A DNA stretch of 64,000 nucleotides. It comes from Portibacter marinus. GTDB taxonomy: Bacteria > Bacteroidota > Bacteroidia > Chitinophagales > Saprospiraceae. Position numbers and translations under genes: made by a program. Shown piece by piece: positions 1 to 64,000 of this stretch. Under the pieces are notes generated by a model. It worked only from the letters and a program-made list of their open reading frames with translations. It did no database searches and was not told where the DNA came from. Location of the stretch: contig NZ_JAJNKB010000001.1 in assembly GCF_021533195.1 (NCBI RefSeq), forward strand, positions 806,001 to 870,000. Reading direction: 5' to 3'. The first letter of the stretch is position 1. The number at the start of each line of letters is the position of its first letter.

Positions 1-186
1 AAATTCCAATCGAAGTTTACCTCTCACGACATAAAATAACTCATCTTCTTTTTCATGTTTATGCCATGGAAACTGACCTAATAACTTAGCAACCTTAACG
101 TGCTGACCATTCAATTCTCCAATAATCCTAGGATTCCAATGATCGTCAAACAGTTGCAATTTTTCTGCTATATTTACTTTTTTCAT
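1..186 (-). CDS. Cupin-domain protein (3' part cut by window edge)
   Basis: The first 62 codons of a minus-strand gene that runs off the left edge. Translation begins MKKVNIAEKLQLFDD, and residues 41-56 (WHKHEKEDELFYVVRG) match the first metal-binding motif of small cupins, with both histidines and the following glutamates present. Small single-domain cupins usually bind a divalent metal, but their substrates vary and none can be named here. The ATG overlaps the TGA of the upstream retropepsin-like gene in an ATGA, so the two are probably translationally coupled. The length and second cupin motif are outside the window. Confidence 0.8.
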   Translation of the reverse strand, partial: MKKVNIAEKLQLFDDHWNPRIIGELNGQHVKVAKLLGQFPWHKHEKEDELFYVVRGKLRLEF

Positions 187-1400
187 GACTTTTGTTTCAT
201 TTGGGTAAAATCTTGTTTCATCAACATAACCTGCGTTTCCATGCCATTTCGATCAAAAGTGAGCTGTAGTGTATCTAATTGATCCAGCATTCTTGTCTTA
301 ATCATGTAACATCCCAGACTATCGTTAACGGATCTCAAATTGTAATCATTCATCTGAAGTATTTGAGTTCCTATCTCTAGTCCTTTTGCCTCAGCATAAG
401 ATCCACTGACCAAAGCTCCCACATAAACCTTTTCCTCTTTGAATTTCAATCTAATACCAAAATGTTCCTCTTTTTTATGGTCAAAACCCAGGTTTTCGAT
501 TAAAATGACTTGCTGTTGGTGCCAATCCAGTATTACTCTATAACCTTTTAGGAATCTATTGCCCAGAGTCATTGCACCCTTGCTTTCGAACTCAATCAAC
601 TGATCAAATAGTTCCAAATTCCCCAGCCGGACTGTGTCAATCATAACATACTTAAAATCGCTTGATCCACCATCACCATACACTCCCACTGAATTGCTGC
701 CTTTCATTGTAAAGATGGCTAGACTATCAATGTGATCTTTTGCGGCTCCCATAACCATACTGAACCCACCTGTAGCTCCGGTATCAAAAGTCACATTGTT
801 AAAAGTCATCCGATCCATTGTGATCCGCACCAATGGTTTTTTCTGACTCCACCTTTCCCGCATGGGTAAAACATAGTGTTCTTGTGGAATGTCAAACAGG
901 GACATACGATCTGTAAATGTGATCTCCTTGCTTTCATAATCAATCTGCCAGTATAACTTAGACATCAGGTTCGAGCCAATTATTCCATCTATTTTCAGGC
1001 ATCCTAATTCGAATACTTTATTGTAATCGATGATTAATGCTGCCATACCCTTAAAAAGTACATCACCTATTTGCAATTCATCCACCAGGATGGTTTTTTG
1101 TTTTTGTTTAACACCTTGAGAATCACTGATATCGACTGTACTAATGGTTTTATATTTCAATTGGTCAGCCAGTTCCTTACCAATCACATTGGGTGCACCC
1201 GTGTCAAAAAGAAATTGGTAGCTTTTGCCTTGTATCTTAACCTGCATCAGAGGGATACCAAAAGAGAAATCAAAGGGTATCTTTTCAACAAAATTTGTGT
1301 TCATAACCCTTCCTCCCTGCATGGCTCTATGGTATTTCGATTCGCAGCCAAATAATATCAAAACACAAAACAAAAGGCACAAACTCTTCAGCTTCGGCAT
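183..1400 (-). CDS. Retropepsin-like aspartyl protease lipoprotein with C-terminal PDZ-like domain
   Basis: A 405-residue predicted lipoprotein: the signal peptide ends in the lipobox LFGC with Cys19 as the lipidated residue. Two aspartyl-protease half-domains follow, each with an active-site triad: FDTGAP at about 65-70 and FDTGAT at about 205-210. The second half of each lobe carries hydrophobic-Gly motifs (DGIIGSNL near 138-145, MTLGNRFL further on). Residues about 315-400 resemble a PDZ domain (VSGSYAEAKGLEIGTQILQMND). This is the clan AA layout known from bacterial retropepsin-like proteins; two DTG lobes on one chain suggest a single-chain pepsin-like arrangement. It lies 3 nt downstream of the desaturase-family gene and overlaps the cupin start by 4 nt. 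The substrate is unknown. Confidence 0.82.
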   Translation of the reverse strand: MPKLKSLCLLFCVLILFGCESKYHRAMQGGRVMNTNFVEKIPFDFSFGIPLMQVKIQGKSYQFLFDTGAPNVIGKELADQLKYKTISTVDISDSQGVKQKQKTILVDELQIGDVLFKGMAALIIDYNKVFELGCLKIDGIIGSNLMSKLYWQIDYESKEITFTDRMSLFDIPQEHYVLPMRERWSQKKPLVRITMDRMTFNNVTFDTGATGGFSMVMGAAKDHIDSLAIFTMKGSNSVGVYGDGGSSDFKYVMIDTVRLGNLELFDQLIEFESKGAMTLGNRFLKGYRVILDWHQQQVILIENLGFDHKKEEHFGIRLKFKEEKVYVGALVSGSYAEAKGLEIGTQILQMNDYNLRSVNDSLGCYMIKTRMLDQLDTLQLTFDRNGMETQVMLMKQDFTQMKQKS

Positions 1401-1403
1401 TCC

Positions 1404-2687
1404 TTATGGTCTTTGATAGGTAGATCGATTCAAATGGGGTAAAGCTTTTTCTTCAAAATGGACCAGATAGATGGTGACAACCAAAGAAGTGAATAAATAA
1501 GCAAGTAGCAGGAAATTGCCAAAAGGGATGATATCCGTCAAATAAAACCAATGACCGAAATATAACACGATACTTAATCCCAACATTGACCTCAAAATCT
1601 CAACCCATAGCGCTTCTTTCTCATTATCCATTAAAGAAGTATAGCTATACACTGAAACAAAAAGAAACCCTCCGTAGATGAACAAATTTGGGAATCCGAT
1701 ATCGCCTATTTTAACCATCATATGAAGCATCATAGCCGTGGTAACGACGTATTGAAACCAAGCCCAGGCCTTCTTATATTTAGAACTTTCAGGCGCATAT
1801 TTCATCTGTTTTTGAGGATCCTTTTCATAATGTAAAGGAAATCTTTCCTCCACGTCATCCGGCCTCCACCCTGTGGGCATAAACCAAACCCGCAACTTAT
1901 CTTTCCAATCCGAAGCGTAATAGCAGTCTTTTGTAATCTGCCATGCATGCATCCAGTTTATCTTAATTGGATTCCATGTCGAAACAGGCTTTTTGACCCC
2001 GTAGACACATGGCTCCTCTTCCAGCTCTTCCTGAAAAGTGCCAAAAATTCGGTCCCATATTGAAAAAATCGCCGCCAGATTCTTGTCGATATAAATGTCA
2101 TTGATGGCATGATGTACGCGATGCTGCGAAGGGGTGACAATGACATATTCAAGCCAGCCTAATTTAGGGATATGTACGGTATGATACCAGAACTGCAAAA
2201 AAAGGTGTATCGGTGCAATCACAGCAATGACCTCAGCAGGTAAACCAAGCAGAGCCGCCGGCAACAGAAATAGGAATCCGTAGCCAATGATATTAGAGAT
2301 AGGCTGACGAAGTGCACAGGCCAGATTAAACTCTTCACTGCTATGATGTACAATGTGTTGGTTCCAAAAAATATTGACATGATGATTCAGTCGATGGCTC
2401 CAGTAACTTGCAAAATCAATCGCTATAAAACTTAAAATATAGACCAGAATGGTGTTCTTTATTTCGAAAATTGCAATGTGATCGACGACCCAGGCATAAC
2501 TAACAATAACAATGGAAAGCTTTAAAATCGACTTAAGAGTGTTTGTCGTACCCGAACTGAGACTAGAGATGGTGTCCATCCCATTATAAGAGAGCACACC
2601 CTTTCTCCATGAGTATAAGGCTTCCAATACAATCAGTCCCAAAAAAAATGGGATGGCAACTAATAAAACCTGGGCATATGTGTCCAT
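1404..2687 (-). CDS. Sterol desaturase / fatty acid hydroxylase superfamily membrane protein
   Basis: A 427-residue multi-pass protein with the histidine clusters of the di-iron fatty acid hydroxylase superfamily: HRLNH (98-102), HIVHH (111-115) and HRVHH (189-193), plus WYHTVH near 168-172. These ligate a non-haem di-iron centre that hydroxylates or desaturates a lipid. After the catalytic core come about 100 soluble residues and a second set of hydrophobic helices (about 310-415), longer than minimal family members and reminiscent of alkylglycerol-monooxygenase-like proteins. It is the first gene of the minus-strand operon with the retropepsin-like protein and the cupin. The precise lipid substrate cannot be inferred. 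Confidence 0.85.
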   Translation of the reverse strand: MDTYAQVLLVAIPFFLGLIVLEALYSWRKGVLSYNGMDTISSLSSGTTNTLKSILKLSIVIVSYAWVVDHIAIFEIKNTILVYILSFIAIDFASYWSHRLNHHVNIFWNQHIVHHSSEEFNLACALRQPISNIIGYGFLFLLPAALLGLPAEVIAVIAPIHLFLQFWYHTVHIPKLGWLEYVIVTPSQHRVHHAINDIYIDKNLAAIFSIWDRIFGTFQEELEEEPCVYGVKKPVSTWNPIKINWMHAWQITKDCYYASDWKDKLRVWFMPTGWRPDDVEERFPLHYEKDPQKQMKYAPESSKYKKAWAWFQYVVTTAMMLHMMVKIGDIGFPNLFIYGGFLFVSVYSYTSLMDNEKEALWVEILRSMLGLSIVLYFGHWFYLTDIIPFGNFLLLAYLFTSLVVTIYLVHFEEKALPHLNRSTYQRP

Positions 2688-2782
2688 TTCAAGGTCTAAA
2701 ATATGGAAAGATTTTAAGAAAGTAAATGACGAACTCTGATATTAACTAGCTTTTAGTATTTTAGTATCACAACGAAAACAAT

Positions 2783-4495
2783 ATGGCAGATATATCAGAA
2801 AAAGTAAAGGAATGGACCTCCACCGTATTTGATGAAGATACAAGGTCAGAGGTCAAAAGGCTTCAAAACGAGGAGCCATCTGAGCTGGAAGAAAGTTTCT
2901 ATAAAAATCTAGAGTTTGGGACAGGTGGTATGCGGGGAATCATGGGTGTCGGAACGAATAGAATCAATAAATATACACTAGGTAAAAGCACTCAGGGATT
3001 ATGTCAATATTTGAAAGATAACATCGAAGACTCAGAGATAAGAGCCGTCATTGCCTATGACTGCCGAAATAATAGTGATACGCTGGCCAGGACTGTTGCA
3101 GAGGTTTTTTCTGCCAATGGCATTAAGGTTTTCCTATTTAGCGCACTGAGAACCACTCCTGAGTTAAGCTTTGCTGTAAAGCATTTGGCATGTCATGTGG
3201 GTATTGTATTGACCGCAAGTCACAACCCACCGGAGTACAATGGGTATAAAGTGTATTGGAATGATGGAGGCCAATTGGTACCTCCGCATGATTCAGCCAT
3301 TGTAGAAACCATTAATGCTCTGGGCTACGAAGAAATTAAATTTGAGGCCAATGATGGCTTGATTAATGTCATCGATAAAGAGGTAGATGATGATTTTATT
3401 GATGCATGTATTGAAAATGGTAGTTTTGGTACTTCAAAGGCTGCAAAGGATGATTTGAATATCGTGTTTACTTCCCTTCATGGAACCTCTATCACGGCTA
3501 TTCCGGAAACACTGGATCGGGCAGGATATAGCCAAGTGCATATTGTAGAAGAGCAAAGAGAACCCAATGGGAATTTTCCCACGGTCAAATCGCCCAATCC
3601 GGAAGAAAAAGAGGCGTTGGCCATGGCCACTGAATTAGCCAACAAAGTGGGAGCGGATATACTAATCGGCACTGACCCTGATTCGGATCGTTTAGGCATA
3701 GCTGTGAGAAATAACAAGGATGAGATGGTTCTCCTCAACGGCAATCAGACCATGATTGTAATGGTAGATTTCCTGCTTAAAAAGAAAAAAGAGAAAGGAC
3801 TTGAAGGCAATGAATTTATTGCCTCCACCATCGTTTCAACTCCCATGCTGCGAGTCATAGCCGAAGATTATAATGTAGAGTATAAAGAAGTCTTAACCGG
3901 ATTTAAATGGATCGCTAAGTTGATCAAAGATCATCCTGAGCTGCAATTTGTAGGCGGAGGAGAAGAAAGCTATGGTTTTATGGTTGGCGATTTTGTCAGA
4001 GATAAGGATGCGGTCACCAGCACTTTACTGGCCTGTGAAATTGCTGCGCAAGCAAAAGCGGAAGGCAGTTCTTTCTATAAAAAGCTCCAACAACTCTATC
4101 GTAAATACGGTTATTTTAAAGAGCATCTCATTTCTTTGGTAAAGAAAGGAATTTCAGGAGCAGAAGAGATCAAGCAAATTCTAAAAAATCTAAGGGAAAA
4201 TCCACTGGAGGAGATCAATGGTTCGAAAGTAGTTTTAGTCGAAGATTATCAACTAAGTAGGGCATATAACCGCCTGGATGGATCGGAGATGAAAATTGAT
4301 CTTCCTAAGTCTAATGTACTGATCTATTATACGGAAGATGGCAGCAAGGTGGCAGCCAGACCGTCCGGAACTGAGCCAAAGATAAAGTTTTATATCAGTG
4401 TTCAGGAAGGGGTGGAAGAAGGAGAAAGTCTTGTTGATGTCGAATCGAGATTGGATCAGAAAATACGAAGCATTGAAAATGAAATGTTAAAATAA
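2783..4495 (+). CDS. Phospho-sugar mutase (phosphoglucomutase/phosphomannomutase family)
   Basis: A 570-residue alpha-D-phosphohexomutase. The four active-site loops are intact: phosphoserine loop TASHNP (144-149, Ser146), metal loop GTDPDSDR (296-303), sugar-binding loop GGGEESYG (391-398) and phosphate-binding loop RPSGTEP (526-532). The enzyme interconverts hexose 1- and 6-phosphates (glucose and/or mannose) in the cytoplasm, feeding nucleotide-sugar and glycogen synthesis. Length and loop sequences fit the Bacillus PgcA / eukaryotic PGM2 branch rather than the shorter ManB or GlmM types. It is a single gene with its own terminator directly after the stop codon. Confidence 0.93.
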   Translation: MADISEKVKEWTSTVFDEDTRSEVKRLQNEEPSELEESFYKNLEFGTGGMRGIMGVGTNRINKYTLGKSTQGLCQYLKDNIEDSEIRAVIAYDCRNNSDTLARTVAEVFSANGIKVFLFSALRTTPELSFAVKHLACHVGIVLTASHNPPEYNGYKVYWNDGGQLVPPHDSAIVETINALGYEEIKFEANDGLINVIDKEVDDDFIDACIENGSFGTSKAAKDDLNIVFTSLHGTSITAIPETLDRAGYSQVHIVEEQREPNGNFPTVKSPNPEEKEALAMATELANKVGADILIGTDPDSDRLGIAVRNNKDEMVLLNGNQTMIVMVDFLLKKKKEKGLEGNEFIASTIVSTPMLRVIAEDYNVEYKEVLTGFKWIAKLIKDHPELQFVGGGEESYGFMVGDFVRDKDAVTSTLLACEIAAQAKAEGSSFYKKLQQLYRKYGYFKEHLISLVKKGISGAEEIKQILKNLRENPLEEINGSKVVLVEDYQLSRAYNRLDGSEMKIDLPKSNVLIYYTEDGSKVAARPSGTEPKIKFYISVQEGVEEGESLVDVESRLDQKIRSIENEMLK

Positions 4496-4497
4496 AA

Positions 4498-4530
4498 AAA
4501 GAGGATGTCCATTGCTTCGACATCCTCTTT
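4498..4530. terminator. Bidirectional rho-independent terminator
   Basis: A perfect 12-bp stem (AAAGAGGATGTC at 4498-4509, complement at 4519-4530) with a 9-nt loop lies between the convergent mutase and T9SS-cargo genes. An A-rich flank on the left and T-rich flank on the right let it serve both strands. Confidence 0.85.
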
Positions 4531-4553
4531 ACTTTATGGCTCTTGTAGCTTGA

Positions 4554-7094
4554 TTACAATTTAGTAAATTTCATGTTTGAAGTTTGAATACCATTGGAAA
4601 TACTAATAACGTATATCCCTTTATTAAAATGCTGTATATTAATATTATTTGGTTCTGAGGATATTCTTAATGTATTTTTAGAAACCAATTGACCATTTAT
4701 AGTTCTAATCATCACATCATATACTTCGCTTTTTTGCGATTTTATATCATCCAACGAAATGCTTAAATACGTAGACACCGGATTTGGAGCTATAACGATA
4801 TGACCTTTCCCTCGAACCAATACAGATTTCGTTTCAGTCACAGAATATTCCCCGTTGAAGTCCACTTGCTTTATTCTAAAATAGTGATTCCCAGGTTTTA
4901 TGTCAAACAACACGCTTCTATAAGTATTTTCTTGCGCTCTATTCACTCCTGGAGTCACGAAGTACTCATTAACCCACTCCCTATTATCAAGTCTTTGAAT
5001 ATAAAAGCCTTCATTATTAACCTCCCAGGCTGTGGCCCATTCCACAACCACTTGCTCTGGCTTATGAGAATAAGCTTCAAAGGATAACCATTCAACCGGC
5101 ACTGTCGCACCGCTTGTACCAGGATTGGGTGTACCAGAGACTTTGGTACCATCAGATTCAATCTGAATACTCTCACCATCTCCTGAATCTGACCCTTCGC
5201 ATCCATCTGACTTGCCAAAAGCTGCACAAAAGTCAAACATCATACTTGATCTAGTAGCAGTATTGTCATAGGAAACCTCATCCACCCTCTGCATCGATCG
5301 GTCTCCGGCAGTAAAGGCATCGGGCTTTTGACCAATATAAAGTGCAACCGCTCCTTGTGAATTGAGAAACTGTTCATCTGCTCCTCCACACTCATCTGGT
5401 GCACCAGCATAGTCAAAGGGTTGGTCGAGATTATTGACTGCAGAGTCACCAAAAACAAAGTACTCTCCTGGTGCAATTTCACCAAACATTTTTCCCATAA
5501 AGCATGACATGCCTTGGTCGTCAAAAGCTACTGTCAAATATTCATCTATTTGCACATTGTAGTTACCTGCATTGTATATTTCAATAAACTCTCCAGTTCC
5601 ATCGCTGGTATTTGGATCAACTTCAGTTATTCTTAAAGAATCTACTCTTTGAGGTGCTTGATATTCCCAGGCTCCCCTATCTGGTATATTTCCATCTGCT
5701 CCACGAACAAATCCTCTACCATCATAATCAAATGTAGCTATGGTTGTACCATTATCTATAGCCAAACTATTAGATCCAAATTCTAATATAGGTACTGCAT
5801 AGGTATCCTGGTTTTGAATTCCTCCTGCTTGCGGATCAAGACTATTGGACATTCCACCCAAAGTATCTGTCTCCTGCTCCATAAATATAGTTCCTAAACC
5901 AGCGGTAATACCGATCATGTTATAACCATTACTGATTAAGGCCGATTCACTTGCAGTTGTATCTTGAAATAAATCTTGCGCTGCTCCTGCAGGTTCGTTT
6001 TTGGCTATTACATTATTCTGAAAATCCAATGTTCCTTCATTCGTGACTTCGGCTGTTCCGGGTATCCTTTGTGCCACAGCCACACCTCCTCCTTGAGCAG
6101 GACTACCTGGTATTCCAGCTTGACCGTCACCTTTAGGTTGACCAGCTCCACCGGCTCCACCTCCATTGTTTCCTACTAGTGTAGAACTTAAAAGTGTTAG
6201 ATTTCCGGCACAATAAATTGCTCCTCCATTACCGCCATTACCACCGTTTCCACCATCAGCATTTCCGCCATCCGGTCCGCCGGCATCTCCTGCACCACCA
6301 CCTCCACCGGTAGCACAACCTTGAAAAGTCGCTCTTGTAATTTGTGCAGTGGTACCAGAACCTATATAGACAGCACCTCCATCACCACCATCTCCACCAT
6401 CGCCACCTGTAGTAGTGCCAGCTTCAGAACTTGGTGTAACACCTTGTCCACCCCCACCGGTGGTACATTGAACAAATGTCACTTGATCCATTTCAAAAGT
6501 ACAATTAGCACCCACATAAATAGCTCCACCATCATCACCATCTGTCCCATTTACACCTTCTGGACCACTTCCATCCTGATTACCTTGCGATCCACGTCTA
6601 CTGGATAATTGATTGAAGTATATTCGTTCAATTTTTACGGATTTACCATCACCTATATGAAAACCTCTTTCCTGGCTGCTAAAATTGACTCTGATCTGCG
6701 GACCAGGTGTACCTGTTCCTTGTATATGTAGGCTTGTGAAACTTCCATTTAAATCAAGATCTCCATATTCATTATTGTCCTCATATAAACTTACGGATTC
6801 ACTGGATGGACTTCTTGCGATTTCATATGTTCCACTTACACCCCCTGGTAATGTACCAGGCAATACAATAAGAACATCTCCAGTACTAGCATTAGCTTCA
6901 TCGATCGCTGCCCTTAATGTGCAGTTTCCATCCATATCCATACACTTGCCATCTCCGGGAACCATATCCCGCGCACCCACTAAATCTGTATTATTGTCCA
7001 CAATAAGAATTAGTGGATCAGATTGTGTGATAAGCTGAGCACTTAAAAAGTGAATAAAAAGAAAGGATAATAAAAATGGTAAAAGTAATTTCAT
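4554..7094 (-). CDS. Secreted CSLREA / glycine-rich / lamin-tail surface protein with T9SS sorting domain
   Basis: An 846-residue exported protein. Signal peptide at 1-19; a CSLREA-type motif (CTLRAAIDEAN, 58-68); then a parallel-beta-helix-like region in which a unit beginning GGA(I/V)Y recurs at about 189, 239 and 290 (roughly 50-residue period), separated by Gly/Asp/Asn-rich runs such as GGNGGNGGNGG. A segment ending RGAWEY (about 472-478) fits the choice-of-anchor Q pattern. A lamin-tail-like domain starts near 487 (LRITEVDPN...GEFIEIYNAG). The last about 80 residues (from IAPNPVSTYLSISL to the end) form a T9SS type A sorting domain, so the protein should be exported through the outer membrane and anchored or released. 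Likely adhesin or matrix protein. It is divergent from the silk-like gene across a 571-bp spacer. Confidence 0.85.
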   Translation of the reverse strand: MKLLLPFLLSFLFIHFLSAQLITQSDPLILIVDNNTDLVGARDMVPGDGKCMDMDGNCTLRAAIDEANASTGDVLIVLPGTLPGGVSGTYEIARSPSSESVSLYEDNNEYGDLDLNGSFTSLHIQGTGTPGPQIRVNFSSQERGFHIGDGKSVKIERIYFNQLSSRRGSQGNQDGSGPEGVNGTDGDDGGAIYVGANCTFEMDQVTFVQCTTGGGGQGVTPSSEAGTTTGGDGGDGGDGGAVYIGSGTTAQITRATFQGCATGGGGGAGDAGGPDGGNADGGNGGNGGNGGAIYCAGNLTLLSSTLVGNNGGGAGGAGQPKGDGQAGIPGSPAQGGGVAVAQRIPGTAEVTNEGTLDFQNNVIAKNEPAGAAQDLFQDTTASESALISNGYNMIGITAGLGTIFMEQETDTLGGMSNSLDPQAGGIQNQDTYAVPILEFGSNSLAIDNGTTIATFDYDGRGFVRGADGNIPDRGAWEYQAPQRVDSLRITEVDPNTSDGTGEFIEIYNAGNYNVQIDEYLTVAFDDQGMSCFMGKMFGEIAPGEYFVFGDSAVNNLDQPFDYAGAPDECGGADEQFLNSQGAVALYIGQKPDAFTAGDRSMQRVDEVSYDNTATRSSMMFDFCAAFGKSDGCEGSDSGDGESIQIESDGTKVSGTPNPGTSGATVPVEWLSFEAYSHKPEQVVVEWATAWEVNNEGFYIQRLDNREWVNEYFVTPGVNRAQENTYRSVLFDIKPGNHYFRIKQVDFNGEYSVTETKSVLVRGKGHIVIAPNPVSTYLSISLDDIKSQKSEVYDVMIRTINGQLVSKNTLRISSEPNNINIQHFNKGIYVISISNGIQTSNMKFTKL

Positions 7095-7665
7095 AATTTA
7101 ATGTTTAATAGTAATTGTTGATTAATTCAACATTAAAACATTAAATAGTGTTCGCTTCGAATAAATAAGAATATTATTCAAAATGATCCAGCACCATGAA
7201 CTAAACGTTTTTTGATTTTACTTAAATGATTGTAAATTAATGAGATAGCATTCAGCTGATTAAAAGACAAATTAAATAACTTTACGCTAGAAAAAATCTA
7301 GAATTGACCAAATCGTAATTATTATACACCAAATCAAACATTTTATGTTGGCGAATAATGACAAATACTAAGCACTTGTCATAAAATACCAAAATTTTTT
7401 GCAAATTATATATGTATTTTTAATATATGTATTGTGCTAATAACTATGATATTAATTTAGTGAGAAAGGCTATATATACTATATACCCCACCTGTTTGTT
7501 TTAATTAAAAACAAATATTTTCACTTAATATCAAACAATTGTAGGGTTATTTATATTCACATTGTTAACGATATTATATCTACATTAGCCGATCATGTTA
7601 AAACTACTCACATCTAGTGAACTTAAACTTTTGACTATTTTGAAAAACACTTTTAAATCATTCTT
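7095..7665. other. AT-rich divergent intergenic region (571 bp)
   Basis: The spacer between the two divergent surface-protein genes is very A+T rich and holds no credible ORF. It contains a small dyad TGTTGA/TCAACA (7116-7132) close to the minus-strand gene and an 11-bp direct repeat ATATATGTATT at 7408-7418 and 7423-7433. No exact TAnnTTTG box was found near either start. It presumably holds both promoters and their control sites. Confidence 0.5.
7408..7433. repeat. 11-bp direct repeat, possible regulator site
   Basis: ATATATGTATT occurs twice with a 15-nt start-to-start distance in the divergent promoter region. LytTR regulators bind paired direct repeats, and a LytTR gene lies just downstream of the silk-like gene, but the match may be chance in AT-rich DNA. 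Confidence 0.3.
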
Positions 7666-10338
7666 ATGATCAATTTTAAATTTTACACGACCATCCTATT
7701 ATTGTGCCTTACTTTTTCCTTCGCGTTAGCGCAAGATCCAGGGGATACTGTTCTGGAAGCAGTAGAGGCTGAAACAGAAGCTGAAGCTGAAGTGGAAGTT
7801 GAAGCTGGAGTTGGTAAAATTGCAGCAGCAGTGGCTTTAGCAGCTGCTTCAGCAGCAACTAGCCCATTTTGTTCAGTACTAAATGGAGTCAGTGGGTCCA
7901 TTTCTTCAGATACACAAGAACCAGCTATTAAAAAGGCTTTCATTGCCAATTTTGCAGAAGGTGGATTTGAACCCTCCTCTCCGAATCCAGGTGTAGATAT
8001 ATTAGGCTTTGGAGAAGCGGAAGCCGAATCTGAGGTTGAAACAGAAGTGGAAGCTGAGGTAAATAACGGTGCAGCAGTTGCCGGTGGTGGAACTTCTTAT
8101 AGTTTGGCAGCAGCTGGAAGAGCGCTCTATGTAGCTACTAACGGAAAATACTACCTTTATCCGGCTGACATCGCACTCTCGGGAGATGCACGAACTTCAA
8201 CATCTACAAGCACATCTAAAATAAATGTTCCTTTACCTATGCCTGTTGCAGAAACGCCGGACTCAAGTGATCCACCTGTTTTTGAGGCTCCAGATGATGA
8301 GGTCAACGACCCTCCTGCTGGAGGTGGAAACCAGGTATATGCAGACAGTACAATAGTTCCATTTTTGCAAGCTGATGTAGAGGCTGAAGTTGAAGCAGAG
8401 GCCGAAGCGGAAGCAGAGGCAGAGACTCAGTACGGTGCTGCTGCAGCAGCTGCATCAGGTGGAGGAGCTACTTCTTCAGTTGGTGACTTTAGCAGAGCCG
8501 ACAGTAGAGTAAGTGTGGCTACATCTGCAGTTACTGATGAAGTGAATATCTTAGTACCTCTAGAACCACCATTTGTAAATGCACCTATGGGTAATAACGA
8601 ACCTGGAAGTTTTAATAATGCCAGCTATTCAGGAAGTTATACAAAAGAGAATTATTTCAATTCTAACACAAATCAGCCTACTACAAGTAATGGGAAAGGC
8701 TTGTTTGAAGCAGAAGCAGAAGCAGAAGCAGAGGCAGAAGCCGAAGCAGAAGTCGATAACAATGCAGCAGCTGCATCTGCAGTTGCTGTAGGATCAGGTG
8801 GATCCAACGGTCTGGGAGCCACTGCAAAAGCAGCTACTGCCAGTTCAGCATCCACCAGTACAGAAAAAAGCATAGGTGATGAGCAGAGAAGAAATGATCA
8901 GACGATCGTAAGAGGTGACACCTACGATTCTTATGACCTCGGACTAATCTTTGCTTCAGCAGAAGCAGAAGCCGAAGCTTTTGCTGACACCGATACTGTT
9001 TTTGCAGCAACTGCAAGTGCCACTCCAACTTCAACGGGAGATGCTGCATCCGGTGCGTCTATATCATTCACAGCAAAGGATGAGGCTCCTCAGAGTAATG
9101 AAGCAGACGGACCTCAATACTACGAATATAGACATCCACGAACCGCCAAGGCCAAGGGCAAAAGACAAAAAGCTGGATCCAGATCCTCAACCGGAAATTT
9201 TGAAGAGGAAGATGAAGCTGAAGCGGAAGCAGAAGCAGAAGCAGAAGTAGGATACAATGCAGCAGCTGCATCTGCAGCAGCGGTAGGTATTCAAGCAAAA
9301 AATACAAATTTCCCAATATATGCTGATGCCGCGGCTAGTACGGCAACTTCGACCAGAGTCTATGACAATCCTGAAAATTTAAGACAGGAAATAGTTGATG
9401 AAGGTCCTTCATTACCAGGAGATTTAGGAGATTTTCCAGAAGGTGAATTTACGTACAATGATTTTGTGGCGGAAGTAGAAACAGAAGCAGAAGCTGAAGC
9501 TGAAGTAGGCTTCCAGGCAGCCGCCATTGCAGCCTCTGCAGCAGCAGTTGGATATGATGAGATTGTAGTTGATACAGATTATGCCATCAATGAATTTGCA
9601 GCGGCAGTGGCTTCAGGGGCCGGAGCAAATGTGGAGCTTTCAGTGAGTATACCAGCAAGCGGTTCGGGAGATGTTGTTGCGACAGCTACAGCTTGGGACC
9701 CCGAGGGCAGAGGTGTAGCAGTGGCAGTTGCAGTAGCAGGCGTTCCAACACAAGATACCACTGATAATGAAATGGAAGCAGAAATGGAACATGCTTCATA
9801 TGCTAGTGTTTCTGTTACTATTCAAACTGATGAAGCCAATATGTTTAGGGTTAAAACAGTGGAAATCAATGAAGTGAGCAACAATAATAATAATGAAGGA
9901 AGTATTGACAGTACAGAGATGTCAACTGATACTTTAGATAATAGTTTTACTGAACTTGAAGCAGAAGCAGAAGCAGAAGCAGAAGCAGAAGTTGCATATG
10001 GAGTTGCAGCTGCATCCGCCGCAGCGGCGACAAGTGGCTATGGTGCCAAGACAGAAACCATTGCCAGAACAGTCACTTCAAAGCCTGATTACATTTGTAC
10101 AGAATACTTACCCACAACCTGGGTCGGGCCCAGTGAGGGAGCAAATTGGTATGACAATAAAAGCTATTGGTCACGTAACAGATATCCAGAGTTTTGTGAA
10201 GACATCACCATTCCTTCCGGTGTTACTGTAAGGATCGGCGCAGACAAAATTGCGACTATACATACATTAACTATAGAAAGCGGAGCAACTGTAATTACAG
10301 GGCCAAATGCGCAAATAAGAGTTACTGAACCAGAATAA
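7666..10338 (+). CDS. Silk-like secreted protein of alternating (Glu-Ala)n and poly-Ala blocks
   Basis: 890 residues with a Sec signal peptide (1-22, ending FALAQ). The body has about eight modules. Each starts with an acidic alternating array (EAEAEA..., up to about 16 residues), then Val or Thr plus Asn/Gly/aromatic residues (VDNN, VGYN, VGFQ, VAYG, TQYG), then an Ala-rich run (for example AAAASAAAVG). Acidic arrays begin near residues 30, 117, 237, 348, 432, 514, 602 and 765. Linkers of about 50-90 residues often contain a second Ser/Thr/Ala-rich element (near 174-184, 278-290, 385-400, 553-565). The last about 80 residues differ: a Cys-containing domain (C811, C844) with W/Y-rich and beta-solenoid-like segments (ITIPSGVTVRIGAD, HTLTIESGATV). 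No typical T9SS domain is seen. Synonymous codons vary inside most arrays, which points to protein-level selection. I recognise no family; an extracellular fibre or matrix role is inference. Confidence 0.85.
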   Translation: MINFKFYTTILLLCLTFSFALAQDPGDTVLEAVEAETEAEAEVEVEAGVGKIAAAVALAAASAATSPFCSVLNGVSGSISSDTQEPAIKKAFIANFAEGGFEPSSPNPGVDILGFGEAEAESEVETEVEAEVNNGAAVAGGGTSYSLAAAGRALYVATNGKYYLYPADIALSGDARTSTSTSTSKINVPLPMPVAETPDSSDPPVFEAPDDEVNDPPAGGGNQVYADSTIVPFLQADVEAEVEAEAEAEAEAETQYGAAAAAASGGGATSSVGDFSRADSRVSVATSAVTDEVNILVPLEPPFVNAPMGNNEPGSFNNASYSGSYTKENYFNSNTNQPTTSNGKGLFEAEAEAEAEAEAEAEVDNNAAAASAVAVGSGGSNGLGATAKAATASSASTSTEKSIGDEQRRNDQTIVRGDTYDSYDLGLIFASAEAEAEAFADTDTVFAATASATPTSTGDAASGASISFTAKDEAPQSNEADGPQYYEYRHPRTAKAKGKRQKAGSRSSTGNFEEEDEAEAEAEAEAEVGYNAAAASAAAVGIQAKNTNFPIYADAAASTATSTRVYDNPENLRQEIVDEGPSLPGDLGDFPEGEFTYNDFVAEVETEAEAEAEVGFQAAAIAASAAAVGYDEIVVDTDYAINEFAAAVASGAGANVELSVSIPASGSGDVVATATAWDPEGRGVAVAVAVAGVPTQDTTDNEMEAEMEHASYASVSVTIQTDEANMFRVKTVEINEVSNNNNNEGSIDSTEMSTDTLDNSFTELEAEAEAEAEAEVAYGVAAASAAAATSGYGAKTETIARTVTSKPDYICTEYLPTTWVGPSEGANWYDNKSYWSRNRYPEFCEDITIPSGVTVRIGADKIATIHTLTIESGATVITGPNAQIRVTEPE
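8707..8751 (+). repeat. GAAGCA hexanucleotide tandem array inside the silk-like gene
   Basis: The coding DNA for acidic array 4 is a near-perfect tandem repeat of GAAGCA, six bases and two codons per unit. Similar arrays lie at about 9220-9249 and 9958-9990. Gain or loss of units keeps the reading frame, so strand slippage would change array length only. Confidence 0.75.
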
Positions 10339-10390
10339 TGTTTACCTAAGAATCTAAAACAATTTTTGAACATTATTTAATTATACGGAA

Positions 10391-10768
10391 ATGAAAGTAG
10401 TAAAGCTCTCCAAGGATGAAATTGCCAATCCTCTAAAGAAAATAGACTTTAGAGAGCTTAATCGGCTTGTGATCAAAAGCAGAGAAGGCTGTACTATCGT
10501 TCCTTTTAAAGAAATCATTTTTCTAAAATCGGATAGCAATTATTCTGAAATTCATACAGATGATAACAGGCAGCACGTAGCTTCAAAAACCTTGAAGTCA
10601 ATGGAAGATAAATTAAATCATCTATTTGTGCGAGTACATCAATCTTATATCGTTAATATTCTACATGTTAGGGAATATAGCTATTCCGAAGGATTGAAGC
10701 TTTTAAATAATCAAATTATACCTGTTAGTAATTCCATGAAGAAAAAAGTGAGTATGATTTTTAAGTAA
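10391..10768 (+). CDS. Stand-alone LytTR DNA-binding protein
   Basis: 125 residues that are almost entirely a LytTR domain (about 30-125), with the family features VPFKEIIFLKSDSNYSEIH and HLFVRVHQSYIVNI. There is no receiver or membrane domain, only a 30-residue N-terminal extension. LytTR domains bind paired direct repeats in promoters. It lies 52 nt downstream of the silk-like gene on the same strand with no terminator between them, followed by a strong terminator, so the two are probably co-transcribed. It may autoregulate that locus. With no sensor domain, any signal must come from elsewhere. Confidence 0.88.
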   Translation: MKVVKLSKDEIANPLKKIDFRELNRLVIKSREGCTIVPFKEIIFLKSDSNYSEIHTDDNRQHVASKTLKSMEDKLNHLFVRVHQSYIVNILHVREYSYSEGLKLLNNQIIPVSNSMKKKVSMIFK

Positions 10769-10797
10769 ATAAAAAGTCTACCTACTAATTCAAAACT

Positions 10798-10832
10798 CTA
10801 TAGCGGCTTTAAGCTCGCTATAGGGTTTTTTT
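10798..10832 (+). terminator. Rho-independent terminator after the LytTR gene
   Basis: An 8-bp stem CTATAGCG/CGCTATAG (10798-10805 and 10816-10823) with a 10-nt loop is followed by GG and seven T residues. It sits between the convergent LytTR and rlmF genes. Confidence 0.85.
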
Positions 10833-10884
10833 ATTCCTAAAAAATTGTACGATGTATTTTTCTGTCCACTACCAGTCCAAGATT

Positions 10885-11805
10885 TTATTTTCCAAGTCTG
10901 ACATCTTGCCATATGGTCCTTTGTTTGTCATCTAAGAAAGTCCATGCTACAAAGCGCGACTTCTTATTGCCTTGCTGCATTTCCACAGTTTTATATTCTT
11001 TTACCTTTGCTCTTCGGAAAGCTTTGAAAATGGATTGCAAGATTGACTCTTTAGAGACCAGCGTTGTAAACCAATAACATGAGTTGGGTAACTGCCTGCT
11101 TTCATGAATCATGTTATGGATAAAGACTTCCTCCCCTCCGGGTGTCCAAAGCTCTGTTGCTTGTCCCCCAAAATTCAAGTTTTTGCTTCTTGTTGACTTT
11201 GGATTCAAACTTTTTATTTTCTTGCGATTAGATGATTTAGCCTCTTTGGCTGACGAATAAAATGGAGGGTTGCACATCGAGAATTCAAATAACTCGTCTT
11301 TTTTAATGATTCCTTGAAAGAATCGATTTTTATTGTCTTGCTTTCTGATGTCAATATTTCCTTTCAGTACACTGTTTTCTTCAACTATTTTAAGGGCATT
11401 TAGATATGCGGTTTCATCAAGTTCACTGCCTACAAAACTCCAACCGTATTCCTGATGTCCTATGATCGGAAAGATACAATTGGCCCCACTTCCAATATCA
11501 AGTACTTTTATAGATGACCCTTTCGGCTGGCCTAGTAAGTCTGCCAGATGGTGAATATAGTCAGCTCGGCCGGGAATCGGAGGACATAAATATCCGTCTG
11601 GAATGTCCCAGAATTGAATGCCATAGTATTTAATGAGCAAAGATCTATTCAGCAATTTCACAGCTTCCGGATTGAAAAAATCAATCGACTCCACCCCGTG
11701 ATCATTGATAAAAATGTGTTGGCCAAGTTCAGGCTCTGCTTTCACTAGACTTTCAAGATCGTATCTGCCTCGATGTTTATTTCTGGGGTGTAGTTTAGAT
11801 TTCAT
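10885..11805 (-). CDS. rlmF: 23S rRNA (adenine(1618)-N(6))-methyltransferase
   Basis: 306 residues matching RlmF (YbiN) along their length: the N-terminal LHPRNKHRGRYD segment, the SAM-binding motif VLDIGSGANC (101-110) and the N6-adenine methyltransferase catalytic motif NPPF (179-182) within CNPPFYSSAKEA. RlmF methylates A1618 of 23S rRNA using SAM. Its start overlaps the end of the upstream saccharopine-dehydrogenase-like gene by 11 nt, indicating an operon with that gene and the flavoprotein. Identification is firm from motif order and length. Confidence 0.93.
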   Translation of the reverse strand: MKSKLHPRNKHRGRYDLESLVKAEPELGQHIFINDHGVESIDFFNPEAVKLLNRSLLIKYYGIQFWDIPDGYLCPPIPGRADYIHHLADLLGQPKGSSIKVLDIGSGANCIFPIIGHQEYGWSFVGSELDETAYLNALKIVEENSVLKGNIDIRKQDNKNRFFQGIIKKDELFEFSMCNPPFYSSAKEAKSSNRKKIKSLNPKSTRSKNLNFGGQATELWTPGGEEVFIHNMIHESRQLPNSCYWFTTLVSKESILQSIFKAFRRAKVKEYKTVEMQQGNKKSRFVAWTFLDDKQRTIWQDVRLGK

Positions 11806-12835
11806 AAAACCTGCATCCTTCTATTTCATTGATGAATTGCCAACCGTAAGTTGTGGCCGGCGTTTGATATCCTACTTTAATTTTGCTCTTCAACACCTTG
11901 TCCATGATCTCACAAGACGCAAGTGCGGTAAAACGGTAAACTTCTGGGCATTTCAGCCTCGCTACGATTTCATTGTGGTTGTTGCACACTTTTCCATAGA
12001 GCAAAGCAAAACCCTTTTGATTCTGCTCTTCATCAGGACCCGTTAGATTTTTATTGACCCATTTTTTTGCCAAACTCTTAACCCAGGAAGTTCTCAAAAT
12101 GGGATTGATCAACCAGGATAATTTCATCATTCTGATAGTAGAAGCAGGCATGGCAGTATAAACTTCAATATTGGGAATTCCAGTGGATGTGTAGGCTGTA
12201 GAAACATCTCCCCAGGGAATAGTTCCAACTATTCTTTTCACTTCTCCAAAGTCTACTTCCATGTGCTTGTGCGCAATACGAACCTCCTTCAGCACACCAT
12301 TTTCTCTAGTTAAACCATTCTCGCCCAATTTACTTACGGCTGTGATGGCTGTTCCGTGCGACATAACACTATTTTCTGAAGTAAATGCCAGTTGAAGATG
12401 TGTTGCATCTGGCATTTGCTCTTTCAAATATACCGCCAGGCAATCGGTGGGTATCACATCAAAGCCTATGCCCGGTAAAATCATCATGTCTTTTTCCTTA
12501 GCTTGATCATGATATTGTTTCAGCGTTTCGAAAACCTCGACTTCACCGGTTATATCCAGATAATGAGTTCCACTTGCAAGACATGCCTTTACTAACGGTT
12601 CGGCAGTTTTGGCAAAAGGTCCAGCTGCATTGAGCACTGCATCAACGTCATTTATAAATGTTTTGGTAGCCCCATCCAGGTTGAATATTCGGTAAGGCAA
12701 GTCGTATTGCCTGGCTACTGCCAGAATCTTATCTTTGGATCTGCCAGCTAAAATAATATCATGTTGTCTTCGAAGTGCTTCTTCTATGATAAGTTTAGCA
12801 GTATATCCATTGGCACCATATAATAGGTATTTCAT
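11795..12835 (-). CDS. Saccharopine dehydrogenase NADP-binding domain protein
   Basis: 346 residues beginning with a Rossmann dinucleotide-binding motif (YGANGYTAKLI, about 6-16), followed by DVDAVLNAAGPF and HYLDITGEVEV segments typical of the saccharopine-dehydrogenase-like family often called trans-acting enoyl reductases. Members are usually NAD(P)-dependent oxidoreductases of uncertain substrate; lysine metabolism should not be assumed from the name. It lies 4 nt after the flavoprotein gene and overlaps rlmF, in the middle of a three-gene minus-strand operon. Confidence 0.85.
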   Translation of the reverse strand: MKYLLYGANGYTAKLIIEEALRRQHDIILAGRSKDKILAVARQYDLPYRIFNLDGATKTFINDVDAVLNAAGPFAKTAEPLVKACLASGTHYLDITGEVEVFETLKQYHDQAKEKDMMILPGIGFDVIPTDCLAVYLKEQMPDATHLQLAFTSENSVMSHGTAITAVSKLGENGLTRENGVLKEVRIAHKHMEVDFGEVKRIVGTIPWGDVSTAYTSTGIPNIEVYTAMPASTIRMMKLSWLINPILRTSWVKSLAKKWVNKNLTGPDEEQNQKGFALLYGKVCNNHNEIVARLKCPEVYRFTALASCEIMDKVLKSKIKVGYQTPATTYGWQFINEIEGCRFYEI

Positions 12836-12839
12836 CTTA

Positions 12840-14051
12840 TTATTTTAACATACCTGCGATATAAGCAGTCGTCCATGCAGCCTGAAAATTATATCCTCCA
12901 GTGATTGCGTCAATATCCATTACCTCACCCGCAAAGTACAAATTTTTGACTGCCTTACTTTCCATTGTTTTCATATTAATGGATTCCAGGCTAACTCCTC
13001 CACAGGTCACGAATTCCTCCTTGAAGGTGGTCTTTCCTGAAACTTGGTAGGTATCATTGGTTAACAAAACAACTAATTGATTCATTCCTTTCTTTCCAAG
13101 CTCATTCCATTTTTTCTCTCCGCTCAATTGTAATTTATCGAGTAAAAACTGCCAAAGTCGATCCGGAAGTTGATATGGCCTGTAATTGCTGAGATTCTTT
13201 TGAGCATTTTGCTCGACAATGCTTTCCAACTCTTTTCTAACCACATCGTTATTCCTTTCATTGACCCAATTGACCTGAACCTTAAACTGATAATTGCATT
13301 GAGAAAGATATCTTGCGCCAAAAGCTGAAAGTTTTAATATTGCAGGTCCGCTCATACCCCAGTGCGTGATAAGCAAAGGTCCGTCTGATTTAAGCGCTGT
13401 TCCCTGAATGGAAGTTAAAGTTTTCTCTACCACAATACCCATCAGTTCGGTGATCTTCTCAGATGGCATGTTGAAGGTAAATAAGGAGGGCACTGGAGTT
13501 TCAATTTGGTGCCCTAATTCCTCTAACCATTTCAAACCCGATAGCTTTGGGGACCCACCGGTTGCGATGATGACTTTGTCGAAGGTCAAAGTATCTCCTT
13601 TCTTAAATTGGAGATTTATTCGAAACTGATCATCTGCGAAGATCTGGCTGACTGCTTTTTTTAGGTGAATTTCAATTTTGTGCAGATTAGACTGCGTGAG
13701 AAAACAGTCAATAATTGATTGCGAATCTTGAGATACCGGAAAAACACACTGGTCTTCTTGGATCATGAGGGGCACTCCTCTGGACTCAAACCATTCGAAA
13801 CAGTGTTTGGTATTGAAAATGTGAAATATTTTTTTGAGTTGCCGCCCTCCGCGTGGATAAGCTTTCCATAACTCACTAATGGAAGTGGTACCATTGGTGA
13901 CATTACATCTACCCCCACCTGATACTTTTACCTTACTCAGGAGCTTAGAAGTCTTTTCAAATATTTGGACTTTTGCTTTAGGATGATGTTCCTTAACAGA
14001 AAGCGCTGCAAAGAAACCTGCTGCTCCACCACCTATAATTGCTACTTTCAA
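12840..14051 (-). CDS. BaiN/YhiN-family (HI0933-like) flavoprotein oxidoreductase
   Basis: 403 residues with an N-terminal FAD-binding Rossmann motif (VAIIGGGAAGFFAAL, 3-17), the family signature SGGGRCNVTN near 44-53, the ATGGSPKLSG motif in the middle, and a C-terminal GGVSLESINMKTMESK...LYFAGEVMDIDAITGGYNFQ block. This matches the HI0933-like flavoprotein family (YhiN, BaiN). The cellular role is largely undefined; some relatives reduce steroid or bile-acid intermediates. First gene of the operon that continues into the saccharopine-dehydrogenase-like gene and rlmF. Confidence 0.9.
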   Translation of the reverse strand: MKVAIIGGGAAGFFAALSVKEHHPKAKVQIFEKTSKLLSKVKVSGGGRCNVTNGTTSISELWKAYPRGGRQLKKIFHIFNTKHCFEWFESRGVPLMIQEDQCVFPVSQDSQSIIDCFLTQSNLHKIEIHLKKAVSQIFADDQFRINLQFKKGDTLTFDKVIIATGGSPKLSGLKWLEELGHQIETPVPSLFTFNMPSEKITELMGIVVEKTLTSIQGTALKSDGPLLITHWGMSGPAILKLSAFGARYLSQCNYQFKVQVNWVNERNNDVVRKELESIVEQNAQKNLSNYRPYQLPDRLWQFLLDKLQLSGEKKWNELGKKGMNQLVVLLTNDTYQVSGKTTFKEEFVTCGGVSLESINMKTMESKAVKNLYFAGEVMDIDAITGGYNFQAAWTTAYIAGMLK

Positions 14052-14111
14052 TGTTCTTTCAATTAACGTTCACACAAAATCTCAGTAGTTATAATATTGA
14101 CCCAAATCCGA

Positions 14112-16262
14112 TTAGAGGATTAACAATCCAAAATCTCTCATGACATACATCTCATCACTATACCAAAATCCTTCGAAGTGATCGAGATTGCGCTCGTAAT
14201 CTTTTTTCAGGTCAATGAATCTTCGAGGCTCTCGATCTTTTACAAAATTTTGCAACCAAAAGGCATCTTCACTTTTCAAAATGACCCTTTCCTCTGCATC
14301 GTTAGAAAACACCCTTATTACAGATTTATTCCCTTCTTGCTCAATTGTCAATTCACTACCGACCCAATAGATCAATGCATTGGGTTTAGTAATCATATGC
14401 TCTTGCACTTCTAAGGCTTCTGCAATAAAATTTGGATCGATGGTCGTTTCAGGAATTGAAAACTCAAACCAATCTTGCAACGGAAAATCTATTCCGACGC
14501 CGTGCATATAATTGTACAGTGATTTTCGCAGTCCTTCACTGAAAATGGAATGATCCAATCCCGTTTCATCCGTGAATTGCACATCATTATGGGCAAAGGT
14601 AATTTCTTCAATGTGTGGGGTTACCCCATAAGCTTGAGGCTCCAGGCCAATGGGACTGTGAGCTGTTAGTGCAAATTGGTGCCAAAATCCTGACTGAATA
14701 ATGCCCTGTTCGAAAAGTTGCCGGGTCATTTCCAGGCTATCAATGGTTTCCTGGATAGTTTGTGTAGGATAGCCATACATTAAATAAGAGTGCACCATGA
14801 TCCCAGCATCCGTAAAGTTTCTAGTCACCTGGGCCACTTGTTCAACTGTAACTCCTTTGTCTATAAGGTTGAGTAATCGATCTGAAGCCACCTCTAATCC
14901 ACCTGATACTGCTATACAACCTGACTTTTTTAGCAAGCGGCATAAATCTCCCGTGAAGCTTTTCTCGAATCGAATATTGGTCCACCATGAAACGACCAAT
15001 CCCCGTTCTATGATTTCCATGGCCAACTCTCTCATCAACGCAGGTGGAGCGGCCTCATCTACAAAATGAAATCCACACTCACCGGTTTGCTCTATCATCT
15101 TTTCCATTCGGTCTACGAGCAATGGTCCGGCTACAGGCTCATAATCCTTTATGTAAGCCAGAGAAACATCACAGAAAGTGCATTTTCCCCAGTAGCATCC
15201 ATGTGCCATTGTTAGTTTGTTCCACCGTCCATCACTCCATAAGGAGTGCATGGGATTAGCAATTTCAATAACCGATATATACTTATCGAGGGGTAAATCT
15301 GAATAATCCGGCGTTCCTAAGTCTTTCTGTGCATAATCCTTCCTCAGAGAATAGTTGTTATAAACCACTTCTTTCTTATCTAGCAAGAAGGTCCGTTTAT
15401 ACAATTGATAGTCAGGATTGGAAGGTTGAGGGTTTTTGATGTTAGAGATAATGAGCTCTAAGGGAAGTTCGCCATCATCAAGACAGATAAAGTCCCAAAA
15501 TTCAAATACCCTGGGATCATTCACTGATCGCAATTCTGTATTGGCAAAACCGCCTCCCATCGCTATTTTTATTTGTGGATAGTGCTTCTTGATAAACTGA
15601 CCACACCTCAAAGCACTGTAAAGATTACCAGGAAATGGAACAGACAAGCAAACCAATTTCGGAGCCTGTGCCTTGCAACATTGACCTAAAATCTCCCATG
15701 TAAGTTGATCTACAAAAGTCAGATCGTTTTGTAATTCTGTATATAATTCGTCAAATGAATGTGCACTCATTCCCAAACGCTCAGCATACCTGCTGAATCC
15801 AAAATGCGGATCTACATGCTCTATGATAAAATCTGATATATCCTCCAGAAACATAGTAGCAAGATGTTTTGCCTTGTCCTGAAAACCCATGGTTCCAAAA
15901 GTCCAATTCAAATCGTCCACCTGGTCGAAACGTGGCCCGCGGGGTAGAAATTCTTCACTTGCTATTTGTCTTGCCATGCTGGGAGCTTTTCCTTGCAGAA
16001 ATGCGATGACCGGATCAATTAATCGAATGTAATCTTCCTTTAAAGCATTTACTCTATTGGCCTTTTTACTCAAATGTTTGGTGGTACCAAACATTTGTCG
16101 AAGTCCACCCGCAGAAAAAATTTTGAGAATGACTTCTATTCCTAAATCCATTTGAAAACCTTCAATGTCTTTAGTATTCAGGAATCCTTTAATATAAGCA
16201 GTGGCCGGGTATGGCGTGTTTAATTGAGTAAATGGAGGCGTAATGAGCAAGACATCCGGCAT
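14112..16262 (-). CDS. B12-binding-domain radical SAM protein with C-x4-C-x2-C cluster motif
   Basis: 716 residues. The N-terminal part has a cobalamin-binding-like Rossmann layout (DVLLITPPF at 3-11; VCLSVPFPGNLYSAL and IKIAMGGGFAN at about 204-241). The radical SAM core starts near 348 with HGCYWGKCTFCD, in which the three cysteines are C356, C361 and C364, one residue more than the canonical CxxxCxxC. Further radical SAM features follow: HFVDEAAPP, SGGLEVASDRLLNLIDKG, and YLMYGYPTQT. The C-terminal about 170 residues are not recognised. The reaction is unknown; B12 radical SAM enzymes often methylate or rearrange unactivated carbons. Transcribed alone, with a TAnnTTTG box 4 nt before the ATG. 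Confidence 0.85.
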   Translation of the reverse strand: MPDVLLITPPFTQLNTPYPATAYIKGFLNTKDIEGFQMDLGIEVILKIFSAGGLRQMFGTTKHLSKKANRVNALKEDYIRLIDPVIAFLQGKAPSMARQIASEEFLPRGPRFDQVDDLNWTFGTMGFQDKAKHLATMFLEDISDFIIEHVDPHFGFSRYAERLGMSAHSFDELYTELQNDLTFVDQLTWEILGQCCKAQAPKLVCLSVPFPGNLYSALRCGQFIKKHYPQIKIAMGGGFANTELRSVNDPRVFEFWDFICLDDGELPLELIISNIKNPQPSNPDYQLYKRTFLLDKKEVVYNNYSLRKDYAQKDLGTPDYSDLPLDKYISVIEIANPMHSLWSDGRWNKLTMAHGCYWGKCTFCDVSLAYIKDYEPVAGPLLVDRMEKMIEQTGECGFHFVDEAAPPALMRELAMEIIERGLVVSWWTNIRFEKSFTGDLCRLLKKSGCIAVSGGLEVASDRLLNLIDKGVTVEQVAQVTRNFTDAGIMVHSYLMYGYPTQTIQETIDSLEMTRQLFEQGIIQSGFWHQFALTAHSPIGLEPQAYGVTPHIEEITFAHNDVQFTDETGLDHSIFSEGLRKSLYNYMHGVGIDFPLQDWFEFSIPETTIDPNFIAEALEVQEHMITKPNALIYWVGSELTIEQEGNKSVIRVFSNDAEERVILKSEDAFWLQNFVKDREPRRFIDLKKDYERNLDHFEGFWYSDEMYVMRDFGLLIL

Positions 16263-16266
16263 GATG

Positions 16267-16274
16267 CAAAGCTA
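16267..16274 (-). promoter_or_regulatory. Bacteroidota -7 box TAGCTTTG, 4 nt before the radical SAM ATG
   Basis: On the minus strand TAGCTTTGCATC runs directly into the ATG at 16262. The box matches TAnnTTTG exactly. With initiation a few nt downstream, the mRNA would start at or next to the start codon. Confidence 0.55.
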
Positions 16275-16282
16275 AGTGAAAA

Positions 16283-16314
16283 AAAGAAAAAGCCCGCTGA
16301 TTCCAGCAGGCTTT
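16283..16314 (-). terminator. Rho-independent terminator after the htrA / small-ORF unit
   Basis: Stem AAAGCC-c-GCTG / CAGC-a-GGCTTT (16289-16314) with one mismatch and a 4-nt loop ATTC. Read on the minus strand it is followed by a T-rich tract. It lies just past the stop of the 47-codon ORF. Confidence 0.75.
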
Positions 16315-16318
16315 GTAT

Positions 16319-16462
16319 TTAATTATCCAAATGCTTCTTGTAATAGTGATCTCCTATTTCAACAGGAATATCCAGAAAAGGAAACTTGACTAAATACTTT
16401 CCGTCTTTGATACCTATCGTTTCCGCAGGTTTCGCGGTTGAATCATATTTGTTGGGTTCCAT
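16319..16462 (-). CDS. Small 47-residue protein downstream of htrA
   Basis: An ATG-initiated 47-codon frame: it begins MEPNKYDSTAKPAETIG and ends GDHYYKKHLDN. It lies 11 nt after the htrA stop on the same strand and ends 5 nt before the terminator stem, so it fills the transcription unit exactly. Composition is soluble and mixed, with a central YLVKFPFLDIPVEIG stretch that could be a beta hairpin. No family is recognised. The position between a protease gene and its terminator, and the sensible amino-acid composition, favour a real gene; a chance ORF remains possible. Confidence 0.6.
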   Translation of the reverse strand: MEPNKYDSTAKPAETIGIKDGKYLVKFPFLDIPVEIGDHYYKKHLDN

Positions 16463-16473
16463 AAACAATCTTT

Positions 16474-17952
16474 TTACATTCCAAAAGCATAATAATGTTC
16501 TCCGGGCAGGTCTTTGTAAACACCTTCCATCATCACACCACCTTTCTTGCCCTCTAAGATTCTAATCAAATCATCCTTTGATCGTATTTTCTTACCATCA
16601 ACTGATTGAATAATAAAGCCTTCCCGCATCATAGTTTGACGTCGGATTTTACCTGGATAGATTTTAGTGACCATAACACCACCATCAGTTTCTTCCAGAT
16701 CGAGTCCAAGCACTTTAAGCACCTCTACGTTTTCTTTTGAAACCAGTTCGGTACCGCCTTTACTGTCTTTAAGAATTACATCCAAAGTCTTTTCCTGGCC
16801 ATTTCTATCAATGGTAATCTCAACTTTTTCTCCAGGTCTATATCTGGCAATCATACCCTGCAACTGTGGAGTGGTGGTGACTTCAACATCATTTATTTCA
16901 ACAATAACGTCACCCGCCAACATTCCGGCATCGGCTGCAGCACTGTTTTCCATCAAAGTATCCACATACACCCCTTTAACAATGTCGAGGTTTTTCTCTC
17001 TCGCAAGATTACCATCCAAATCTCTGATCATGATACCCAGAACACCTCTCTGAACAACACCATATTCCATCAAATCTTCCATCACCTTTAGCACAATATT
17101 AGAAGGTACTGCAAATCCGTACCCGCTGTAAGCGCCTGTTGGACTGGCAATGGCAGTATTAATACCTACTAATCCTCCGTCTAGATTGACCAATGCACCT
17201 CCACTATTTCCTGGATTTATAGCCGCATCTGTCTGTATAAAATCTTCGACTGCATATCTTTCCTTTAGAATATTGATATTTCTTCCTTTAGCTGAAACTA
17301 TTCCGGCAGTTACTGTGGAGTTAAGACTAAAAGGATTTCCTACAGCCAGCACCCACTCTCCGATTTTAATTTCATCTGAATTTAAAAATGAAACGGTAGG
17401 CAGATTTTTTTCTTTAATCTGCAACAAGGCTAAGTCGGTAGTAGGATCTGTTCCCACAAGAACCGCTTTATAAGTTCTGTTATCATGTAGTGTTACTTCG
17501 ATGTCCTGAGCATTATCAATCACATGATTATTGGTCATAATGTAGCCATCAGAGCCTACTATAACACCTGAACCTGAGCCTACTCGGGGTTGTGGATTCA
17601 TTTGCTGTGGTCCACCCGGCCTCATATCAAATCGCAGATCAGGACCAAAAAATTCTCTGAATGCATCAGGTATTTGTGGCTGTCTAAACTGCGCATTTTC
17701 TCTGGCTGAATTGAGCTGAGTAGACTTGATATGTACTACTGCATCAATGACTTTCTCAGCTGTTTTCGTAAAATCCAGAGGAACGATCTCATTATTTTCA
17801 TTTAATGTGAAAACGGCACTTGAAGATGGAGTTTTATTTATGTGTTCAATTTGGATAGGGGTTCCATCCTTTTCTATTACCTGAAATGCGCCGATGGTCA
17901 TTAAGCTTACGAGCAAGGCGATTAAGGCAGAATATAAATAATTCTTACTCAT
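16474..17952 (-). CDS. degP: Periplasmic serine protease Do/HtrA with two PDZ domains
   Basis: 492 residues with an N-terminal signal anchor (about 7-25). The trypsin-like domain has the catalytic triad His143 (NNHVID), Asp173 (DPTTDLALL) and Ser250 (NPGNSGGAL). A Pro/Gly/Met-rich loop (about 85-122) precedes the catalytic core. The first PDZ covers about 300-390 (GVLGIMIRDL...GDVIVEINDVEV); the second, shorter, one ends near 485. The protein degrades or refolds misfolded envelope proteins. It lies 60 nt downstream of hsp20 with a terminator hairpin in the gap, and shares a stress theme with it. The family is certain; the choice among DegP, DegQ and DegS names is not. Confidence 0.92.
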   Translation of the reverse strand: MSKNYLYSALIALLVSLMTIGAFQVIEKDGTPIQIEHINKTPSSSAVFTLNENNEIVPLDFTKTAEKVIDAVVHIKSTQLNSARENAQFRQPQIPDAFREFFGPDLRFDMRPGGPQQMNPQPRVGSGSGVIVGSDGYIMTNNHVIDNAQDIEVTLHDNRTYKAVLVGTDPTTDLALLQIKEKNLPTVSFLNSDEIKIGEWVLAVGNPFSLNSTVTAGIVSAKGRNINILKERYAVEDFIQTDAAINPGNSGGALVNLDGGLVGINTAIASPTGAYSGYGFAVPSNIVLKVMEDLMEYGVVQRGVLGIMIRDLDGNLAREKNLDIVKGVYVDTLMENSAAADAGMLAGDVIVEINDVEVTTTPQLQGMIARYRPGEKVEITIDRNGQEKTLDVILKDSKGGTELVSKENVEVLKVLGLDLEETDGGVMVTKIYPGKIRRQTMMREGFIIQSVDGKKIRSKDDLIRILEGKKGGVMMEGVYKDLPGEHYYAFGM

Positions 17953-17974
17953 CTTGTAAAATTTAAGTGAAACA

Positions 17975-18001
17975 AAAATGGGCGAGGAGAACTCCTCGCC
18001 C
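17975..18001 (-). terminator. Terminator or attenuator between hsp20 and htrA
   Basis: GGGCGAGGAG / CTCCTCGCCC (17980-18001) is a perfect GC-rich inverted repeat, followed on the minus strand by ATTTTTG. Placed 12 nt past the hsp20 stop and 28 nt before the htrA start, it probably lets only part of the hsp20 transcript continue into htrA. Confidence 0.75.
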
Positions 18002-18012
18002 TATCATTAATC

Positions 18013-18459
18013 TTATGATATTTCGATTAGTCTAGCTGGCTTTTCTTTAGCCTCTTCCCTTTTAGGAATCGTGATGTTGAGCACACCATTATGGTATTTA
18101 GCTTCTATCTTGTCCTCATCCACCACATTTTTGTTTAAGTGGAAAGATCTTGAGAATGAAGTGTAGCTATACTCTCTTCTAACAAATCGCTCATCTTCAT
18201 TTTTTTCCTCATTGTTCTTACCATTGTGGTAGCTGATGGTCAAACGATTTTTGTCTAACTCTACCTTGAAATTTTCTTTTTCAAGTCCAGGTGCAGCCAT
18301 TTCTACAAAATAATCTTCATCATTCTCTTGAATATTAACTGCTGGCATGTTCATACTTCTTGCTAAAGTACTTCCTGTATTCCAATCGAATAAATTATTC
18401 CAATCATCGTCAAAAAATCTTGAGACGGTTGGTAGCAAACTATTTTTTACTGGTAACAT
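18013..18459 (-). CDS. Hsp20 / alpha-crystallin small heat-shock protein
   Basis: 148 residues. A short N-terminal region with PxxNSLLPTVSRFFDDDWNNLF leads into an alpha-crystallin domain from about 38 (MPAVNIQENDEDYFVEMAAPGLEKENFKV, split here only by description) to the C-terminus, with the conserved GVLNITIPK strand near 128-136 and a C-terminal I-x-I-like tail (RLIEIS). It is an ATP-independent holdase that binds unfolding proteins. The upstream region carries a TGnCA-N3-TGnCA motif also seen before miaB and, imperfectly, groES. The gene is separated from htrA by a hairpin. Confidence 0.93.
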   Translation of the reverse strand: MLPVKNSLLPTVSRFFDDDWNNLFDWNTGSTLARSMNMPAVNIQENDEDYFVEMAAPGLEKENFKVELDKNRLTISYHNGKNNEEKNEDERFVRREYSYTSFSRSFHLNKNVVDEDKIEAKYHNGVLNITIPKREEAKEKPARLIEIS

Positions 18460-18546
18460 AACTCAAAATTTAAATGGTTAATAAATAATTTTTTCACTTA
18501 CATATAATGCAAAATCTATTCCACAGGCCCTATGCCTGACAATTTT

Positions 18547-18571
18547 ACATATATCCTTTAAACCTATATGT
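18547..18571. promoter_or_regulatory. Inverted repeat ACATATA/TATATGT upstream of hsp20
   Basis: Seven-bp arms (18547-18553 and 18565-18571) flank an 11-nt centre that itself contains TTTAAA. It lies about 90 nt upstream of the hsp20 start and overlaps the TGnCA motif by 3 nt. Candidate operator; function is inferred only from location. Confidence 0.4.
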
Positions 18572-18581
18572 CAATTTGGCA
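18569..18581 (-). promoter_or_regulatory. TGnCA-N3-TGnCA motif upstream of hsp20
   Basis: On the minus strand the sequence is TGCCA-AAT-TGACA followed by TATAGG. The same half-site pair and TA-rich follow-on occurs before miaB (57890-57902), and an imperfect version occurs before groES (62773-62785). Candidate stress-response element. Confidence 0.45.
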
Positions 18582-18703
18582 ATCGACTGTCAAAATTTCA
18601 TTTCTTGCTTGTGAAGATGTTGCATTGTGTTCCATCGAATGAAGTGTAGGGTTGGTATAAATTTTATTTATGATAGAAAACCTTTTCATTATTTTGAGCA
18701 GAT

Positions 18704-19660
18704 ATGAGAGCAGCGCATTATACACAGTATGGGGGTCCTGAAGTTTTTTCAGTAGTAGAGAAGATCAAACCTGAACCAGCTAAAGACCAGATTTTGGTCA
18801 AGGTCTACTGCACCACCGTGAACAGAACGGATACAGGAATGACTTCTGCTATGTACTTTGTCAGTAGATTTTTTACGGGTTTATTTAAACCTCGTAAGAA
18901 TACGCCAGGAACAGATTTCTCCGGGGTTGTGGAACAAGTTGGATCAGAAGTGACCAGGTTTAAGATTGGAGACGAAGTTTTTGGTTTTGACGATAACATT
19001 CTGGGTTCACAGGCAGAATACTTAGTGATACAATCAGAGGGCAACGTCGAGCACAAAGCTGACAACGTAACACATCAGCAAGCTGCGGCAAGTATAGAAG
19101 GTGCACACTATGCACTCAATGTGTATAGGCATGCCCATGTAGGAAAAGGTCAGGATGTTCTCATTTACGGAGCGACAGGCGCTATCGGAACAGCAGCAGT
19201 GCAACTGGCGAAACCTTTACAAGTTGATAAATTGCACGCCGTTGCTAATACTAAAAATTTGGACTTGATCAAGAAATTGGGAGCAGCAAAGGTGTATAAC
19301 TATGAAACTGAAGATTTCACTGAGAGTAGTCATCAATATGATTTGGTTTTTGATGCTGTAGGTAAAACTTCATATAAGGCTTGTAAGAACTTGCTAAAAA
19401 AAGAGGGCGTGTATATTTCCACAGAACTAGGAAAAAATGGCGTCAATATTTGGTTGGCAATGACCAATAAGCAAGTCAAATTCCCTTTTCCCATAGGTAT
19501 CAAAAACTCTCTTAAAGTCGTGCGAGAATTGATGCAGATGGATAAATTTAGACCTGTCATAGATCGCAATTATCCTCTGGAAGATATACAGGAAGCTTAT
19601 GAATATGTAAGTTCCGGGAAAAAAACGGGAAATGTAGTATTGGAAATGATCAGGGAATAG
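18704..19660 (+). CDS. Zinc-independent MDR oxidoreductase (quinone-oxidoreductase-like)
   Basis: 318 residues of the medium-chain dehydrogenase/reductase superfamily. The N-terminal GroES-like fold carries KVYCTTVNRTDTGM and PGTDFSGVVEQVG; the nucleotide-binding domain carries VLIYGATGAIGTAAVQLAK (about 157-175). The structural-zinc cysteine cluster of true alcohol dehydrogenases is absent, pointing to the quinone-reductase / NADPH-dependent enone-reductase branch. Single gene, convergent with the VF530 gene. Its substrate is not predictable. Confidence 0.88.
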   Translation: MRAAHYTQYGGPEVFSVVEKIKPEPAKDQILVKVYCTTVNRTDTGMTSAMYFVSRFFTGLFKPRKNTPGTDFSGVVEQVGSEVTRFKIGDEVFGFDDNILGSQAEYLVIQSEGNVEHKADNVTHQQAAASIEGAHYALNVYRHAHVGKGQDVLIYGATGAIGTAAVQLAKPLQVDKLHAVANTKNLDLIKKLGAAKVYNYETEDFTESSHQYDLVFDAVGKTSYKACKNLLKKEGVYISTELGKNGVNIWLAMTNKQVKFPFPIGIKNSLKVVRELMQMDKFRPVIDRNYPLEDIQEAYEYVSSGKKTGNVVLEMIRE

Positions 19661-19747
19661 CGACCAGTCTTCATTTATTTCTCCACAATGCTATCAGTTG
19701 TTTTTGTGCCCAGGTAAAATTCTAATGGCGGATCAAACCTAGCTGTC

Positions 19748-19990
19748 TCATTTTAATCGCCTAAAGGATTCTAGATAAAGCATCTCTATTTTCTCTCTGG
19801 CCCAGGGCGTCTTTCGCAACATCTTTAGGCTGGATTTAATGGTTGGCCTATTTTCAAACACATTGATACCTGTTTTATGGGCAAGATTATCCCAACCATG
19901 TTCAGCAACCAGGTACTCTAACATCTCCAGTAATTTGACTCCATGCAATGGATTGTTGGGCTGGGATTCCAATTTACGCTTATCCGTCAT
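19748..19990 (-). CDS. VF530-family small DNA-binding protein
   Basis: 80 residues from the ATG at 19990, chosen over an upstream in-frame ATG at 20032 because it forms an ATGA overlap with the MaoC stop and begins at the conserved part. The sequence NNPLHGVKLLEMLEYLV, GWDNLAHKTGINVF and NRPTIKSSLKMLRKTPWARE matches the VF530 (DUF2132) family, a small helical fold first described from Vibrio fischeri and proposed to bind DNA. Last gene of the fabG-like / MaoC operon. Physiological role unknown. Confidence 0.85.
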   Translation of the reverse strand: MTDKRKLESQPNNPLHGVKLLEMLEYLVAEHGWDNLAHKTGINVFENRPTIKSSLKMLRKTPWAREKIEMLYLESFRRLK

Positions 19991-20478
19991 TTGGCTTTTT
20001 TTAAAATGAGTGCTATTGTTTGTGCGACGCATGCTGGTTTTTCTTCGCCATTTACATCAATGGTCACCTGATACTTGATCTTCACGCCTCCATTGACATC
20101 GATCACCTCTAAAAGTGTAGTTCTAGCTCTGATTTCCGAGCCAGAAATAACAGGATGAGTAAATCTGACCTTGTCCAATCCATAATTGATACCCATTTCA
20201 GCATTTGTAAATTTCACACTTTCCGAAGTCAATCTCGGGATTAAGGATAGCACTAAATAACCGTGCGCAATCGTTTTTCCAAATGGTGAATGCTCTTCTG
20301 CCATTTTTTCATCCACATGAATCCACTGCTGATCCATTGTCACTTTTGCGAATTCATTGATCTGTTGTTGGGTGATTTTGTGCCAGGGAGATACGCCTAT
20401 TTCATGGCCAACAAAAGGCCTTAGTTTTGATAATTCGATTGAATTAAATTCCGTCTTTTTAACTTCATCAGATGGCAT
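19987..20478 (-). CDS. MaoC-like (R)-specific enoyl-CoA hydratase
   Basis: A hot-dog-fold hydratase with the MaoC pattern ITQQQINEFAKVTMDQQWIHVDEKMAEE followed by FGKTIAHGYLVLSL, which supply the catalytic Asp/His dyad of R-specific enoyl-CoA hydratases. I chose the ATG at 20478 (163 residues). Longer starts up to 20577 lie entirely inside the upstream SDR gene, and GGAGGAG directly precedes this ATG. The start overlaps the SDR stop by 11 nt and the stop overlaps the VF530 ATG by 4 nt. Together with the SDR reductase it could interconvert enoyl-, 3-hydroxyacyl- and 3-ketoacyl-CoA in fatty acid or hydroxyalkanoate metabolism. Confidence 0.85.
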   Translation of the reverse strand: MPSDEVKKTEFNSIELSKLRPFVGHEIGVSPWHKITQQQINEFAKVTMDQQWIHVDEKMAEEHSPFGKTIAHGYLVLSLIPRLTSESVKFTNAEMGINYGLDKVRFTHPVISGSEIRARTTLLEVIDVNGGVKIKYQVTIDVNGEEKPACVAQTIALILKKAK

Positions 20479-21211
20479 AAGCTCCTCCATTTGCATGTAA
20501 GGTAATCCCGCTGATAAAGGCCGCTTCTTTCGAAGCAAGGAACAAGTATGCATAAGCCATATCTTCAGGAGTCCCAATTCTTCCTACAGGTATCATCGAA
20601 ATCCCTTTGTCGATTACTTCCTGGGGCATACTTGCGGTCATATCAGACTCAATAAATCCGGGGGCCACACAATTTACCGTTATGCCATACTTTCCTACCT
20701 CTTTACATAATGATCGTGTAAAGCCCTGCACTGCAGCCTTGGTGGCGGAGTAGTTGGTCTGACCAAATGCACCTGAACTTCCATTAACTGAGGAGGCGCT
20801 AATGATTCGCCCGTAGTTAAAAGCTTTCATGTGAGGAATTACCGCTTTCGTCACTTTGTAGAGACTGTTCAAATTGACCTCTATGACTGTACCCCACTCC
20901 TCCTCTGACATTTTCAGAAATGATCGATCCCGTATGATCCCAGCATTATTGATCAAAATATCAATTCTACCGAGCGTTTCCATGATGGTATCCACTGCTT
21001 GATTGATCTGTTCAGTGGAGGTAACATCTACTTTCTGAAACATTGTTTTAAAGCCGGCTGAGGTTAAGTTATTAGCCAGCTCCTGGCCTTCATCAAGGAT
21101 ATCCCAAATCACCACCTGGGCACCTGCTTTAGCAAAAATTTTAGTAATTCCGGCACCAATGCCCTTTGCTGCTCCGGTAATTATTGCCACCTGGTCATCT
21201 AATCTGAACAT
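20468..21211 (-). CDS. SDR-family 3-oxoacyl-(ACP/CoA) reductase, FabG/PhaB-like
   Basis: A classical short-chain dehydrogenase of 247 residues from the ATG at 21211 (MFRLDDQ); an upstream in-frame ATG at 21283 would add 24 unrelated residues inside the divergent promoter region. Cofactor motif TGAAKGIGAGI near the N-terminus, NNAGI, catalytic Ser in ISASSVNGSSG, and the YSATK motif with catalytic Tyr and Lys. The GFTRSLCKEVGKYGITVNCVAPG stretch (described, not a gap) fits FabG or acetoacetyl-CoA reductase. Overlap with the MaoC-like gene indicates consecutive steps on acyl-CoA substrates. Confidence 0.9.
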   Translation of the reverse strand: MFRLDDQVAIITGAAKGIGAGITKIFAKAGAQVVIWDILDEGQELANNLTSAGFKTMFQKVDVTSTEQINQAVDTIMETLGRIDILINNAGIIRDRSFLKMSEEEWGTVIEVNLNSLYKVTKAVIPHMKAFNYGRIISASSVNGSSGAFGQTNYSATKAAVQGFTRSLCKEVGKYGITVNCVAPGFIESDMTASMPQEVIDKGISMIPVGRIGTPEDMAYAYLFLASKEAAFISGITLHANGGAYAI

Positions 21212-21283
21212 CATGAGTTTTGATGGAAAGATAAGTAATTCATAATACAAAGCGAATACCTGGTCGAATACACTGTATTTCAT

Positions 21284-21291
21284 TAAATTTG
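21284..21291 (+). promoter_or_regulatory. TAAATTTG -7 box, 4 nt before the DUF5916 ATG
   Basis: TAAATTTGCGAA runs directly into the ATG at 21296. This is the same geometry as the radical SAM gene at 16262 and suggests a leaderless transcript. Confidence 0.5.
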
Positions 21292-21295
21292 CGAA

Positions 21296-23494
21296 ATGCG
21301 ACTGCTTTTAATCATCAGCCTTTGTTTCTGCTCGTGCTTATTACTTGCCAATGAGGGCGTACCGGCACCTAAAATCACCCCTTCCTTCAAATTTGATGGC
21401 AAGGTAAATCAATTGGAATGGGCCGACATTCCTCCGATTGACCTCATTGTCCAAACCCCTGTGTATCATGGAGAACCCACACAGGAAACAGTGATTAAAT
21501 TGGCTTATGATGAAGATTACATCTATTTATCTGGCGCCCTGTATGATGATGAACCTGAAAAAATTCTCGCTAATAATAAGCTAAGAGATGGTGGGGATGA
21601 AAGTACAGAATGGTTCGGATTGGTGATAGACAGTTATAATGACAAGCAAAATGCCTTAAGCTTTTTTACCACCCCTACAGGTTCGCGTTTCGACGCCGCT
21701 ATTTTAAATGATGCCAATGGCCGAAATCCTATGAACCTTAGTTGGAACAATTTCTGGGATGTTAAGACGTCCATCACTGAGGAGGGTTGGTTTGCAGAAA
21801 TGCGTATTCCGTTCAGCAGTTTGCAATATCAAGTTATTGATGACAAGGTAGTAATGGGCATTACCATATGGCGGTATATCGCCAGAAACAATGAATTGCA
21901 TATATCGCCGGACATCTCCCCGGATCTGGGTGAAATGGGCGGATTCAGACCTTCTCAGGCCAAAGAATATGTTTTTGAAAATGTCAAACAGAAAAAACCA
22001 TTTTATATTACTCCTTATGTATTAAGTGGATTCAATAATATCCAATCCATCAATGCTGGTGGAACGGCTTATGAAGCAGATAGAAAGATACTGGCTGACG
22101 CAGGACTTGATGTCAAATTGGGATTAAAAAACAATTACACTCTCGATTTGAGTGTGAATACTGACTTTGCACAAGTGGAAGCGGATGATCAACAAATTAA
22201 CCTCACCAGATTCTCCCTCTTTTTTCCAGAAAAAAGGTTGTTTTTTCAGGAAAGGTCCGGAATTTTTGATTTTAGTTTTGGCTCGAGAAACAACTTGTTT
22301 TACAGTCGGAGAATAGGAATTGATTCTGACGGCAATACCATTCCTATATTAGGAGGAGCGAGACTAACTGGTCGATCAGGTGGACTGGATGTAGGTGTCA
22401 TTTCCATGCAAACTCAAAAGACTGATGAATTCTTGAGTAATAATTATTCCGTGTTGCGTCTGAAGAAACAAGTCATCAATGAAAATTCTCAGGTCGGCTT
22501 CTTATTTACCAATAATGTTAATTCGGAAGGAATCTATAACGCAGTTTACGGATTTGACTCTAGCATCAGGATACTAAAAGATGATTTTCTGACCTTCAAA
22601 TTTGCGCAATCCTTTTCATCCGGTATAGAGCCCAATTTGGCATCTGTGGATCCCAGTTTATTTTGGATGAGTATGTCCAGACGCACTGAGAAAGGGTTTA
22701 CCTATGGTGCAAGTATTTCCCGTTTAGGTACTGATTTTAATTCTGAATTAGGTTTTATTGAAAGATCGGACTATACCCGATTGGGTACAAGGGTGCAATA
22801 CAATTGGTTTCCAGGCGAAGCGTCCAGCTTTCTGCGACATGGAGTGAGCTTACGAGGGGTTTCTTTCTGGGAAAATACCGGAAACACTTATAACTCCTGT
22901 TTTTATGGCTTGGGATACAATTGGCAATGGAAAAATGGGATTAGGCTGGAATTAGGCATGAGGTTGCAATACGATGACATTACAGAAGCCTTTGAGTTGG
23001 CAAATGTGGCCTTGGTTCCTGTCGATCAATACCTTTACAACAATGTTCAATTAGAGTTTGGAACAAGAACCGGTAGACCTTACATTTTCAGAGGGGAATT
23101 AAGCAGTGGTCAGTTTTTCGATGGTTACCGCCACTCCATGACCCTTTCACCGGTATGGAATGTTTCTCCTGGTTTGGGTCTCAGTGCAGACTATGAATTC
23201 AACAATGTCGTTTTTCAGAGTCGTTCGCAGGAATTTACCGCACACATTGCCAGAGTTAAGGCTCAGTTGATGTTTTCAACCAAGTTTAGTATTTCCAGTT
23301 TCATCCAGTATAACAGTCTGGATCATTTATTTTTGGGAAATATTCGGATCAGATATAACCCCCGGGAAGGAAACGACCTATTCATTGTCTACAATACAGA
23401 TGCGAATTCACAGCGGAATATATATGAGCCCCGGTTACCAGCTACCAATCAATCCTCCCTTATCGTGAAATATTCATACACATTTACACTTTAG
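21296..23494 (+). CDS. DUF5916 outer-membrane protein with CBM9-like N-terminal domain
   Basis: 732 residues. Signal peptide at 1-18, then a carbohydrate-binding-family-9-like beta sandwich (about 28-210: FKFDGKVNQLEWADI, IKLAYDEDYIYLSGALYDDEP, ESTEWFGLVIDSYND). The rest is DUF5916, rich in alternating beta strands with many aromatic girdle residues and ending in KYSYTFTL, the terminal aromatic of an outer-membrane barrel. Such proteins are common in Bacteroidota and of unknown function; surface binding or uptake of glycans or peptides is often suggested. It is divergent from the SDR operon, 84 nt away. Confidence 0.87.
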   Translation: MRLLLIISLCFCSCLLLANEGVPAPKITPSFKFDGKVNQLEWADIPPIDLIVQTPVYHGEPTQETVIKLAYDEDYIYLSGALYDDEPEKILANNKLRDGGDESTEWFGLVIDSYNDKQNALSFFTTPTGSRFDAAILNDANGRNPMNLSWNNFWDVKTSITEEGWFAEMRIPFSSLQYQVIDDKVVMGITIWRYIARNNELHISPDISPDLGEMGGFRPSQAKEYVFENVKQKKPFYITPYVLSGFNNIQSINAGGTAYEADRKILADAGLDVKLGLKNNYTLDLSVNTDFAQVEADDQQINLTRFSLFFPEKRLFFQERSGIFDFSFGSRNNLFYSRRIGIDSDGNTIPILGGARLTGRSGGLDVGVISMQTQKTDEFLSNNYSVLRLKKQVINENSQVGFLFTNNVNSEGIYNAVYGFDSSIRILKDDFLTFKFAQSFSSGIEPNLASVDPSLFWMSMSRRTEKGFTYGASISRLGTDFNSELGFIERSDYTRLGTRVQYNWFPGEASSFLRHGVSLRGVSFWENTGNTYNSCFYGLGYNWQWKNGIRLELGMRLQYDDITEAFELANVALVPVDQYLYNNVQLEFGTRTGRPYIFRGELSSGQFFDGYRHSMTLSPVWNVSPGLGLSADYEFNNVVFQSRSQEFTAHIARVKAQLMFSTKFSISSFIQYNSLDHLFLGNIRIRYNPREGNDLFIVYNTDANSQRNIYEPRLPATNQSSLIVKYSYTFTL

Positions 23495-23517
23495 TGATTC
23501 TAATCATTAGAATTCCA

Positions 23518-23525
23518 TATTTTTG
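23518..23525 (+). promoter_or_regulatory. TATTTTTG -7 promoter box for the ABC-F gene
   Basis: Exact TAnnTTTG match followed by C, ending 20 nt before the ATG at 23546. A clear upstream TTTG element is not seen at the preferred distance. Confidence 0.5.
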
Positions 23526-23545
23526 CGCGCTTAATTAAATTTTTA

Positions 23546-25177
23546 ATGATATCAATAGATAACATAGCCGTCGAATTTAGTGGACAAACTCTTTTTAGCG
23601 ATGTCAGCTTTGTGGTAAACGATAATGACAAAATTGCTTTGATGGGCAAGAACGGAGCTGGAAAATCCACCATGATGAAGATCATCGCAGGGGTTCAGAA
23701 AGCAACCAGAGGAAGGGTTCACAGTCCCAAAGATGCGGTCATAGCTTACTTACCTCAGCACCTTCTGACGGAAGACGATTGTACTGTTTTCGATGAAGCA
23801 ATGAAGGCATTTCAAGGCTACTTTAGTATGAAGCATGAGTTGGATGCACTCAATAAGCAACTTGCAACCAGGACTGATTACGATTCTGAAGATTATATGA
23901 AATTGATCGAACGGTCTTCTGATCTAGGTGAGAAGTTTTACTCTTTAGAAGAAGTAAATTACGACAAGGAAGTAGAGAAAGCTTTATTGGGTTTGGGGTT
24001 TGAAAGGAGAGATTTCACAAGACCCACATCTGAGTTTAGTGGAGGCTGGCGAATGAGAATTGAATTGGCCAAAATACTGCTTCAGAAACCCGATTTAATT
24101 TTACTTGATGAGCCTACCAATCATATAGATATTGAATCGGTTATCTGGTTAGAGCAATTTCTGGTACATCAGGCCAAGGCTGTCATCGTGATATCGCATG
24201 ATCGAGCTTTTATAGATAATATTACCAACAGGACCATAGAGGTCACGATGGGTAGAATATATGACTACAAAGCCAACTATTCACACTACCTCCAACTAAG
24301 ACAAGAACGAAGAGAACAGCAGCTCAAGGCTTTTAAGGAGCAACAGAAATTCATAGCCGAGCAAGAGCGATTTGTGGAAAGATTCAAAGGCACTTATTCG
24401 AAAACCAACCAAGTATCTTCCGTTGAGCGAATGTTAGAAAAACTAGAAATCATTGAGGTAGACGAAGTGGACACTGCTTCTTTGAAGCTTCGCTTTCCAC
24501 CAGCTCCTCGATCGGGGGATTATCCAGTTGTCGCTAAAGATTTGTCTAAATCTTATGGAGATCATGTCGTATTTAGAAATGCTTCTTTAGCTATTGAACG
24601 AGGTGAAAAGGTTTGCTTTGTGGGAAGAAATGGTGAGGGAAAATCTACTATGATAAAAGCCATCATGGGTGAAATTGAATTTGAGGGTACTTGTGGATTA
24701 GGCCACAATGCGAAAGTAGGATATTTTGCACAAAATCAAGCTGCTTTATTGGATCCAGAACTCACGGTATTTCAAACAGTCGATGAGGTAGCCAGAGGCG
24801 AAATCAGGACGCAATTAAAGAATATTCTAGGAGGATTTATGTTTAGCGGCGAAGAGATCGATAAGAAAGTCTCTGTATTGTCAGGAGGCGAGCGGACCAG
24901 ACTTGCTATGGTTAAGTTACTGCTCGAACCCGTGAATGTTTTGATCTTAGATGAGCCAACAAATCATTTGGATCTCAGGTCTAAAGATGTTTTGAAGGAA
25001 GCGCTAAAAGCCTTTGATGGCACATTGATTTTGGTTTCACACGACAGGGACTTTCTCAGAGGTTTGGCCGAAAAAGTTTTTGAATTCAAGGATAAACGTG
25101 TGATCGAGCATTTTGAAACTATTGATGACTTTCTAGAAAGAAATCGAGTTGAAAGTTTGAGGGAAATGGAAGTGTAG
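23546..25177 (+). CDS. ABC-F family ATPase (translation factor type)
   Basis: 543 residues with two tandem ABC domains and no membrane segments. First Walker A GKNGAGKST (34-42) and signature FSGGW; second Walker A GRNGEGKST and signature LSGGERTR, with both Walker B motifs reading LLDEPTNHID and ILDEPTNHLD. The linker between them (about 240-320) is rich in Arg, Glu, Gln and Lys, as in ABC-F proteins that enter the ribosomal E site. Closest in layout to the YbiT/YkpA-type subfamily. ABC-F proteins help stalled ribosomes or confer antibiotic resistance; a housekeeping role is more likely here because there is no resistance context. Confidence 0.93.
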   Translation: MISIDNIAVEFSGQTLFSDVSFVVNDNDKIALMGKNGAGKSTMMKIIAGVQKATRGRVHSPKDAVIAYLPQHLLTEDDCTVFDEAMKAFQGYFSMKHELDALNKQLATRTDYDSEDYMKLIERSSDLGEKFYSLEEVNYDKEVEKALLGLGFERRDFTRPTSEFSGGWRMRIELAKILLQKPDLILLDEPTNHIDIESVIWLEQFLVHQAKAVIVISHDRAFIDNITNRTIEVTMGRIYDYKANYSHYLQLRQERREQQLKAFKEQQKFIAEQERFVERFKGTYSKTNQVSSVERMLEKLEIIEVDEVDTASLKLRFPPAPRSGDYPVVAKDLSKSYGDHVVFRNASLAIERGEKVCFVGRNGEGKSTMIKAIMGEIEFEGTCGLGHNAKVGYFAQNQAALLDPELTVFQTVDEVARGEIRTQLKNILGGFMFSGEEIDKKVSVLSGGERTRLAMVKLLLEPVNVLILDEPTNHLDLRSKDVLKEALKAFDGTLILVSHDRDFLRGLAEKVFEFKDKRVIEHFETIDDFLERNRVESLREMEV

Positions 25178-25183
25178 TGTCTT

Positions 25184-25205
25184 TATATGATAAAATGATC
25201 ATATA
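25184..25205. other. AT-rich inverted repeat after the ABC-F gene
   Basis: TATATGAT / ATCATATA arms with a 6-nt loop AAAATG. There is no following T-tract, so termination is uncertain; it may be a processing hairpin or operator near the SulP promoter. Confidence 0.3.
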
Positions 25206-25230
25206 TTCATGAATATCTGAGATAAGTGAA

Positions 25231-25238
25231 TATCTTTG
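25231..25238 (+). promoter_or_regulatory. TATCTTTG -7 promoter box for the first SulP gene
   Basis: Exact TAnnTTTG match followed by CA, ending 15 nt before the ATG at 25254. The same octamer plus CATT precedes the thiolase gene. Confidence 0.6.
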
Positions 25239-25253
25239 CATTGAACTGTTAAG

Positions 25254-26960
25254 ATGCAAAAGCTATTTCCATTTCTAAAGTGGGTTAAATCTTACGAAAA
25301 ATCTTTTCTCCCGGGAGATCTATCTGCCGGACTAACAGTTGGTGTAATGCTCATTCCCCAGGGAATGGCCTACGCCCTATTAGCAGGGTTGCCTCCTATC
25401 TATGGTTTGTATGCATCTACGATTCCGCTCATCATCTATGCTTTATTCGGAACTTCACGACATCTGGCGATTGGACCTGTAGCCATTGTAGCTTTGCTGA
25501 TTTCTAGTGGAGTTTCTTCCCTGGCTGCTCAAGGCACTGCGGAATACATTTTATTAGCCATTTTGCTTGCCTTATTGGTAGGCTTGATTCAATTCATGAT
25601 GGGAATATTTAAATTAGGATTTCTGATTAATTTTCTGTCCCATCCTGTGATTTCCGGATTTACATCTGCAGCAGCCATCATTATTGGATTGTCTCAACTC
25701 AAACATATATTGGGACTGAACATTGAAAACGGTAAGTTTTATGAGATCATCAACAGTATCGGCAGTCAAGTACAAAATATTCACATTGCAACGCTGGTGA
25801 TAGGTTTAGCTTCCATTTTTTTATTAATCATATTTAAGAAAATTAGTGGAAGAATTCCCGGAGCTCTATTAGCCGTCATATTAGGAATTTCAATGGTCTA
25901 TTTTTGTGGTTTGCAAGAAGAGGGCGTTCGAATCATCAAGGATGTGCCATCAGGTTTTCCATCTTTCTCTATACCAGTAATCAATCTGGAAAGCATTCTT
26001 AAATTAACACCGATTGCGTTTGCAATAGCGTTTGTAGGGTTCATCGAATCGATTGCCATAGCTAAGGCCATTCAATCTAAGCATAAGAATTATAAAATTG
26101 ACCCCAATCAGGAATTGATTGGTTTGGGTATAGCCAATATTGTGGGATCATTTTTCAAGTCTTTTCCAGTCACCGGTGGATTTTCCAGAACAGCGGTAAA
26201 TGATCAGGCTGGTGCCAGGACTGGACTGGCCAGTGTCATAAGTGCAATTTTGGTCATAACTACGCTATTATTTCTCACTTCCTACTTTTTCTATTTGCCA
26301 TATGCGGTTCTAGGTGCCATCATTATTGTAGCGGTGATAGGATTAATTGACATTAAAGAAGCCCTTCACCTATGGCAAAATGACAAGAAGGATTTTGTTG
26401 TATTTATGGTCACGGCGTTGTCAACTTTAATTCTGGGAATCGAAGAGGGCATAACTGTGGGCGTAGTATTGTCCCTCATCATACTCATCTATAAAAGTTC
26501 CAATCCTCACATTGCAGAACTGGGATTGGTTCCCGATAGCGAAGAATTCAGGAATGTCAATCGTTTTAGTGACCTCATCACCTATCAAAACATTCTGGTC
26601 ATTAGATTTGATGGACAGATATTCTTTGCCAATGGCAGTGCGTTGCATCAATTCATACAAAAGAAGATCGAGGAAAAACCCCAACTTGAATTTCTTGTGC
26701 TGGACTTCAGTGCGGTAACCAATTTAGACTCAAGTGCAGTCCATTTGGTTCAAGACATCATAGAGGAACTGACTAAAGGAGGCATAAAGGTCATTTTCTC
26801 CAATGTGAAGGGGCCTGTCAGAGATATACTCAAGAAAAATAGAATTATGAAGGATGAGAATAAGGACAGTTTTTATCTCTCGAATTATCAGGTTTTCAGA
26901 GATATCATATTTAAAGAAAGAAAAGATTATACGAAGTACGTAACGCAAACAAAGAAATGA
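25254..26960 (+). CDS. SulP-family anion transporter with STAS domain (copy 1)
   Basis: 568 residues. The N-terminal part has the SulP signature PQGMAYALLAGLPPIYGLYAS and about 12-14 hydrophobic segments to residue about 420; the C-terminal STAS domain (about 440-550) carries LVLDFSAVTNLDSSAVHL. SulP proteins move sulfate, bicarbonate or other anions across the inner membrane; substrate cannot be told from sequence alone. It is followed 73 nt later by a persulfide dioxygenase-rhodanese fusion and then by a second SulP gene, which argues for a sulfur oxyanion here. Confidence 0.92.
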   Translation: MQKLFPFLKWVKSYEKSFLPGDLSAGLTVGVMLIPQGMAYALLAGLPPIYGLYASTIPLIIYALFGTSRHLAIGPVAIVALLISSGVSSLAAQGTAEYILLAILLALLVGLIQFMMGIFKLGFLINFLSHPVISGFTSAAAIIIGLSQLKHILGLNIENGKFYEIINSIGSQVQNIHIATLVIGLASIFLLIIFKKISGRIPGALLAVILGISMVYFCGLQEEGVRIIKDVPSGFPSFSIPVINLESILKLTPIAFAIAFVGFIESIAIAKAIQSKHKNYKIDPNQELIGLGIANIVGSFFKSFPVTGGFSRTAVNDQAGARTGLASVISAILVITTLLFLTSYFFYLPYAVLGAIIIVAVIGLIDIKEALHLWQNDKKDFVVFMVTALSTLILGIEEGITVGVVLSLIILIYKSSNPHIAELGLVPDSEEFRNVNRFSDLITYQNILVIRFDGQIFFANGSALHQFIQKKIEEKPQLEFLVLDFSAVTNLDSSAVHLVQDIIEELTKGGIKVIFSNVKGPVRDILKKNRIMKDENKDSFYLSNYQVFRDIIFKERKDYTKYVTQTKK

Positions 26961-27033
26961 GTTGCGTTATGCTAAAATATAGATTGAACTTAAATGTACA
27001 TAACAAGTTTTTAATACATAGAAATTATTCAAA

Positions 27034-28488
27034 ATGAAAGTTGAACAAATATACACGGGCTGTCTTGCACAAGGAGCATATTACATAAAGTCAGCCAATG
27101 AGGCCGTTATTATAGATCCACTAAGAGAGACTCAGCCTTATATCGAAAAATTAGAACAAGATGGCGTCAAACTTAAATATATTTTTGAGACCCATTTTCA
27201 CGCAGACTTTGTCTCAGGACATATAGACCTTGCTAAAAAGACCGGAGCAACCATTGTTTACGGTCCTATGGCAGAGACTTCCTATGATATATACTCAGCA
27301 AAGGATGGGGAAGTATTAGAGGTAGGTGATGTCTCATTCACTGTGCTCCATACACCTGGACACACTATGGAAAGTTCTGTCTACCTACTGAAAGACCAAG
27401 ATGGTAAAGATTATGCCATTTTCACCGGTGATACCTTATTTCTAGGTGATGTGGGAAGACCTGACCTGGCTATCAAACAAGGATCTGTAACTGAAAAAGA
27501 CCTCGCCGGATACCTTTACGACAGTCTTAGAAATAAGATTATGCCACTTGCGGATGACGTCTTAGTTTATCCTGCTCATGGAGCTGGATCTGCTTGTGGC
27601 AAGAACTTAAGCAAGGATACCTGGGGCGTCTTAGGCGATCAAAAGAAAAACAACTACGCTTTGCGTGAAGATATGACTAAGGCTGAGTTTATTGAAGAAG
27701 TGACATCAGGACTAACTCCTCCACCACAGTATTTTCCAAAGAATGCCATGATGAATAAGGCTGGCTACACCAGCTTTGACCAGGTTCTTGAGCGTGGAGC
27801 TGTACCGTTGACACCAGCCAAATTTGAAGAAATAGTTGAACATCAGGATGCGCTCATGTTAGACACCAGAACACCTGATGAGTTTGCTCAAGGGCATATT
27901 CCCAATTCAATTTACATTGGAATCAGGGGAAGTTTTGCGCCCTGGGTAGGTGCTCTAATCACAGATATTAATCAACCCATAGTCATCATAGCAAATGAAG
28001 GAAAAGCTGAAGAAGTCGTGACCAGATTGGCGCGCGTAGGTTATGACAACACTTTGGGTTACTTGGAAGGTGGTTTAGAGGCCTGGAAAAAAGCAGGCAA
28101 AGAAGTAGATCATATTGAATCTATAAGTCCTGAGGAATTTGAGCAAAGGATGAATAAGGGTAAGATTGAAAATATTTTGGATGCCAGAAAACCATCTGAA
28201 TATCTCGCTCATCATGTCAAGGGAGCTGTAAATTTCCCGTTGGACTATGTCAACAAGAACATGGATAAGTTATCGGACCAAGGTACTTATTATATCCATT
28301 GTGCAGGAGGGTATCGATCTATGATTATGTCATCCATTCTACAGGCCAGAGGTGTCAGAAACATCGTTGACATCAAAAAAGGATTTAAAGGCTTGGAAGA
28401 AAACGGAAATATACCACTCAGTGTCTACCAATGTCCCAGCGATATGACGCAGGAAGAGCTTGATGAACTGGTAGCTGCTGTTAGCTAG
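27034..28488 (+). CDS. Persulfide-dioxygenase-like MBL hydrolase fused to two rhodanese domains
   Basis: 484 residues. The metallo-beta-lactamase domain (1-about 250) has THFHADFVSGH (53-63), HTPGHTMESS (106-115) and TGDTLFLGDVGRPDL, the ETHE1/persulfide dioxygenase pattern. Rhodanese domain 1 (about 255-358) lacks the catalytic cysteine: the CxxGxR loop reads ANEGKA at 320-325. Rhodanese domain 2 (about 365-475) has the active loop CAGGYRS with Cys423. Predicted role: oxidise glutathione- or other low-molecular-weight persulfide to sulfite, with the second rhodanese moving sulfane sulfur. Flanked on both sides by SulP transporters on the same strand. Confidence 0.9.
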   Translation: MKVEQIYTGCLAQGAYYIKSANEAVIIDPLRETQPYIEKLEQDGVKLKYIFETHFHADFVSGHIDLAKKTGATIVYGPMAETSYDIYSAKDGEVLEVGDVSFTVLHTPGHTMESSVYLLKDQDGKDYAIFTGDTLFLGDVGRPDLAIKQGSVTEKDLAGYLYDSLRNKIMPLADDVLVYPAHGAGSACGKNLSKDTWGVLGDQKKNNYALREDMTKAEFIEEVTSGLTPPPQYFPKNAMMNKAGYTSFDQVLERGAVPLTPAKFEEIVEHQDALMLDTRTPDEFAQGHIPNSIYIGIRGSFAPWVGALITDINQPIVIIANEGKAEEVVTRLARVGYDNTLGYLEGGLEAWKKAGKEVDHIESISPEEFEQRMNKGKIENILDARKPSEYLAHHVKGAVNFPLDYVNKNMDKLSDQGTYYIHCAGGYRSMIMSSILQARGVRNIVDIKKGFKGLEENGNIPLSVYQCPSDMTQEELDELVAAVS

Positions 28489-28615
28489 CCTTTCAAAGTA
28501 AGAAGATTGGAACGCACTAAGTTTGAATTGTGAGTTGAAGATTTTATTTTCACGCAGATGAGTGCTGACATTGTTTTTTCCAAGGGAGCGTCAATCAATT
28601 ACAAATAGAAGATCG

Positions 28616-30364
28616 ATGAAAACATCTTTGTTTGCTGATTTGAAGCGCTACAGTCTTAAAAAATTAGGAGGAGATCTAATCGCAGGTCTTACAGTGGCGG
28701 TGATCCTTATACCACAGGGGATGGCCTATAGTTTGTTGGCCGGTCTAAAACCTATTTATGGTTTATACGCGGCTTTAGTCCCATTGCTCATTTTTCCATT
28801 TCTTACGACTTCAAAATACTTATCTATCGGGCCGGTAGCATTGATGTCCATTATCATATTGGGTGGAGTTTCAGCAATAGCAGAACCGGGAACTTCGGAA
28901 TACCTTGGCCTGGTCATCGCATCTTCCTTTATTGCAGGAATATTTCAGATTGCCTTTTCTTTTATGAAATTGGGCAACCTGACCAACTTTTTATCCAAAC
29001 CTGTGATGAGTGGATTTATTTCTGCTGCTGGAGTAATCATAGCCATCAGCCAGCTTAAATTTTTATTCAGTCTGGAACTTCCCAGAAGAGTGTCAGTTAT
29101 CAATATGGTAAAAGACCTTGCAGGTGATATTACCAATGTTAATTGGTTTTCACTTGCAATAGGTTTAGGAGCCATGTTGATCATCATATTTTTAAAGAAA
29201 ATCCACAAAGCCATTCCAGGCGCTCTGATCGTAGTGATCTTAGGCATCATCTTATTGACAGGTTTCGATTTAGAACAAGAAGGGGTCCCCATTATTGGTG
29301 AAATGCCTCGCGGTCTACCAGATGTCAGTCTTGCATTCTTTCAGTCCAAAAACATCATCGAATTGTTACCTACTTGTTTAATCATCGCATTGATCGGTTT
29401 TGTAGGCAGTTATTCAATTTCCAGGACAGTAGGCAGATTAGAAGAGCAGCTAGCCGTTCAACCCAACAGAGAATTGTTTGCCTTGGGTCTTTCCAAGGTG
29501 ATTGGCAGTTTTTTCTCTGCGATGCCAAGTACGGGATCTTTTACCCGTTCGGCCATCAACTATGAAGTGGGCGCGCGAACTCAGATATCCAGTCTCATCA
29601 CTGGGTTAATATTGGTCGTTACATTGCTTTATTTCAATAATGCCTTTTATTATTTGCCGGAACCCATTTTGGCAGGAATAGTGATCACTTCTGTTTTCAG
29701 CCTGATCGATATCAATCAGGCTCGTCGACTGTATCTGATTGATCGCAGAGATTTCATCGTATTTTTTATCACCTTTATTTCTACATTACTCTTCGGAATC
29801 ACAACGGGAGTGATCATGGGTGTTTTGTCATCTTTTACTGATATTATGTTTAGAACTCGCAAGCCATCATATGCCATATTGGGCAAACTTGAAAACACTT
29901 CAGTTTATAGAAATATCAACCGTTATCCTGAAGCCATTCCACACCGGGACATCTTGATTTTTAGGTTTTCCCAATCTTTATATTTTGCCAATGCAAGCAT
30001 GATGATCGATGCATTGCAAAAGGAAAGAGGAGTTTACCAAGAAATTGAATACGTGATTATTTCATTTCCAACATTTGCGGTGCCGGATGCAACGGCCACT
30101 TTCTATTTTTTCAGGCTTGAAGCATATTGCCGTTCGAATGACTTACGTCTCATCTTCACTGACCTCACAGGACCTGTCAGGGACCACTTTAAAAGGGTCG
30201 GCTTCACTGAGAAATTGGGAGAGGAAAATTTCTTTCTTACGGTAAAAGATGCTTGCGATGCCATTCACAATGGTGATGTCGGTCAGGAATTGAGCAAAGA
30301 TTATTCTAAACAAGCCAATCGATATAAGCGCAGACCTTCGATTTCTCCAAAATTTTGGGAATAG
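28616..30364 (+). CDS. SulP-family anion transporter with STAS domain (copy 2)
   Basis: 582 residues from the ATG at 28616 (MKTSLFADLKRYSLKK); an upstream in-frame GTG at 28562 would add 18 unconserved residues. SulP signature PQGMAYSLLAGLKPIYGLYAA near the N-terminus, multiple membrane helices, and a C-terminal STAS domain (about 440-550). It resembles copy 1 throughout but is clearly diverged, so the pair is an old duplication or separate acquisition rather than a recent copy. In this copy the STAS motif reads ISFPTFAVPDATATFYF and has lost the usual D-S-S/T motif, which may alter STAS regulation. Confidence 0.9.
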   Translation: MKTSLFADLKRYSLKKLGGDLIAGLTVAVILIPQGMAYSLLAGLKPIYGLYAALVPLLIFPFLTTSKYLSIGPVALMSIIILGGVSAIAEPGTSEYLGLVIASSFIAGIFQIAFSFMKLGNLTNFLSKPVMSGFISAAGVIIAISQLKFLFSLELPRRVSVINMVKDLAGDITNVNWFSLAIGLGAMLIIIFLKKIHKAIPGALIVVILGIILLTGFDLEQEGVPIIGEMPRGLPDVSLAFFQSKNIIELLPTCLIIALIGFVGSYSISRTVGRLEEQLAVQPNRELFALGLSKVIGSFFSAMPSTGSFTRSAINYEVGARTQISSLITGLILVVTLLYFNNAFYYLPEPILAGIVITSVFSLIDINQARRLYLIDRRDFIVFFITFISTLLFGITTGVIMGVLSSFTDIMFRTRKPSYAILGKLENTSVYRNINRYPEAIPHRDILIFRFSQSLYFANASMMIDALQKERGVYQEIEYVIISFPTFAVPDATATFYFFRLEAYCRSNDLRLIFTDLTGPVRDHFKRVGFTEKLGEENFFLTVKDACDAIHNGDVGQELSKDYSKQANRYKRRPSISPKFWE

Positions 30365-30427
30365 CCGTTTCCAATCTGCAACATTTATCGCATATGGCAG
30401 TTCTAATAGCTTTCAAACCATATTTGC

Positions 30428-31030
30428 ATGATCGAAGAGATAATTAAACAAATCACACCTGATATCAAAGCCTTGATTTTTGATCTGGATGGAACTCTGG
30501 CAGATACTATCCCCTTGCATCTCCAGGCCTGGCAAGAGGCTGGCTCTCAGCTTGGATTTCACGTTACTAAAGAAATGATCCTTGATCATTCGGGAACACC
30601 AACCATCAAAGTGGCAGAAATTTTAGGTAAAGAGTACCATTGGACCATTGACCCTGAAACTATTACGGAAGCAAAGCTGGCCAACTATAAGAGAATCAAA
30701 ATAAAGCATGGCAAGGTGCAACCTATTCAACCCATTCTCAAAATAGCTCATCAATATCGAGGAAAGTTGCCTATGGGAGTAGGTACTGGCTCGACCAGGT
30801 CTGGGGCTTTAAAATCATTGGAAGATATTGAGGCCGTTGATTTATTTGATATCATCGTTACTGCATCGGATGTTCAAAATCCTAAGCCTCATCCAGAAAC
30901 TTTTATGCGGAGTGCCCAGTATTTTGGTTTTCAACCAGAAGAATGCATGGTCCTTGAAGATGGTGCTGCAGGTATCAAGGCTGCAAAAGAAGGTGGCTTT
31001 AAACTCATAGATATTAGGGAATACCTATAA
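30428..31030 (+). CDS. HAD-superfamily phosphatase, beta-phosphoglucomutase-like
   Basis: 200 residues with motif I FDLDGTLADT (nucleophile Asp19, general acid Asp21), an alpha-helical cap (about 25-90), motif II GVGTGSTRS, and motif IV EDGAAGIKAA. The cap size and sequence fit the subfamily IA group that contains beta-phosphoglucomutases and small sugar-phosphate phosphatases. The exact substrate cannot be given. It lies 63 nt after the second SulP gene, possibly in the same transcript, but no functional link is obvious. Confidence 0.88.
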   Translation: MIEEIIKQITPDIKALIFDLDGTLADTIPLHLQAWQEAGSQLGFHVTKEMILDHSGTPTIKVAEILGKEYHWTIDPETITEAKLANYKRIKIKHGKVQPIQPILKIAHQYRGKLPMGVGTGSTRSGALKSLEDIEAVDLFDIIVTASDVQNPKPHPETFMRSAQYFGFQPEECMVLEDGAAGIKAAKEGGFKLIDIREYL

Positions 31031-31173
31031 GGACCTTTTGGATTTCAAATCAATACTGAATCTCTCACTTAGCAGTAATACCTTTTTCACCAAAGCATCA
31101 TCTTGCCAATGGTTGGAATCACAGGGTGATTGAACTTATCTGACCACCATCCGTTTAGAATAAAATTTGATTT

Positions 31174-31704
31174 ATGGAAAAAGCTATATTGGCAGGAGGT
31201 TGTTTTTGGTGCACCGAGGCCGTTTTTCAGGATATCATAGGAGTAGAAAAGGTGGTATCAGGTTATATTGATGGACATGTTAAAGAACCTGGTTATCGTG
31301 AAGTATGCAGTGGCACGACCGGACATACAGAGGCCATTGAAATCACCTATGATCCCGAAGTCATTACATACGAAGAGCTATTGGAAATTTTCTGGACTAC
31401 TCATGACCCCACTACTTTAAACCGACAGGGAAATGATGTGGGTACTCAGTACAGGTCTGGAATATATACACATTCTGATGAACAGCAAAATATTGCTGAA
31501 AAATCTAAAAAGGAGGTGGCCACTCAAATATGGGATGATCCAATCGTCACTGAAATAAAACCCGCTAAAATCTTTTATCCGGCAGAACCTTATCATCAAA
31601 ATTATTACAAGCGTAATTCACATGTAGGTTATTGCGCTGTAGTGGTCGCTCCCAAGGTGGCTAAAGCCCGACAAAAATTTGCAAACAAAATAAAAGCAGC
31701 ATAA
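31174..31704 (+). CDS. msrA: Peptide-methionine (S)-S-oxide reductase
   Basis: 176 residues with the MsrA active site GGCFWC (Cys10 is the catalytic residue), [17 protein letters not shown], and the C-terminal [15 protein letters not shown]. It reduces the S-epimer of methionine sulfoxide using thioredoxin-type reductant. The stop codon overlaps the msrB start by one base (TAATG), so the pair repairs both methionine sulfoxide epimers from one transcript. Confidence 0.95.
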
Positions 31705-32069
31705 TGGCAGAATACAATGACCTGACACCAGAGGAAGAAAGAGTTATCATTCATAAAGGAACAGAGAGACCCTTTACAGGAGAGTACGATAAGCACACTG
31801 AGAAAGGAACGTACATCTGTAGAAGGTGTGAAGCACCGTTGTATAAATCAGAAGACAAGTTTGATTCAGGCTGTGGGTGGCCATCCTTTGATGATGAAAT
31901 ACCAGGGGCTGTAAAAAGAGTGAAAGATGCTGATGGAAGGCGGGTAGAAATTATATGTGAGAATTGTGGAGGACATTTAGGTCATGTTTTTGAAGGAGAG
32001 CGGTTGACGCAAAAGAACACCAGACATTGCGTAAACTCTATCAGTATGAAATTCATTCCTGAGCAATAG
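31704..32069 (+). CDS. msrB: Peptide-methionine (R)-S-oxide reductase
   Basis: 121 residues. Four zinc ligands are present as two CxxC pairs (C39/C42 and C85/C88). The catalytic Cys109 lies in the RHCVNSIS motif and a possible resolving Cys57 in SGCGWPSF. It reduces R-methionine sulfoxide. Translationally coupled to msrA. Confidence 0.95.
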
Positions 32070-32322
32070 GCTATATATTTGCTAATGTGGCGAGCTTTAT
32101 CCATGATAATAGTCAGATAGTCCATATTTGCTACTTATATATTCTATTTCTGTATAATAACTCAAAAATATTTGGTTTAAGATTACTTTAAAATAAAATT
32201 TTAAGATACATTAGAATTCTATTGTCCAATGACCGTATAAGTGTTAGTAATATTTCGATATGAAAACCATTAGCATACAATAGATTTGGTTAATTCTTTT
32301 GAACACTTAAATTTTATTACTT

Positions 32323-35300
32323 ATGTTTAGAGCTAAACTCTCACGAAAATTTCATTACACACTCTACTTACTTTTTCTGTGTTTATCATGCCATTTTATG
32401 CATGCACAGACGACCGTTTCAGGTGTGGTTACGGATAATTCCGGAGAACCACTCATCGGTGCCACTGTGTTGGAACAAAACACAAACAATGGAACCGTTA
32501 CTGATATTGACGGTACCTATTCCATTTCCGTTGGAAATAATGCGACTCTGGTTTTCACCTATGTTGGTTATCGAGAACAGGAGATCGCCGTTGATGGGCA
32601 AAGCAACATTAATGTTAGTCTTACACTCGATGCAGCACAACTTGCAGAAGTTGTCGTTACAGGCTATGGCAGTCAGAAAAAATCTAATTTAACCGGTTCT
32701 GTAGGTGTCGTAGATGCCGCGACCATTGAGGCCAGGCCGATCACAAGTGCTTCACAAGCTTTACAAGGTCAGGTGAGTGGAGTCTGGATTAATCAGGCTT
32801 CTGGAGAACCAGGTCAGGATGGTGCAACCATCAGGATCAGAGGAATTGGAACACTGAATAATCCTAATCCATTGGTTTTGGTGGATGGTATTGAAGCGCC
32901 TTTTGATAGTGTTGACCCCAATGATATCGCTTCTATTACTGTTTTGAAAGATGCAGCTTCTGCTGCTATCTACGGTTCTCGGGCAGCTAATGGTGTGGTA
33001 TTGGTCACTACTAAAAGAGGAAAGAAAAACTCAAAGCCTGTCTTTAATTATACAGGTTATGGTGGAACCTCTGAAGTCAATTCAACTCCAGGTTATATTT
33101 GGGACACTCAGGAATTTATGGAGCTGAGAAATGAAGCAGATGTCAACTCAGGAAATCAACCTTTATATCCTCAGGAGATCATCAATAAATACTCTGGTTC
33201 AAATGCTCCCAATACCAATTGGTTTGATGCTATCTTAAAACCAGGCAGAATTCAACAACATAGCCTTTCTGCCAGAGGAGGAAGTGAAAATACGAACTTT
33301 AACATTTCGATTGGATACCTTGAAAACCAAGGTGTTGTTACTGGAGTACAAGGAACAGAAAGATATAATGCCAGGTTAAATCTCGACACTGATGTTACCG
33401 ACAAGTTTGGTATGGGTGGTAGTTTTTACATCAGCAGACAAGTTTCCGATTTGGACAATGTGGGCCAGGATGGAGGTGTTCTTGCACGAGCAACTCGTTT
33501 AGGACCGAATTTTCCTGCATACACGGATGATGGACGAATAGCTGATAGAGCCAGAGATCTGGATGCCATCGAATTATCGACTCCTAATATCCTTGCTGAA
33601 GTCTTGGCTTTAAATAGACTACTAAAAGAAAACACATTCTTGGGTAATTTTTATGCAGAATATGAGCCTATTCAGAACTTGACAGTTCGAGGCACATTTG
33701 CTGCTAATTACATCCAGAACAACAATCGGTTTTTCAATCGCCGAATCGAAACATTTGACCACGAAACGGGTGATTTGGGCCTAATTTGGCTTGAAAATAG
33801 AAATCTTACACTTCAAAGTCGTGAGCGACTACAATTGACTTCCTGGTTACAGGCTACCTATGAAAAATCCATTGGTGCCAACAACTTTAAAGTAATACTT
33901 GGAGCAAATCAGGAAAGCTACAATGATCAGCAGTTTCAGGCCAGTAGAAGTGAGTTACCGAGTAATTCATTAGCTGCGTTGGATACGGGTAATCCAGAAA
34001 CTTCCACAAATGGTGATTTCGTTGGACAATGGGCCATGAGATCCATTTTTGGTCGAATTAATTACGATTTTTTGAACAAGTACTTATTTGAAGTCAATGT
34101 CAGAAGAGATGGATCATCGAGGTTCGGATCTAATAACAGATGGGCCACTTTTCCTTCATTCTCAGCTGGATGGGTTATTTCAGAAGAGCCATTTTTTAAT
34201 TCTACAGTAATTGATTTCTTTAAAATCAGAGCTTCATGGGGACAGTTAGGTAACCAGAACATCGGTAACTATCCTTTTGCTTCGGCTATTTCTTTCAGTC
34301 CTGCCTATAGCTTTGGAGGACAAATTGTAGGTGCAGCAGCGCAGACTTCCCTGGGTAATCCAGATATAAGATGGGAAACCACCACTCAGTCTGATTTAGG
34401 TGTAAACATGTCTTTATTGAATGGTAAAGTGAGTATTGAAGGAGATTACTTCATCAGAAATGCTTCCGATATCTTATTCAACCAGAATAATCCAGGAGTT
34501 ACAGGTGTGCGATCACCAACTACTGTGAATATTGCTGAAGTAAGAAATACAGGTTGGGAAGCATCTGTCAACTATAGAGAGAATATCAACAAATTCGGAT
34601 TTAATATCGGAGGAAACGTCACCAATGTACGAAGTGAAGTTTTAAGTATAGATCCGTCTCTGGCTGGAGATGCTGACAGAGTAATTCAAGGACAATTTAT
34701 TATTCAAAGAGGAGCTCCTATTAATGCTCTTTATGGATTAAATGCAGTCGGAATTTTCAATACACAAGCTGAAATTGAAGCCGCACCTGATCAAAGCGCA
34801 TTTGGTACACCTACCCCCGGTGATCTTCAGTATGAAGATTTCAATAATGATGGTGTCATTACGGCAGACGACAGACATGTGCTTGGACAAGATAATCCTA
34901 CTTGGTTATATGGAATTAATATGGGTGCCAATTTTGCCAATTTTGATATTGCAGCGATTTTTCAGGGAATTGCTGATGCACAGACCTTCGAAACAGGTAG
35001 ATTTTATGCGCCATTCGCTAACAGTGGTGGAGCTTCTGTTATCTGGAGAGATCGTTGGACACCAGAAAATACAGATGCCTCCCTACCAAAAATTAGAATT
35101 GCACAAGGGGGTGTTAACAACAATGTGAATCATTCTTGGTTTATCAATGAAAGGTCTTATTTTAGGTTAAAGAACTTACAAATAGGCTATAATTTGCCTC
35201 AAAGCATGTTAGATAACAATTTCATGGAGAGTTTGCGCATTTACGTCAATGGAACAAACCTATTGACCTGGACGAATTTCATCGGTTTTGATCCCGAGCA

Positions 35301-35379
35301 AGAGCCAAGAACAACGAATGGAACAGCGATTTATCCTCAATTGCGCATCATCACAGGAGGTATAAATCTAAGATTCTAA
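32323..35379 (+). CDS. SusC/RagA-family TonB-linked outer-membrane transporter
   Basis: 1018 residues. Signal peptide (1-29), a carboxypeptidase-D-like regulatory domain (about 32-110: VSGVVTDNSGEPLIGATVLE), a TonB-box-like region (LAEVVVTGYGSQKKSN), a plug domain (about 115-240, with the RIRGIGTLNNPNPLVLVDGI and GSRAANGVVLVTTKRG motifs), then a large beta barrel ending in the aromatic GGINLRF. It forms the pore that imports a ligand captured by the SusD lipoprotein encoded next. No glycoside hydrolase or peptidase is linked, so the substrate is not a clear polysaccharide; the downstream haem peroxidase and CRTAC1-like genes suggest something else. Confidence 0.94.
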   Translation: MFRAKLSRKFHYTLYLLFLCLSCHFMHAQTTVSGVVTDNSGEPLIGATVLEQNTNNGTVTDIDGTYSISVGNNATLVFTYVGYREQEIAVDGQSNINVSLTLDAAQLAEVVVTGYGSQKKSNLTGSVGVVDAATIEARPITSASQALQGQVSGVWINQASGEPGQDGATIRIRGIGTLNNPNPLVLVDGIEAPFDSVDPNDIASITVLKDAASAAIYGSRAANGVVLVTTKRGKKNSKPVFNYTGYGGTSEVNSTPGYIWDTQEFMELRNEADVNSGNQPLYPQEIINKYSGSNAPNTNWFDAILKPGRIQQHSLSARGGSENTNFNISIGYLENQGVVTGVQGTERYNARLNLDTDVTDKFGMGGSFYISRQVSDLDNVGQDGGVLARATRLGPNFPAYTDDGRIADRARDLDAIELSTPNILAEVLALNRLLKENTFLGNFYAEYEPIQNLTVRGTFAANYIQNNNRFFNRRIETFDHETGDLGLIWLENRNLTLQSRERLQLTSWLQATYEKSIGANNFKVILGANQESYNDQQFQASRSELPSNSLAALDTGNPETSTNGDFVGQWAMRSIFGRINYDFLNKYLFEVNVRRDGSSRFGSNNRWATFPSFSAGWVISEEPFFNSTVIDFFKIRASWGQLGNQNIGNYPFASAISFSPAYSFGGQIVGAAAQTSLGNPDIRWETTTQSDLGVNMSLLNGKVSIEGDYFIRNASDILFNQNNPGVTGVRSPTTVNIAEVRNTGWEASVNYRENINKFGFNIGGNVTNVRSEVLSIDPSLAGDADRVIQGQFIIQRGAPINALYGLNAVGIFNTQAEIEAAPDQSAFGTPTPGDLQYEDFNNDGVITADDRHVLGQDNPTWLYGINMGANFANFDIAAIFQGIADAQTFETGRFYAPFANSGGASVIWRDRWTPENTDASLPKIRIAQGGVNNNVNHSWFINERSYFRLKNLQIGYNLPQSMLDNNFMESLRIYVNGTNLLTWTNFIGFDPEQEPRTTNGTAIYPQLRIITGGINLRF

Positions 35380-35412
35380 GATCAATCGTAATTAAAACAT
35401 AAAATAATTCAA

Positions 35413-36981
35413 ATGAAAATTTTTAATAAATATATACTCACAGGGCTCGTTGTGCTGATTGGCTTTTCGAGCTGTGATAAAGATTTTTTACAGAGAACAC
35501 CTTTAGACCAGGGTAGTGTCGAAGGATTTTTTGAGACTCAGGAAGACGTCATTAGAGCCATCAATGGTATTTACGATGTTTTTCAGGGATCCATATGGGG
35601 TGGTTCTTTTTATTGGATGCACCAAAACTTTGATATTCTAACTGATAATGGCGTGGGATGCTGCCCTTGGGAAGCACAATATACTACGATCGCAGAAGGT
35701 CAACATAATCCTGGTACAGGTGGAATCATCAACTTCAAGTGGGATTTCGGATATGAGGGAATCTTCAGGGCTAATTCAGTTCTGGAAAATATGGGAAATG
35801 TTGGCTTAGATCAAGGGACATTGACTCAATATGAAGCAGAGGTGCGATTTCTGAGAGGATTGATTTACCAGGAGATGACCACGCTATTTGGTGATCTTCC
35901 TTTGATTACCACGGTCCTAACCAGAGATGAAGGGCTGGAAGCTACCAGAGCTCCTAAAGCTCAAGTGCTTGCTCAGATTTATGAAGATTTAGATTTTGCT
36001 GAAGCTAACTTGGATTTGACTCCTAACAATGGAGACATAGGAAGACCTACTAAGCAGTCTGCCATTGCTGTAAAGGCAAGACTTAAAATGTACAATGGAG
36101 ATTGGGCTGGAGCAGCTGCTGAGGCCAAGAAGATTATGGATCTTTCTGCTGCAAATCCTAACTTGATCGGATTGGTAGACAATTATATAGATGTATTTAG
36201 TCCTACCAATGAGAATAACAAAGAGGTTCTTTTTGATATACAATATACCGGAGGAACTCAAGGGGAAGGTAATTTCATGCAAGTTGCATTGGCTCCGGGA
36301 CCAGAAGGTACACCTGGTAATGGTTGGGGTTCGATTACGCCTACAGATCAGTTGGCCAATGCATTTTACATGCGTGATGGTCTGCCAGCTGATGAATCAC
36401 CGCTCTTCGATGCGGATAATCCCTACATGAACAGAGATCCAAGGTTGTACGACAATCTTTTTGTACCTGGAATCAGTACATGGAGAGGCGAAACATTCGA
36501 CGCGTCATTGGCAGGATTTTCTCCATACTTCGCCATTAGAAAATGGGTAGATCCAGAAGCTACAATTGGTGAAAATGGTTGTTCTTGTAATGAAACCAAT
36601 GTTATCCTATACAGATATGCTGACATTTTAATGATTTATGCAGAATCCATGAATGAACTGAACGGGCCCACTGATGAGGTGTATGAAGCCTTAAATGCTG
36701 TGGTAACTAGAGCTGGAATGCCAGCTTATGAGCCAGGTCATTCTCAGGATGAAATGAGGGAGGTCATTCATCACGAAAGGCATGTCGAATTTCCTTGGGA
36801 AGGAACCAGATATCATGACTTAATCAGATGGAGAAAAGCAGCTGAAACGATTCCTACTGTGACGCTCTTTGGTGAATCATTAGATGATAGACAATTTATT
36901 ACACCTAAGCATTATTTATGGCCTGTGCCACAGAAGGAAATTGACTTAAATCCAAATTTGTCACAGAATCCAGGTTATTAA
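35413..36981 (+). CDS. SusD/RagB-family nutrient-binding outer-membrane lipoprotein
   Basis: 522 residues. Lipoprotein signal with Cys21 (GFSSC), an N-terminal TPR-like helical region (about 30-230, including the RFLRGLIYQEMTTLFGDLPL pattern of the SusD-like domain), and a C-terminal RagB/SusD domain with the conserved ending RYHDLIRWRKA...FITPKHYLWPVPQKEIDLNPNLSQNPGY. It caps the SusC barrel and binds the ligand. Two unusual cysteine-rich loops (VGCCPW and NGCSCNE) could be surface disulfides. A perfect stem follows the gene. Confidence 0.94.
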   Translation: MKIFNKYILTGLVVLIGFSSCDKDFLQRTPLDQGSVEGFFETQEDVIRAINGIYDVFQGSIWGGSFYWMHQNFDILTDNGVGCCPWEAQYTTIAEGQHNPGTGGIINFKWDFGYEGIFRANSVLENMGNVGLDQGTLTQYEAEVRFLRGLIYQEMTTLFGDLPLITTVLTRDEGLEATRAPKAQVLAQIYEDLDFAEANLDLTPNNGDIGRPTKQSAIAVKARLKMYNGDWAGAAAEAKKIMDLSAANPNLIGLVDNYIDVFSPTNENNKEVLFDIQYTGGTQGEGNFMQVALAPGPEGTPGNGWGSITPTDQLANAFYMRDGLPADESPLFDADNPYMNRDPRLYDNLFVPGISTWRGETFDASLAGFSPYFAIRKWVDPEATIGENGCSCNETNVILYRYADILMIYAESMNELNGPTDEVYEALNAVVTRAGMPAYEPGHSQDEMREVIHHERHVEFPWEGTRYHDLIRWRKAAETIPTVTLFGESLDDRQFITPKHYLWPVPQKEIDLNPNLSQNPGY

Positions 36982-37016
36982 AATTACAGAGATTCATAAA
37001 AATTAAGATATTAAAG

Positions 37017-37046
37017 TGGAACACTATTAAATTAGTGTTCCATTTT
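37017..37046 (+). terminator. Terminator or attenuator between susD and the peroxidase gene
   Basis: A perfect 10-bp stem TGGAACACTA / TAGTGTTCCA (37017-37026, 37033-37042) with a 6-nt loop is followed by TTTTG. The short T run suggests partial termination, so the downstream genes may be expressed at lower level than susCD. Confidence 0.65.
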
Positions 37047-37075
37047 GTTCATTAATATAGACTTATTTTCAGAAA

Positions 37076-38449
37076 ATGAAGTTCTCTTACAAATCACCTT
37101 TTATCTGCGTTTCGATCATCTTTATATTGATGTCTTGTAAGGAAGATATTATTGGGCCTATGGATCCAACGGATGAATTTGAAACATTAGATGAGGAGCT
37201 CATTAGTTATTTGAAAGAGAAAGCACCAAATGGCTCTGTTGACTACTTCAGTTTACCACAGAGTACGGATTTACAGAATATACCAGCGGATCCAAAAAAC
37301 AATCTGACGTCGGCAAAGATCAACCTCGGGAAGATGCTGTTTCATGAAACAGGAATCGGGATCATTCCGAAAAATCAAAATAGTGCAGGCACTTATTCAT
37401 GTGCTTCATGTCACCATTCAAAAGCCGGTTTTCAAGCAGGTATCAAACAAGGTATTGGCGAAGGTGGAATTGGATTTGGCAATAATGGGGAAGCCAGAGT
37501 TGTTGACGAGGCTTATGGATTCGACTTTCTGGATATTCAACCTATCCGTTCACCCTCTATCTTAAATACAGCTTACCAAACCGTTATGTTGTGGAATGGA
37601 CAATTCGGCGCTACTGATGTCAACATTGGCACAGAAGATCAATGGGCATTACGAAGTCCGAAGGAAATTAATTACCTGGGATTTGAAGGATTAGAAAGCC
37701 AGGCCATTGCTGCGCTGAAGATTCATCGACTAAAAGTGACCGAATGGATCGTGGAAGAACTCGGCTATAAGGAGCATTTCGATACCGCATTCCCTGACAT
37801 TCCAGCTGAGGAGAGATATAATGATACCATTGCCGGTCTGGCTATTGCTGCTTACGAACGAATTGTACTAGCTGACGAAGCTCCATTTCAGTTATGGTTA
37901 GATGGCGATGCTGATGCCATGACTGAGCAAGAGAAAAAAGGAGCCATCCTATTTTTTGGAAAAGCGAATTGTGTGCAGTGTCATACAGGACCGAGCTTGA
38001 GTACCACTGAGTTTTACGCACTGGGTATGAAAGACTTTAGTGGTGAACATATCTCCCCTACCATTGCTCAGGACTTCTTTACAAGTGCACAAGGTAGAGG
38101 TGGATTCACAGGAGATGATAATGATTTGTATAAGTTTAAGGTGCCTCAATTGTATAATCTTACCGATTCTCCTTTTTATGGCCATGGAGGCAGCTTTACT
38201 AGTATAGAAGATGTTATAAACTATAAGAACGAGGCCATAGCAGAAAATCCCGCAGTACCCTCAGAAAAATTGTATTCCGGTTTTGTTCCTAAAAACCTAA
38301 CTGACGAAGAAGTAGATCAGATCACAGCTTTTGTTGAAAACGCATTGTACGATCCAAATTTGGAAAGATATGTACCTGAGTCTTTACCCTCAGGTCTGTG
38401 TTTTCCCAATAATGACGAACAGTCCAGGATGGACCTGGATTGTAATTAA
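37076..38449 (+). CDS. Di-haem cytochrome c peroxidase/MauG-family lipoprotein
   Basis: 457 residues with a lipoprotein signal (LMSC, Cys21). Two haem c sites: CASCH at 109-113 and CVQCH at 299-303. The interior follows the bacterial cytochrome c peroxidase/MauG family (LGKMLFHETG, SILNTAYQTVMLWNGQF, GHGGSFTSIEDVINYKN). Members reduce hydrogen peroxide or oxidise protein and metabolite substrates in the periplasm. Placed after the SusD gene and before the CRTAC1-like gene, it probably acts on the imported ligand or receives electrons at the surface. Confidence 0.92.
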   Translation: MKFSYKSPFICVSIIFILMSCKEDIIGPMDPTDEFETLDEELISYLKEKAPNGSVDYFSLPQSTDLQNIPADPKNNLTSAKINLGKMLFHETGIGIIPKNQNSAGTYSCASCHHSKAGFQAGIKQGIGEGGIGFGNNGEARVVDEAYGFDFLDIQPIRSPSILNTAYQTVMLWNGQFGATDVNIGTEDQWALRSPKEINYLGFEGLESQAIAALKIHRLKVTEWIVEELGYKEHFDTAFPDIPAEERYNDTIAGLAIAAYERIVLADEAPFQLWLDGDADAMTEQEKKGAILFFGKANCVQCHTGPSLSTTEFYALGMKDFSGEHISPTIAQDFFTSAQGRGGFTGDDNDLYKFKVPQLYNLTDSPFYGHGGSFTSIEDVINYKNEAIAENPAVPSEKLYSGFVPKNLTDEEVDQITAFVENALYDPNLERYVPESLPSGLCFPNNDEQSRMDLDCN

Positions 38450-38459
38450 TCTTTAAGTA

Positions 38460-40355
38460 ATGAAAAAGCATTATCCTATTATACTCATCTTATTGGTTAC
38501 CCATAGCCTTTTTGGCCAGAGCAGCTTTACGGAAGTTTCGAAGGAAGCAGGTATTAATCATGCTTTCGTTGTGGATCAAGCGACTTTTGGGGGTGGAGCG
38601 TGTGTGATTGATTTTGACAATGACGGTTGGGAAGATGTATACATTACAGGAGGACTCATTAAAGATGCGCTCTATAAAAACAATGGAGATGGTAGTTTTA
38701 CGAATGTGATTGACAAAATGGGCTTTGAAAATGTTTTTGAAACCAACACCCAAGGCGTCACTGCGGCAGATGTAAACAGAGATGGCTTTAAGGATCTTTT
38801 GGTTACGACCATGAATTTTTTATCAACCGAAAGAAATTCAGCACCCAACTTTTTATTCATCAACAATGGCGATGGTACATTTTCTGATCAAACGAAGGAA
38901 TGGGGTCTTGATCAATACACCAGTAACAGCACAGGGGCCAGTTTTGGGGACATCAACAAGGACGGCTATCCCGATTTATATGTGTCTAATTATTATTCTT
39001 CATCACCGATAGGAATCAATATTTATAATGAATCGACCATCACCAACTCATTTGTCCCAGCATACGATTTCCTATTTCTGAATACGGGAGGAGAAAGCTT
39101 TATTGAAGTCAGTGAAGCCTATGGGGTCAATCACCAAGGATTTGGTTTTCAGGGAGTTTTCAGTGATTTTGATAATGACAGAGACTTAGATCTACATGTC
39201 GTTAATGATTTTGGTTTCAAGAAGACACCTAACAGGATGTATAGAAATGAATATCCTAGAAAGAAACTTTTAGAGAGAAGCAATAGTCTTAGGCTGAATT
39301 ATGGCATGAATGCGATGGGAATAGCCTTCGCAGATGTTAATTTAGATGGTTGGATGGATTATTTTGTGACCAACTTATCCACCAGTGTTCTGGTCTACAA
39401 TAAAAGAAATGGAGAAGGTTTTGAGGATATGACAGTTCAGGCCAATGTGGCTATACCAACTATTACGGATGAAGAATATTCGGGACCACCCATCAGTTGG
39501 GGAGCCAATTTTTTCGATTTTGATCACGATATGGATGAGGATTTATTCGTCTGTAATGGTGCTTTAAATCCTACCATCCGACTTAATCCTAATCTGTTTT
39601 TCAGAAATGACGGAGGTCGATTTCAAGAGGTGGCCAAAGAATATGGACTCTTTGATTTTAGAATAGGAAGAGGATCAGTCGTTTTCGATTATGACAAAGA
39701 CGGAGATTTAGATTTACTGGTTGTCAATCAGGCACCAAGACAACCTACTACTCTCAATGGAAAATTATTGGAAGCCAGATGTTTGCTCTTACGAAATGAT
39801 GCCGCAGATGGCAATTGGTTACAAGTAGAATTAGAGGGAATGCATACTGATAAAAATGGTCTTGGAGCAAGAATCGAAGTAGTAGTAGATGATCTGGTTT
39901 TGATCAGAGAGATCGATGGAGGTTCCAGCCATTTATCTCAGAACACCACTATTGCCCACTTTGGACTGGGCGATCATGAAGAGGTAAGCAGTGTCACCGT
40001 TCATTGGATTGGTGGAGCATTACAACAGCTCTCAAATGTAGATGCCAATCAACGCATTAAAATAACAGAAGATACTGAAACCGGCATAGATCCGGAAATG
40101 GAGGTTTCATTTAATGTGACTCCCACCGCATTTCGAAGTCAAGTGACCATTACTTATGAACTTCCTGAATCCCAATCTGCTACTGTCAATCTGTACAGTG
40201 CTGATGGGAGGTTGATTGAGACTTTAGTGAATCAGGCGCAAGGCAAAATTGGTGTATTTCAAACCACCATTTCACCGGATTTACCAATGGGAGTTTACTA
40301 CTTCAGATTGATTTCAGAGAGTGGGAATGTTACCATCCAGGCAGTTAAAGGATAA
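38460..40355 (+). CDS. CRTAC1-like FG-GAP/UnbV secreted protein with T9SS sorting domain
   Basis: 631 residues with a signal peptide (1-19). About seven FG-GAP/VCBS repeats each carry a calcium-binding pattern such as DFDNDGWED, DVNRDGFKD, DINKDGYPD and DYDKDGDLD, giving a predicted beta propeller. An ASPIC/UnbV domain follows (about 450-530: NWLQVELEG, GLGARIEV, GGSSHLSQN, HFGLGDHEEVSSVTVHW). The C-terminal about 80 residues (VTPTAFRSQVTITYELPESQ...GVYYFRLIS) are a T9SS type A sorting domain. Calcium-dependent surface adhesion or ligand binding is likely. It lies 10 nt after the peroxidase gene and abuts the next gene. Confidence 0.92.
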   Translation: MKKHYPIILILLVTHSLFGQSSFTEVSKEAGINHAFVVDQATFGGGACVIDFDNDGWEDVYITGGLIKDALYKNNGDGSFTNVIDKMGFENVFETNTQGVTAADVNRDGFKDLLVTTMNFLSTERNSAPNFLFINNGDGTFSDQTKEWGLDQYTSNSTGASFGDINKDGYPDLYVSNYYSSSPIGINIYNESTITNSFVPAYDFLFLNTGGESFIEVSEAYGVNHQGFGFQGVFSDFDNDRDLDLHVVNDFGFKKTPNRMYRNEYPRKKLLERSNSLRLNYGMNAMGIAFADVNLDGWMDYFVTNLSTSVLVYNKRNGEGFEDMTVQANVAIPTITDEEYSGPPISWGANFFDFDHDMDEDLFVCNGALNPTIRLNPNLFFRNDGGRFQEVAKEYGLFDFRIGRGSVVFDYDKDGDLDLLVVNQAPRQPTTLNGKLLEARCLLLRNDAADGNWLQVELEGMHTDKNGLGARIEVVVDDLVLIREIDGGSSHLSQNTTIAHFGLGDHEEVSSVTVHWIGGALQQLSNVDANQRIKITEDTETGIDPEMEVSFNVTPTAFRSQVTITYELPESQSATVNLYSADGRLIETLVNQAQGKIGVFQTTISPDLPMGVYYFRLISESGNVTIQAVKG

Positions 40356-41615
40356 TTGAATTGGTTAAAGACAATATTAATATTTGTTGTTTTTCACACA
40401 CAAAGTGGACTGGCACAAGAATTTCTTCCTGATGGGGGATTCGAGACGATTGTCAACGATAATTGTATCAATCCTAAAAATGGATTCAATGAAACTGTTT
40501 TTTGGTATGCTATTCAGGGCACTCCAGATTTATTTACATCCGATTGTCCCCTACCGGTAACCAACGAGGTTTTCTGGACGGATGGATCACAAGCGGGTGA
40601 GGGCTCTAATTTTGTTGGACTCCGATGCAGGGTCAATGCCAATCAGACCTATGTCAGTGAAGGCTTGGCCACAGAGCTCTCAGAACCTCTGGAATCCAAC
40701 ACGGCTTATTTCGTATTATTGAAAGTGAGAAGTAAAGGGTTTTATCAAGGTTTTCCCACTAGTGTCATTTCATGTCCCCTTAAACCAGATAAGAAAATAG
40801 AAATTTATACCCACACCGATTCAATCAAGGTTGAAAACGACTTTTCCAATGGCACATCGACAAGCAATGGTGACTTGATTGGGGTTTTAAGATCCGAGGT
40901 TTTGACCACAGACCAGGTATTAGAAGAGTGGACCACAATTGGCACTTGCATAAAGCCAGATGTTACTTCCCAATATTTCTCGTTGAGTATGCCCATCGGT
41001 AATTTTGGCACCTTTCCACCTTGTGCCGCAGACGATACACAAGGCACTTTTTATTCTTTTTATTTCGAAATGGATGAGGTCCAAATTATTAAACTACCAA
41101 AACGACTGGACACCATCACCTATTTGAACGACAACGCACCTCTTGACGTCTATCTTCCTGAATTTTTTGAGATTGAATATCTGAAAGATGTCGAATATAA
41201 GTGGACAGATGGATTTGTGGGCAGCAATAGATCTATTTCCACTGAAGGCAACTATATTATTCAAGCGGTCTTAGCGTGTGGAAGCATAGAATTACATTTA
41301 GAGGTGTTGCGAGAAGATGGAGCGTTGCCGATTTATATCCCATCTGCATTCTCACCAAACGATGATGGAATAAATGATCGATTTACACTATATCCGTCTC
41401 CAGAAATAGCCATTGATGAATTTGACCTACAGATCTTTGATCGATGGGGTAATCAAGTGTTCAAAAGCAAGCATATCGAAGATTCCTGGAATGGTCGAAT
41501 GCTATCATCAGCGCTGGGGACCGGTGAATACATATATGTTCTCAATTGTCTGATAACAGGAAAATCAGGAACTACAAGGCATCGCAAAAGCGGAAGTCTT
41601 GCGATTATAAGATAG
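40356..41615 (+). CDS. Secreted protein with gliding-motility-associated C-terminal domain (T9SS type B)
   Basis: 419 residues. It must start at the TTG at 40356, immediately after the upstream TAA, because the codons before are stop-blocked and a good signal peptide (WLKTILIFVVFHTQSGLAQ) begins there. The middle (about 20-230) resembles a carbohydrate-binding-like beta sandwich: DGGFETIVND near the N-terminus, and paired cysteines. The C-terminal about 90 residues (IPSAFSPNDDGINDRFTLYP, FDLQIFDRWGNQVFKS, GTGEYIYVLNC) are the type B sorting domain of T9SS cargos. It closes the SusCD operon region. Likely surface-bound partner of the CRTAC1-like protein. Confidence 0.88.
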   Translation: MNWLKTILIFVVFHTQSGLAQEFLPDGGFETIVNDNCINPKNGFNETVFWYAIQGTPDLFTSDCPLPVTNEVFWTDGSQAGEGSNFVGLRCRVNANQTYVSEGLATELSEPLESNTAYFVLLKVRSKGFYQGFPTSVISCPLKPDKKIEIYTHTDSIKVENDFSNGTSTSNGDLIGVLRSEVLTTDQVLEEWTTIGTCIKPDVTSQYFSLSMPIGNFGTFPPCAADDTQGTFYSFYFEMDEVQIIKLPKRLDTITYLNDNAPLDVYLPEFFEIEYLKDVEYKWTDGFVGSNRSISTEGNYIIQAVLACGSIELHLEVLREDGALPIYIPSAFSPNDDGINDRFTLYPSPEIAIDEFDLQIFDRWGNQVFKSKHIEDSWNGRMLSSALGTGEYIYVLNCLITGKSGTTRHRKSGSLAIIR

Positions 41616-41620
41616 TAAGG

Positions 41621-42823
41621 CTATCTCATAATGAGTAATTTCATCATCTCCTGAGCTGAAACTCGAGCTTTTCGGTCTATAAAATCCCTAGGGGTTTCAT
41701 CTCCAACTTCGTAAGTCACTGCTTCTGCTCCAAATTGAACGATAAACCAACCCTTAGAGACCGGGCTTTCCAGTGGGTCAGGGTCTTCATATGCATTGCC
41801 TTCGCCTAACCGCTCTTCGATGGCCTCTACCCAATAATTTCTAAAATCCATCAGGTGTTCATGCTCGTCCGGATAGGTATAGTAGACATCTTCCTGGGTA
41901 GAGTGAAAATCGATGCCAAGAATAACATCTGATCTTCTATCACTGACGTATTCCACGATATGCTGGGCAATCTGCTTTGTCTCCGGTTGACGATAGTATT
42001 GCCAATCACGATTCAGATCAATTCCACCTGCATTGTGTCGCCAATGTCCCATATCCACACCATCTGGATTGAGCAATGGATAGACCAATATTCTGTACTT
42101 CTTCCTAAAATCTGTTGCTAGTGTTGAGTTGCCCATGACTTCATCTAAATAACTCTGTAAAGCCTTGTATCCGGTCACTTCAGGAGGATGTTGGCGACTT
42201 ATAAAGACAACCGTTTCAGCTTTCTCATCGAGAGGTTCAGAAACAGCTCCAAAAAGTGATCTGCCTAACTTGGATTTACCCACCTCAAATTGCTCTAGTG
42301 CAGTATTTTCGCACACCTGATCGAACCATGCCTTGACTATTTCTGAGTTACTTAGTTCTTGCCCCGAAAAGTAAATGGGCTGAGTGGTTAAATCGACTGT
42401 AAAAACGGCCCTTCCGTCTTGAAAGTCTGCAGCTGAACTATCAATGGGTGTCCATTTGATCAAATCAGAACTTAATTTAGGCCAGTAACGATGTTGGTTT
42501 TCGCCGTAATCCATGACCAGATGCACCGTCCTGGGTTCTTCGGAGGACATAGTAAATGCATACCACGGACTACTATTGATCGGTCTGTTCTCCGGTAGAA
42601 TGAGCACCCTGAACGTAGAATCATTGTCTTGCGAGAATTGATTCATTCTAGCACCTTCGAAATCATTGGAAACGGTGACACCATCTATCGTCCATGAACT
42701 CTTTTCTTGTACTTCAATGGGCTTGGTGGAGGTATCAATGGGATTTGGAAAGTCATAATTGATCAGCTTGCCACTGGAACAGGCAGCTAGTGCGAAGATG
42801 AAAAATAAAAGTAGTAACCTCAT
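41621..42823 (-). CDS. M14-family zinc carboxypeptidase lipoprotein
   Basis: 400 residues from the ATG at 42823 (MRLLLLFFIFALAACSS), chosen because a lipobox with Cys15 follows directly and an exact TAnnTTTG box lies 18 nt upstream, downstream of the longer possible start at 42853. An N-terminal beta-sandwich domain (about 30-170) precedes the peptidase domain. Zinc ligands are in SRQHPPEVTG (HxxE) and in GIDFHSTQ; a catalytic Glu is expected in EAVTYEVGDETP. The two-domain plan resembles the M14 cytosolic-carboxypeptidase-like group. Predicted to trim peptides in the periplasm or at the surface. Confidence 0.9.
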   Translation of the reverse strand: MRLLLLFFIFALAACSSGKLINYDFPNPIDTSTKPIEVQEKSSWTIDGVTVSNDFEGARMNQFSQDNDSTFRVLILPENRPINSSPWYAFTMSSEEPRTVHLVMDYGENQHRYWPKLSSDLIKWTPIDSSAADFQDGRAVFTVDLTTQPIYFSGQELSNSEIVKAWFDQVCENTALEQFEVGKSKLGRSLFGAVSEPLDEKAETVVFISRQHPPEVTGYKALQSYLDEVMGNSTLATDFRKKYRILVYPLLNPDGVDMGHWRHNAGGIDLNRDWQYYRQPETKQIAQHIVEYVSDRRSDVILGIDFHSTQEDVYYTYPDEHEHLMDFRNYWVEAIEERLGEGNAYEDPDPLESPVSKGWFIVQFGAEAVTYEVGDETPRDFIDRKARVSAQEMMKLLIMR

Positions 42824-42841
42824 TGTTAAAAATTTATCGAG

Positions 42842-42849
42842 CAAATATA
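42842..42849 (-). promoter_or_regulatory. TATATTTG -7 promoter box for the M14 peptidase
   Basis: On the minus strand TATATTTG followed by CTCG ends 18 nt before the ATG at 42823. It decides the start, since the alternative ATG at 42853 would lie upstream of the promoter. Confidence 0.6.
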
Positions 42850-42924
42850 TCAATGTATCGAGAAGAATATGAAAATGGGAACGTTATTATTAAATTGGTC
42901 ATTAATGTATGCAAATGTTTTAAT

Positions 42925-43590
42925 ATGAGAAACACTATCGGTAGAGTTCTTCTGATACTGGGAATATATTTGGGATTAAAGTATTTAGGAGGATCGATTG
43001 GAGCAAAATTGCTATATCCGATCACCTTATTGGTTACATTCCTCCACGAATTTGGTCATGCGCTCGGAGCAGTCTTAACCGGTGGCAGTGTGGAACAGGT
43101 CCAAATTAATCCCAATGGAAGTGGATATACCGTGTCGAGAGGAGGTATCAGGTCAATCATCATTATGGGAGGATATATTGGATCCGCCATTTTGGGAAAC
43201 CTGCTTTTTTACATAGGGACAAAATCTCAGAAGCTCATCAAACCCATGCTTTATTTACTTTCGGCTGCGATGATGTTTACAGCTTTCTTTTGGTTCAATT
43301 CATTCTTCACCACTGGCATATTAATACTTTTCGCGATAGTGCTTGGTTTCATTGGTCTAAAGACTAAATACGGTAGGGAAGTTCTTATGTTTATTGGCTT
43401 AGCAAGTATTCTATACATCATCCAGGATTTCAACGTAGGACCTAGTTCAGATCTTGCTGCCTATGCAGACACTATGATTATTTTGCCGGCTACGGTCTGG
43501 AAATACATTTGGTTAACCATCGTAGTTTTGCTCTTCATTATAAATATCAGAGCCATATTTAGACCACGTGCCAAAAAGGAAAGTTTATAA
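42925..43590 (+). CDS. M50-like membrane zinc metallopeptidase
   Basis: 221 residues from the ATG at 42925 (MRNTIGRVLL); the frame is open to 42823, but the added N-terminus is charged and overlaps the divergent promoter. HEFGH at 41-45 sits at the end of a membrane helix, followed by GAVLTGGSVEQVQINPNGSGYT, as in M50B-type proteases. About six hydrophobic segments. The second zinc ligand motif (LDG/NxxPxxxxDG) of site-2 proteases is not evident, as is usual for the M50B-like family. It may cleave membrane proteins. Overlaps the DUF1801 gene by 23 nt. Confidence 0.8.
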   Translation: MRNTIGRVLLILGIYLGLKYLGGSIGAKLLYPITLLVTFLHEFGHALGAVLTGGSVEQVQINPNGSGYTVSRGGIRSIIIMGGYIGSAILGNLLFYIGTKSQKLIKPMLYLLSAAMMFTAFFWFNSFFTTGILILFAIVLGFIGLKTKYGREVLMFIGLASILYIIQDFNVGPSSDLAAYADTMIILPATVWKYIWLTIVVLLFIINIRAIFRPRAKKESL

Positions 43591-43927
43591 TATTACTCAG
43601 TTTGTAGAAGGTCAATCTGAGTCTGTTGCTGAAATTTGTAGTGTACTCCATGATCTGTTTCTCTCCTACCCTAATGTGAAGTGTTTCATTCGATATAACA
43701 TTCCTTTTTACGACTACAGAAAATGGGTGTGTTATATTAATCCACTCAAGAAGTCCAATGCTGTAGAATTGGTTTTTTTAAATGGGAAGGTGCTCAAGGA
43801 AAGCTTTGAATTTCGTAAAGATAGGGGAAGAAAAATGGTTGCGGGAATAGAAATTGACGAAATCAACGATGCTGTGCTTCAAAATGTGGTGATGGTATGG
43901 GAAGAAGCTATTTTGTCGAATAATTGA
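43568..43927 (+). CDS. DUF1801-domain protein
   Basis: 119 residues: IRYNIPFYDYRKWVCYINPLKKSNAVELVFLNG followed by a RKDRGRKMVAGIEI segment is the DUF1801 (YdhG-like) pattern. These small alpha/beta proteins have no established biochemical function, although one relative is linked to iron chaperone activity. The start lies within the M50 gene (23-nt overlap), so the pair is translationally coupled. Confidence 0.85.
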   Translation: MPKRKVYNITQFVEGQSESVAEICSVLHDLFLSYPNVKCFIRYNIPFYDYRKWVCYINPLKKSNAVELVFLNGKVLKESFEFRKDRGRKMVAGIEIDEINDAVLQNVVMVWEEAILSNN

Positions 43928-43982
43928 GGTTAACTATCCGCACGAATCGCTAAATTAAAATGATTTTCATCTATTTTTAGGT

Positions 43983-44003
43983 CTGGCAAAATTGATTTGC
44001 CAG
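43983..44003. repeat. Dispersed palindromic repeat, copy 1
   Basis: Eight-bp perfect arms CTGGCAAA / TTTGCCAG with spacer ATTGA. Confidence 0.65.
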
Positions 44004-44119
44004 CACGAAGCTTCGCAACTCAGCACTGCCTTCATCTGCAAAAACCAGAATCACTCTATTATCTTTCCTCAACCTCTTCAGGTTAAATCGTGCAAGACCG
44101 TTGATACCCGCCTACTAAC

Positions 44120-44140
44120 CTGGCACAATTGATTTGCCAG
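44120..44140. repeat. Dispersed palindromic repeat, copy 2
   Basis: Same 21 bp as copy 1 except A to C in the left arm (CTGGCACA). Confidence 0.65.
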
Positions 44141-44256
44141 CGTTCATCTGCAATAAATAGAACTCCGCATTAACCTCACTGCAAAAAGCTTTTAACAGTT
44201 TTGTGCCTATCCATTGCAGTAGTGGTAGTTTATAATAATCTAATCATATCAAGACA

Positions 44257-45711
44257 CTATAGGTCAAGCTTTAGTTTTAAATGTATTTCCAACTCAGGGT
44301 ACAAATTAGGCAATTCAATTAAATCTGCCTCAATACCATTCAAGTATCTATTAAAAAACTTTACAACTAAATCTGAAGTTATCTTTATGGCCCTTGTTGG
44401 GTCAATGTTACCTGCTTCATTGAAAACCGGTAAATTAATCATAAAAGGTATATCCATAAAACTTGAATGACCCGAACCCTTAATCTCTGCCAAATAGAAA
44501 TCTTTTGAACCGCTGTTGTGATAGGCGATATCATTAAAATCGGGGTGATCATCAGCCCAATCCGAGGATAATATTAGAAAAGGTTTATTGAGAGTTGTAT
44601 CAGCCATTCCCCCCCATTGCACTCCGTCGATGTTTATGCCTGCAGATAATTTTGGATTGTTAAGTAGAGCCTTACCTATTGCTGAACCACCCTGTGAATG
44701 ACCAAATACACCAATTTTAGATATGTCAGCATGCCCAGTCAAAAAGGTGGTTTCAGACCATATAGGAATTTGGCGAACAATTTCATGTATGTCTTTTTCC
44801 CATCGATCGGATATCTCAGATGCATAGTAATTTTTTAGAAGATTGTCAATGGCTTCACGTTTTTCCGTATGGTCTGATGCAATATTAAATTTCTCTGTCG
44901 CTTCCCAGGCCATGACTGCCATTTCTTCGTTGTTGTGTTCTTCTTCATATACTTTATTAAAGAATTTCACGTCATTGGGAGGGAACTTTGAACCAACGCT
45001 CTCATAAGTATGATTAATATTTAACACTATAAACCCTTGGCTCACAATTTCTTCGATTAAAGCATAATATCCAAAGGCATTTGAGTAGTAACCGTGAGAA
45101 AATATTAATATTGGAAAATTACCACTAGCAATCTCTGCTTCTTGTATTGTGTTTGTTTTGACTTTGTTGAGATAATTGAATGTGTTCTCTGGAAGATTGT
45201 ATTTTTTGGCAAATCCTTTTCGCCCCGCTTCATCAAGGTATGGTTCAACCTTTCCTTCTGAGTCAGTCGTAGGATACCAGATTTTCATTATTAGTTGTCT
45301 ATTGTCTCCTTCTTCCTTTGTCATATATTCCTCCTCATTAGTGTCAACGACAAAGTACTGAGCACCTACTCGATACTGACCTGCTGGCGTGGGTAATTCA
45401 AAAACAGGAAGAGCAAAGGCTAGCAAAAACCCTAATACAAGAATCAAAATTAAAAATCCACCTTTCAAAATTTTCAGTACACGACCACTATTAAAAAAGG
45501 ATTGACCTTTAACCACAAGAAAAATACATGTTAGATATACAAGGTAGATAGGTATTAACTGCCACCTAACTCCCTCGAAAACATATTGTACGATTAGTAG
45601 TGTAATCAAAAAAACTGCTATTACCTTTCGATTACGTTTGATTGCATCTGAACTAAGTGAGAATGGTAAGAGAAAAGCAAGTATCAGAATCAGTATTTCT
45701 GTATAACTCAT
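44257..45711 (-). CDS. Membrane-anchored alpha/beta hydrolase (PAF-acetylhydrolase-like)
   Basis: 484 residues. The first about 105 residues hold three or four membrane helices; the rest is an alpha/beta-hydrolase domain with FPILIFSHGYYSNAFGY (oxyanion region, about 199-215), the nucleophile elbow GHSQGG (Ser339), and a late KGSGHSSFMD that probably supplies the catalytic His. Layout and the GxSxG context fit the platelet-activating-factor acetylhydrolase / chlorophyllase-like group. The membrane-anchored N-terminus is an addition to the core family. Substrate unknown. Single gene, with a 10-bp inverted repeat just upstream. Confidence 0.85.
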   Translation of the reverse strand: MSYTEILILILAFLLPFSLSSDAIKRNRKVIAVFLITLLIVQYVFEGVRWQLIPIYLVYLTCIFLVVKGQSFFNSGRVLKILKGGFLILILVLGFLLAFALPVFELPTPAGQYRVGAQYFVVDTNEEEYMTKEEGDNRQLIMKIWYPTTDSEGKVEPYLDEAGRKGFAKKYNLPENTFNYLNKVKTNTIQEAEIASGNFPILIFSHGYYSNAFGYYALIEEIVSQGFIVLNINHTYESVGSKFPPNDVKFFNKVYEEEHNNEEMAVMAWEATEKFNIASDHTEKREAIDNLLKNYYASEISDRWEKDIHEIVRQIPIWSETTFLTGHADISKIGVFGHSQGGSAIGKALLNNPKLSAGINIDGVQWGGMADTTLNKPFLILSSDWADDHPDFNDIAYHNSGSKDFYLAEIKGSGHSSFMDIPFMINLPVFNEAGNIDPTRAIKITSDLVVKFFNRYLNGIEADLIELPNLYPELEIHLKLKLDL

Positions 45712-45735
45712 TATGGTCTTTAGTAATTGTTAGCG

Positions 45736-45760
45736 TTCTTAACTTAGATGAAGTTAAGAA
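45736..45760. promoter_or_regulatory. 10-bp inverted repeat upstream of the alpha/beta hydrolase
   Basis: Perfect arms TTCTTAACTT / AAGTTAAGAA around a 5-nt AGATG spacer, 25 nt upstream of the ATG at 45711. No T-tract follows on either strand, so it is more likely an operator or 5'-UTR hairpin than a terminator. Confidence 0.5.
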
Positions 45761-45810
45761 CTGAATGGGTGTACATAATCATATTGAACTGTTTACATCT
45801 CCCTACCATC

Positions 45811-45831
45811 TTGGTATAATTCATTTGCCAA
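45811..45831. repeat. Degenerate copy of the dispersed TTTGCCA repeat
   Basis: TTGG...ATTTGCCAA; about 16 of 21 positions agree with the copies at 43983 and 44120. Confidence 0.4.
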
Positions 45832-45937
45832 TGTGCACCTAAATATTAATACCATCTCTTCTTTTCGCATCAGGATTGAGAATGCAAACCAGCAATACTC
45901 CACGTCCACTACAATAAAAATATCTACGAGAAGACCC

Positions 45938-47074
45938 TTAGTTCTTTATTAAAAAAGCAATTTTTCCGCACTGCTCTCCATTTCTGGTCCTCGAAAATTT
46001 GAATTCTCTTGATTTACGCAATGCTAAAGAAATCAAACCTGCAGATCCCACTGTCGATTTCTTTTTATTTAATGTAGCACTGGAAACATTTCCACTTTCA
46101 TCCACACAAACATTGACCACAACCTGCCCAGCCTTATCTGATAAAATCAATATGTCAGGTACCTCTCGAACTTCGCGACTGCCGATTCCATCATATAATT
46201 TAATATCCAGGTCTTCATCGATTTCAATGATCTCAACAACAATATCCAGCGGCTCGCCAAAAACCGGATCTTCATCCGGAAATTGACTATCTAAATCATC
46301 ATCACTGTTTTCATAAATATAATCATCTTCCGAAGCAGAAGTCATTTCATCTCCAGCACTATCGTTCATATCATCTTGTTCATCCATATCCTCTGTGGAC
46401 AGTACCTCATCTCCAGATAAGATGTTGTCATCTTCTTCCTCCCGTGATCCTGCTGATATTACTTCCTCATCCTCCCCGAGTTCTTCTCCATCATCTTCAG
46501 CTACAACTTCAGGTTTTTTAACAGGTTCGTCTTCTATAGGGATTGCGACTCGACTGCAATAAGTAGAGGTATTCTGAGAAGCTCTATCCGACCCTAGTCT
46601 TTTGGCTTTGTGCCAGTCTGTACAAGCTGCCACATCATCCTCTATTTCAAAGTACGCATTTCCTCTAAAAAGTAAAGCTTCAGAATTAGCAGGATTTTTC
46701 ATGATACTATAATCCAAATAGCTAATGGCAATCAATGGGTTCCCCAATTGAAGTTCAGCTTGACCTAAAATCAGGCAAACTTCTTCATTTAAACCGTGAA
46801 ATTCAATATATGCCAGTCCATCCTTCTTGGCACCTTTATAAGCTCCAAGTGCATACTTTGCACGAGCTCTGTAAATCAATACCTCTTCAAAGGCAGGATC
46901 CCCTTTAACGATATCATTATAAATCTGAATGGCTTCATCAAATCTTCCGCTATCAAAAAGATAATTACCCTTCACATATTTGAAACCTGTTTCCTCCTCT
47001 ACACTTTGAGCGTGTACTGACGTGATTAATGAAAGGATGAGAGAAAGTGCGAATAATATTGTTTGGGTCTTCAT
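45938..47074 (-). CDS. TPR protein with acidic linker and TonB-C-like C-terminal domain
   Basis: 378 residues with a signal peptide (1-22, SVHAQ). TPR units follow (about 25-165: GNYLFDSGRFDEAIQIYNDI, PLIAISYLDYSIMKNP). A long acidic, low-complexity linker runs from about 180 to 275 (many Asp, Glu and Ser). The last about 90 residues (VVVNVCVDESGNVSSATLNKKKSTVGS, and the final KIAFLIKN) resemble the TonB C-terminal domain fold. No membrane anchor of a canonical TonB is seen. A periplasmic envelope role is likely; details unknown. It sits about 110 nt downstream of element copy 1. Confidence 0.8.
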   Translation of the reverse strand: MKTQTILFALSLILSLITSVHAQSVEEETGFKYVKGNYLFDSGRFDEAIQIYNDIVKGDPAFEEVLIYRARAKYALGAYKGAKKDGLAYIEFHGLNEEVCLILGQAELQLGNPLIAISYLDYSIMKNPANSEALLFRGNAYFEIEDDVAACTDWHKAKRLGSDRASQNTSTYCSRVAIPIEDEPVKKPEVVAEDDGEELGEDEEVISAGSREEEDDNILSGDEVLSTEDMDEQDDMNDSAGDEMTSASEDDYIYENSDDDLDSQFPDEDPVFGEPLDIVVEIIEIDEDLDIKLYDGIGSREVREVPDILILSDKAGQVVVNVCVDESGNVSSATLNKKKSTVGSAGLISLALRKSREFKFSRTRNGEQCGKIAFLIKN

Positions 47075-47184
47075 ACTTGCAATCTTTGTTTGTAACCTTT
47101 AGACGAAAGTAAAGAAAGCTAAGTTTCTATTTCATCTTACCTTAAATAAGGTTTAACATTTTAAACTGCGATTTTAGTATGTAC

Positions 47185-47292
47185 AAAAAAAAAGCGCCCA
47201 AGATCCTCACCTTGACGCGCTTATTACCCTAAAACTAATTTTTATAAAACACCCTTTGGATATAAGAACCTATTTAAATAAGCCCCCCCTAT
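47185..47292 (-). ncRNA. Candidate small or leader RNA, copy 1
   Basis: Read on the minus strand: ATA, G6 (47289-47284), a 17-nt variable window (47283-47267), a conserved body starting CTTATATCC, then a hairpin and T9 (47193-47185). The hairpin pairs AAGCGC with GCGCTT and CAAG with CTTG around an 8-nt loop. From the G-tract to the last T is exactly 105 nt. Its 82-nt conserved part is identical to copy 3. The T9 ends 110 nt before the TPR start, so it could be a free sRNA or a terminated leader. Confidence 0.6.
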
Positions 47293-47472
47293 CCAATGTG
47301 CAATTTTTTTTTGAAAAACTTTATTCAGCAATATACCTTATTGATAATCAGCAATATAAACTTTCTGTGAGGTAGAATAAATAATTACAGATCGTCTTAT
47401 CATTGGTGAACTCTGCAGTAACTTGTCATGGAGATAGATTTTCTGGGGCTGGTCAATGGGACATTTTAGTGC

Positions 47473-47580
47473 AAAAAAAAAGCGCTCAAGATCCTCATCT
47501 TGACGCGCTTATTACCCTAAAACTAATTTTTATAAAACACCCTTTGAATACAAGAAACCTTTAAATCAAATCCCCCCTAT
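47473..47580 (-). ncRNA. Candidate small or leader RNA, copy 2
   Basis: Same organisation and length as copy 1, with G6 at 47577-47572, a different 17-nt window (47571-47555) and T9 at 47481-47473. It differs from copies 1 and 3 at four positions in the conserved part. One change in the hairpin turns a U-G closing pair into U-A, which keeps the stem. It follows the serine hydrolase stop by about 70 nt and no ORF lies directly downstream, which favours an independent RNA. Confidence 0.6.
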
Positions 47581-47650
47581 TCACTTGCAAAAAAAATCAC
47601 ATTTTTTCTGCAGTACTCCTTTATGTCAATAATACTGTTTTGCAAACTCC

Positions 47651-48943
47651 CTATTTTAAAGAACTATAGACTATTGAATAAGCTTTTTCCCAAAAATCTC
47701 CTCTGGGAAATGGGACTACTTGCGTCATCCCGACGAAAGTAAGCTGCTCTTCTGGATCAATAAAGAACTTAGTATTGAAGTAGCCTCCCCATTCAAAAGT
47801 CCCAGGTGATTTCATGGAAGCGGCCTGGCCTGCCTCTGTTTTGAGCTGAAAACCTAAGCCATAAGTTATTCCAGGAGTCTTAGAAAATCCTTTTCCTTCC
47901 ATATTTAGCATGATCATTTGGTCTGAAGTCATGACCTCAATTGCTTTTCTGGATAAAATCCTTTTTCCATTCCACTCACCATTATTTAAAAGGGCTAAAG
48001 TCAGTTTCATATAATCTGCTGCTGTACCAGACATTCCTCCCCCTCCTGCAAAGTGGTTTCTGCCAATGGCCATTGGATAATTGAGAGATTCATCTTCTGA
48101 CAGAATCAGTTGACCTTGATCATCAAATGTATAAACAGGTACAATTCTTTCATGCTTTTCTTCTGCAATAATGTAACCAGTATCATACATTTCAAGTGGC
48201 TCAAGGATGTTCTTCTGTACATAAGCTTCCAGAGACATTGCTGTCACCTTTTCTATGACGCCACCCAATACTTCCATGTTTAGACCATAACTATAGCGAT
48301 CACCTGGTTCAAAAATCAATGGCACCTTGGCCAATGATTGAATCATCTCAGTAGTACTTAACTCGTCATGAGACAGACCAAAGCCATTGGCACCAAATTC
48401 ATCATACATGGCTTGAATGGCTCCACCCTTGAACACGCCGTAAGTGATTCCTGAAGTATGCGTTAATAAATGACGAATAGTAATTGGTTTAGATGATGGT
48501 TTTAAGGTATAAGTTGAATCCTCATTGTTAATGCTCGTTGCAATCTGCGCATTTTTGAATTCAGGAAAATAGTAATGCAGAGGATCATCTAATAATATCC
48601 GACCATTTTCATAGAGTTGCAAGATGGCAACAGTAGTGATCGCTTTGGTCATAGATGCTAATCTGAAAATATCATTCTCGGCATACGCTTCGTTAGTGGC
48701 TCTCTTTCCAAATGATTTAGAATAAACGATTTCGCCATTTTTAGAAATCATAAATACACCACCAGGGAGATGGCCATCATCTATGAAGTTCATAATGTGT
48801 TGATCTAATAATGCCAATCGTTCTTCAATGATGCCATTGGCATGAACCTTCTGATCGGTAAATAATAGGGCTTCATTTTGAGAGAAAGCAACATTGACCA
48901 TCAAAACAAGAATCAAAGTGCCCAGTAAACGTCTAAAATTCAT
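47651..48943 (-). CDS. Class-C-beta-lactamase-like serine hydrolase
   Basis: 430 residues with a signal peptide (1-21, VNVAFS). The SxxK nucleophile motif is ASMTKA in FRLASMTKAITTVAIL, the second-motif region reads RYSYGLNMEVLGG (Tyr kept), and the third region has GGYFNTKFFIDPEEQLTFVG. The family covers class C beta-lactamases, DD-peptidases and esterases; the sequence fits the EstB/penicillin-binding-protein-like group better than true cephalosporinases. An esterase or D-amino-acid peptidase in the periplasm is likely. It is flanked by element copies 3 (upstream) and 2 (downstream). Confidence 0.88.
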   Translation of the reverse strand: MNFRRLLGTLILVLMVNVAFSQNEALLFTDQKVHANGIIEERLALLDQHIMNFIDDGHLPGGVFMISKNGEIVYSKSFGKRATNEAYAENDIFRLASMTKAITTVAILQLYENGRILLDDPLHYYFPEFKNAQIATSINNEDSTYTLKPSSKPITIRHLLTHTSGITYGVFKGGAIQAMYDEFGANGFGLSHDELSTTEMIQSLAKVPLIFEPGDRYSYGLNMEVLGGVIEKVTAMSLEAYVQKNILEPLEMYDTGYIIAEEKHERIVPVYTFDDQGQLILSEDESLNYPMAIGRNHFAGGGGMSGTAADYMKLTLALLNNGEWNGKRILSRKAIEVMTSDQMIMLNMEGKGFSKTPGITYGLGFQLKTEAGQAASMKSPGTFEWGGYFNTKFFIDPEEQLTFVGMTQVVPFPRGDFWEKAYSIVYSSLK

Positions 48944-49319
48944 AGGAGGAAAAATTATGGTAAAGAAGCTAAGATATCACTTTTAGTGCTAGAGGATATA
49001 AGGAAAAAATAGATATGGTCTGGAGATGATGACATAGGTACAAAAAAAAAGCGCCCAAGATCCTCACCTTGACGCGCTTATTACCCTAAAACTAATTTTT
49101 ATAAAACACCCTTTGGATATAAGACTACACTTTCTTCTTTCCCCCCTATTCCAAGTAAGAAAAAATAGCACTAATTTCTACATTTTTATCTTGTATATAT
49201 GTAGTGGAATGACTTGCAATCTATTATACAGCTCTATAGAAATAAAAAAAATATAAATTTTTGACTTTCTCTCTTTCCGAACATCGTACACCTAAATAAA
49301 TTAGATTAATAAAACAATA
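48944..49319. other. 376-bp divergent region holding element copy 3
   Basis: Separates the serine hydrolase (minus) from the MscS gene (plus). Apart from copy 3 (49042-49149) it is AT-rich with no ORF and no exact TAnnTTTG box. Confidence 0.6.
49042..49149 (-). ncRNA. Candidate small or leader RNA, copy 3
   Basis: Same organisation: G6 at 49146-49141, a third 17-nt window (49140-49124), conserved body, hairpin and T9 at 49050-49042. Its conserved 82 nt (49042-49123) are identical to copy 1. The T9 ends 98 nt before the serine hydrolase ATG at 48943. Confidence 0.6.
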
Positions 49320-51038
49320 ATGTCTAAAATACAAGCCATCCTATTCCTCCTTCTGACATTCACTTCACTTTTGGTGGCACAGGTGGATGACAATTTGCCC
49401 GACAAAGAGGCGGTAATCGATACCTCTGCCGATAAAGAGATTATTCCCGATTATCTCAATGAGTACGATCAAGCTTATTACAAAATTGATTACATTAATA
49501 GAGGTCTGGGCGATGTTCCTGTTCCCATGAATCGATTTACTCCACAGGCAGCCATGGAAACTTTTTTTGTATCATGTCGATCCGGTGAATTCGACAGAGC
49601 AGCCCATGTTCTTAATCTTAATCTACTCCCTGAGGTTGCTCAAATTAATGAAGCTGAAATTTTAGCCGAAAAACTTTATTATATCATCAATAGGCGATTA
49701 CAGATTTCATGGAACGATATTCCTGACAGACCTGATGGCCAAATAGATATTGCTGGAGCAGGACAAGATAATATTGCAGGAAAGCCTAGAAGAAACGTTA
49801 ATATAGGAACGCTAAAATCTGAAGAGAGGGATGTCAAAATTGGCTTACAAAGAGTTAAGGTTAAAGACACCGCTCCATACTGGGTCATATCAGCCCAAAC
49901 GGTTGAACACATTGAGGAACTCTACAAAGAATTTGGACCAAGTCCATTAAGTCAGGAGATGCCGGACTGGTCAAAAGTGGTGGTGATGGGAATTCAATTG
50001 TGGAGAATCCTTGGCTTGATCATACTCATTATTCTTTGCGTTGTCACATTTTTATTAATTAGAGGATTTTTAAAGTATGCTGGCAAAAAATTCGATCACT
50101 TCTGGATTTCCAATATTTCAAAAAAGATTGCAACACCCATTGCTTTTTTGACCAGCTTTATCCTGTTTTCTTTTGTATTTGAAAATGTTATTTCTTTATC
50201 CGGCTCCTGGTCACCGATCATCTACTCTTTAATGACGGTGTTAATCATAGCAACTTTGATATGGACAATCATCACGACCGTCGATTACGTTTTTAATCTC
50301 ATCTCAGAGTATCGAATTGATGATATTTCTGATGAAGAAAATCAGTCTTCCAGAGAGTTGTTGACCTACATATCGGTAGGTCGAAAGGTTTTAACATTTG
50401 TTCTCATTATTGTCGGAATGGGAATGGTTTTAACACAATTTGATGCATTACAAACGATAGGATTTTCTATGCTTGCATCAGCTGGGGCTGCGACCATCAT
50501 TTTGGGAATTGCAGCGCAAGGTACTTTAGGAAATTTGTTTGCTGGGCTTCAGATAGCTTTTTCTAATCCCATTAATATCGGGGATACCATTGAATTTGAA
50601 GATCATTTTGGTGTCATTGAAAATATAAGATTTACTTATGTAGTCATTAAAACCTGGGATGATAAGAGAGTGATCGTACCATTGCAATATTTTATTTCAC
50701 AGCCTTTTGAAAATTGGTCTAAAGGATCTGCTCACACTGTCAAGACCATCACCGTTTATGCTGACCCTAGAACTGATGTTGGTAAAGTAAGAGAAAAAGT
50801 CATTGAAATCATGAAAGAAAAAGGGGATTACGAAATGGAGCATGAACCAAAAATTGAAGTTACCTCTGTAGATCCTAGATCTGTCGAAATCAGAATTCTT
50901 ATTCACGGAAAAGATCCCGGTACAGCGTGGGATCATGAAGTTGCACTTCGTGAAGAAATCATCAATTTTGTAGCTAATTATAACGATGGTCAAATGCTCG
51001 TGAAAGAAAGACAAATTGAAATCAGTGAAGGCAATTAA
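49320..51038 (+). CDS. MscS-family mechanosensitive channel with large periplasmic N-terminal domain
   Basis: 572 residues. Signal peptide (1-20), a soluble N-terminal domain of about 200 residues, then four hydrophobic helices (about 225-245, 270-290, 300-325, 355-375). The pore helix and MscS beta domain follow: SMLASAGAATIILGIAAQGTLGNLFAG, then IGDTIEFEDHFGVIENI and VIVPLQYFISQPFENWS. These are classical MscS features. It opens under membrane tension to release osmolytes. The N-terminal domain is not recognised. It is 36 nt before the thiolase gene, which has its own promoter. Confidence 0.9.
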   Translation: MSKIQAILFLLLTFTSLLVAQVDDNLPDKEAVIDTSADKEIIPDYLNEYDQAYYKIDYINRGLGDVPVPMNRFTPQAAMETFFVSCRSGEFDRAAHVLNLNLLPEVAQINEAEILAEKLYYIINRRLQISWNDIPDRPDGQIDIAGAGQDNIAGKPRRNVNIGTLKSEERDVKIGLQRVKVKDTAPYWVISAQTVEHIEELYKEFGPSPLSQEMPDWSKVVVMGIQLWRILGLIILIILCVVTFLLIRGFLKYAGKKFDHFWISNISKKIATPIAFLTSFILFSFVFENVISLSGSWSPIIYSLMTVLIIATLIWTIITTVDYVFNLISEYRIDDISDEENQSSRELLTYISVGRKVLTFVLIIVGMGMVLTQFDALQTIGFSMLASAGAATIILGIAAQGTLGNLFAGLQIAFSNPINIGDTIEFEDHFGVIENIRFTYVVIKTWDDKRVIVPLQYFISQPFENWSKGSAHTVKTITVYADPRTDVGKVREKVIEIMKEKGDYEMEHEPKIEVTSVDPRSVEIRILIHGKDPGTAWDHEVALREEIINFVANYNDGQMLVKERQIEISEGN

Positions 51039-51048
51039 GGTAAAATCA

Positions 51049-51056
51049 TATCTTTG
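51049..51056 (+). promoter_or_regulatory. TATCTTTG -7 promoter box for the thiolase gene
   Basis: Exact TAnnTTTG match followed by CATT, ending 18 nt before the ATG at 51075; it is the same octamer as before the first SulP gene. Confidence 0.6.
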
Positions 51057-51074
51057 CATTAGAAATTAAAATCA

Positions 51075-52253
51075 ATGAAAGAAGTATATATAGTTTCTGC
51101 TACGAGAACTCCTATGGGAAGTTTTGGAGGAATGTTAGCGGGTATTTCTGCGACAAGCTTAGGTTCCACAGCCATCAAAGCAGCTTTAGAAAGAGCAGGT
51201 GTGGCTGCTGAACAAGTAGATGAGGTCTTTATGGGAAATGTTTGCAGCGCTAATCTTGGGCAAGCTCCTGCTAAGCAAGCCAGTTTAGGATCAGGAATTC
51301 CCAATACTGTCCCGTGTACTACGGTCAATAAGGTTTGTTCGTCAGGAATGAAGTCCATTATGTTCGGTGCGCAAAGCATACAATTGGGACATGCCGATAT
51401 CATCGTGGCCGGGGGCATGGAAAGCATGAGTAATATTCCTTACTACTTACCTAAAGTGAGATGGGGTTTGAAGTACGGGCATTCTGAAATGATCGATGGA
51501 TTGCAGAAGGATGGTTTGTCAGATGCCTATGACCACCAGGCAATGGGCGTGAGTGCAGACAACACGGCTAAAAAATATGATATTTCAAGGGAAACGCAGG
51601 ATGAGTTTGCCATTGATTCTTATAAAAAAGCAGCTTCGGCGACTGAAAATGGAAATTTTAAAGAAGAAATAACTCCAGTACAGATACCTCATAGAAGAGG
51701 CGAACCAATCGTCATGAGCGAAGACGAGGAATATAAAAATGTGAAATTTGAGAAAATTCCTTCATTGAGACCTGTCTTTTCTAAAGATGGCACTGTCACA
51801 GCAGCTAATGCCAGTACGATTAATGATGGCGCTTCTGCCTTGGTTTTGGCAAGTGAAGAGGCCGTCAAGAAATTTGGTTTGAAGCCTATTGCTAAAATAC
51901 TTTCATACGCAGATGCTTCTCACGAGCCAACCTGGTTCACAACAGCACCAACATTAGCTGCTCCTAAAGCACTTAAAAGAGCTGGATTGTCTAAAAATGA
52001 CATGGATTTGTATGAGGTCAATGAAGCCTTTGCAGTAGTGACCCTGGCTTTTAACAAAGAATTGGATATCGATCCATCAAAGGTCAATGTGAATGGTGGT
52101 GCCGTAGCTTTGGGTCATCCACTTGGGTCCTCCGGGTCTAGAATTACTACGACTTTAATTCATGCCTTACATGCACAGAATGGGAAATACGGGTGTGCCA
52201 CTTTATGTAATGGAGGTGGCGGTGCCAGTGCGATTGTTGTAGAAAGGTTGTAA
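51075..52253 (+). CDS. Acetyl-CoA C-acetyltransferase / thiolase
   Basis: 392 residues of a biosynthetic-type thiolase. Acyl-acceptor Cys88 in NKVCSSGMKS; the second catalytic block NEAFAVV; His in GGAVALGHPLGSSGSRI; the final Cys in ATLCNGGGGASAIV. It condenses two acetyl-CoA or cleaves acetoacetyl-CoA. It has its own promoter box and no linked beta-oxidation genes; the MaoC and FabG-like genes at 20-21 kb could belong to the same pathway. Confidence 0.94.
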   Translation: MKEVYIVSATRTPMGSFGGMLAGISATSLGSTAIKAALERAGVAAEQVDEVFMGNVCSANLGQAPAKQASLGSGIPNTVPCTTVNKVCSSGMKSIMFGAQSIQLGHADIIVAGGMESMSNIPYYLPKVRWGLKYGHSEMIDGLQKDGLSDAYDHQAMGVSADNTAKKYDISRETQDEFAIDSYKKAASATENGNFKEEITPVQIPHRRGEPIVMSEDEEYKNVKFEKIPSLRPVFSKDGTVTAANASTINDGASALVLASEEAVKKFGLKPIAKILSYADASHEPTWFTTAPTLAAPKALKRAGLSKNDMDLYEVNEAFAVVTLAFNKELDIDPSKVNVNGGAVALGHPLGSSGSRITTTLIHALHAQNGKYGCATLCNGGGGASAIVVERL

Positions 52254-52368
52254 TTCTTCAATTATATTTAAATTTCTTAAATTTAAGGAGCAAGACCAAA
52301 ACCAGCAAAACAGAATTAGAATTTTCAGTCGCTAATATTCATGCGCTGGTTGCAATTCATAATTAAAG

Positions 52369-54417
52369 ATGCAAAGTAATTTTGATCAATTCATAGTGCT
52401 GCTAGGCGATATAGTAGACTTCGAAGAATTGATGCGAGAAGATAAACAGCTTGCTTTGCATACACTACAAAAATATCAAAATCACACGGATAAAAATTTA
52501 ATTCGATATGGCGGTCAAATAGCGCATGGATATTTTGAGAAGGGTTATCTAGCTACATTTTCAGAAATTAAACGGGCAATTAGTTTCGCATTAGATCTCC
52601 AAAAAGATTTTCAGGAAGATTCAAATTTGCAATTACCCATGATTGTAGATAGTATTCAAAAAGAGGAGAAAAGAGTTTCATCCAATAGATATAAAATACT
52701 TAGCGATACTATTGTAAGTGCAGCAAACACAGAAGGGATTTATTTGAGCACACGGGTGCAAAATATTTTAGTTAACACTGACTTTTTCAATTTTGAGCCC
52801 GTTGAAAACGAGAAAGATCAACAAAAAACCACAGATTTTACATTATTTAAAATCAACGAAAGAAGTCTTGGCACACTAGGCACAAGAAAAGTGACTACAC
52901 TGAGACAAGAGACAATTAAGTGGCTTTCAATCATAGGTATATCTTTCGCTTTACTTTCATGCCTTTTTCTATTAACAAAGAATTATAACTACTTCTCGTC
53001 CCAACAGAAATTATCCTCACAAGTTAATGTAACGCAAAACGATGCAAAACATTCTATTGCTGTACTACCTTTCCAGAATCTAAGTGAAGAAGCGACCACT
53101 TACTTTGCAGACGGTGTAATGGAAGATATCTTGACAAGCTTAGCCAAGTATAGTGGAATGAAAGTCATCTCGAGAACATCATCCATGCAATATCAAAACA
53201 CGAAAAAATCTCTACCTTTTATTGCTAAAGAACTAGGAGTGAACTATTTGTTGGAAGGCAGTATAAGGCAACAAGGAGAAATTGTGAAGATAACTGTGCA
53301 ATTAATTGATGCACAGGAAGATAGTCATGTTTGGGCTCAAACCTATGAAAGAAATATTGAAGATATCTTTGAAATTCAATCCGAAGTGTCTAAAAAGATT
53401 GCTAGTGCATTGAATGAAAATATCGGCCCTGAGATTTCGTCAAATTTAGATAAAAAGCCAACAAAAAGTCATGAAGCATACAATGCTTTGCTTGAAGGAA
53501 GAAATCTAATTGGCTTACGCACCAAGGACGCTTTAGAAGAGGGCTTAAATCGATTGAATGAGTCTTTGTCATTTGACCCAGGATATGCGGATGCTCTGGC
53601 TGAAAAAGCAACTATCTATATGTTAATGAGCAACTTTAATTTCATGGATGAAAAACAAGCCGCTACACTTTCCGAAAAAAATGCTTTGGCAGCGATCCAG
53701 TTAGATTCAAAAAATGAAGTTGCCTATGCAGTTTTGGCAAGTTTGTATGATGAGCAACGAAAATGGGTGCAATCAGAATCTGCGTTCAAAATCGCATTAC
53801 AACTGAACCCAAACAATGCAATAGTCAATTATTGGTATAGTTTATTATTAAGGGAACTTAAAAGATATAATGAAGCCATAAAATATGGTTCTCTTGCTGC
53901 GGAGTTAGATCCTCTCTACCCAGTAATACACTCTGGACATGCATTAACTTGTCTCTTAGCAGGTAGAACGGACTTAGCGAAAACGGTATTAGACAAAGGA
54001 AGGGTGCTGTTTGATGATTTCTTTTCATATCACTGGGTTTGGGGCTATTATTATCTAATGTTGGAAGATTTTGATAGTGCTCAAGCACATTATGAAAAAG
54101 CTGATCTGCTTAATCCCGATCTGCATTCTGTGAAACGCAGTTTGATTTACTGTAAAGGTAAACTAGGTTATACGGAAGAGGTGGAATCGTTTATCTTGAC
54201 CCAGCAAGGTAACACTGAAGAAGATTTTCTTGGTTTGGCTAATGCCAATGCTGGATTAGGAAGGGTTGAAGAATGTTTGAATAATCTAAAATCTTTATGG
54301 CTTATTGGAAAATTATCTACATCCATCAAGGAAAGTGTTAAATTTAAATTGTTAGATGGGCACGAAGGATTTGAAGAGCTCATTAAGGAAATGGAAGAAA
54401 AAGAACGATCAAGTTAA
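52369..54417 (+). CDS. Degenerate class III cyclase-like / TolB-like / TPR signalling protein
   Basis: 682 residues. The N-terminal about 150 residues follow the fold of class III nucleotidyl cyclases (VLLGDIVDFEELM, RYGGQIAHGYFEKGYLATF), but the GDG loop with the second metal Asp reads YFEKG, so it is probably a catalytically dead sensor or dimerisation domain. Asp14 is retained. A single membrane helix lies at about 185-205. The periplasmic half has a TolB/FlgO-like domain (SIAVLPFQNLSEEATTYFADGVMEDILTSLAK, and a GSIRQQGEIVKITVQLID motif) and TPR repeats to the end. The same plan occurs in large adenylate-cyclase-TPR proteins. A LytTR gene follows 67 nt later. Confidence 0.83.
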   Translation: MQSNFDQFIVLLGDIVDFEELMREDKQLALHTLQKYQNHTDKNLIRYGGQIAHGYFEKGYLATFSEIKRAISFALDLQKDFQEDSNLQLPMIVDSIQKEEKRVSSNRYKILSDTIVSAANTEGIYLSTRVQNILVNTDFFNFEPVENEKDQQKTTDFTLFKINERSLGTLGTRKVTTLRQETIKWLSIIGISFALLSCLFLLTKNYNYFSSQQKLSSQVNVTQNDAKHSIAVLPFQNLSEEATTYFADGVMEDILTSLAKYSGMKVISRTSSMQYQNTKKSLPFIAKELGVNYLLEGSIRQQGEIVKITVQLIDAQEDSHVWAQTYERNIEDIFEIQSEVSKKIASALNENIGPEISSNLDKKPTKSHEAYNALLEGRNLIGLRTKDALEEGLNRLNESLSFDPGYADALAEKATIYMLMSNFNFMDEKQAATLSEKNALAAIQLDSKNEVAYAVLASLYDEQRKWVQSESAFKIALQLNPNNAIVNYWYSLLLRELKRYNEAIKYGSLAAELDPLYPVIHSGHALTCLLAGRTDLAKTVLDKGRVLFDDFFSYHWVWGYYYLMLEDFDSAQAHYEKADLLNPDLHSVKRSLIYCKGKLGYTEEVESFILTQQGNTEEDFLGLANANAGLGRVEECLNNLKSLWLIGKLSTSIKESVKFKLLDGHEGFEELIKEMEEKERSS

Positions 54418-54484
54418 GTACTAAACTAACCTATACCTAACGAAGTATTTCGAAGGTCATTTCTGTATTACAAAGATCAAAAAT

Positions 54485-55258
54485 TTGACTGATAGACTAA
54501 AAGTAATTATAGTAACCATTGACAAAAAGATAGCTGCAGAGCTATCTCTATGGTTGGTTCAGATGGGTTATTCAATTACAGGTATCGAAGAATCAATAAG
54601 TAATATCAATGCTCTGATTACTAATACTGAAGCAGAATTGGTCATTTTTGATTTCAGAACAGGATTTCTACAAGATATCCTCGCCGAGGCAGATGGAGAA
54701 AAAAATCACGCTCAGCCCACCAAAACCAAAAAGGTCATTTCTGAAATGACCATACCGATCTGTTATTTAATGGATTCGGAGCAACATGAAGAAGCGATGA
54801 AACAAAAGAATAATCATAATGTAATCTGCTATCCTTTTACCAAACAAAGTCTAAAGTTTGCCATTGATTCAGTAGCATTGACGGAAAAAAGATCGAGCGC
54901 TCCAAAAGATATTTCTATCCTTGTCAAGGATGAACCGCTTAAAATAAAAGATCGAATCTTCGTAAGGCACAAAGAGAGAATGGTAAAGCTTGAAATAGAA
55001 CACATTCTTTACATCGAAGCCGATAGCAACTACAGTAGGATCTTCTCCAAAGAAAAATCCTACCTTTTAGCCACGACATTAAAAACCATGGAAGCTAAAC
55101 TTCCTGATTCACATTTCTTTAGAATTCATCGCTCCTACATTGTCAATCTTAAACAAATCGATGAAGTGGCTGAAACTCACTTGGTCATCGCCAGAAAAGC
55201 ATTACCAATTAGTAAATCCCTACGATCCGGGTTAATGAGACGACTACAGACTATTTAG
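54485..55258 (+). CDS. LytTR-family response-regulator-like protein
   Basis: 257 residues with a TTG start at 54485. The N-terminal about 120 residues look like a receiver fold (VIIVTIDKKIAAELSLWLVQMGYSITGIEES, ELVIFDFRTGF), but the acidic pocket and phosphoacceptor context are weak, so phosphorylation is uncertain. The C-terminal LytTR domain (about 155-255) has IEHILYIEADSNYSRIF and FFRIHRSYIVNLKQIDEV. Directly downstream of the cyclase-like/TPR gene, it is a plausible output partner for that sensor. Confidence 0.85.
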   Translation: MTDRLKVIIVTIDKKIAAELSLWLVQMGYSITGIEESISNINALITNTEAELVIFDFRTGFLQDILAEADGEKNHAQPTKTKKVISEMTIPICYLMDSEQHEEAMKQKNNHNVICYPFTKQSLKFAIDSVALTEKRSSAPKDISILVKDEPLKIKDRIFVRHKERMVKLEIEHILYIEADSNYSRIFSKEKSYLLATTLKTMEAKLPDSHFFRIHRSYIVNLKQIDEVAETHLVIARKALPISKSLRSGLMRRLQTI

Positions 55259-55472
55259 TGGTTGAAACTTAAATTGATAATAATAGCTTCATTATACATA
55301 GTCCATAGATTCAATACATTCTATTTATCATTCTACGTGAGATTAGCTTTTGCACTCACTCAAAATATCCGCCACTCACTCAATATTTCACCTGTTTCAT
55401 CCTATATCCCTTTGCTAAACTGGTGTGAACCGTCATACTTGCTGAAATATTATTGACTTCAAAAAATTTAAA

Positions 55473-56213
55473 ATGAAAAGATTATTTATTCCATTATTCG
55501 CTTTGCTTTTCGCCATAAGTTGCGAAAAAGGAAGTCTAGACCTCTTACCTGCTGAGAAAAATTCGTTCGAAATGCAGTATAAAGAAGTTCCAAAAATTGA
55601 TATTTGTCATTTCAGTCCAGATGATGGCACCTACAAAATTTTATATATCAATTTAAATGCCTGGCCAGATCACCAGAGTCATGGAGACGTTAGACTAGAC
55701 GATCCGGATGGCGACGGCTATGTTCCGGAAAATGGTTGTGGTTTCACTGGCCTAAACGGAATGGGTGATTGTGATGAGGATAGTGCCAACGCATCAGAAA
55801 TAAATCCCGGCGCTATAGAAATTTGCGGTGATGGTATAGACAATGATTGTGTCAATGGCGATGAAGAGTGCGAATTATTGCCAACTGCTATATATAATGG
55901 CCCAGTAGGAGAATGTACAGAAGTAGATGTTACAGAGACCGTTGGTATTCCTACTTTCATTAGATTTTGCCCTAGCCCAATTATCGAGGTTTGCTTAGAT
56001 ACAAGGCAATTCGGTGTCGACAATTGCCAATATGAAATAATAGATGCTTCATTACAGGTAGAGCAATATGGAGTTGTCGAAGTCATTGATAATTACTTAC
56101 GGGAATTCCCTGGCAGAATTTGTTTCACTACCAATTTTGTATTTGATGAGACAAGTGGTCCGATCAAAGCTACTTTTACGTCTTATTCAATAGGAGAATT
56201 AATATGTGATTAA
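55473..56213 (+). CDS. Lipoprotein with MopE-type metal-binding motif
   Basis: 246 residues. Lipoprotein signal with Cys17 (LFAISC). A central Cys- and Asp-rich block (about 74-135) contains DDPDGDGYVPENGCG, GDCDEDSANASEINPGAIEICGDGIDNDCVNG (described as one motif of CxD and EICGDGIDNDC), the repeat typical of MopE-like putative metal-binding domains. The remaining about 110 residues hold a beta-rich domain with four or more cysteines that I do not recognise. Probably a surface or periplasmic calcium- or copper-binding protein. Single gene with no clear partners. Confidence 0.85.
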   Translation: MKRLFIPLFALLFAISCEKGSLDLLPAEKNSFEMQYKEVPKIDICHFSPDDGTYKILYINLNAWPDHQSHGDVRLDDPDGDGYVPENGCGFTGLNGMGDCDEDSANASEINPGAIEICGDGIDNDCVNGDEECELLPTAIYNGPVGECTEVDVTETVGIPTFIRFCPSPIIEVCLDTRQFGVDNCQYEIIDASLQVEQYGVVEVIDNYLREFPGRICFTTNFVFDETSGPIKATFTSYSIGELICD

Positions 56214-56334
56214 AAGAGATCATGGTTGGCATCATTCGCCAAATTTGGATTGCGATTTCGAATTTGGCGAAGGCCATCCATTTTACAAATCAGCAACATT
56301 AAACCTTAATATATAATTTTTTAAAACTTATGTC

Positions 56335-56892
56335 ATGCCAACTAAAGGTCAAGTATTAATTGATAAATTTTCAGGAGACACCATTGAATTTCTGGAAACA
56401 GCTAAGGACACCAATGGCGAACGCGTATCTATAAGAGTTACACTTAAAAGTAAGGGACAAACGATCGATGATCATATCCACATTGTTCAAGAAGAAAATT
56501 TTAAAATGCTTTCAGGTCGAATGGTCTACTTTATTAATGGTGATCAAGGTTTTCTCAATGAAGGCGAAGAGATAACCTTACCTAAAAATGTACCCCATAA
56601 CCACTACAATATTGATGATAAACCAGCTACATATATCCAAACCATATCACCTGCTCTTGATGTAGATTATTTTCTTGAAAACTTTTTTGGAATGATCAAT
56701 GATGGAAAGGTAAAGAATGGTAAGCTTCCTTTCCTGCAAGCTATGGTTACTTTGAAATACTTAGAAAGTCCTTCCCTTTTAGCAAACTTACCGAGAGGGT
56801 TTCAAAAAGGCTTAGCTTCCGTTCTGGCACCCACTGCACGGGCCTTTGGGTATAGGGCAATCTATCCTAAATACACAGGTATAGAAAAATAA
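56335..56892 (+). CDS. Cupin-domain protein with C-terminal extension
   Basis: 185 residues. The cupin core (about 30-115) has DDHIHIVQEENFKMLSGRM (motif 1, His and Glu ligands present) and a weaker motif 2 around LPKNVPHNHYNI. The C-terminal about 70 residues are helical (FLENFFGMINDGKVKNGKLP, SPSLLANLPRGFQKGLASVL) and are not part of the standard small-cupin fold. Possibly a metal-dependent isomerase or a binding protein. No operon partners. Confidence 0.78.
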   Translation: MPTKGQVLIDKFSGDTIEFLETAKDTNGERVSIRVTLKSKGQTIDDHIHIVQEENFKMLSGRMVYFINGDQGFLNEGEEITLPKNVPHNHYNIDDKPATYIQTISPALDVDYFLENFFGMINDGKVKNGKLPFLQAMVTLKYLESPSLLANLPRGFQKGLASVLAPTARAFGYRAIYPKYTGIEK

Positions 56893-57132
56893 ACCTGAGC
56901 TGGTTTTAAAATCTCGATTGACACAGATTCTAATGGATAAAGTAGATTGAAATCAATAAAGACAGGAACTTATAATGATAGTCTTTAAGTACCTGCTATG
57001 AATAGGTAAGGAGGGAAATCAGTCTTGCTAGTTTCTAATGATCCGACGGTATAAATTCTGTACTTAATATAAAATAAGGATTGAAATTTGTCCAATAGTT
57101 AAGTAAATTGCCTGCCCTACTTATTAAATTGA

Positions 57133-57750
57133 CTAGAACCTATATCCGAAAGTGGCGTGTGCTCTGACTTCTCTAGATAATAGTCTTGTATCTATGCCCT
57201 GTCTGAAAGTATCAAGGTCATCCAGATCAGGATCTGGACCATCGCCCTGAAAATAACCGGTTTCTAAAAGTGGTAAATCAAGACCAAATGAGTAATAAAA
57301 ATGATCGCTCACCTGATAAATTCTTGGACAGATGCCTAAACCAAGAGCAAAGGTGACTTCTGAAACATTCCTGGGATCGTTATCCGGATAAAATTGATCA
57401 TTATAGCGAAAGTCTGGAGTCAAAAATGTTGTGATACTAAACCAATTACTTAGATATCTTTCGTACTCATAACGGAAATTAAATCTAAACTCATTTATTG
57501 AATACTCTTCCTTCTGTTCACTCCACCGGCTGTATTCGATAAGTGATTTCAAATTATATTTGTCTTTAAAGTAACCATAACCTATTCCTAAACCAGGTCG
57601 AAATTTGATAGCACTACCGGAAAGTGCTGTATTGGTAGTAAGTAAAAAGCCATGCCTATGGTTTTGAATTGATTTCTGTAATAAATTTTGGGATGATAGT
57701 TTAACTATTACTGTTAAAAGTATTACTATTAGAATTAATTGACCTTTCAT
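57133..57750 (-). CDS. Hypothetical outer-membrane beta-barrel protein
   Basis: 205 residues with a signal peptide (1-20, VKLSSQ). The body has repeated amphipathic beta strands with many aromatic residues (YGYFKDKYNLKSLIEYSRW, FNFRYEYERYLSNWFSI) and a terminal ATFGYRF that matches the barrel insertion signal. It resembles small Bacteroidota outer-membrane barrels; no specific family is identified. Monocistronic. Confidence 0.75.
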   Translation of the reverse strand: MKGQLILIVILLTVIVKLSSQNLLQKSIQNHRHGFLLTTNTALSGSAIKFRPGLGIGYGYFKDKYNLKSLIEYSRWSEQKEEYSINEFRFNFRYEYERYLSNWFSITTFLTPDFRYNDQFYPDNDPRNVSEVTFALGLGICPRIYQVSDHFYYSFGLDLPLLETGYFQGDGPDPDLDDLDTFRQGIDTRLLSREVRAHATFGYRF

Positions 57751-57889
57751 GATTGAGTTTTATTTCAAGTGACTATAACGATATTTAGTTTGATCTGCTG
57801 CGTTCAAATCCACTCTTACTTTACACAATTTTTTAAAATATTGATAAATCAATTATTTAATAATCAATATTTCATGCAAAACAACCTCC

Positions 57890-57902
57890 TGTCATTTTGT
57901 CA
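57890..57902 (+). promoter_or_regulatory. TGnCA-N3-TGnCA motif upstream of miaB
   Basis: TGTCA-TTT-TGTCA followed by TAAATAG. Its second half-site begins 24 nt before the TAGTTTTG box, so it overlaps the expected -33 region. Related motifs precede hsp20 and groES. Confidence 0.45.
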
Positions 57903-57921
57903 TAAATAGAAACATTTTGAG

Positions 57922-57929
57922 TAGTTTTG
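57922..57929 (+). promoter_or_regulatory. TAGTTTTG -7 promoter box for miaB
   Basis: Exact TAnnTTTG match followed by CATT, with TTTG at 57896-57899 as a possible -33 element. It probably drives the miaB-to-secG operon. Confidence 0.6.
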
Positions 57930-57959
57930 CATTCCTTTTTAAATAGATAATGAACAGAA

Positions 57960-59393
57960 ATGTATAATGATAATCCAACGTTGGTAGGACTCACTAAGAT
58001 CATCGATGAGTCAAAACAAGGTGAAGCTTTAACGGGTGTGGAGCCATTGGAGGCCAATGGGAAGTCTTTTTATATAGAAAGCTATGGCTGTCAGATGAAT
58101 TTTTCTGATTCTGAAATCGTCGCATCCATTCTCGCTGAGGAGGGATTTTCTGCGACTCGCAATATGGAGGAAGCGAATCTCATTCTGATCAATACCTGTT
58201 CAATTCGCGAGAAGGCCGAAGATACCGTAAGAAGACGGTTGAGAATTTTTGACAAACTGAAAGAGCAAAAGCCTGAAATGCTCGTAGGAGTACTAGGTTG
58301 CATGGCAGAAAGGTTAAAAGCTAAGTTTCTGGATGAAGAGAAATTGGTAGATATTGTCGTAGGACCGGATGCATATCGTGATCTGCCAAAGTTGATTTCA
58401 GGAGCGGAGGATGGTCAGAAAGGGGTTAATGTGTTGTTGAGCCGCGAAGAAACCTATGCAGATATTTCTCCCCTGCGATTGGATTCCAATGGAGTTAGTG
58501 GCTTCATTTCCATTATGAGAGGTTGCGATAACATGTGCTCTTTCTGTGTTGTTCCCTTTACCAGGGGCAGAGAGCGATCAAGAAATCCCTTTACTATTGT
58601 AGCTGAAGCTCAGGATTTATTTGACAGGGGATACAGGGAAGTGACGCTTCTTGGACAAAATGTTGATTCATTCAAATGGACCAATCCGGAAACTGAAGCT
58701 GTGACCATTTTCGCTCAATTGTTGGAAATGGTAGCGCAAGTTGATCCTTTGTTAAGAGTGAGATTCAGCACTTCTCACCCTAAAGATATCACAGATGATG
58801 TGCTTTATACCATGGCGAAATATAAAAATATATGTAAGTATATTCACTTACCCGTGCAGTCAGGCAACTCCCGTATTCTGGAGTTGATGAATCGAACTTA
58901 CGATCGCGAATGGTACAAAAACAAAGTGGACAGAATTTACGAAATTATACCGGATTGTGCTATTTCTTCCGATGTGATTACAGGATTTTGTACAGAAACA
59001 GAAGAGGAGCATCAGGATACTTTATCAATGATTGAGTATACTCAATATTCAATGTCGTATATGTTTTTCTATAGTGAAAGACCAGGTACATTGGCTGCTA
59101 GAAAATATGAGGATGATGTTCCATTGGAAGTGAAAAAACGGCGTTTAAATGAGGTGATAAGGTTGCAAAACCAGATCTCGCACAATTTGAATGCAAAGGA
59201 TGTTGGAAAGGTATTCGAGGTTTTAATCGAAGGGGACTCGAAAAAGTCTGATCAAGATTTCAAGGGTAGGAACAGCCAAAACAAGCAGCTGGTTTTTCCA
59301 AAGAAAAAAGGATTGAAGCCTGGAGATTATTGTAAGGTAAAAGTGAAAACCAGTACGAGTGCTACCTTGATTGGGGAGATTGTCGAAGGTTAG
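57960..59393 (+). CDS. miaB: tRNA-2-methylthio-N6-dimethylallyladenosine synthase
   Basis: 477 residues. Three N-terminal cluster cysteines (C44, C80, C114), radical SAM cluster C189/C193/C196 ([10 protein letters not shown]), and a C-terminal TRAM domain from about 405. MiaB adds a methylthio group at position 37 of tRNAs reading U-starting codons, using SAM and two Fe-S clusters. The SYGCQMN and RGRERSR segments support MiaB over RimO. It is the first gene of an operon-like series through secG. Confidence 0.95.
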
Positions 59394-59408
59394 AGAAGGA
59401 TGCAAATG

Positions 59409-59510
59409 GAATTTGCCAGTCCCGAGGCAGCGTGATTCACAATGTAGATGGGTGTGAGTACATGGTAAATAGAATTTGCAAGTCCCGAAAGTTTTGCCGG
59501 TCCCTGGGCA
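59409..59510. repeat. Tandem degenerate GAATTTGCCAGTCCCG repeats
   Basis: Three related copies in the 160-nt gap after miaB: 59409-59429 (GAATTTGCCAGTCCCGAGGC), 59472-59488 (one base changed) and 59491-59510 (degenerate). The first two are 63 nt apart. The TTTGCCAG core is shared with the palindromic repeats at 43.9-45.8 kb. Confidence 0.5.
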
Positions 59511-59554
59511 AGGTGAATTGACTAGCCTGGCAGAGTATATAGTCTGTAATTGAT

Positions 59555-59929
59555 ATGATTAGAAAATTAATCTGTAAAAATTGTCAGAAGGCATTTAAAA
59601 TAAAATCAAATGCTCCTTCAAGACACGAGTTAGAAGATGAACTCGGCAGATATTTCTATGCCACATGTTCCCATTGCCACATTGACAAAGAATATCATGT
59701 CAATGAAGTAATGGCGGAAGAGGGAACATCGAACACAATACTTTACATCATATTGGCTGTATCTATCTTTATGATTATGACTATAGTTCTGCTTCAAATG
59801 GGTTTCATTTGGTTGGTTACATTGACATTACCTGCATTTGTCTATTATCAATTGAAAAATTCAAGAGCACAATCTGTACAACTATTCAACCAAAGTAATA
59901 TTTCAAGAACAAGACCTAAAGAGAGATGA
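59555..59929 (+). CDS. Small membrane protein with N-terminal zinc-ribbon-like motif
   Basis: 124 residues. CKNC (8-11) and CSHC (38-41) could bind zinc as a ribbon; two membrane helices follow (about 62-95). The C-terminal tail is basic and short. The stop overlaps the sigma-54 activator start as ATGA, so they are coupled. It may be a partner for that regulator at the membrane, but the function is unknown. Confidence 0.7.
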   Translation: MIRKLICKNCQKAFKIKSNAPSRHELEDELGRYFYATCSHCHIDKEYHVNEVMAEEGTSNTILYIILAVSIFMIMTIVLLQMGFIWLVTLTLPAFVYYQLKNSRAQSVQLFNQSNISRTRPKER

Positions 59930-61176
59930 GCAGTTTACAAGCAATAAAACAGAGGTTTGGGATAGTAGGCAGATCTCCATCACTTGAACATGCATTAAGT
60001 ACGGCATCGAGAGTGGCCAGCACGGATTTAACTGTTTTGATCACAGGAGAAAGTGGTGTCGGAAAAGAAATCTTTTCAAAAGTCATTCATCATCTCAGTC
60101 CCAGAAAACACAATCAATTGATTGCGATCAACTGTGGTGCCATCCCTGAAGGTACGATCAATTCAGAACTTTTTGGGCATGAGAAAGGCGCTTTTACCGG
60201 TGCGACCAGTGATAGAAAAGGTTATTTCGAAACGGCTGATAATGGAACCATCTTTTTGGATGAAATCGGAGAAATGCCATTAGACACTCAAGCGTATTTG
60301 CTGAGGGTCCTGGAAAACGGCGAATTTGTTAAAGTGGGATCCTCTGTGGTGCATAAAACAGATGTCAGGGTCATCGCTGCTACCAATGTGGACCTCAAGG
60401 ATAAGATCAAGGCAGGTAAATTTAGAGAAGATCTTTTTTATCGATTAAATACAGTTCCCATTCATATTCCCCCATTAAGGGAAAGGCCAGAAGATATATT
60501 CATTCTGTTCAGGCGTTTTGCTGTCGATTTTTCTGACAAATACAACACTGAGATCATTAGGCTCGACGAAAGAGCACGAATGCTGATTGAAAACTACAAC
60601 TGGCCGGGAAATATTCGCGAACTTAAAAATGTAGTGGAACAATTAAGCGTGCTAAGTGATAATGCACAAATTTCTGCGGAACAATTGATTACACTTATCC
60701 CCAATATCACTCAGCGGAATTTGCCAAGCATCCCCAACTCCGGAAGCACACCAGGATTCGAAGAAAGGGAAATTTTGTACAAGCTTTTATTTGAAATGAA
60801 AAGTGACCTCAATGACTTAAAGTCACTTGTATTCGAACTCATTCAGACCAATAATCTTGAGTTTCCGAATATGAACAACTTTTCGAATAGCGTGGATCGG
60901 CTACCAGAAAAATTTGCAGAATACAGAAATAATGGTTCTGATGAAGTCCGGCATGATTTTAACAATGATGATCGTCCCATTTTAATTGACCAAAATAAAC
61001 AAGGTGGATATCAGCAATCCGAGGTAATCGAGGAAAATCTATCCCTTGACGAAATGCAAAAGGAGTGGATTAAAAAAGCCCTGAAAAAACATAGTGGTCG
61101 AAGAAAGGATGCAGCAGATGAACTAGGCATATCCGAGAGAACGTTGTATAGGAAGATTAAAGAATATGAGATTTAG
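59926..61176 (+). CDS. Sigma-54-dependent AAA+ transcriptional activator without a receiver domain
   Basis: 416 residues. The AAA+ domain fills about 15-245: Walker A GESGVGKE (41-48), GAFTGA sigma-54 contact loop (88-93), Walker B TIFLDE (108-113). A Fis-type helix-turn-helix closes the protein (KKHSGRRKDAADELGISERTLYRKIKEYEI, described as the last 30 residues). No receiver, GAF or PAS domain precedes the AAA+ module, so it may be controlled by partners such as the adjacent zinc-ribbon membrane protein. A linker of about 100 residues between AAA+ and HTH is longer than typical. Confidence 0.93.
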   Translation: MSSLQAIKQRFGIVGRSPSLEHALSTASRVASTDLTVLITGESGVGKEIFSKVIHHLSPRKHNQLIAINCGAIPEGTINSELFGHEKGAFTGATSDRKGYFETADNGTIFLDEIGEMPLDTQAYLLRVLENGEFVKVGSSVVHKTDVRVIAATNVDLKDKIKAGKFREDLFYRLNTVPIHIPPLRERPEDIFILFRRFAVDFSDKYNTEIIRLDERARMLIENYNWPGNIRELKNVVEQLSVLSDNAQISAEQLITLIPNITQRNLPSIPNSGSTPGFEEREILYKLLFEMKSDLNDLKSLVFELIQTNNLEFPNMNNFSNSVDRLPEKFAEYRNNGSDEVRHDFNNDDRPILIDQNKQGGYQQSEVIEENLSLDEMQKEWIKKALKKHSGRRKDAADELGISERTLYRKIKEYEI

Positions 61177-61217
61177 CAAGTAACCATTGCTCAATCCTAA
61201 TTTGTTATGAAAGTATT

Positions 61218-61709
61218 ATGATCAGAGTTTTAATATATACATTGACATTCATCACTATGGCTAGTTGCTATACATTGAACGGTATCACTATTCCTGAAAA
61301 TGTCGAAAGTTATTATGTTGCCAATTTTGACCTGAAGGCCCGTAATGCTCCTCCACTAATCAATCAAGTTTTTACAGAGGATTTAAAAAATAAGATCAAT
61401 CAGCAAACTAAATTAGTGGCCAACGATACTGACCCAGATGTGGAATTCAATGGGAGTATTTCCAGCTTTACACTTCAGCAATTGGCACCCACTCGCGATC
61501 AAGAGAGTTCGTTGAATAGATTAAGAGTATCGGTTGCCGTAGAATACACAAATCATCGGAATGAAGACTTAAGCTGGAAACAAACTTTTAGTCAAAATTT
61601 CGATTTTTCTCCTGATCAGGACCTCCTGAGCGTCCAGGATCAAGCTATTGCTGACATTTACGAACAAATTATTGAACAGATTTTCAACAAATCCTTCGCA
61701 GATTGGTAA
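61218..61709 (+). CDS. lptE: LPS-assembly lipoprotein LptE
   Basis: 163 residues. Lipobox MASC with Cys17, then NGITIPENVESYYVANFDLKARNAPPLINQ and FTEDLKNKINQQTKLV, the Bacteroidota LptE pattern. It is expected to plug the LptD barrel at the outer membrane. The start of the downstream gene is 2 nt after the stop. The identification rests on lipoprotein type, length and gene order. Confidence 0.82.
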   Translation: MIRVLIYTLTFITMASCYTLNGITIPENVESYYVANFDLKARNAPPLINQVFTEDLKNKINQQTKLVANDTDPDVEFNGSISSFTLQQLAPTRDQESSLNRLRVSVAVEYTNHRNEDLSWKQTFSQNFDFSPDQDLLSVQDQAIADIYEQIIEQIFNKSFADW

Positions 61710-61711
61710 GC

Positions 61712-62395
61712 ATGGAAGATAAAGATCTAGCATATTATCTTGAGGACCTTAACAGAATTCATGACCTCAGTCTGGAAAAGCTTGGGGAATGGAGGGATAA
61801 ATACCCATACAGCCAGGTAGTCCATTTCCTAATGGCTAAAAAACACCAACTCGAAGGATTTGTGGATGATATGAATGTCTATCATAAAGCCTCTTTCTAT
61901 GCAGTTGATAGAGCTTACCTGCAGGAAAGAATGACGCACTCTGAATTAGAAATGAATATCGAAGGTTATGGGGCACCACAATCAGGAGATACAATTAGTC
62001 AGGAAGACGGTAAAGACGTAAATCTGTCAATGGATGCCCGAGAGGAGTCAGTTGAATCGTCAAGTAAAATAGAAAGCCTCACCGCACAGGAACCAGAGGT
62101 GGTACAATTCGAAACAGAAGACCTTTCAGATTTTGCTCAATGGGTATTAAGTCTCTCAGATCTAACTACCGTTGAAAAAAAGAAAAAGAAAAAGAAGAAA
62201 AAGAAGAAATCAAAATTGGAAAAGAAGATCGAAAGGAGTGTGATTAAGAAAGATGAGATTGTTACGGAGGCATTGGCGAACATCCTGGCGCAGCAAGGGC
62301 ATAAGGAGAAAGCAAAAGACATGTATGAAAAGTTAAGTTTGATATTTCCAGAAAAAAGTAGTTTCTTTGCACTTCAAATTGAAAAATTAAAGTAA
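61712..62395 (+). CDS. Hypothetical protein with poly-lysine tract
   Basis: 227 residues from the ATG at 61712; an in-frame TTG at 61703 would add three residues and overlap lptE. The N-terminal about 75 residues are helical and resemble a TPR-type repeat (YLEDLNRIHDLSLEKLGEWRDKYP). An acidic, Ser/Glu-rich middle is followed by a run of 11 consecutive Lys (about residues 155-165) within a strongly basic segment, and a helical C-terminus (AKDMYEKLSLIFPEKSSFFALQ). No family is assigned. The lysine run lies between lptE and secG, so an envelope- or ribosome-related role is possible. Confidence 0.75.
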   Translation: MEDKDLAYYLEDLNRIHDLSLEKLGEWRDKYPYSQVVHFLMAKKHQLEGFVDDMNVYHKASFYAVDRAYLQERMTHSELEMNIEGYGAPQSGDTISQEDGKDVNLSMDAREESVESSSKIESLTAQEPEVVQFETEDLSDFAQWVLSLSDLTTVEKKKKKKKKKKKSKLEKKIERSVIKKDEIVTEALANILAQQGHKEKAKDMYEKLSLIFPEKSSFFALQIEKLK

Positions 62396-62396
62396 A

Positions 62397-62669
62397 ATGG
62401 TAAATTTTTTAACCGTTATTATTGCTCTGATATGCATACTTTTGATGCTTGTCGTGTTGATCCAAAACCCTAAAGGTGGGGGAGTTGACTCTACTTTTGG
62501 AGGACAAGGTGCAAACCAAATGTTTGGAGCTGCAAAGTCTACTGACTTTATAGAAAAACTGACTTGGGGTCTTGCTATTGCACTTTTTGCAATGTGTATA
62601 GTTACTGTTTTAGTTGTAAACGGACAATCAGTGGGCGACGGAAGTTTGGTTCCGCTCCAATCCCAATAA
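62397..62669 (+). CDS. secG: Preprotein translocase subunit SecG
   Basis: 90 residues with two membrane helices (about 4-22 and 55-75) and the SecG motif IQNPKGGGVDSTFGGQG between them. It aids protein export through SecYEG. The ATG is one nucleotide after the upstream stop. A strong terminator follows. Confidence 0.9.
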   Translation: MVNFLTVIIALICILLMLVVLIQNPKGGGVDSTFGGQGANQMFGAAKSTDFIEKLTWGLAIALFAMCIVTVLVVNGQSVGDGSLVPLQSQ

Positions 62670-62685
62670 AAATTAACTTATCAGG

Positions 62686-62712
62686 GCCACGTTAAACGTG
62701 GCTTTTTTTTTT
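62686..62712 (+). terminator. Rho-independent terminator after secG
   Basis: Stem GCCACG / CGTGGC (62686-62691, 62697-62702) with a 5-nt loop followed by ten T residues. It separates the miaB-secG unit from groESL. Confidence 0.9.
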
Positions 62713-62772
62713 GCCAAAATGGCAAGCAAAGCTGCAATAAATTCAGGGACTTCAGCTGATTTTCCGAATAAC

Positions 62773-62785
62773 TGCAAAAATGTCA
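62773..62785 (+). promoter_or_regulatory. Imperfect TGnCA-N3-TGnCA motif upstream of groES
   Basis: TGCAA-AAA-TGTCA followed by TAAAAG, 76 nt before the groES ATG. The first half-site has a mismatch from the versions before hsp20 and miaB. Confidence 0.35.
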
Positions 62786-62861
62786 TAAAAGCACCCATTG
62801 GCACACAAAATGATGTATAGTGGGTGTAAATAGAATTATCAAACTAAAAACTTTTTATAAA

Positions 62862-63125
62862 ATGAAGCCAATCAACGATAGAGTGGTAGTTAAGCCAGCC
62901 CCGGCTGAAGAGAAAACGAAAGGGGGAATTATCATTCCTGACACGGCTAAAGAGAAACCTCAAAGAGGTGAGGTGATTGCTGTAGGTCCAGGGAAAGATG
63001 GAAATTTAATGACTGTTGCTGAAGGTGATATTGTACTATATGGAAAATACGCCGGTCAGGAGTTGAACTATGAAGGTGAGGACTACCTCATCATGAGAGA
63101 GGATGACATACTAGTCGTTCTATAA
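62862..63125 (+). CDS. groES: Co-chaperonin GroES
   Basis: 87 residues from the ATG at 62862 ([12 protein letters not shown]); an in-frame GTG 42 nt upstream would add 14 residues absent from GroES proteins. [23 protein letters not shown] and the mobile loop are conserved. It forms the heptameric lid for GroEL. It has its own terminator upstream, so groESL has a separate promoter. Confidence 0.96.
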
Positions 63126-63172
63126 CACATTATTTTAACCAATTTATTTTTAAACGAAAAAAAGATTTAGAT

Positions 63173-64000
63173 ATGTCTAAAGAGATTAGCTTTGATTCCG
63201 AAGCACGTGAACAGCTAAAATCAGGTATAGATGCACTAGCCAATGCTGTTAAAGTAACGTTAGGGCCAAAAGGAAGAAATGTAATTATTCAAAAGAGCTT
63301 TGGTGCTCCGTCTATCACAAAGGATGGTGTCACAGTTGCAAAAGAGATCGAGTTAGAAAATCCTGTACAAAACATGGGTGCCCAGATGGTGAAAGAAGTA
63401 GCGTCCAAAACTGCTGATATAGCAGGTGATGGTACTACTACTGCCACCGTTCTTGCACAAGCTATGGTAACTGCCGGAATGAAAAATGTTACTGCGGGCG
63501 CCAATCCAATGGATCTTAAAAGAGGAATTGATAAAGCCGTAAAAGCTGTCATTAAAGATCTTGAAAAGCAAACGGAGGTGATCGGTGACGACTTTGAAAA
63601 GATAAAGCAGGTTGGATCTATTTCCGCTAACAATGACAATGAGATTGGTTCTTTAATTGCTGACGCAATGAAAAGAGTTTCAAAAGACGGTGTAATTACT
63701 GTTGAAGAAGCTAAAGGAACAGATACTTATGTAGATGAAGTACTTGGGATGCAGTTTGATAGAGGATATCTTTCTCCATATTTCGTGACCAATGCGGACG
63801 ATATGGTGACTGAGTATGAAAATCCATACATCCTGATTCATGATAAGAAGATCTCTAATATGCAGGATATTCTCCCTGTGTTAGAGAAAGCGGTAGGAGC
63901 AAACAGACCTTTACTAATTATTGCGGAAGACATTGAGTCTCAGGCTTTAGGAGTTTTAGTGGTGAACAGGTTGAGAGCACAGCTTAAAATCGTCGCTGTT
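63173..64000 (+). CDS. groEL: Chaperonin GroEL (5' part, cut by window edge)
   Basis: The first 276 codons of groEL, running off the right edge. It begins [18 protein letters not shown] and contains [26 protein letters not shown] (ATP-binding) and [13 protein letters not shown]. GroEL refolds non-native proteins with GroES. It begins 47 nt after groES in a bicistronic unit. Confidence 0.96.

Follow-up and report, generated by a model that had tools for sequence, protein, structure and literature searches.

The variable stretch inside each of three short intergenic elements of Portibacter marinus is most likely the gap between two contact sites of an ECF sigma factor, and not an RNA targeting sequence. 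We are confident, on the grounds of comparative sequence analysis, that each of the elements is an independent gene encoding a small RNA (sRNA) of about 73 nt, placed under an ECF-sigma promoter whose untranscribed spacer is the variable stretch. This assignment builds on features established in the sequences themselves, namely the motif, its spacing, its placement at sigma/FecR and other genes, the housekeeping-promoter copies that stand in the same register, and the existence of a multicopy family. The elements would define a new family of regulated sRNAs in the Saprospiraceae, with a constant 5' end and without diversified seeds.

Results

The DNA analyzed (the window) is a stretch of 64,000 nucleotides, and the 5.19-Mb genome from which it comes holds no copies beyond the three found here. 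Re-reading the sequence placed these on the minus strand at 47289-47185 (copy 1), 47577-47473 (copy 2) and 49146-49042 (copy 3), where the sequence-only reading had located them, and its fixed length of 105 nt from the G6 tract to the last T proved exact in every copy, or 107 nt if the TA of TAGGGG is included. With E values between copies of about 1e-32 to 1e-40, the repeats are far above chance. Each copy follows the exact register TAGGGG, 16 variable nt, a 6-nt box, 6 nt, AAAGGGTGTTTTATAAAAATTAGTTTTAGGGTAATAA, terminator hairpin and T9, so that the conserved boundary is TAGGGG with the 16 variable nt, the box and 6 nt, after which AAAGGGTG begins. The variable stretch had been given as 17 nt; its variability and constant length stand, but its register was slightly off, as it comprises the 16 nt after TAGGGG. 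Copies 1 and 3 agree in every one of their final 83 nt at the 3' end, one more than the 82 counted earlier, and the four body differences of copy 2 are present as described, one of them changing G-U to A-U with the pair in the terminator stem kept.

In copy 1 the -35 box TAGGGG, which is the G-tract of the earlier reading, occupies 47286-47291 (minus strand, as are all element features), as assigned from the coordinates and from the information peak at -35 to -30 in 62 copies. It is followed by the 16-nt promoter spacer GGGCTTATTTAAATAG at 47270-47285, the -10 box GTTCTT at 47264-47269, the predicted 73-nt sRNA from AAAGGGUGUU to T9 at 47185-47257, whose core is conserved family-wide, and within it the intrinsic terminator hairpin with T9 at 47185-47222, supported by the fold and by pairs kept in 13 copies from three genomes. 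The corresponding features of copy 2 are the -35 box TAGGGG (47574-47579), the 16-nt spacer GGATTTGATTTAAAGG (47558-47573), the -10 box TTTCTT (47552-47557), the predicted 73-nt sRNA (47473-47545) and the terminator hairpin with T9 (47473-47510), and those of copy 3 are TAGGGG (49143-49148), the 16-nt spacer GGAAAGAAGAAAGTGT (49127-49142), the -10 box AGTCTT (49121-49126), the predicted 73-nt sRNA (49042-49114) and the terminator hairpin with T9 (49042-49079).

The locus is flanked in all three Portibacter genomes by the same two genes, one for a TPR protein downstream of the sRNAs (45938-47074, minus strand) and one named from its sequence as a thiolase (acetyl-CoA acyltransferase; 51075-52253, plus strand). 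The end of copy 1 lies about 110 nt from the start of the TPR gene, an order kept in the three genomes. Copies 2 and 3 are separated by a serine hydrolase (beta-lactamase/AcmB-like) gene at 47651-48943, which is absent from this locus in the two other Portibacter genomes.

A Blast search of 101 genomes found seven arrayed copies and one elsewhere in one congeneric genome (G002) and two copies in another (G001). Searching relatives with a covariance model of the core together with a pattern scan across 84,980 species genomes, recovered further copies in other Saprospiraceae, and all 43 copy-bearing stretches from this wide search belong to that family. Other genera carry up to about ten scattered copies per genome. 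There are three main core types, which have nothing in common beyond the 5' CAAAGGGTGTT and the way the terminator is built. Weak covariance-model matches in genera other than those that have the G-tract motif were discarded; the two boxes are missing from them, and they resemble AT-rich terminators matched by chance. On one MAG contig (L082) copies lie at 5558, 6000 and 6442, in an exact spacing of 442 bp and with near-identical flanks, which judged from this pattern is a recent local tandem duplication.

With a gap of 6-34 nt allowed between GGGG and TCT, a pattern scan detected copies in 18 of 398 Saprospiraceae genomes. A single spacing was found in all 18, apart from shifts in the register of the G-run and GGGG inside the variable stretch; the reversed control of the same scan gave zero matches in the 398 genomes. 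The G-run starts 33 nt before AAGGG in 56 of the 62 G-tract copies from Saprospiraceae, and across these 62 the information content peaks at -35 to -30 and at -13 to -8 relative to AAGGG, with a low plateau between. About -35 and -10 are the textbook positions of sigma contacts. The elements thus have the build of an ECF promoter, with two conserved boxes, a fixed spacer of 16-17 nt and a position at -35/-10 of the predicted start.

Within the main core types the spacers are only 37-44% identical, as against 82-95% for the cores, and spacer positions 10-14 are almost exclusively A/T. Both the divergence and the nearly A/T-only positions would suit promoter DNA better than free seeds, since an untranscribed spacer is fixed in length and free in sequence except for an A/T-rich stretch. 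The segment that runs from GGGG through the -10 box does fold slightly better than the same segment with its spacer shuffled (mean -3.53 vs -2.68 kcal/mol), for copies that are related and hence non-independent. When whole 105-nt elements are folded, the 5' fold differs from copy to copy, so no common structure takes in the variable stretch.

Two copies of the array in Portibacter lacus (L022, 5332 and 6206) carry TTTG...TACATTTG directly before AAAGGGTG and are devoid of the G-tract. Here a housekeeping promoter of the form TTTG ... TACATTTG replaces both G-tract and variable stretch in the same register, directly before AAAGGGTGTT, and a third array copy (L022, 5930) has a housekeeping promoter ahead of a diverged core. 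As the same core stands behind a housekeeping promoter, the RNA is defined by the core and not by the variable stretch, and as the promoter of these three copies is the canonical sigma-ABfr type in place of the ECF type, paralogues of one sRNA would be under two sigma factors. The sigma-ABfr promoter is restricted to these three P. lacus array copies and is not found in the three copies of the window. Upstream of two further copies on L022 (5195 and 5652) a palindrome-like TTACATATGATGAAAAAATAAATGTAA, with a similar stretch, precedes the -35 box and is possibly an activator site.

A two-box search of eight genomes returned 29 motif matches without the sRNA core, compared with 6 for the reversed control, so the motif also occurs before other genes at the same spacing. 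Several of these matches lie 6-54 nt ahead of genes or other terminator-bearing units. Five of the 29, from two other genera, separate the gene for an ECF sigma factor of about 180-195 aa from one for a FecR-like protein, whose start codon comes 6-8 nt past the end of the search pattern; Pfam domains are Sigma70_r2/r4_2 in the sigma and FecR_C in the anti-sigma factor. On this basis the same arrangement was predicted for Portibacter. With the sigma orthologue picked at about 200 bits vs 130 for other ECF sigmas, the predicted motif was found ahead of FecR in each of the three Portibacter genomes, every time with another spacer, in the genome of the window as GAGTAGGGGGACATTTGATAAGTAGTGTCTTAC. 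The motif is therefore present at the sigma/anti-sigma locus in eight loci from three genera, the arrangement expected for autoregulation. The sigma gene in the genome of the window (G000:C11:360328-360861; NCBIfam TIGR02985, FecI/Sig70_bacteroi1 type) shares an operon with the genes for a FecR anti-sigma factor and, following it, a TonB-type outer-membrane transducer, a TonB-receptor-like protein of 903 aa. Some kb further downstream lies a Crp/Fnr-like regulator gene, and in two Portibacter species the motif occurs near the start of this gene (L232 14980-15010, G000:C11 about 355,000; and L101).

Among the other motif matches, some precede genes for surface-protein-like products or for a YfiO/BamD-like lipoprotein, and several precede further terminator-bearing units. 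TAGGGG-N16-TGTCTW is also seen before an sRNA-like unit (TTAAAGTC...AAAGGTG(A/T)TAAAGTCAGT) in L113, L110, L168 and L178 (g33 genus), the units of L110 and L113 looking orthologous with differing spacers, and in L172, L173 and L183 the motif is followed by yet another kind of short unit that ends in a terminator (GATAATGAAAAATGGATT..., hairpin, T-run). Scanning 2.46 Mb of the genome of the window with a weight matrix recovered the known sites, and the total was no higher than in the reversed control; the matrix on its own therefore does not define the regulon in this genome, and only the strongest and best-placed sites are to be trusted. The -10 boxes of the sRNA copies in this genome depart from, and are weaker than, the TGTCTT of its own FecR promoter.

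The position of the boxes at -35/-10, the housekeeping copies that have no G-tract and the occurrence of the motif at other genes together indicate that the transcript likely starts 3' of the variable stretch, and as a consequence the 5' end of the RNA (AAAGGGUGUU) is constant. The predicted RNA folds into the terminator only, leaving a single-stranded 5' part of 35 nt whose first ten bases are constant family-wide. Base-pairing sRNAs usually join a single-stranded 5' part to a terminator in this way. Among 1,767 start regions, from about half of the genome, complements to the seed were not above the level of permuted k-mers or scrambled seeds, and a duplex-energy search for targets yielded nothing above controls. 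A count of seed complements in nine genomes was 28 vs 14, with about 6 of the 28 at the sRNA genes themselves, and does not make a convincing case. Seed complements are thus not enriched where translation starts, and action in trans is unsupported.

Discussion

The sequence-only reading placed the RNA start at the G-tract and took the variable stretch as a diversified seed on a common scaffold, with different targets for the different copies. Intergenic, multicopy sRNA genes with a terminator and a single-stranded 5' part are what we find as well, but the different seeds do not hold up. A stretch that is unlike in all three copies at fixed length, and the slight folding excess of the 5' region, would agree with a seed; the boxes around it however take up the -35 and -10 positions relative to the constant core, the same core occurs behind housekeeping promoters with neither G-tract nor variable stretch, the same motif with other spacers precedes FecR and further protein genes, and positions 10-14 that are nearly all A/T would be odd in free seeds. 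The evidence that the variable stretch is outside the transcript is indirect, as it comes from its place between promoter boxes and its absence from the housekeeping-promoter copies, and we consider a diversified seed very unlikely. Still less weight is given to the boxes as the binding site of an activator or another DNA signal, with the sRNA start likewise 3' of the variable stretch. Several copies are preceded by AT-rich stretches that could serve as activator sites, but the box positions, the 16-nt spacer and the YGTCTW -10 match ECF promoters, the motif is tied to ECF sigma/FecR in the eight loci, and nearly all G-tract copies are without a visible housekeeping-type -10.

The two alternatives named along with the seed reading are both disfavored. 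That the elements are terminated 5' leaders, or attenuators, of downstream genes might be suggested by copy 1 with its short, conserved distance to the TPR gene. A terminator, however, precedes the next gene, most array copies are followed by another copy and not by a gene, other genera have their copies scattered over the genome, and the terminator stem alone is conserved, with no conserved antiterminator fold, all of which makes a leader extremely improbable. A truncated mobile element or non-functional dispersed repeat would be multicopy, and the evenly spaced copies of the MAG contig could be read in this way. Its probability appears close to negligible, as boxes, core 5' end and terminator are conserved while flanks and spacers diverge, the locus is syntenic between the TPR and thiolase genes, and a search of IMG/VR with the exact element pattern returned no viral match.

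An sRNA gene behind an ECF promoter is thus the reading that we retain, and it can be compared with known systems. At the gathering threshold, Rfam has no match for the elements. Copy 2 (47540-47472, minus strand) matches FopS (RF04319) over its full length but below threshold, with 23.9 bits where the gathering score is 56, and chance-level matches elsewhere in the same genome reach 24.1 bits, so the elements were not filed under FopS. FopS/GibS (Rfam RF04319; PMC11697453) are multicopy sRNAs of Bacteroides, and FopS binds RbpB and represses susC-type mRNAs. The Saprospiraceae sRNAs resemble them in being multicopy Bacteroidota RNAs of about 65-75 nt with a conserved single-stranded 5' part and an intrinsic terminator, some P. 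lacus copies even sharing the sigma-ABfr promoter. They differ in that FopS is found on sigma-ABfr promoters whereas most Saprospiraceae copies have an ECF-type promoter, and in that core types B and C are unlike the FopS consensus beyond GUGUU. A start-site map of the flavobacterium Flavobacterium psychrophilum lists an ECF-type motif, SM6, with a CGT box at -10 (PMC9723704), consistent with the -10 seen in the Saprospiraceae motif; in the parts of that report consulted, no TAGGGG -35 is mentioned and the SM6 genes are mainly those of type IX secretion. Searches of an open-access library for ECF-driven sRNAs in Bacteroidota or for sRNAs in Saprospiraceae gave nothing that matches, and we know of no such multicopy family from the latter.

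In the mechanism that we propose, a FecI-like ECF sigma factor, in the genome of the window likely the product of G000:C11:360328-360861, would recognize a promoter with a -35 of TAGGGG, a 16-nt spacer and a -10 of YGTCTW (TGTCTW). A surface signal would free the sigma, which would then read the promoter of its own FecR together with those of the sRNAs. We infer that the RNA is transcribed from a start near the constant AAAGGGUGUU and ends at the terminator. The sigma operon has the components of FecI-FecR-FecA systems, as it combines an ECF sigma, a FecR-like anti-sigma factor (FecR_C) and an outer-membrane transducer of the TonB type, but here the motif separates the sigma gene from FecR, and small RNAs are part of the regulon that we propose.

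Enteric bacteria possess the sigma-E-dependent sRNAs RybB, MicA and MicL. Common to both cases would be a constant 5' end and the control of sRNA genes by an ECF sigma that in addition transcribes the operon of its anti-sigma factor. The Saprospiraceae sigma, in contrast, is of the FecI/Sig70_bacteroi1 type with a FecR anti-sigma factor and a TonB transducer, and many copies encode one RNA where the enteric sRNAs are single and different. By analogy with these, the RNA could act in trans and repress envelope mRNAs through its constant 5' end, a function that we regard as possible but somewhat short of probable; a protein-binding or sponge role may be the other candidate.

As a general caution, a hypervariable stretch that keeps its length next to a conserved scaffold may turn out to be the spacer of a promoter, a trap that a single comparison with relatives in which the promoter is another one can expose. 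TAGGGG-N16-YGTCTW is put forward by the analysis as a concrete promoter of a FecI-like ECF sigma factor in Bacteroidota, with a multicopy sRNA family in its likely regulon. Tentatively, and with the doubts outweighing by a little, the system might be a Bacteroidota counterpart of the sigma-E/RybB-MicA arm, in which a FecI-FecR sigma drives a multicopy sRNA of constant seed along with unrelated terminator-bearing sRNAs, some copies having moved to housekeeping promoters, and a surface signal would be turned mainly into post-transcriptional control.
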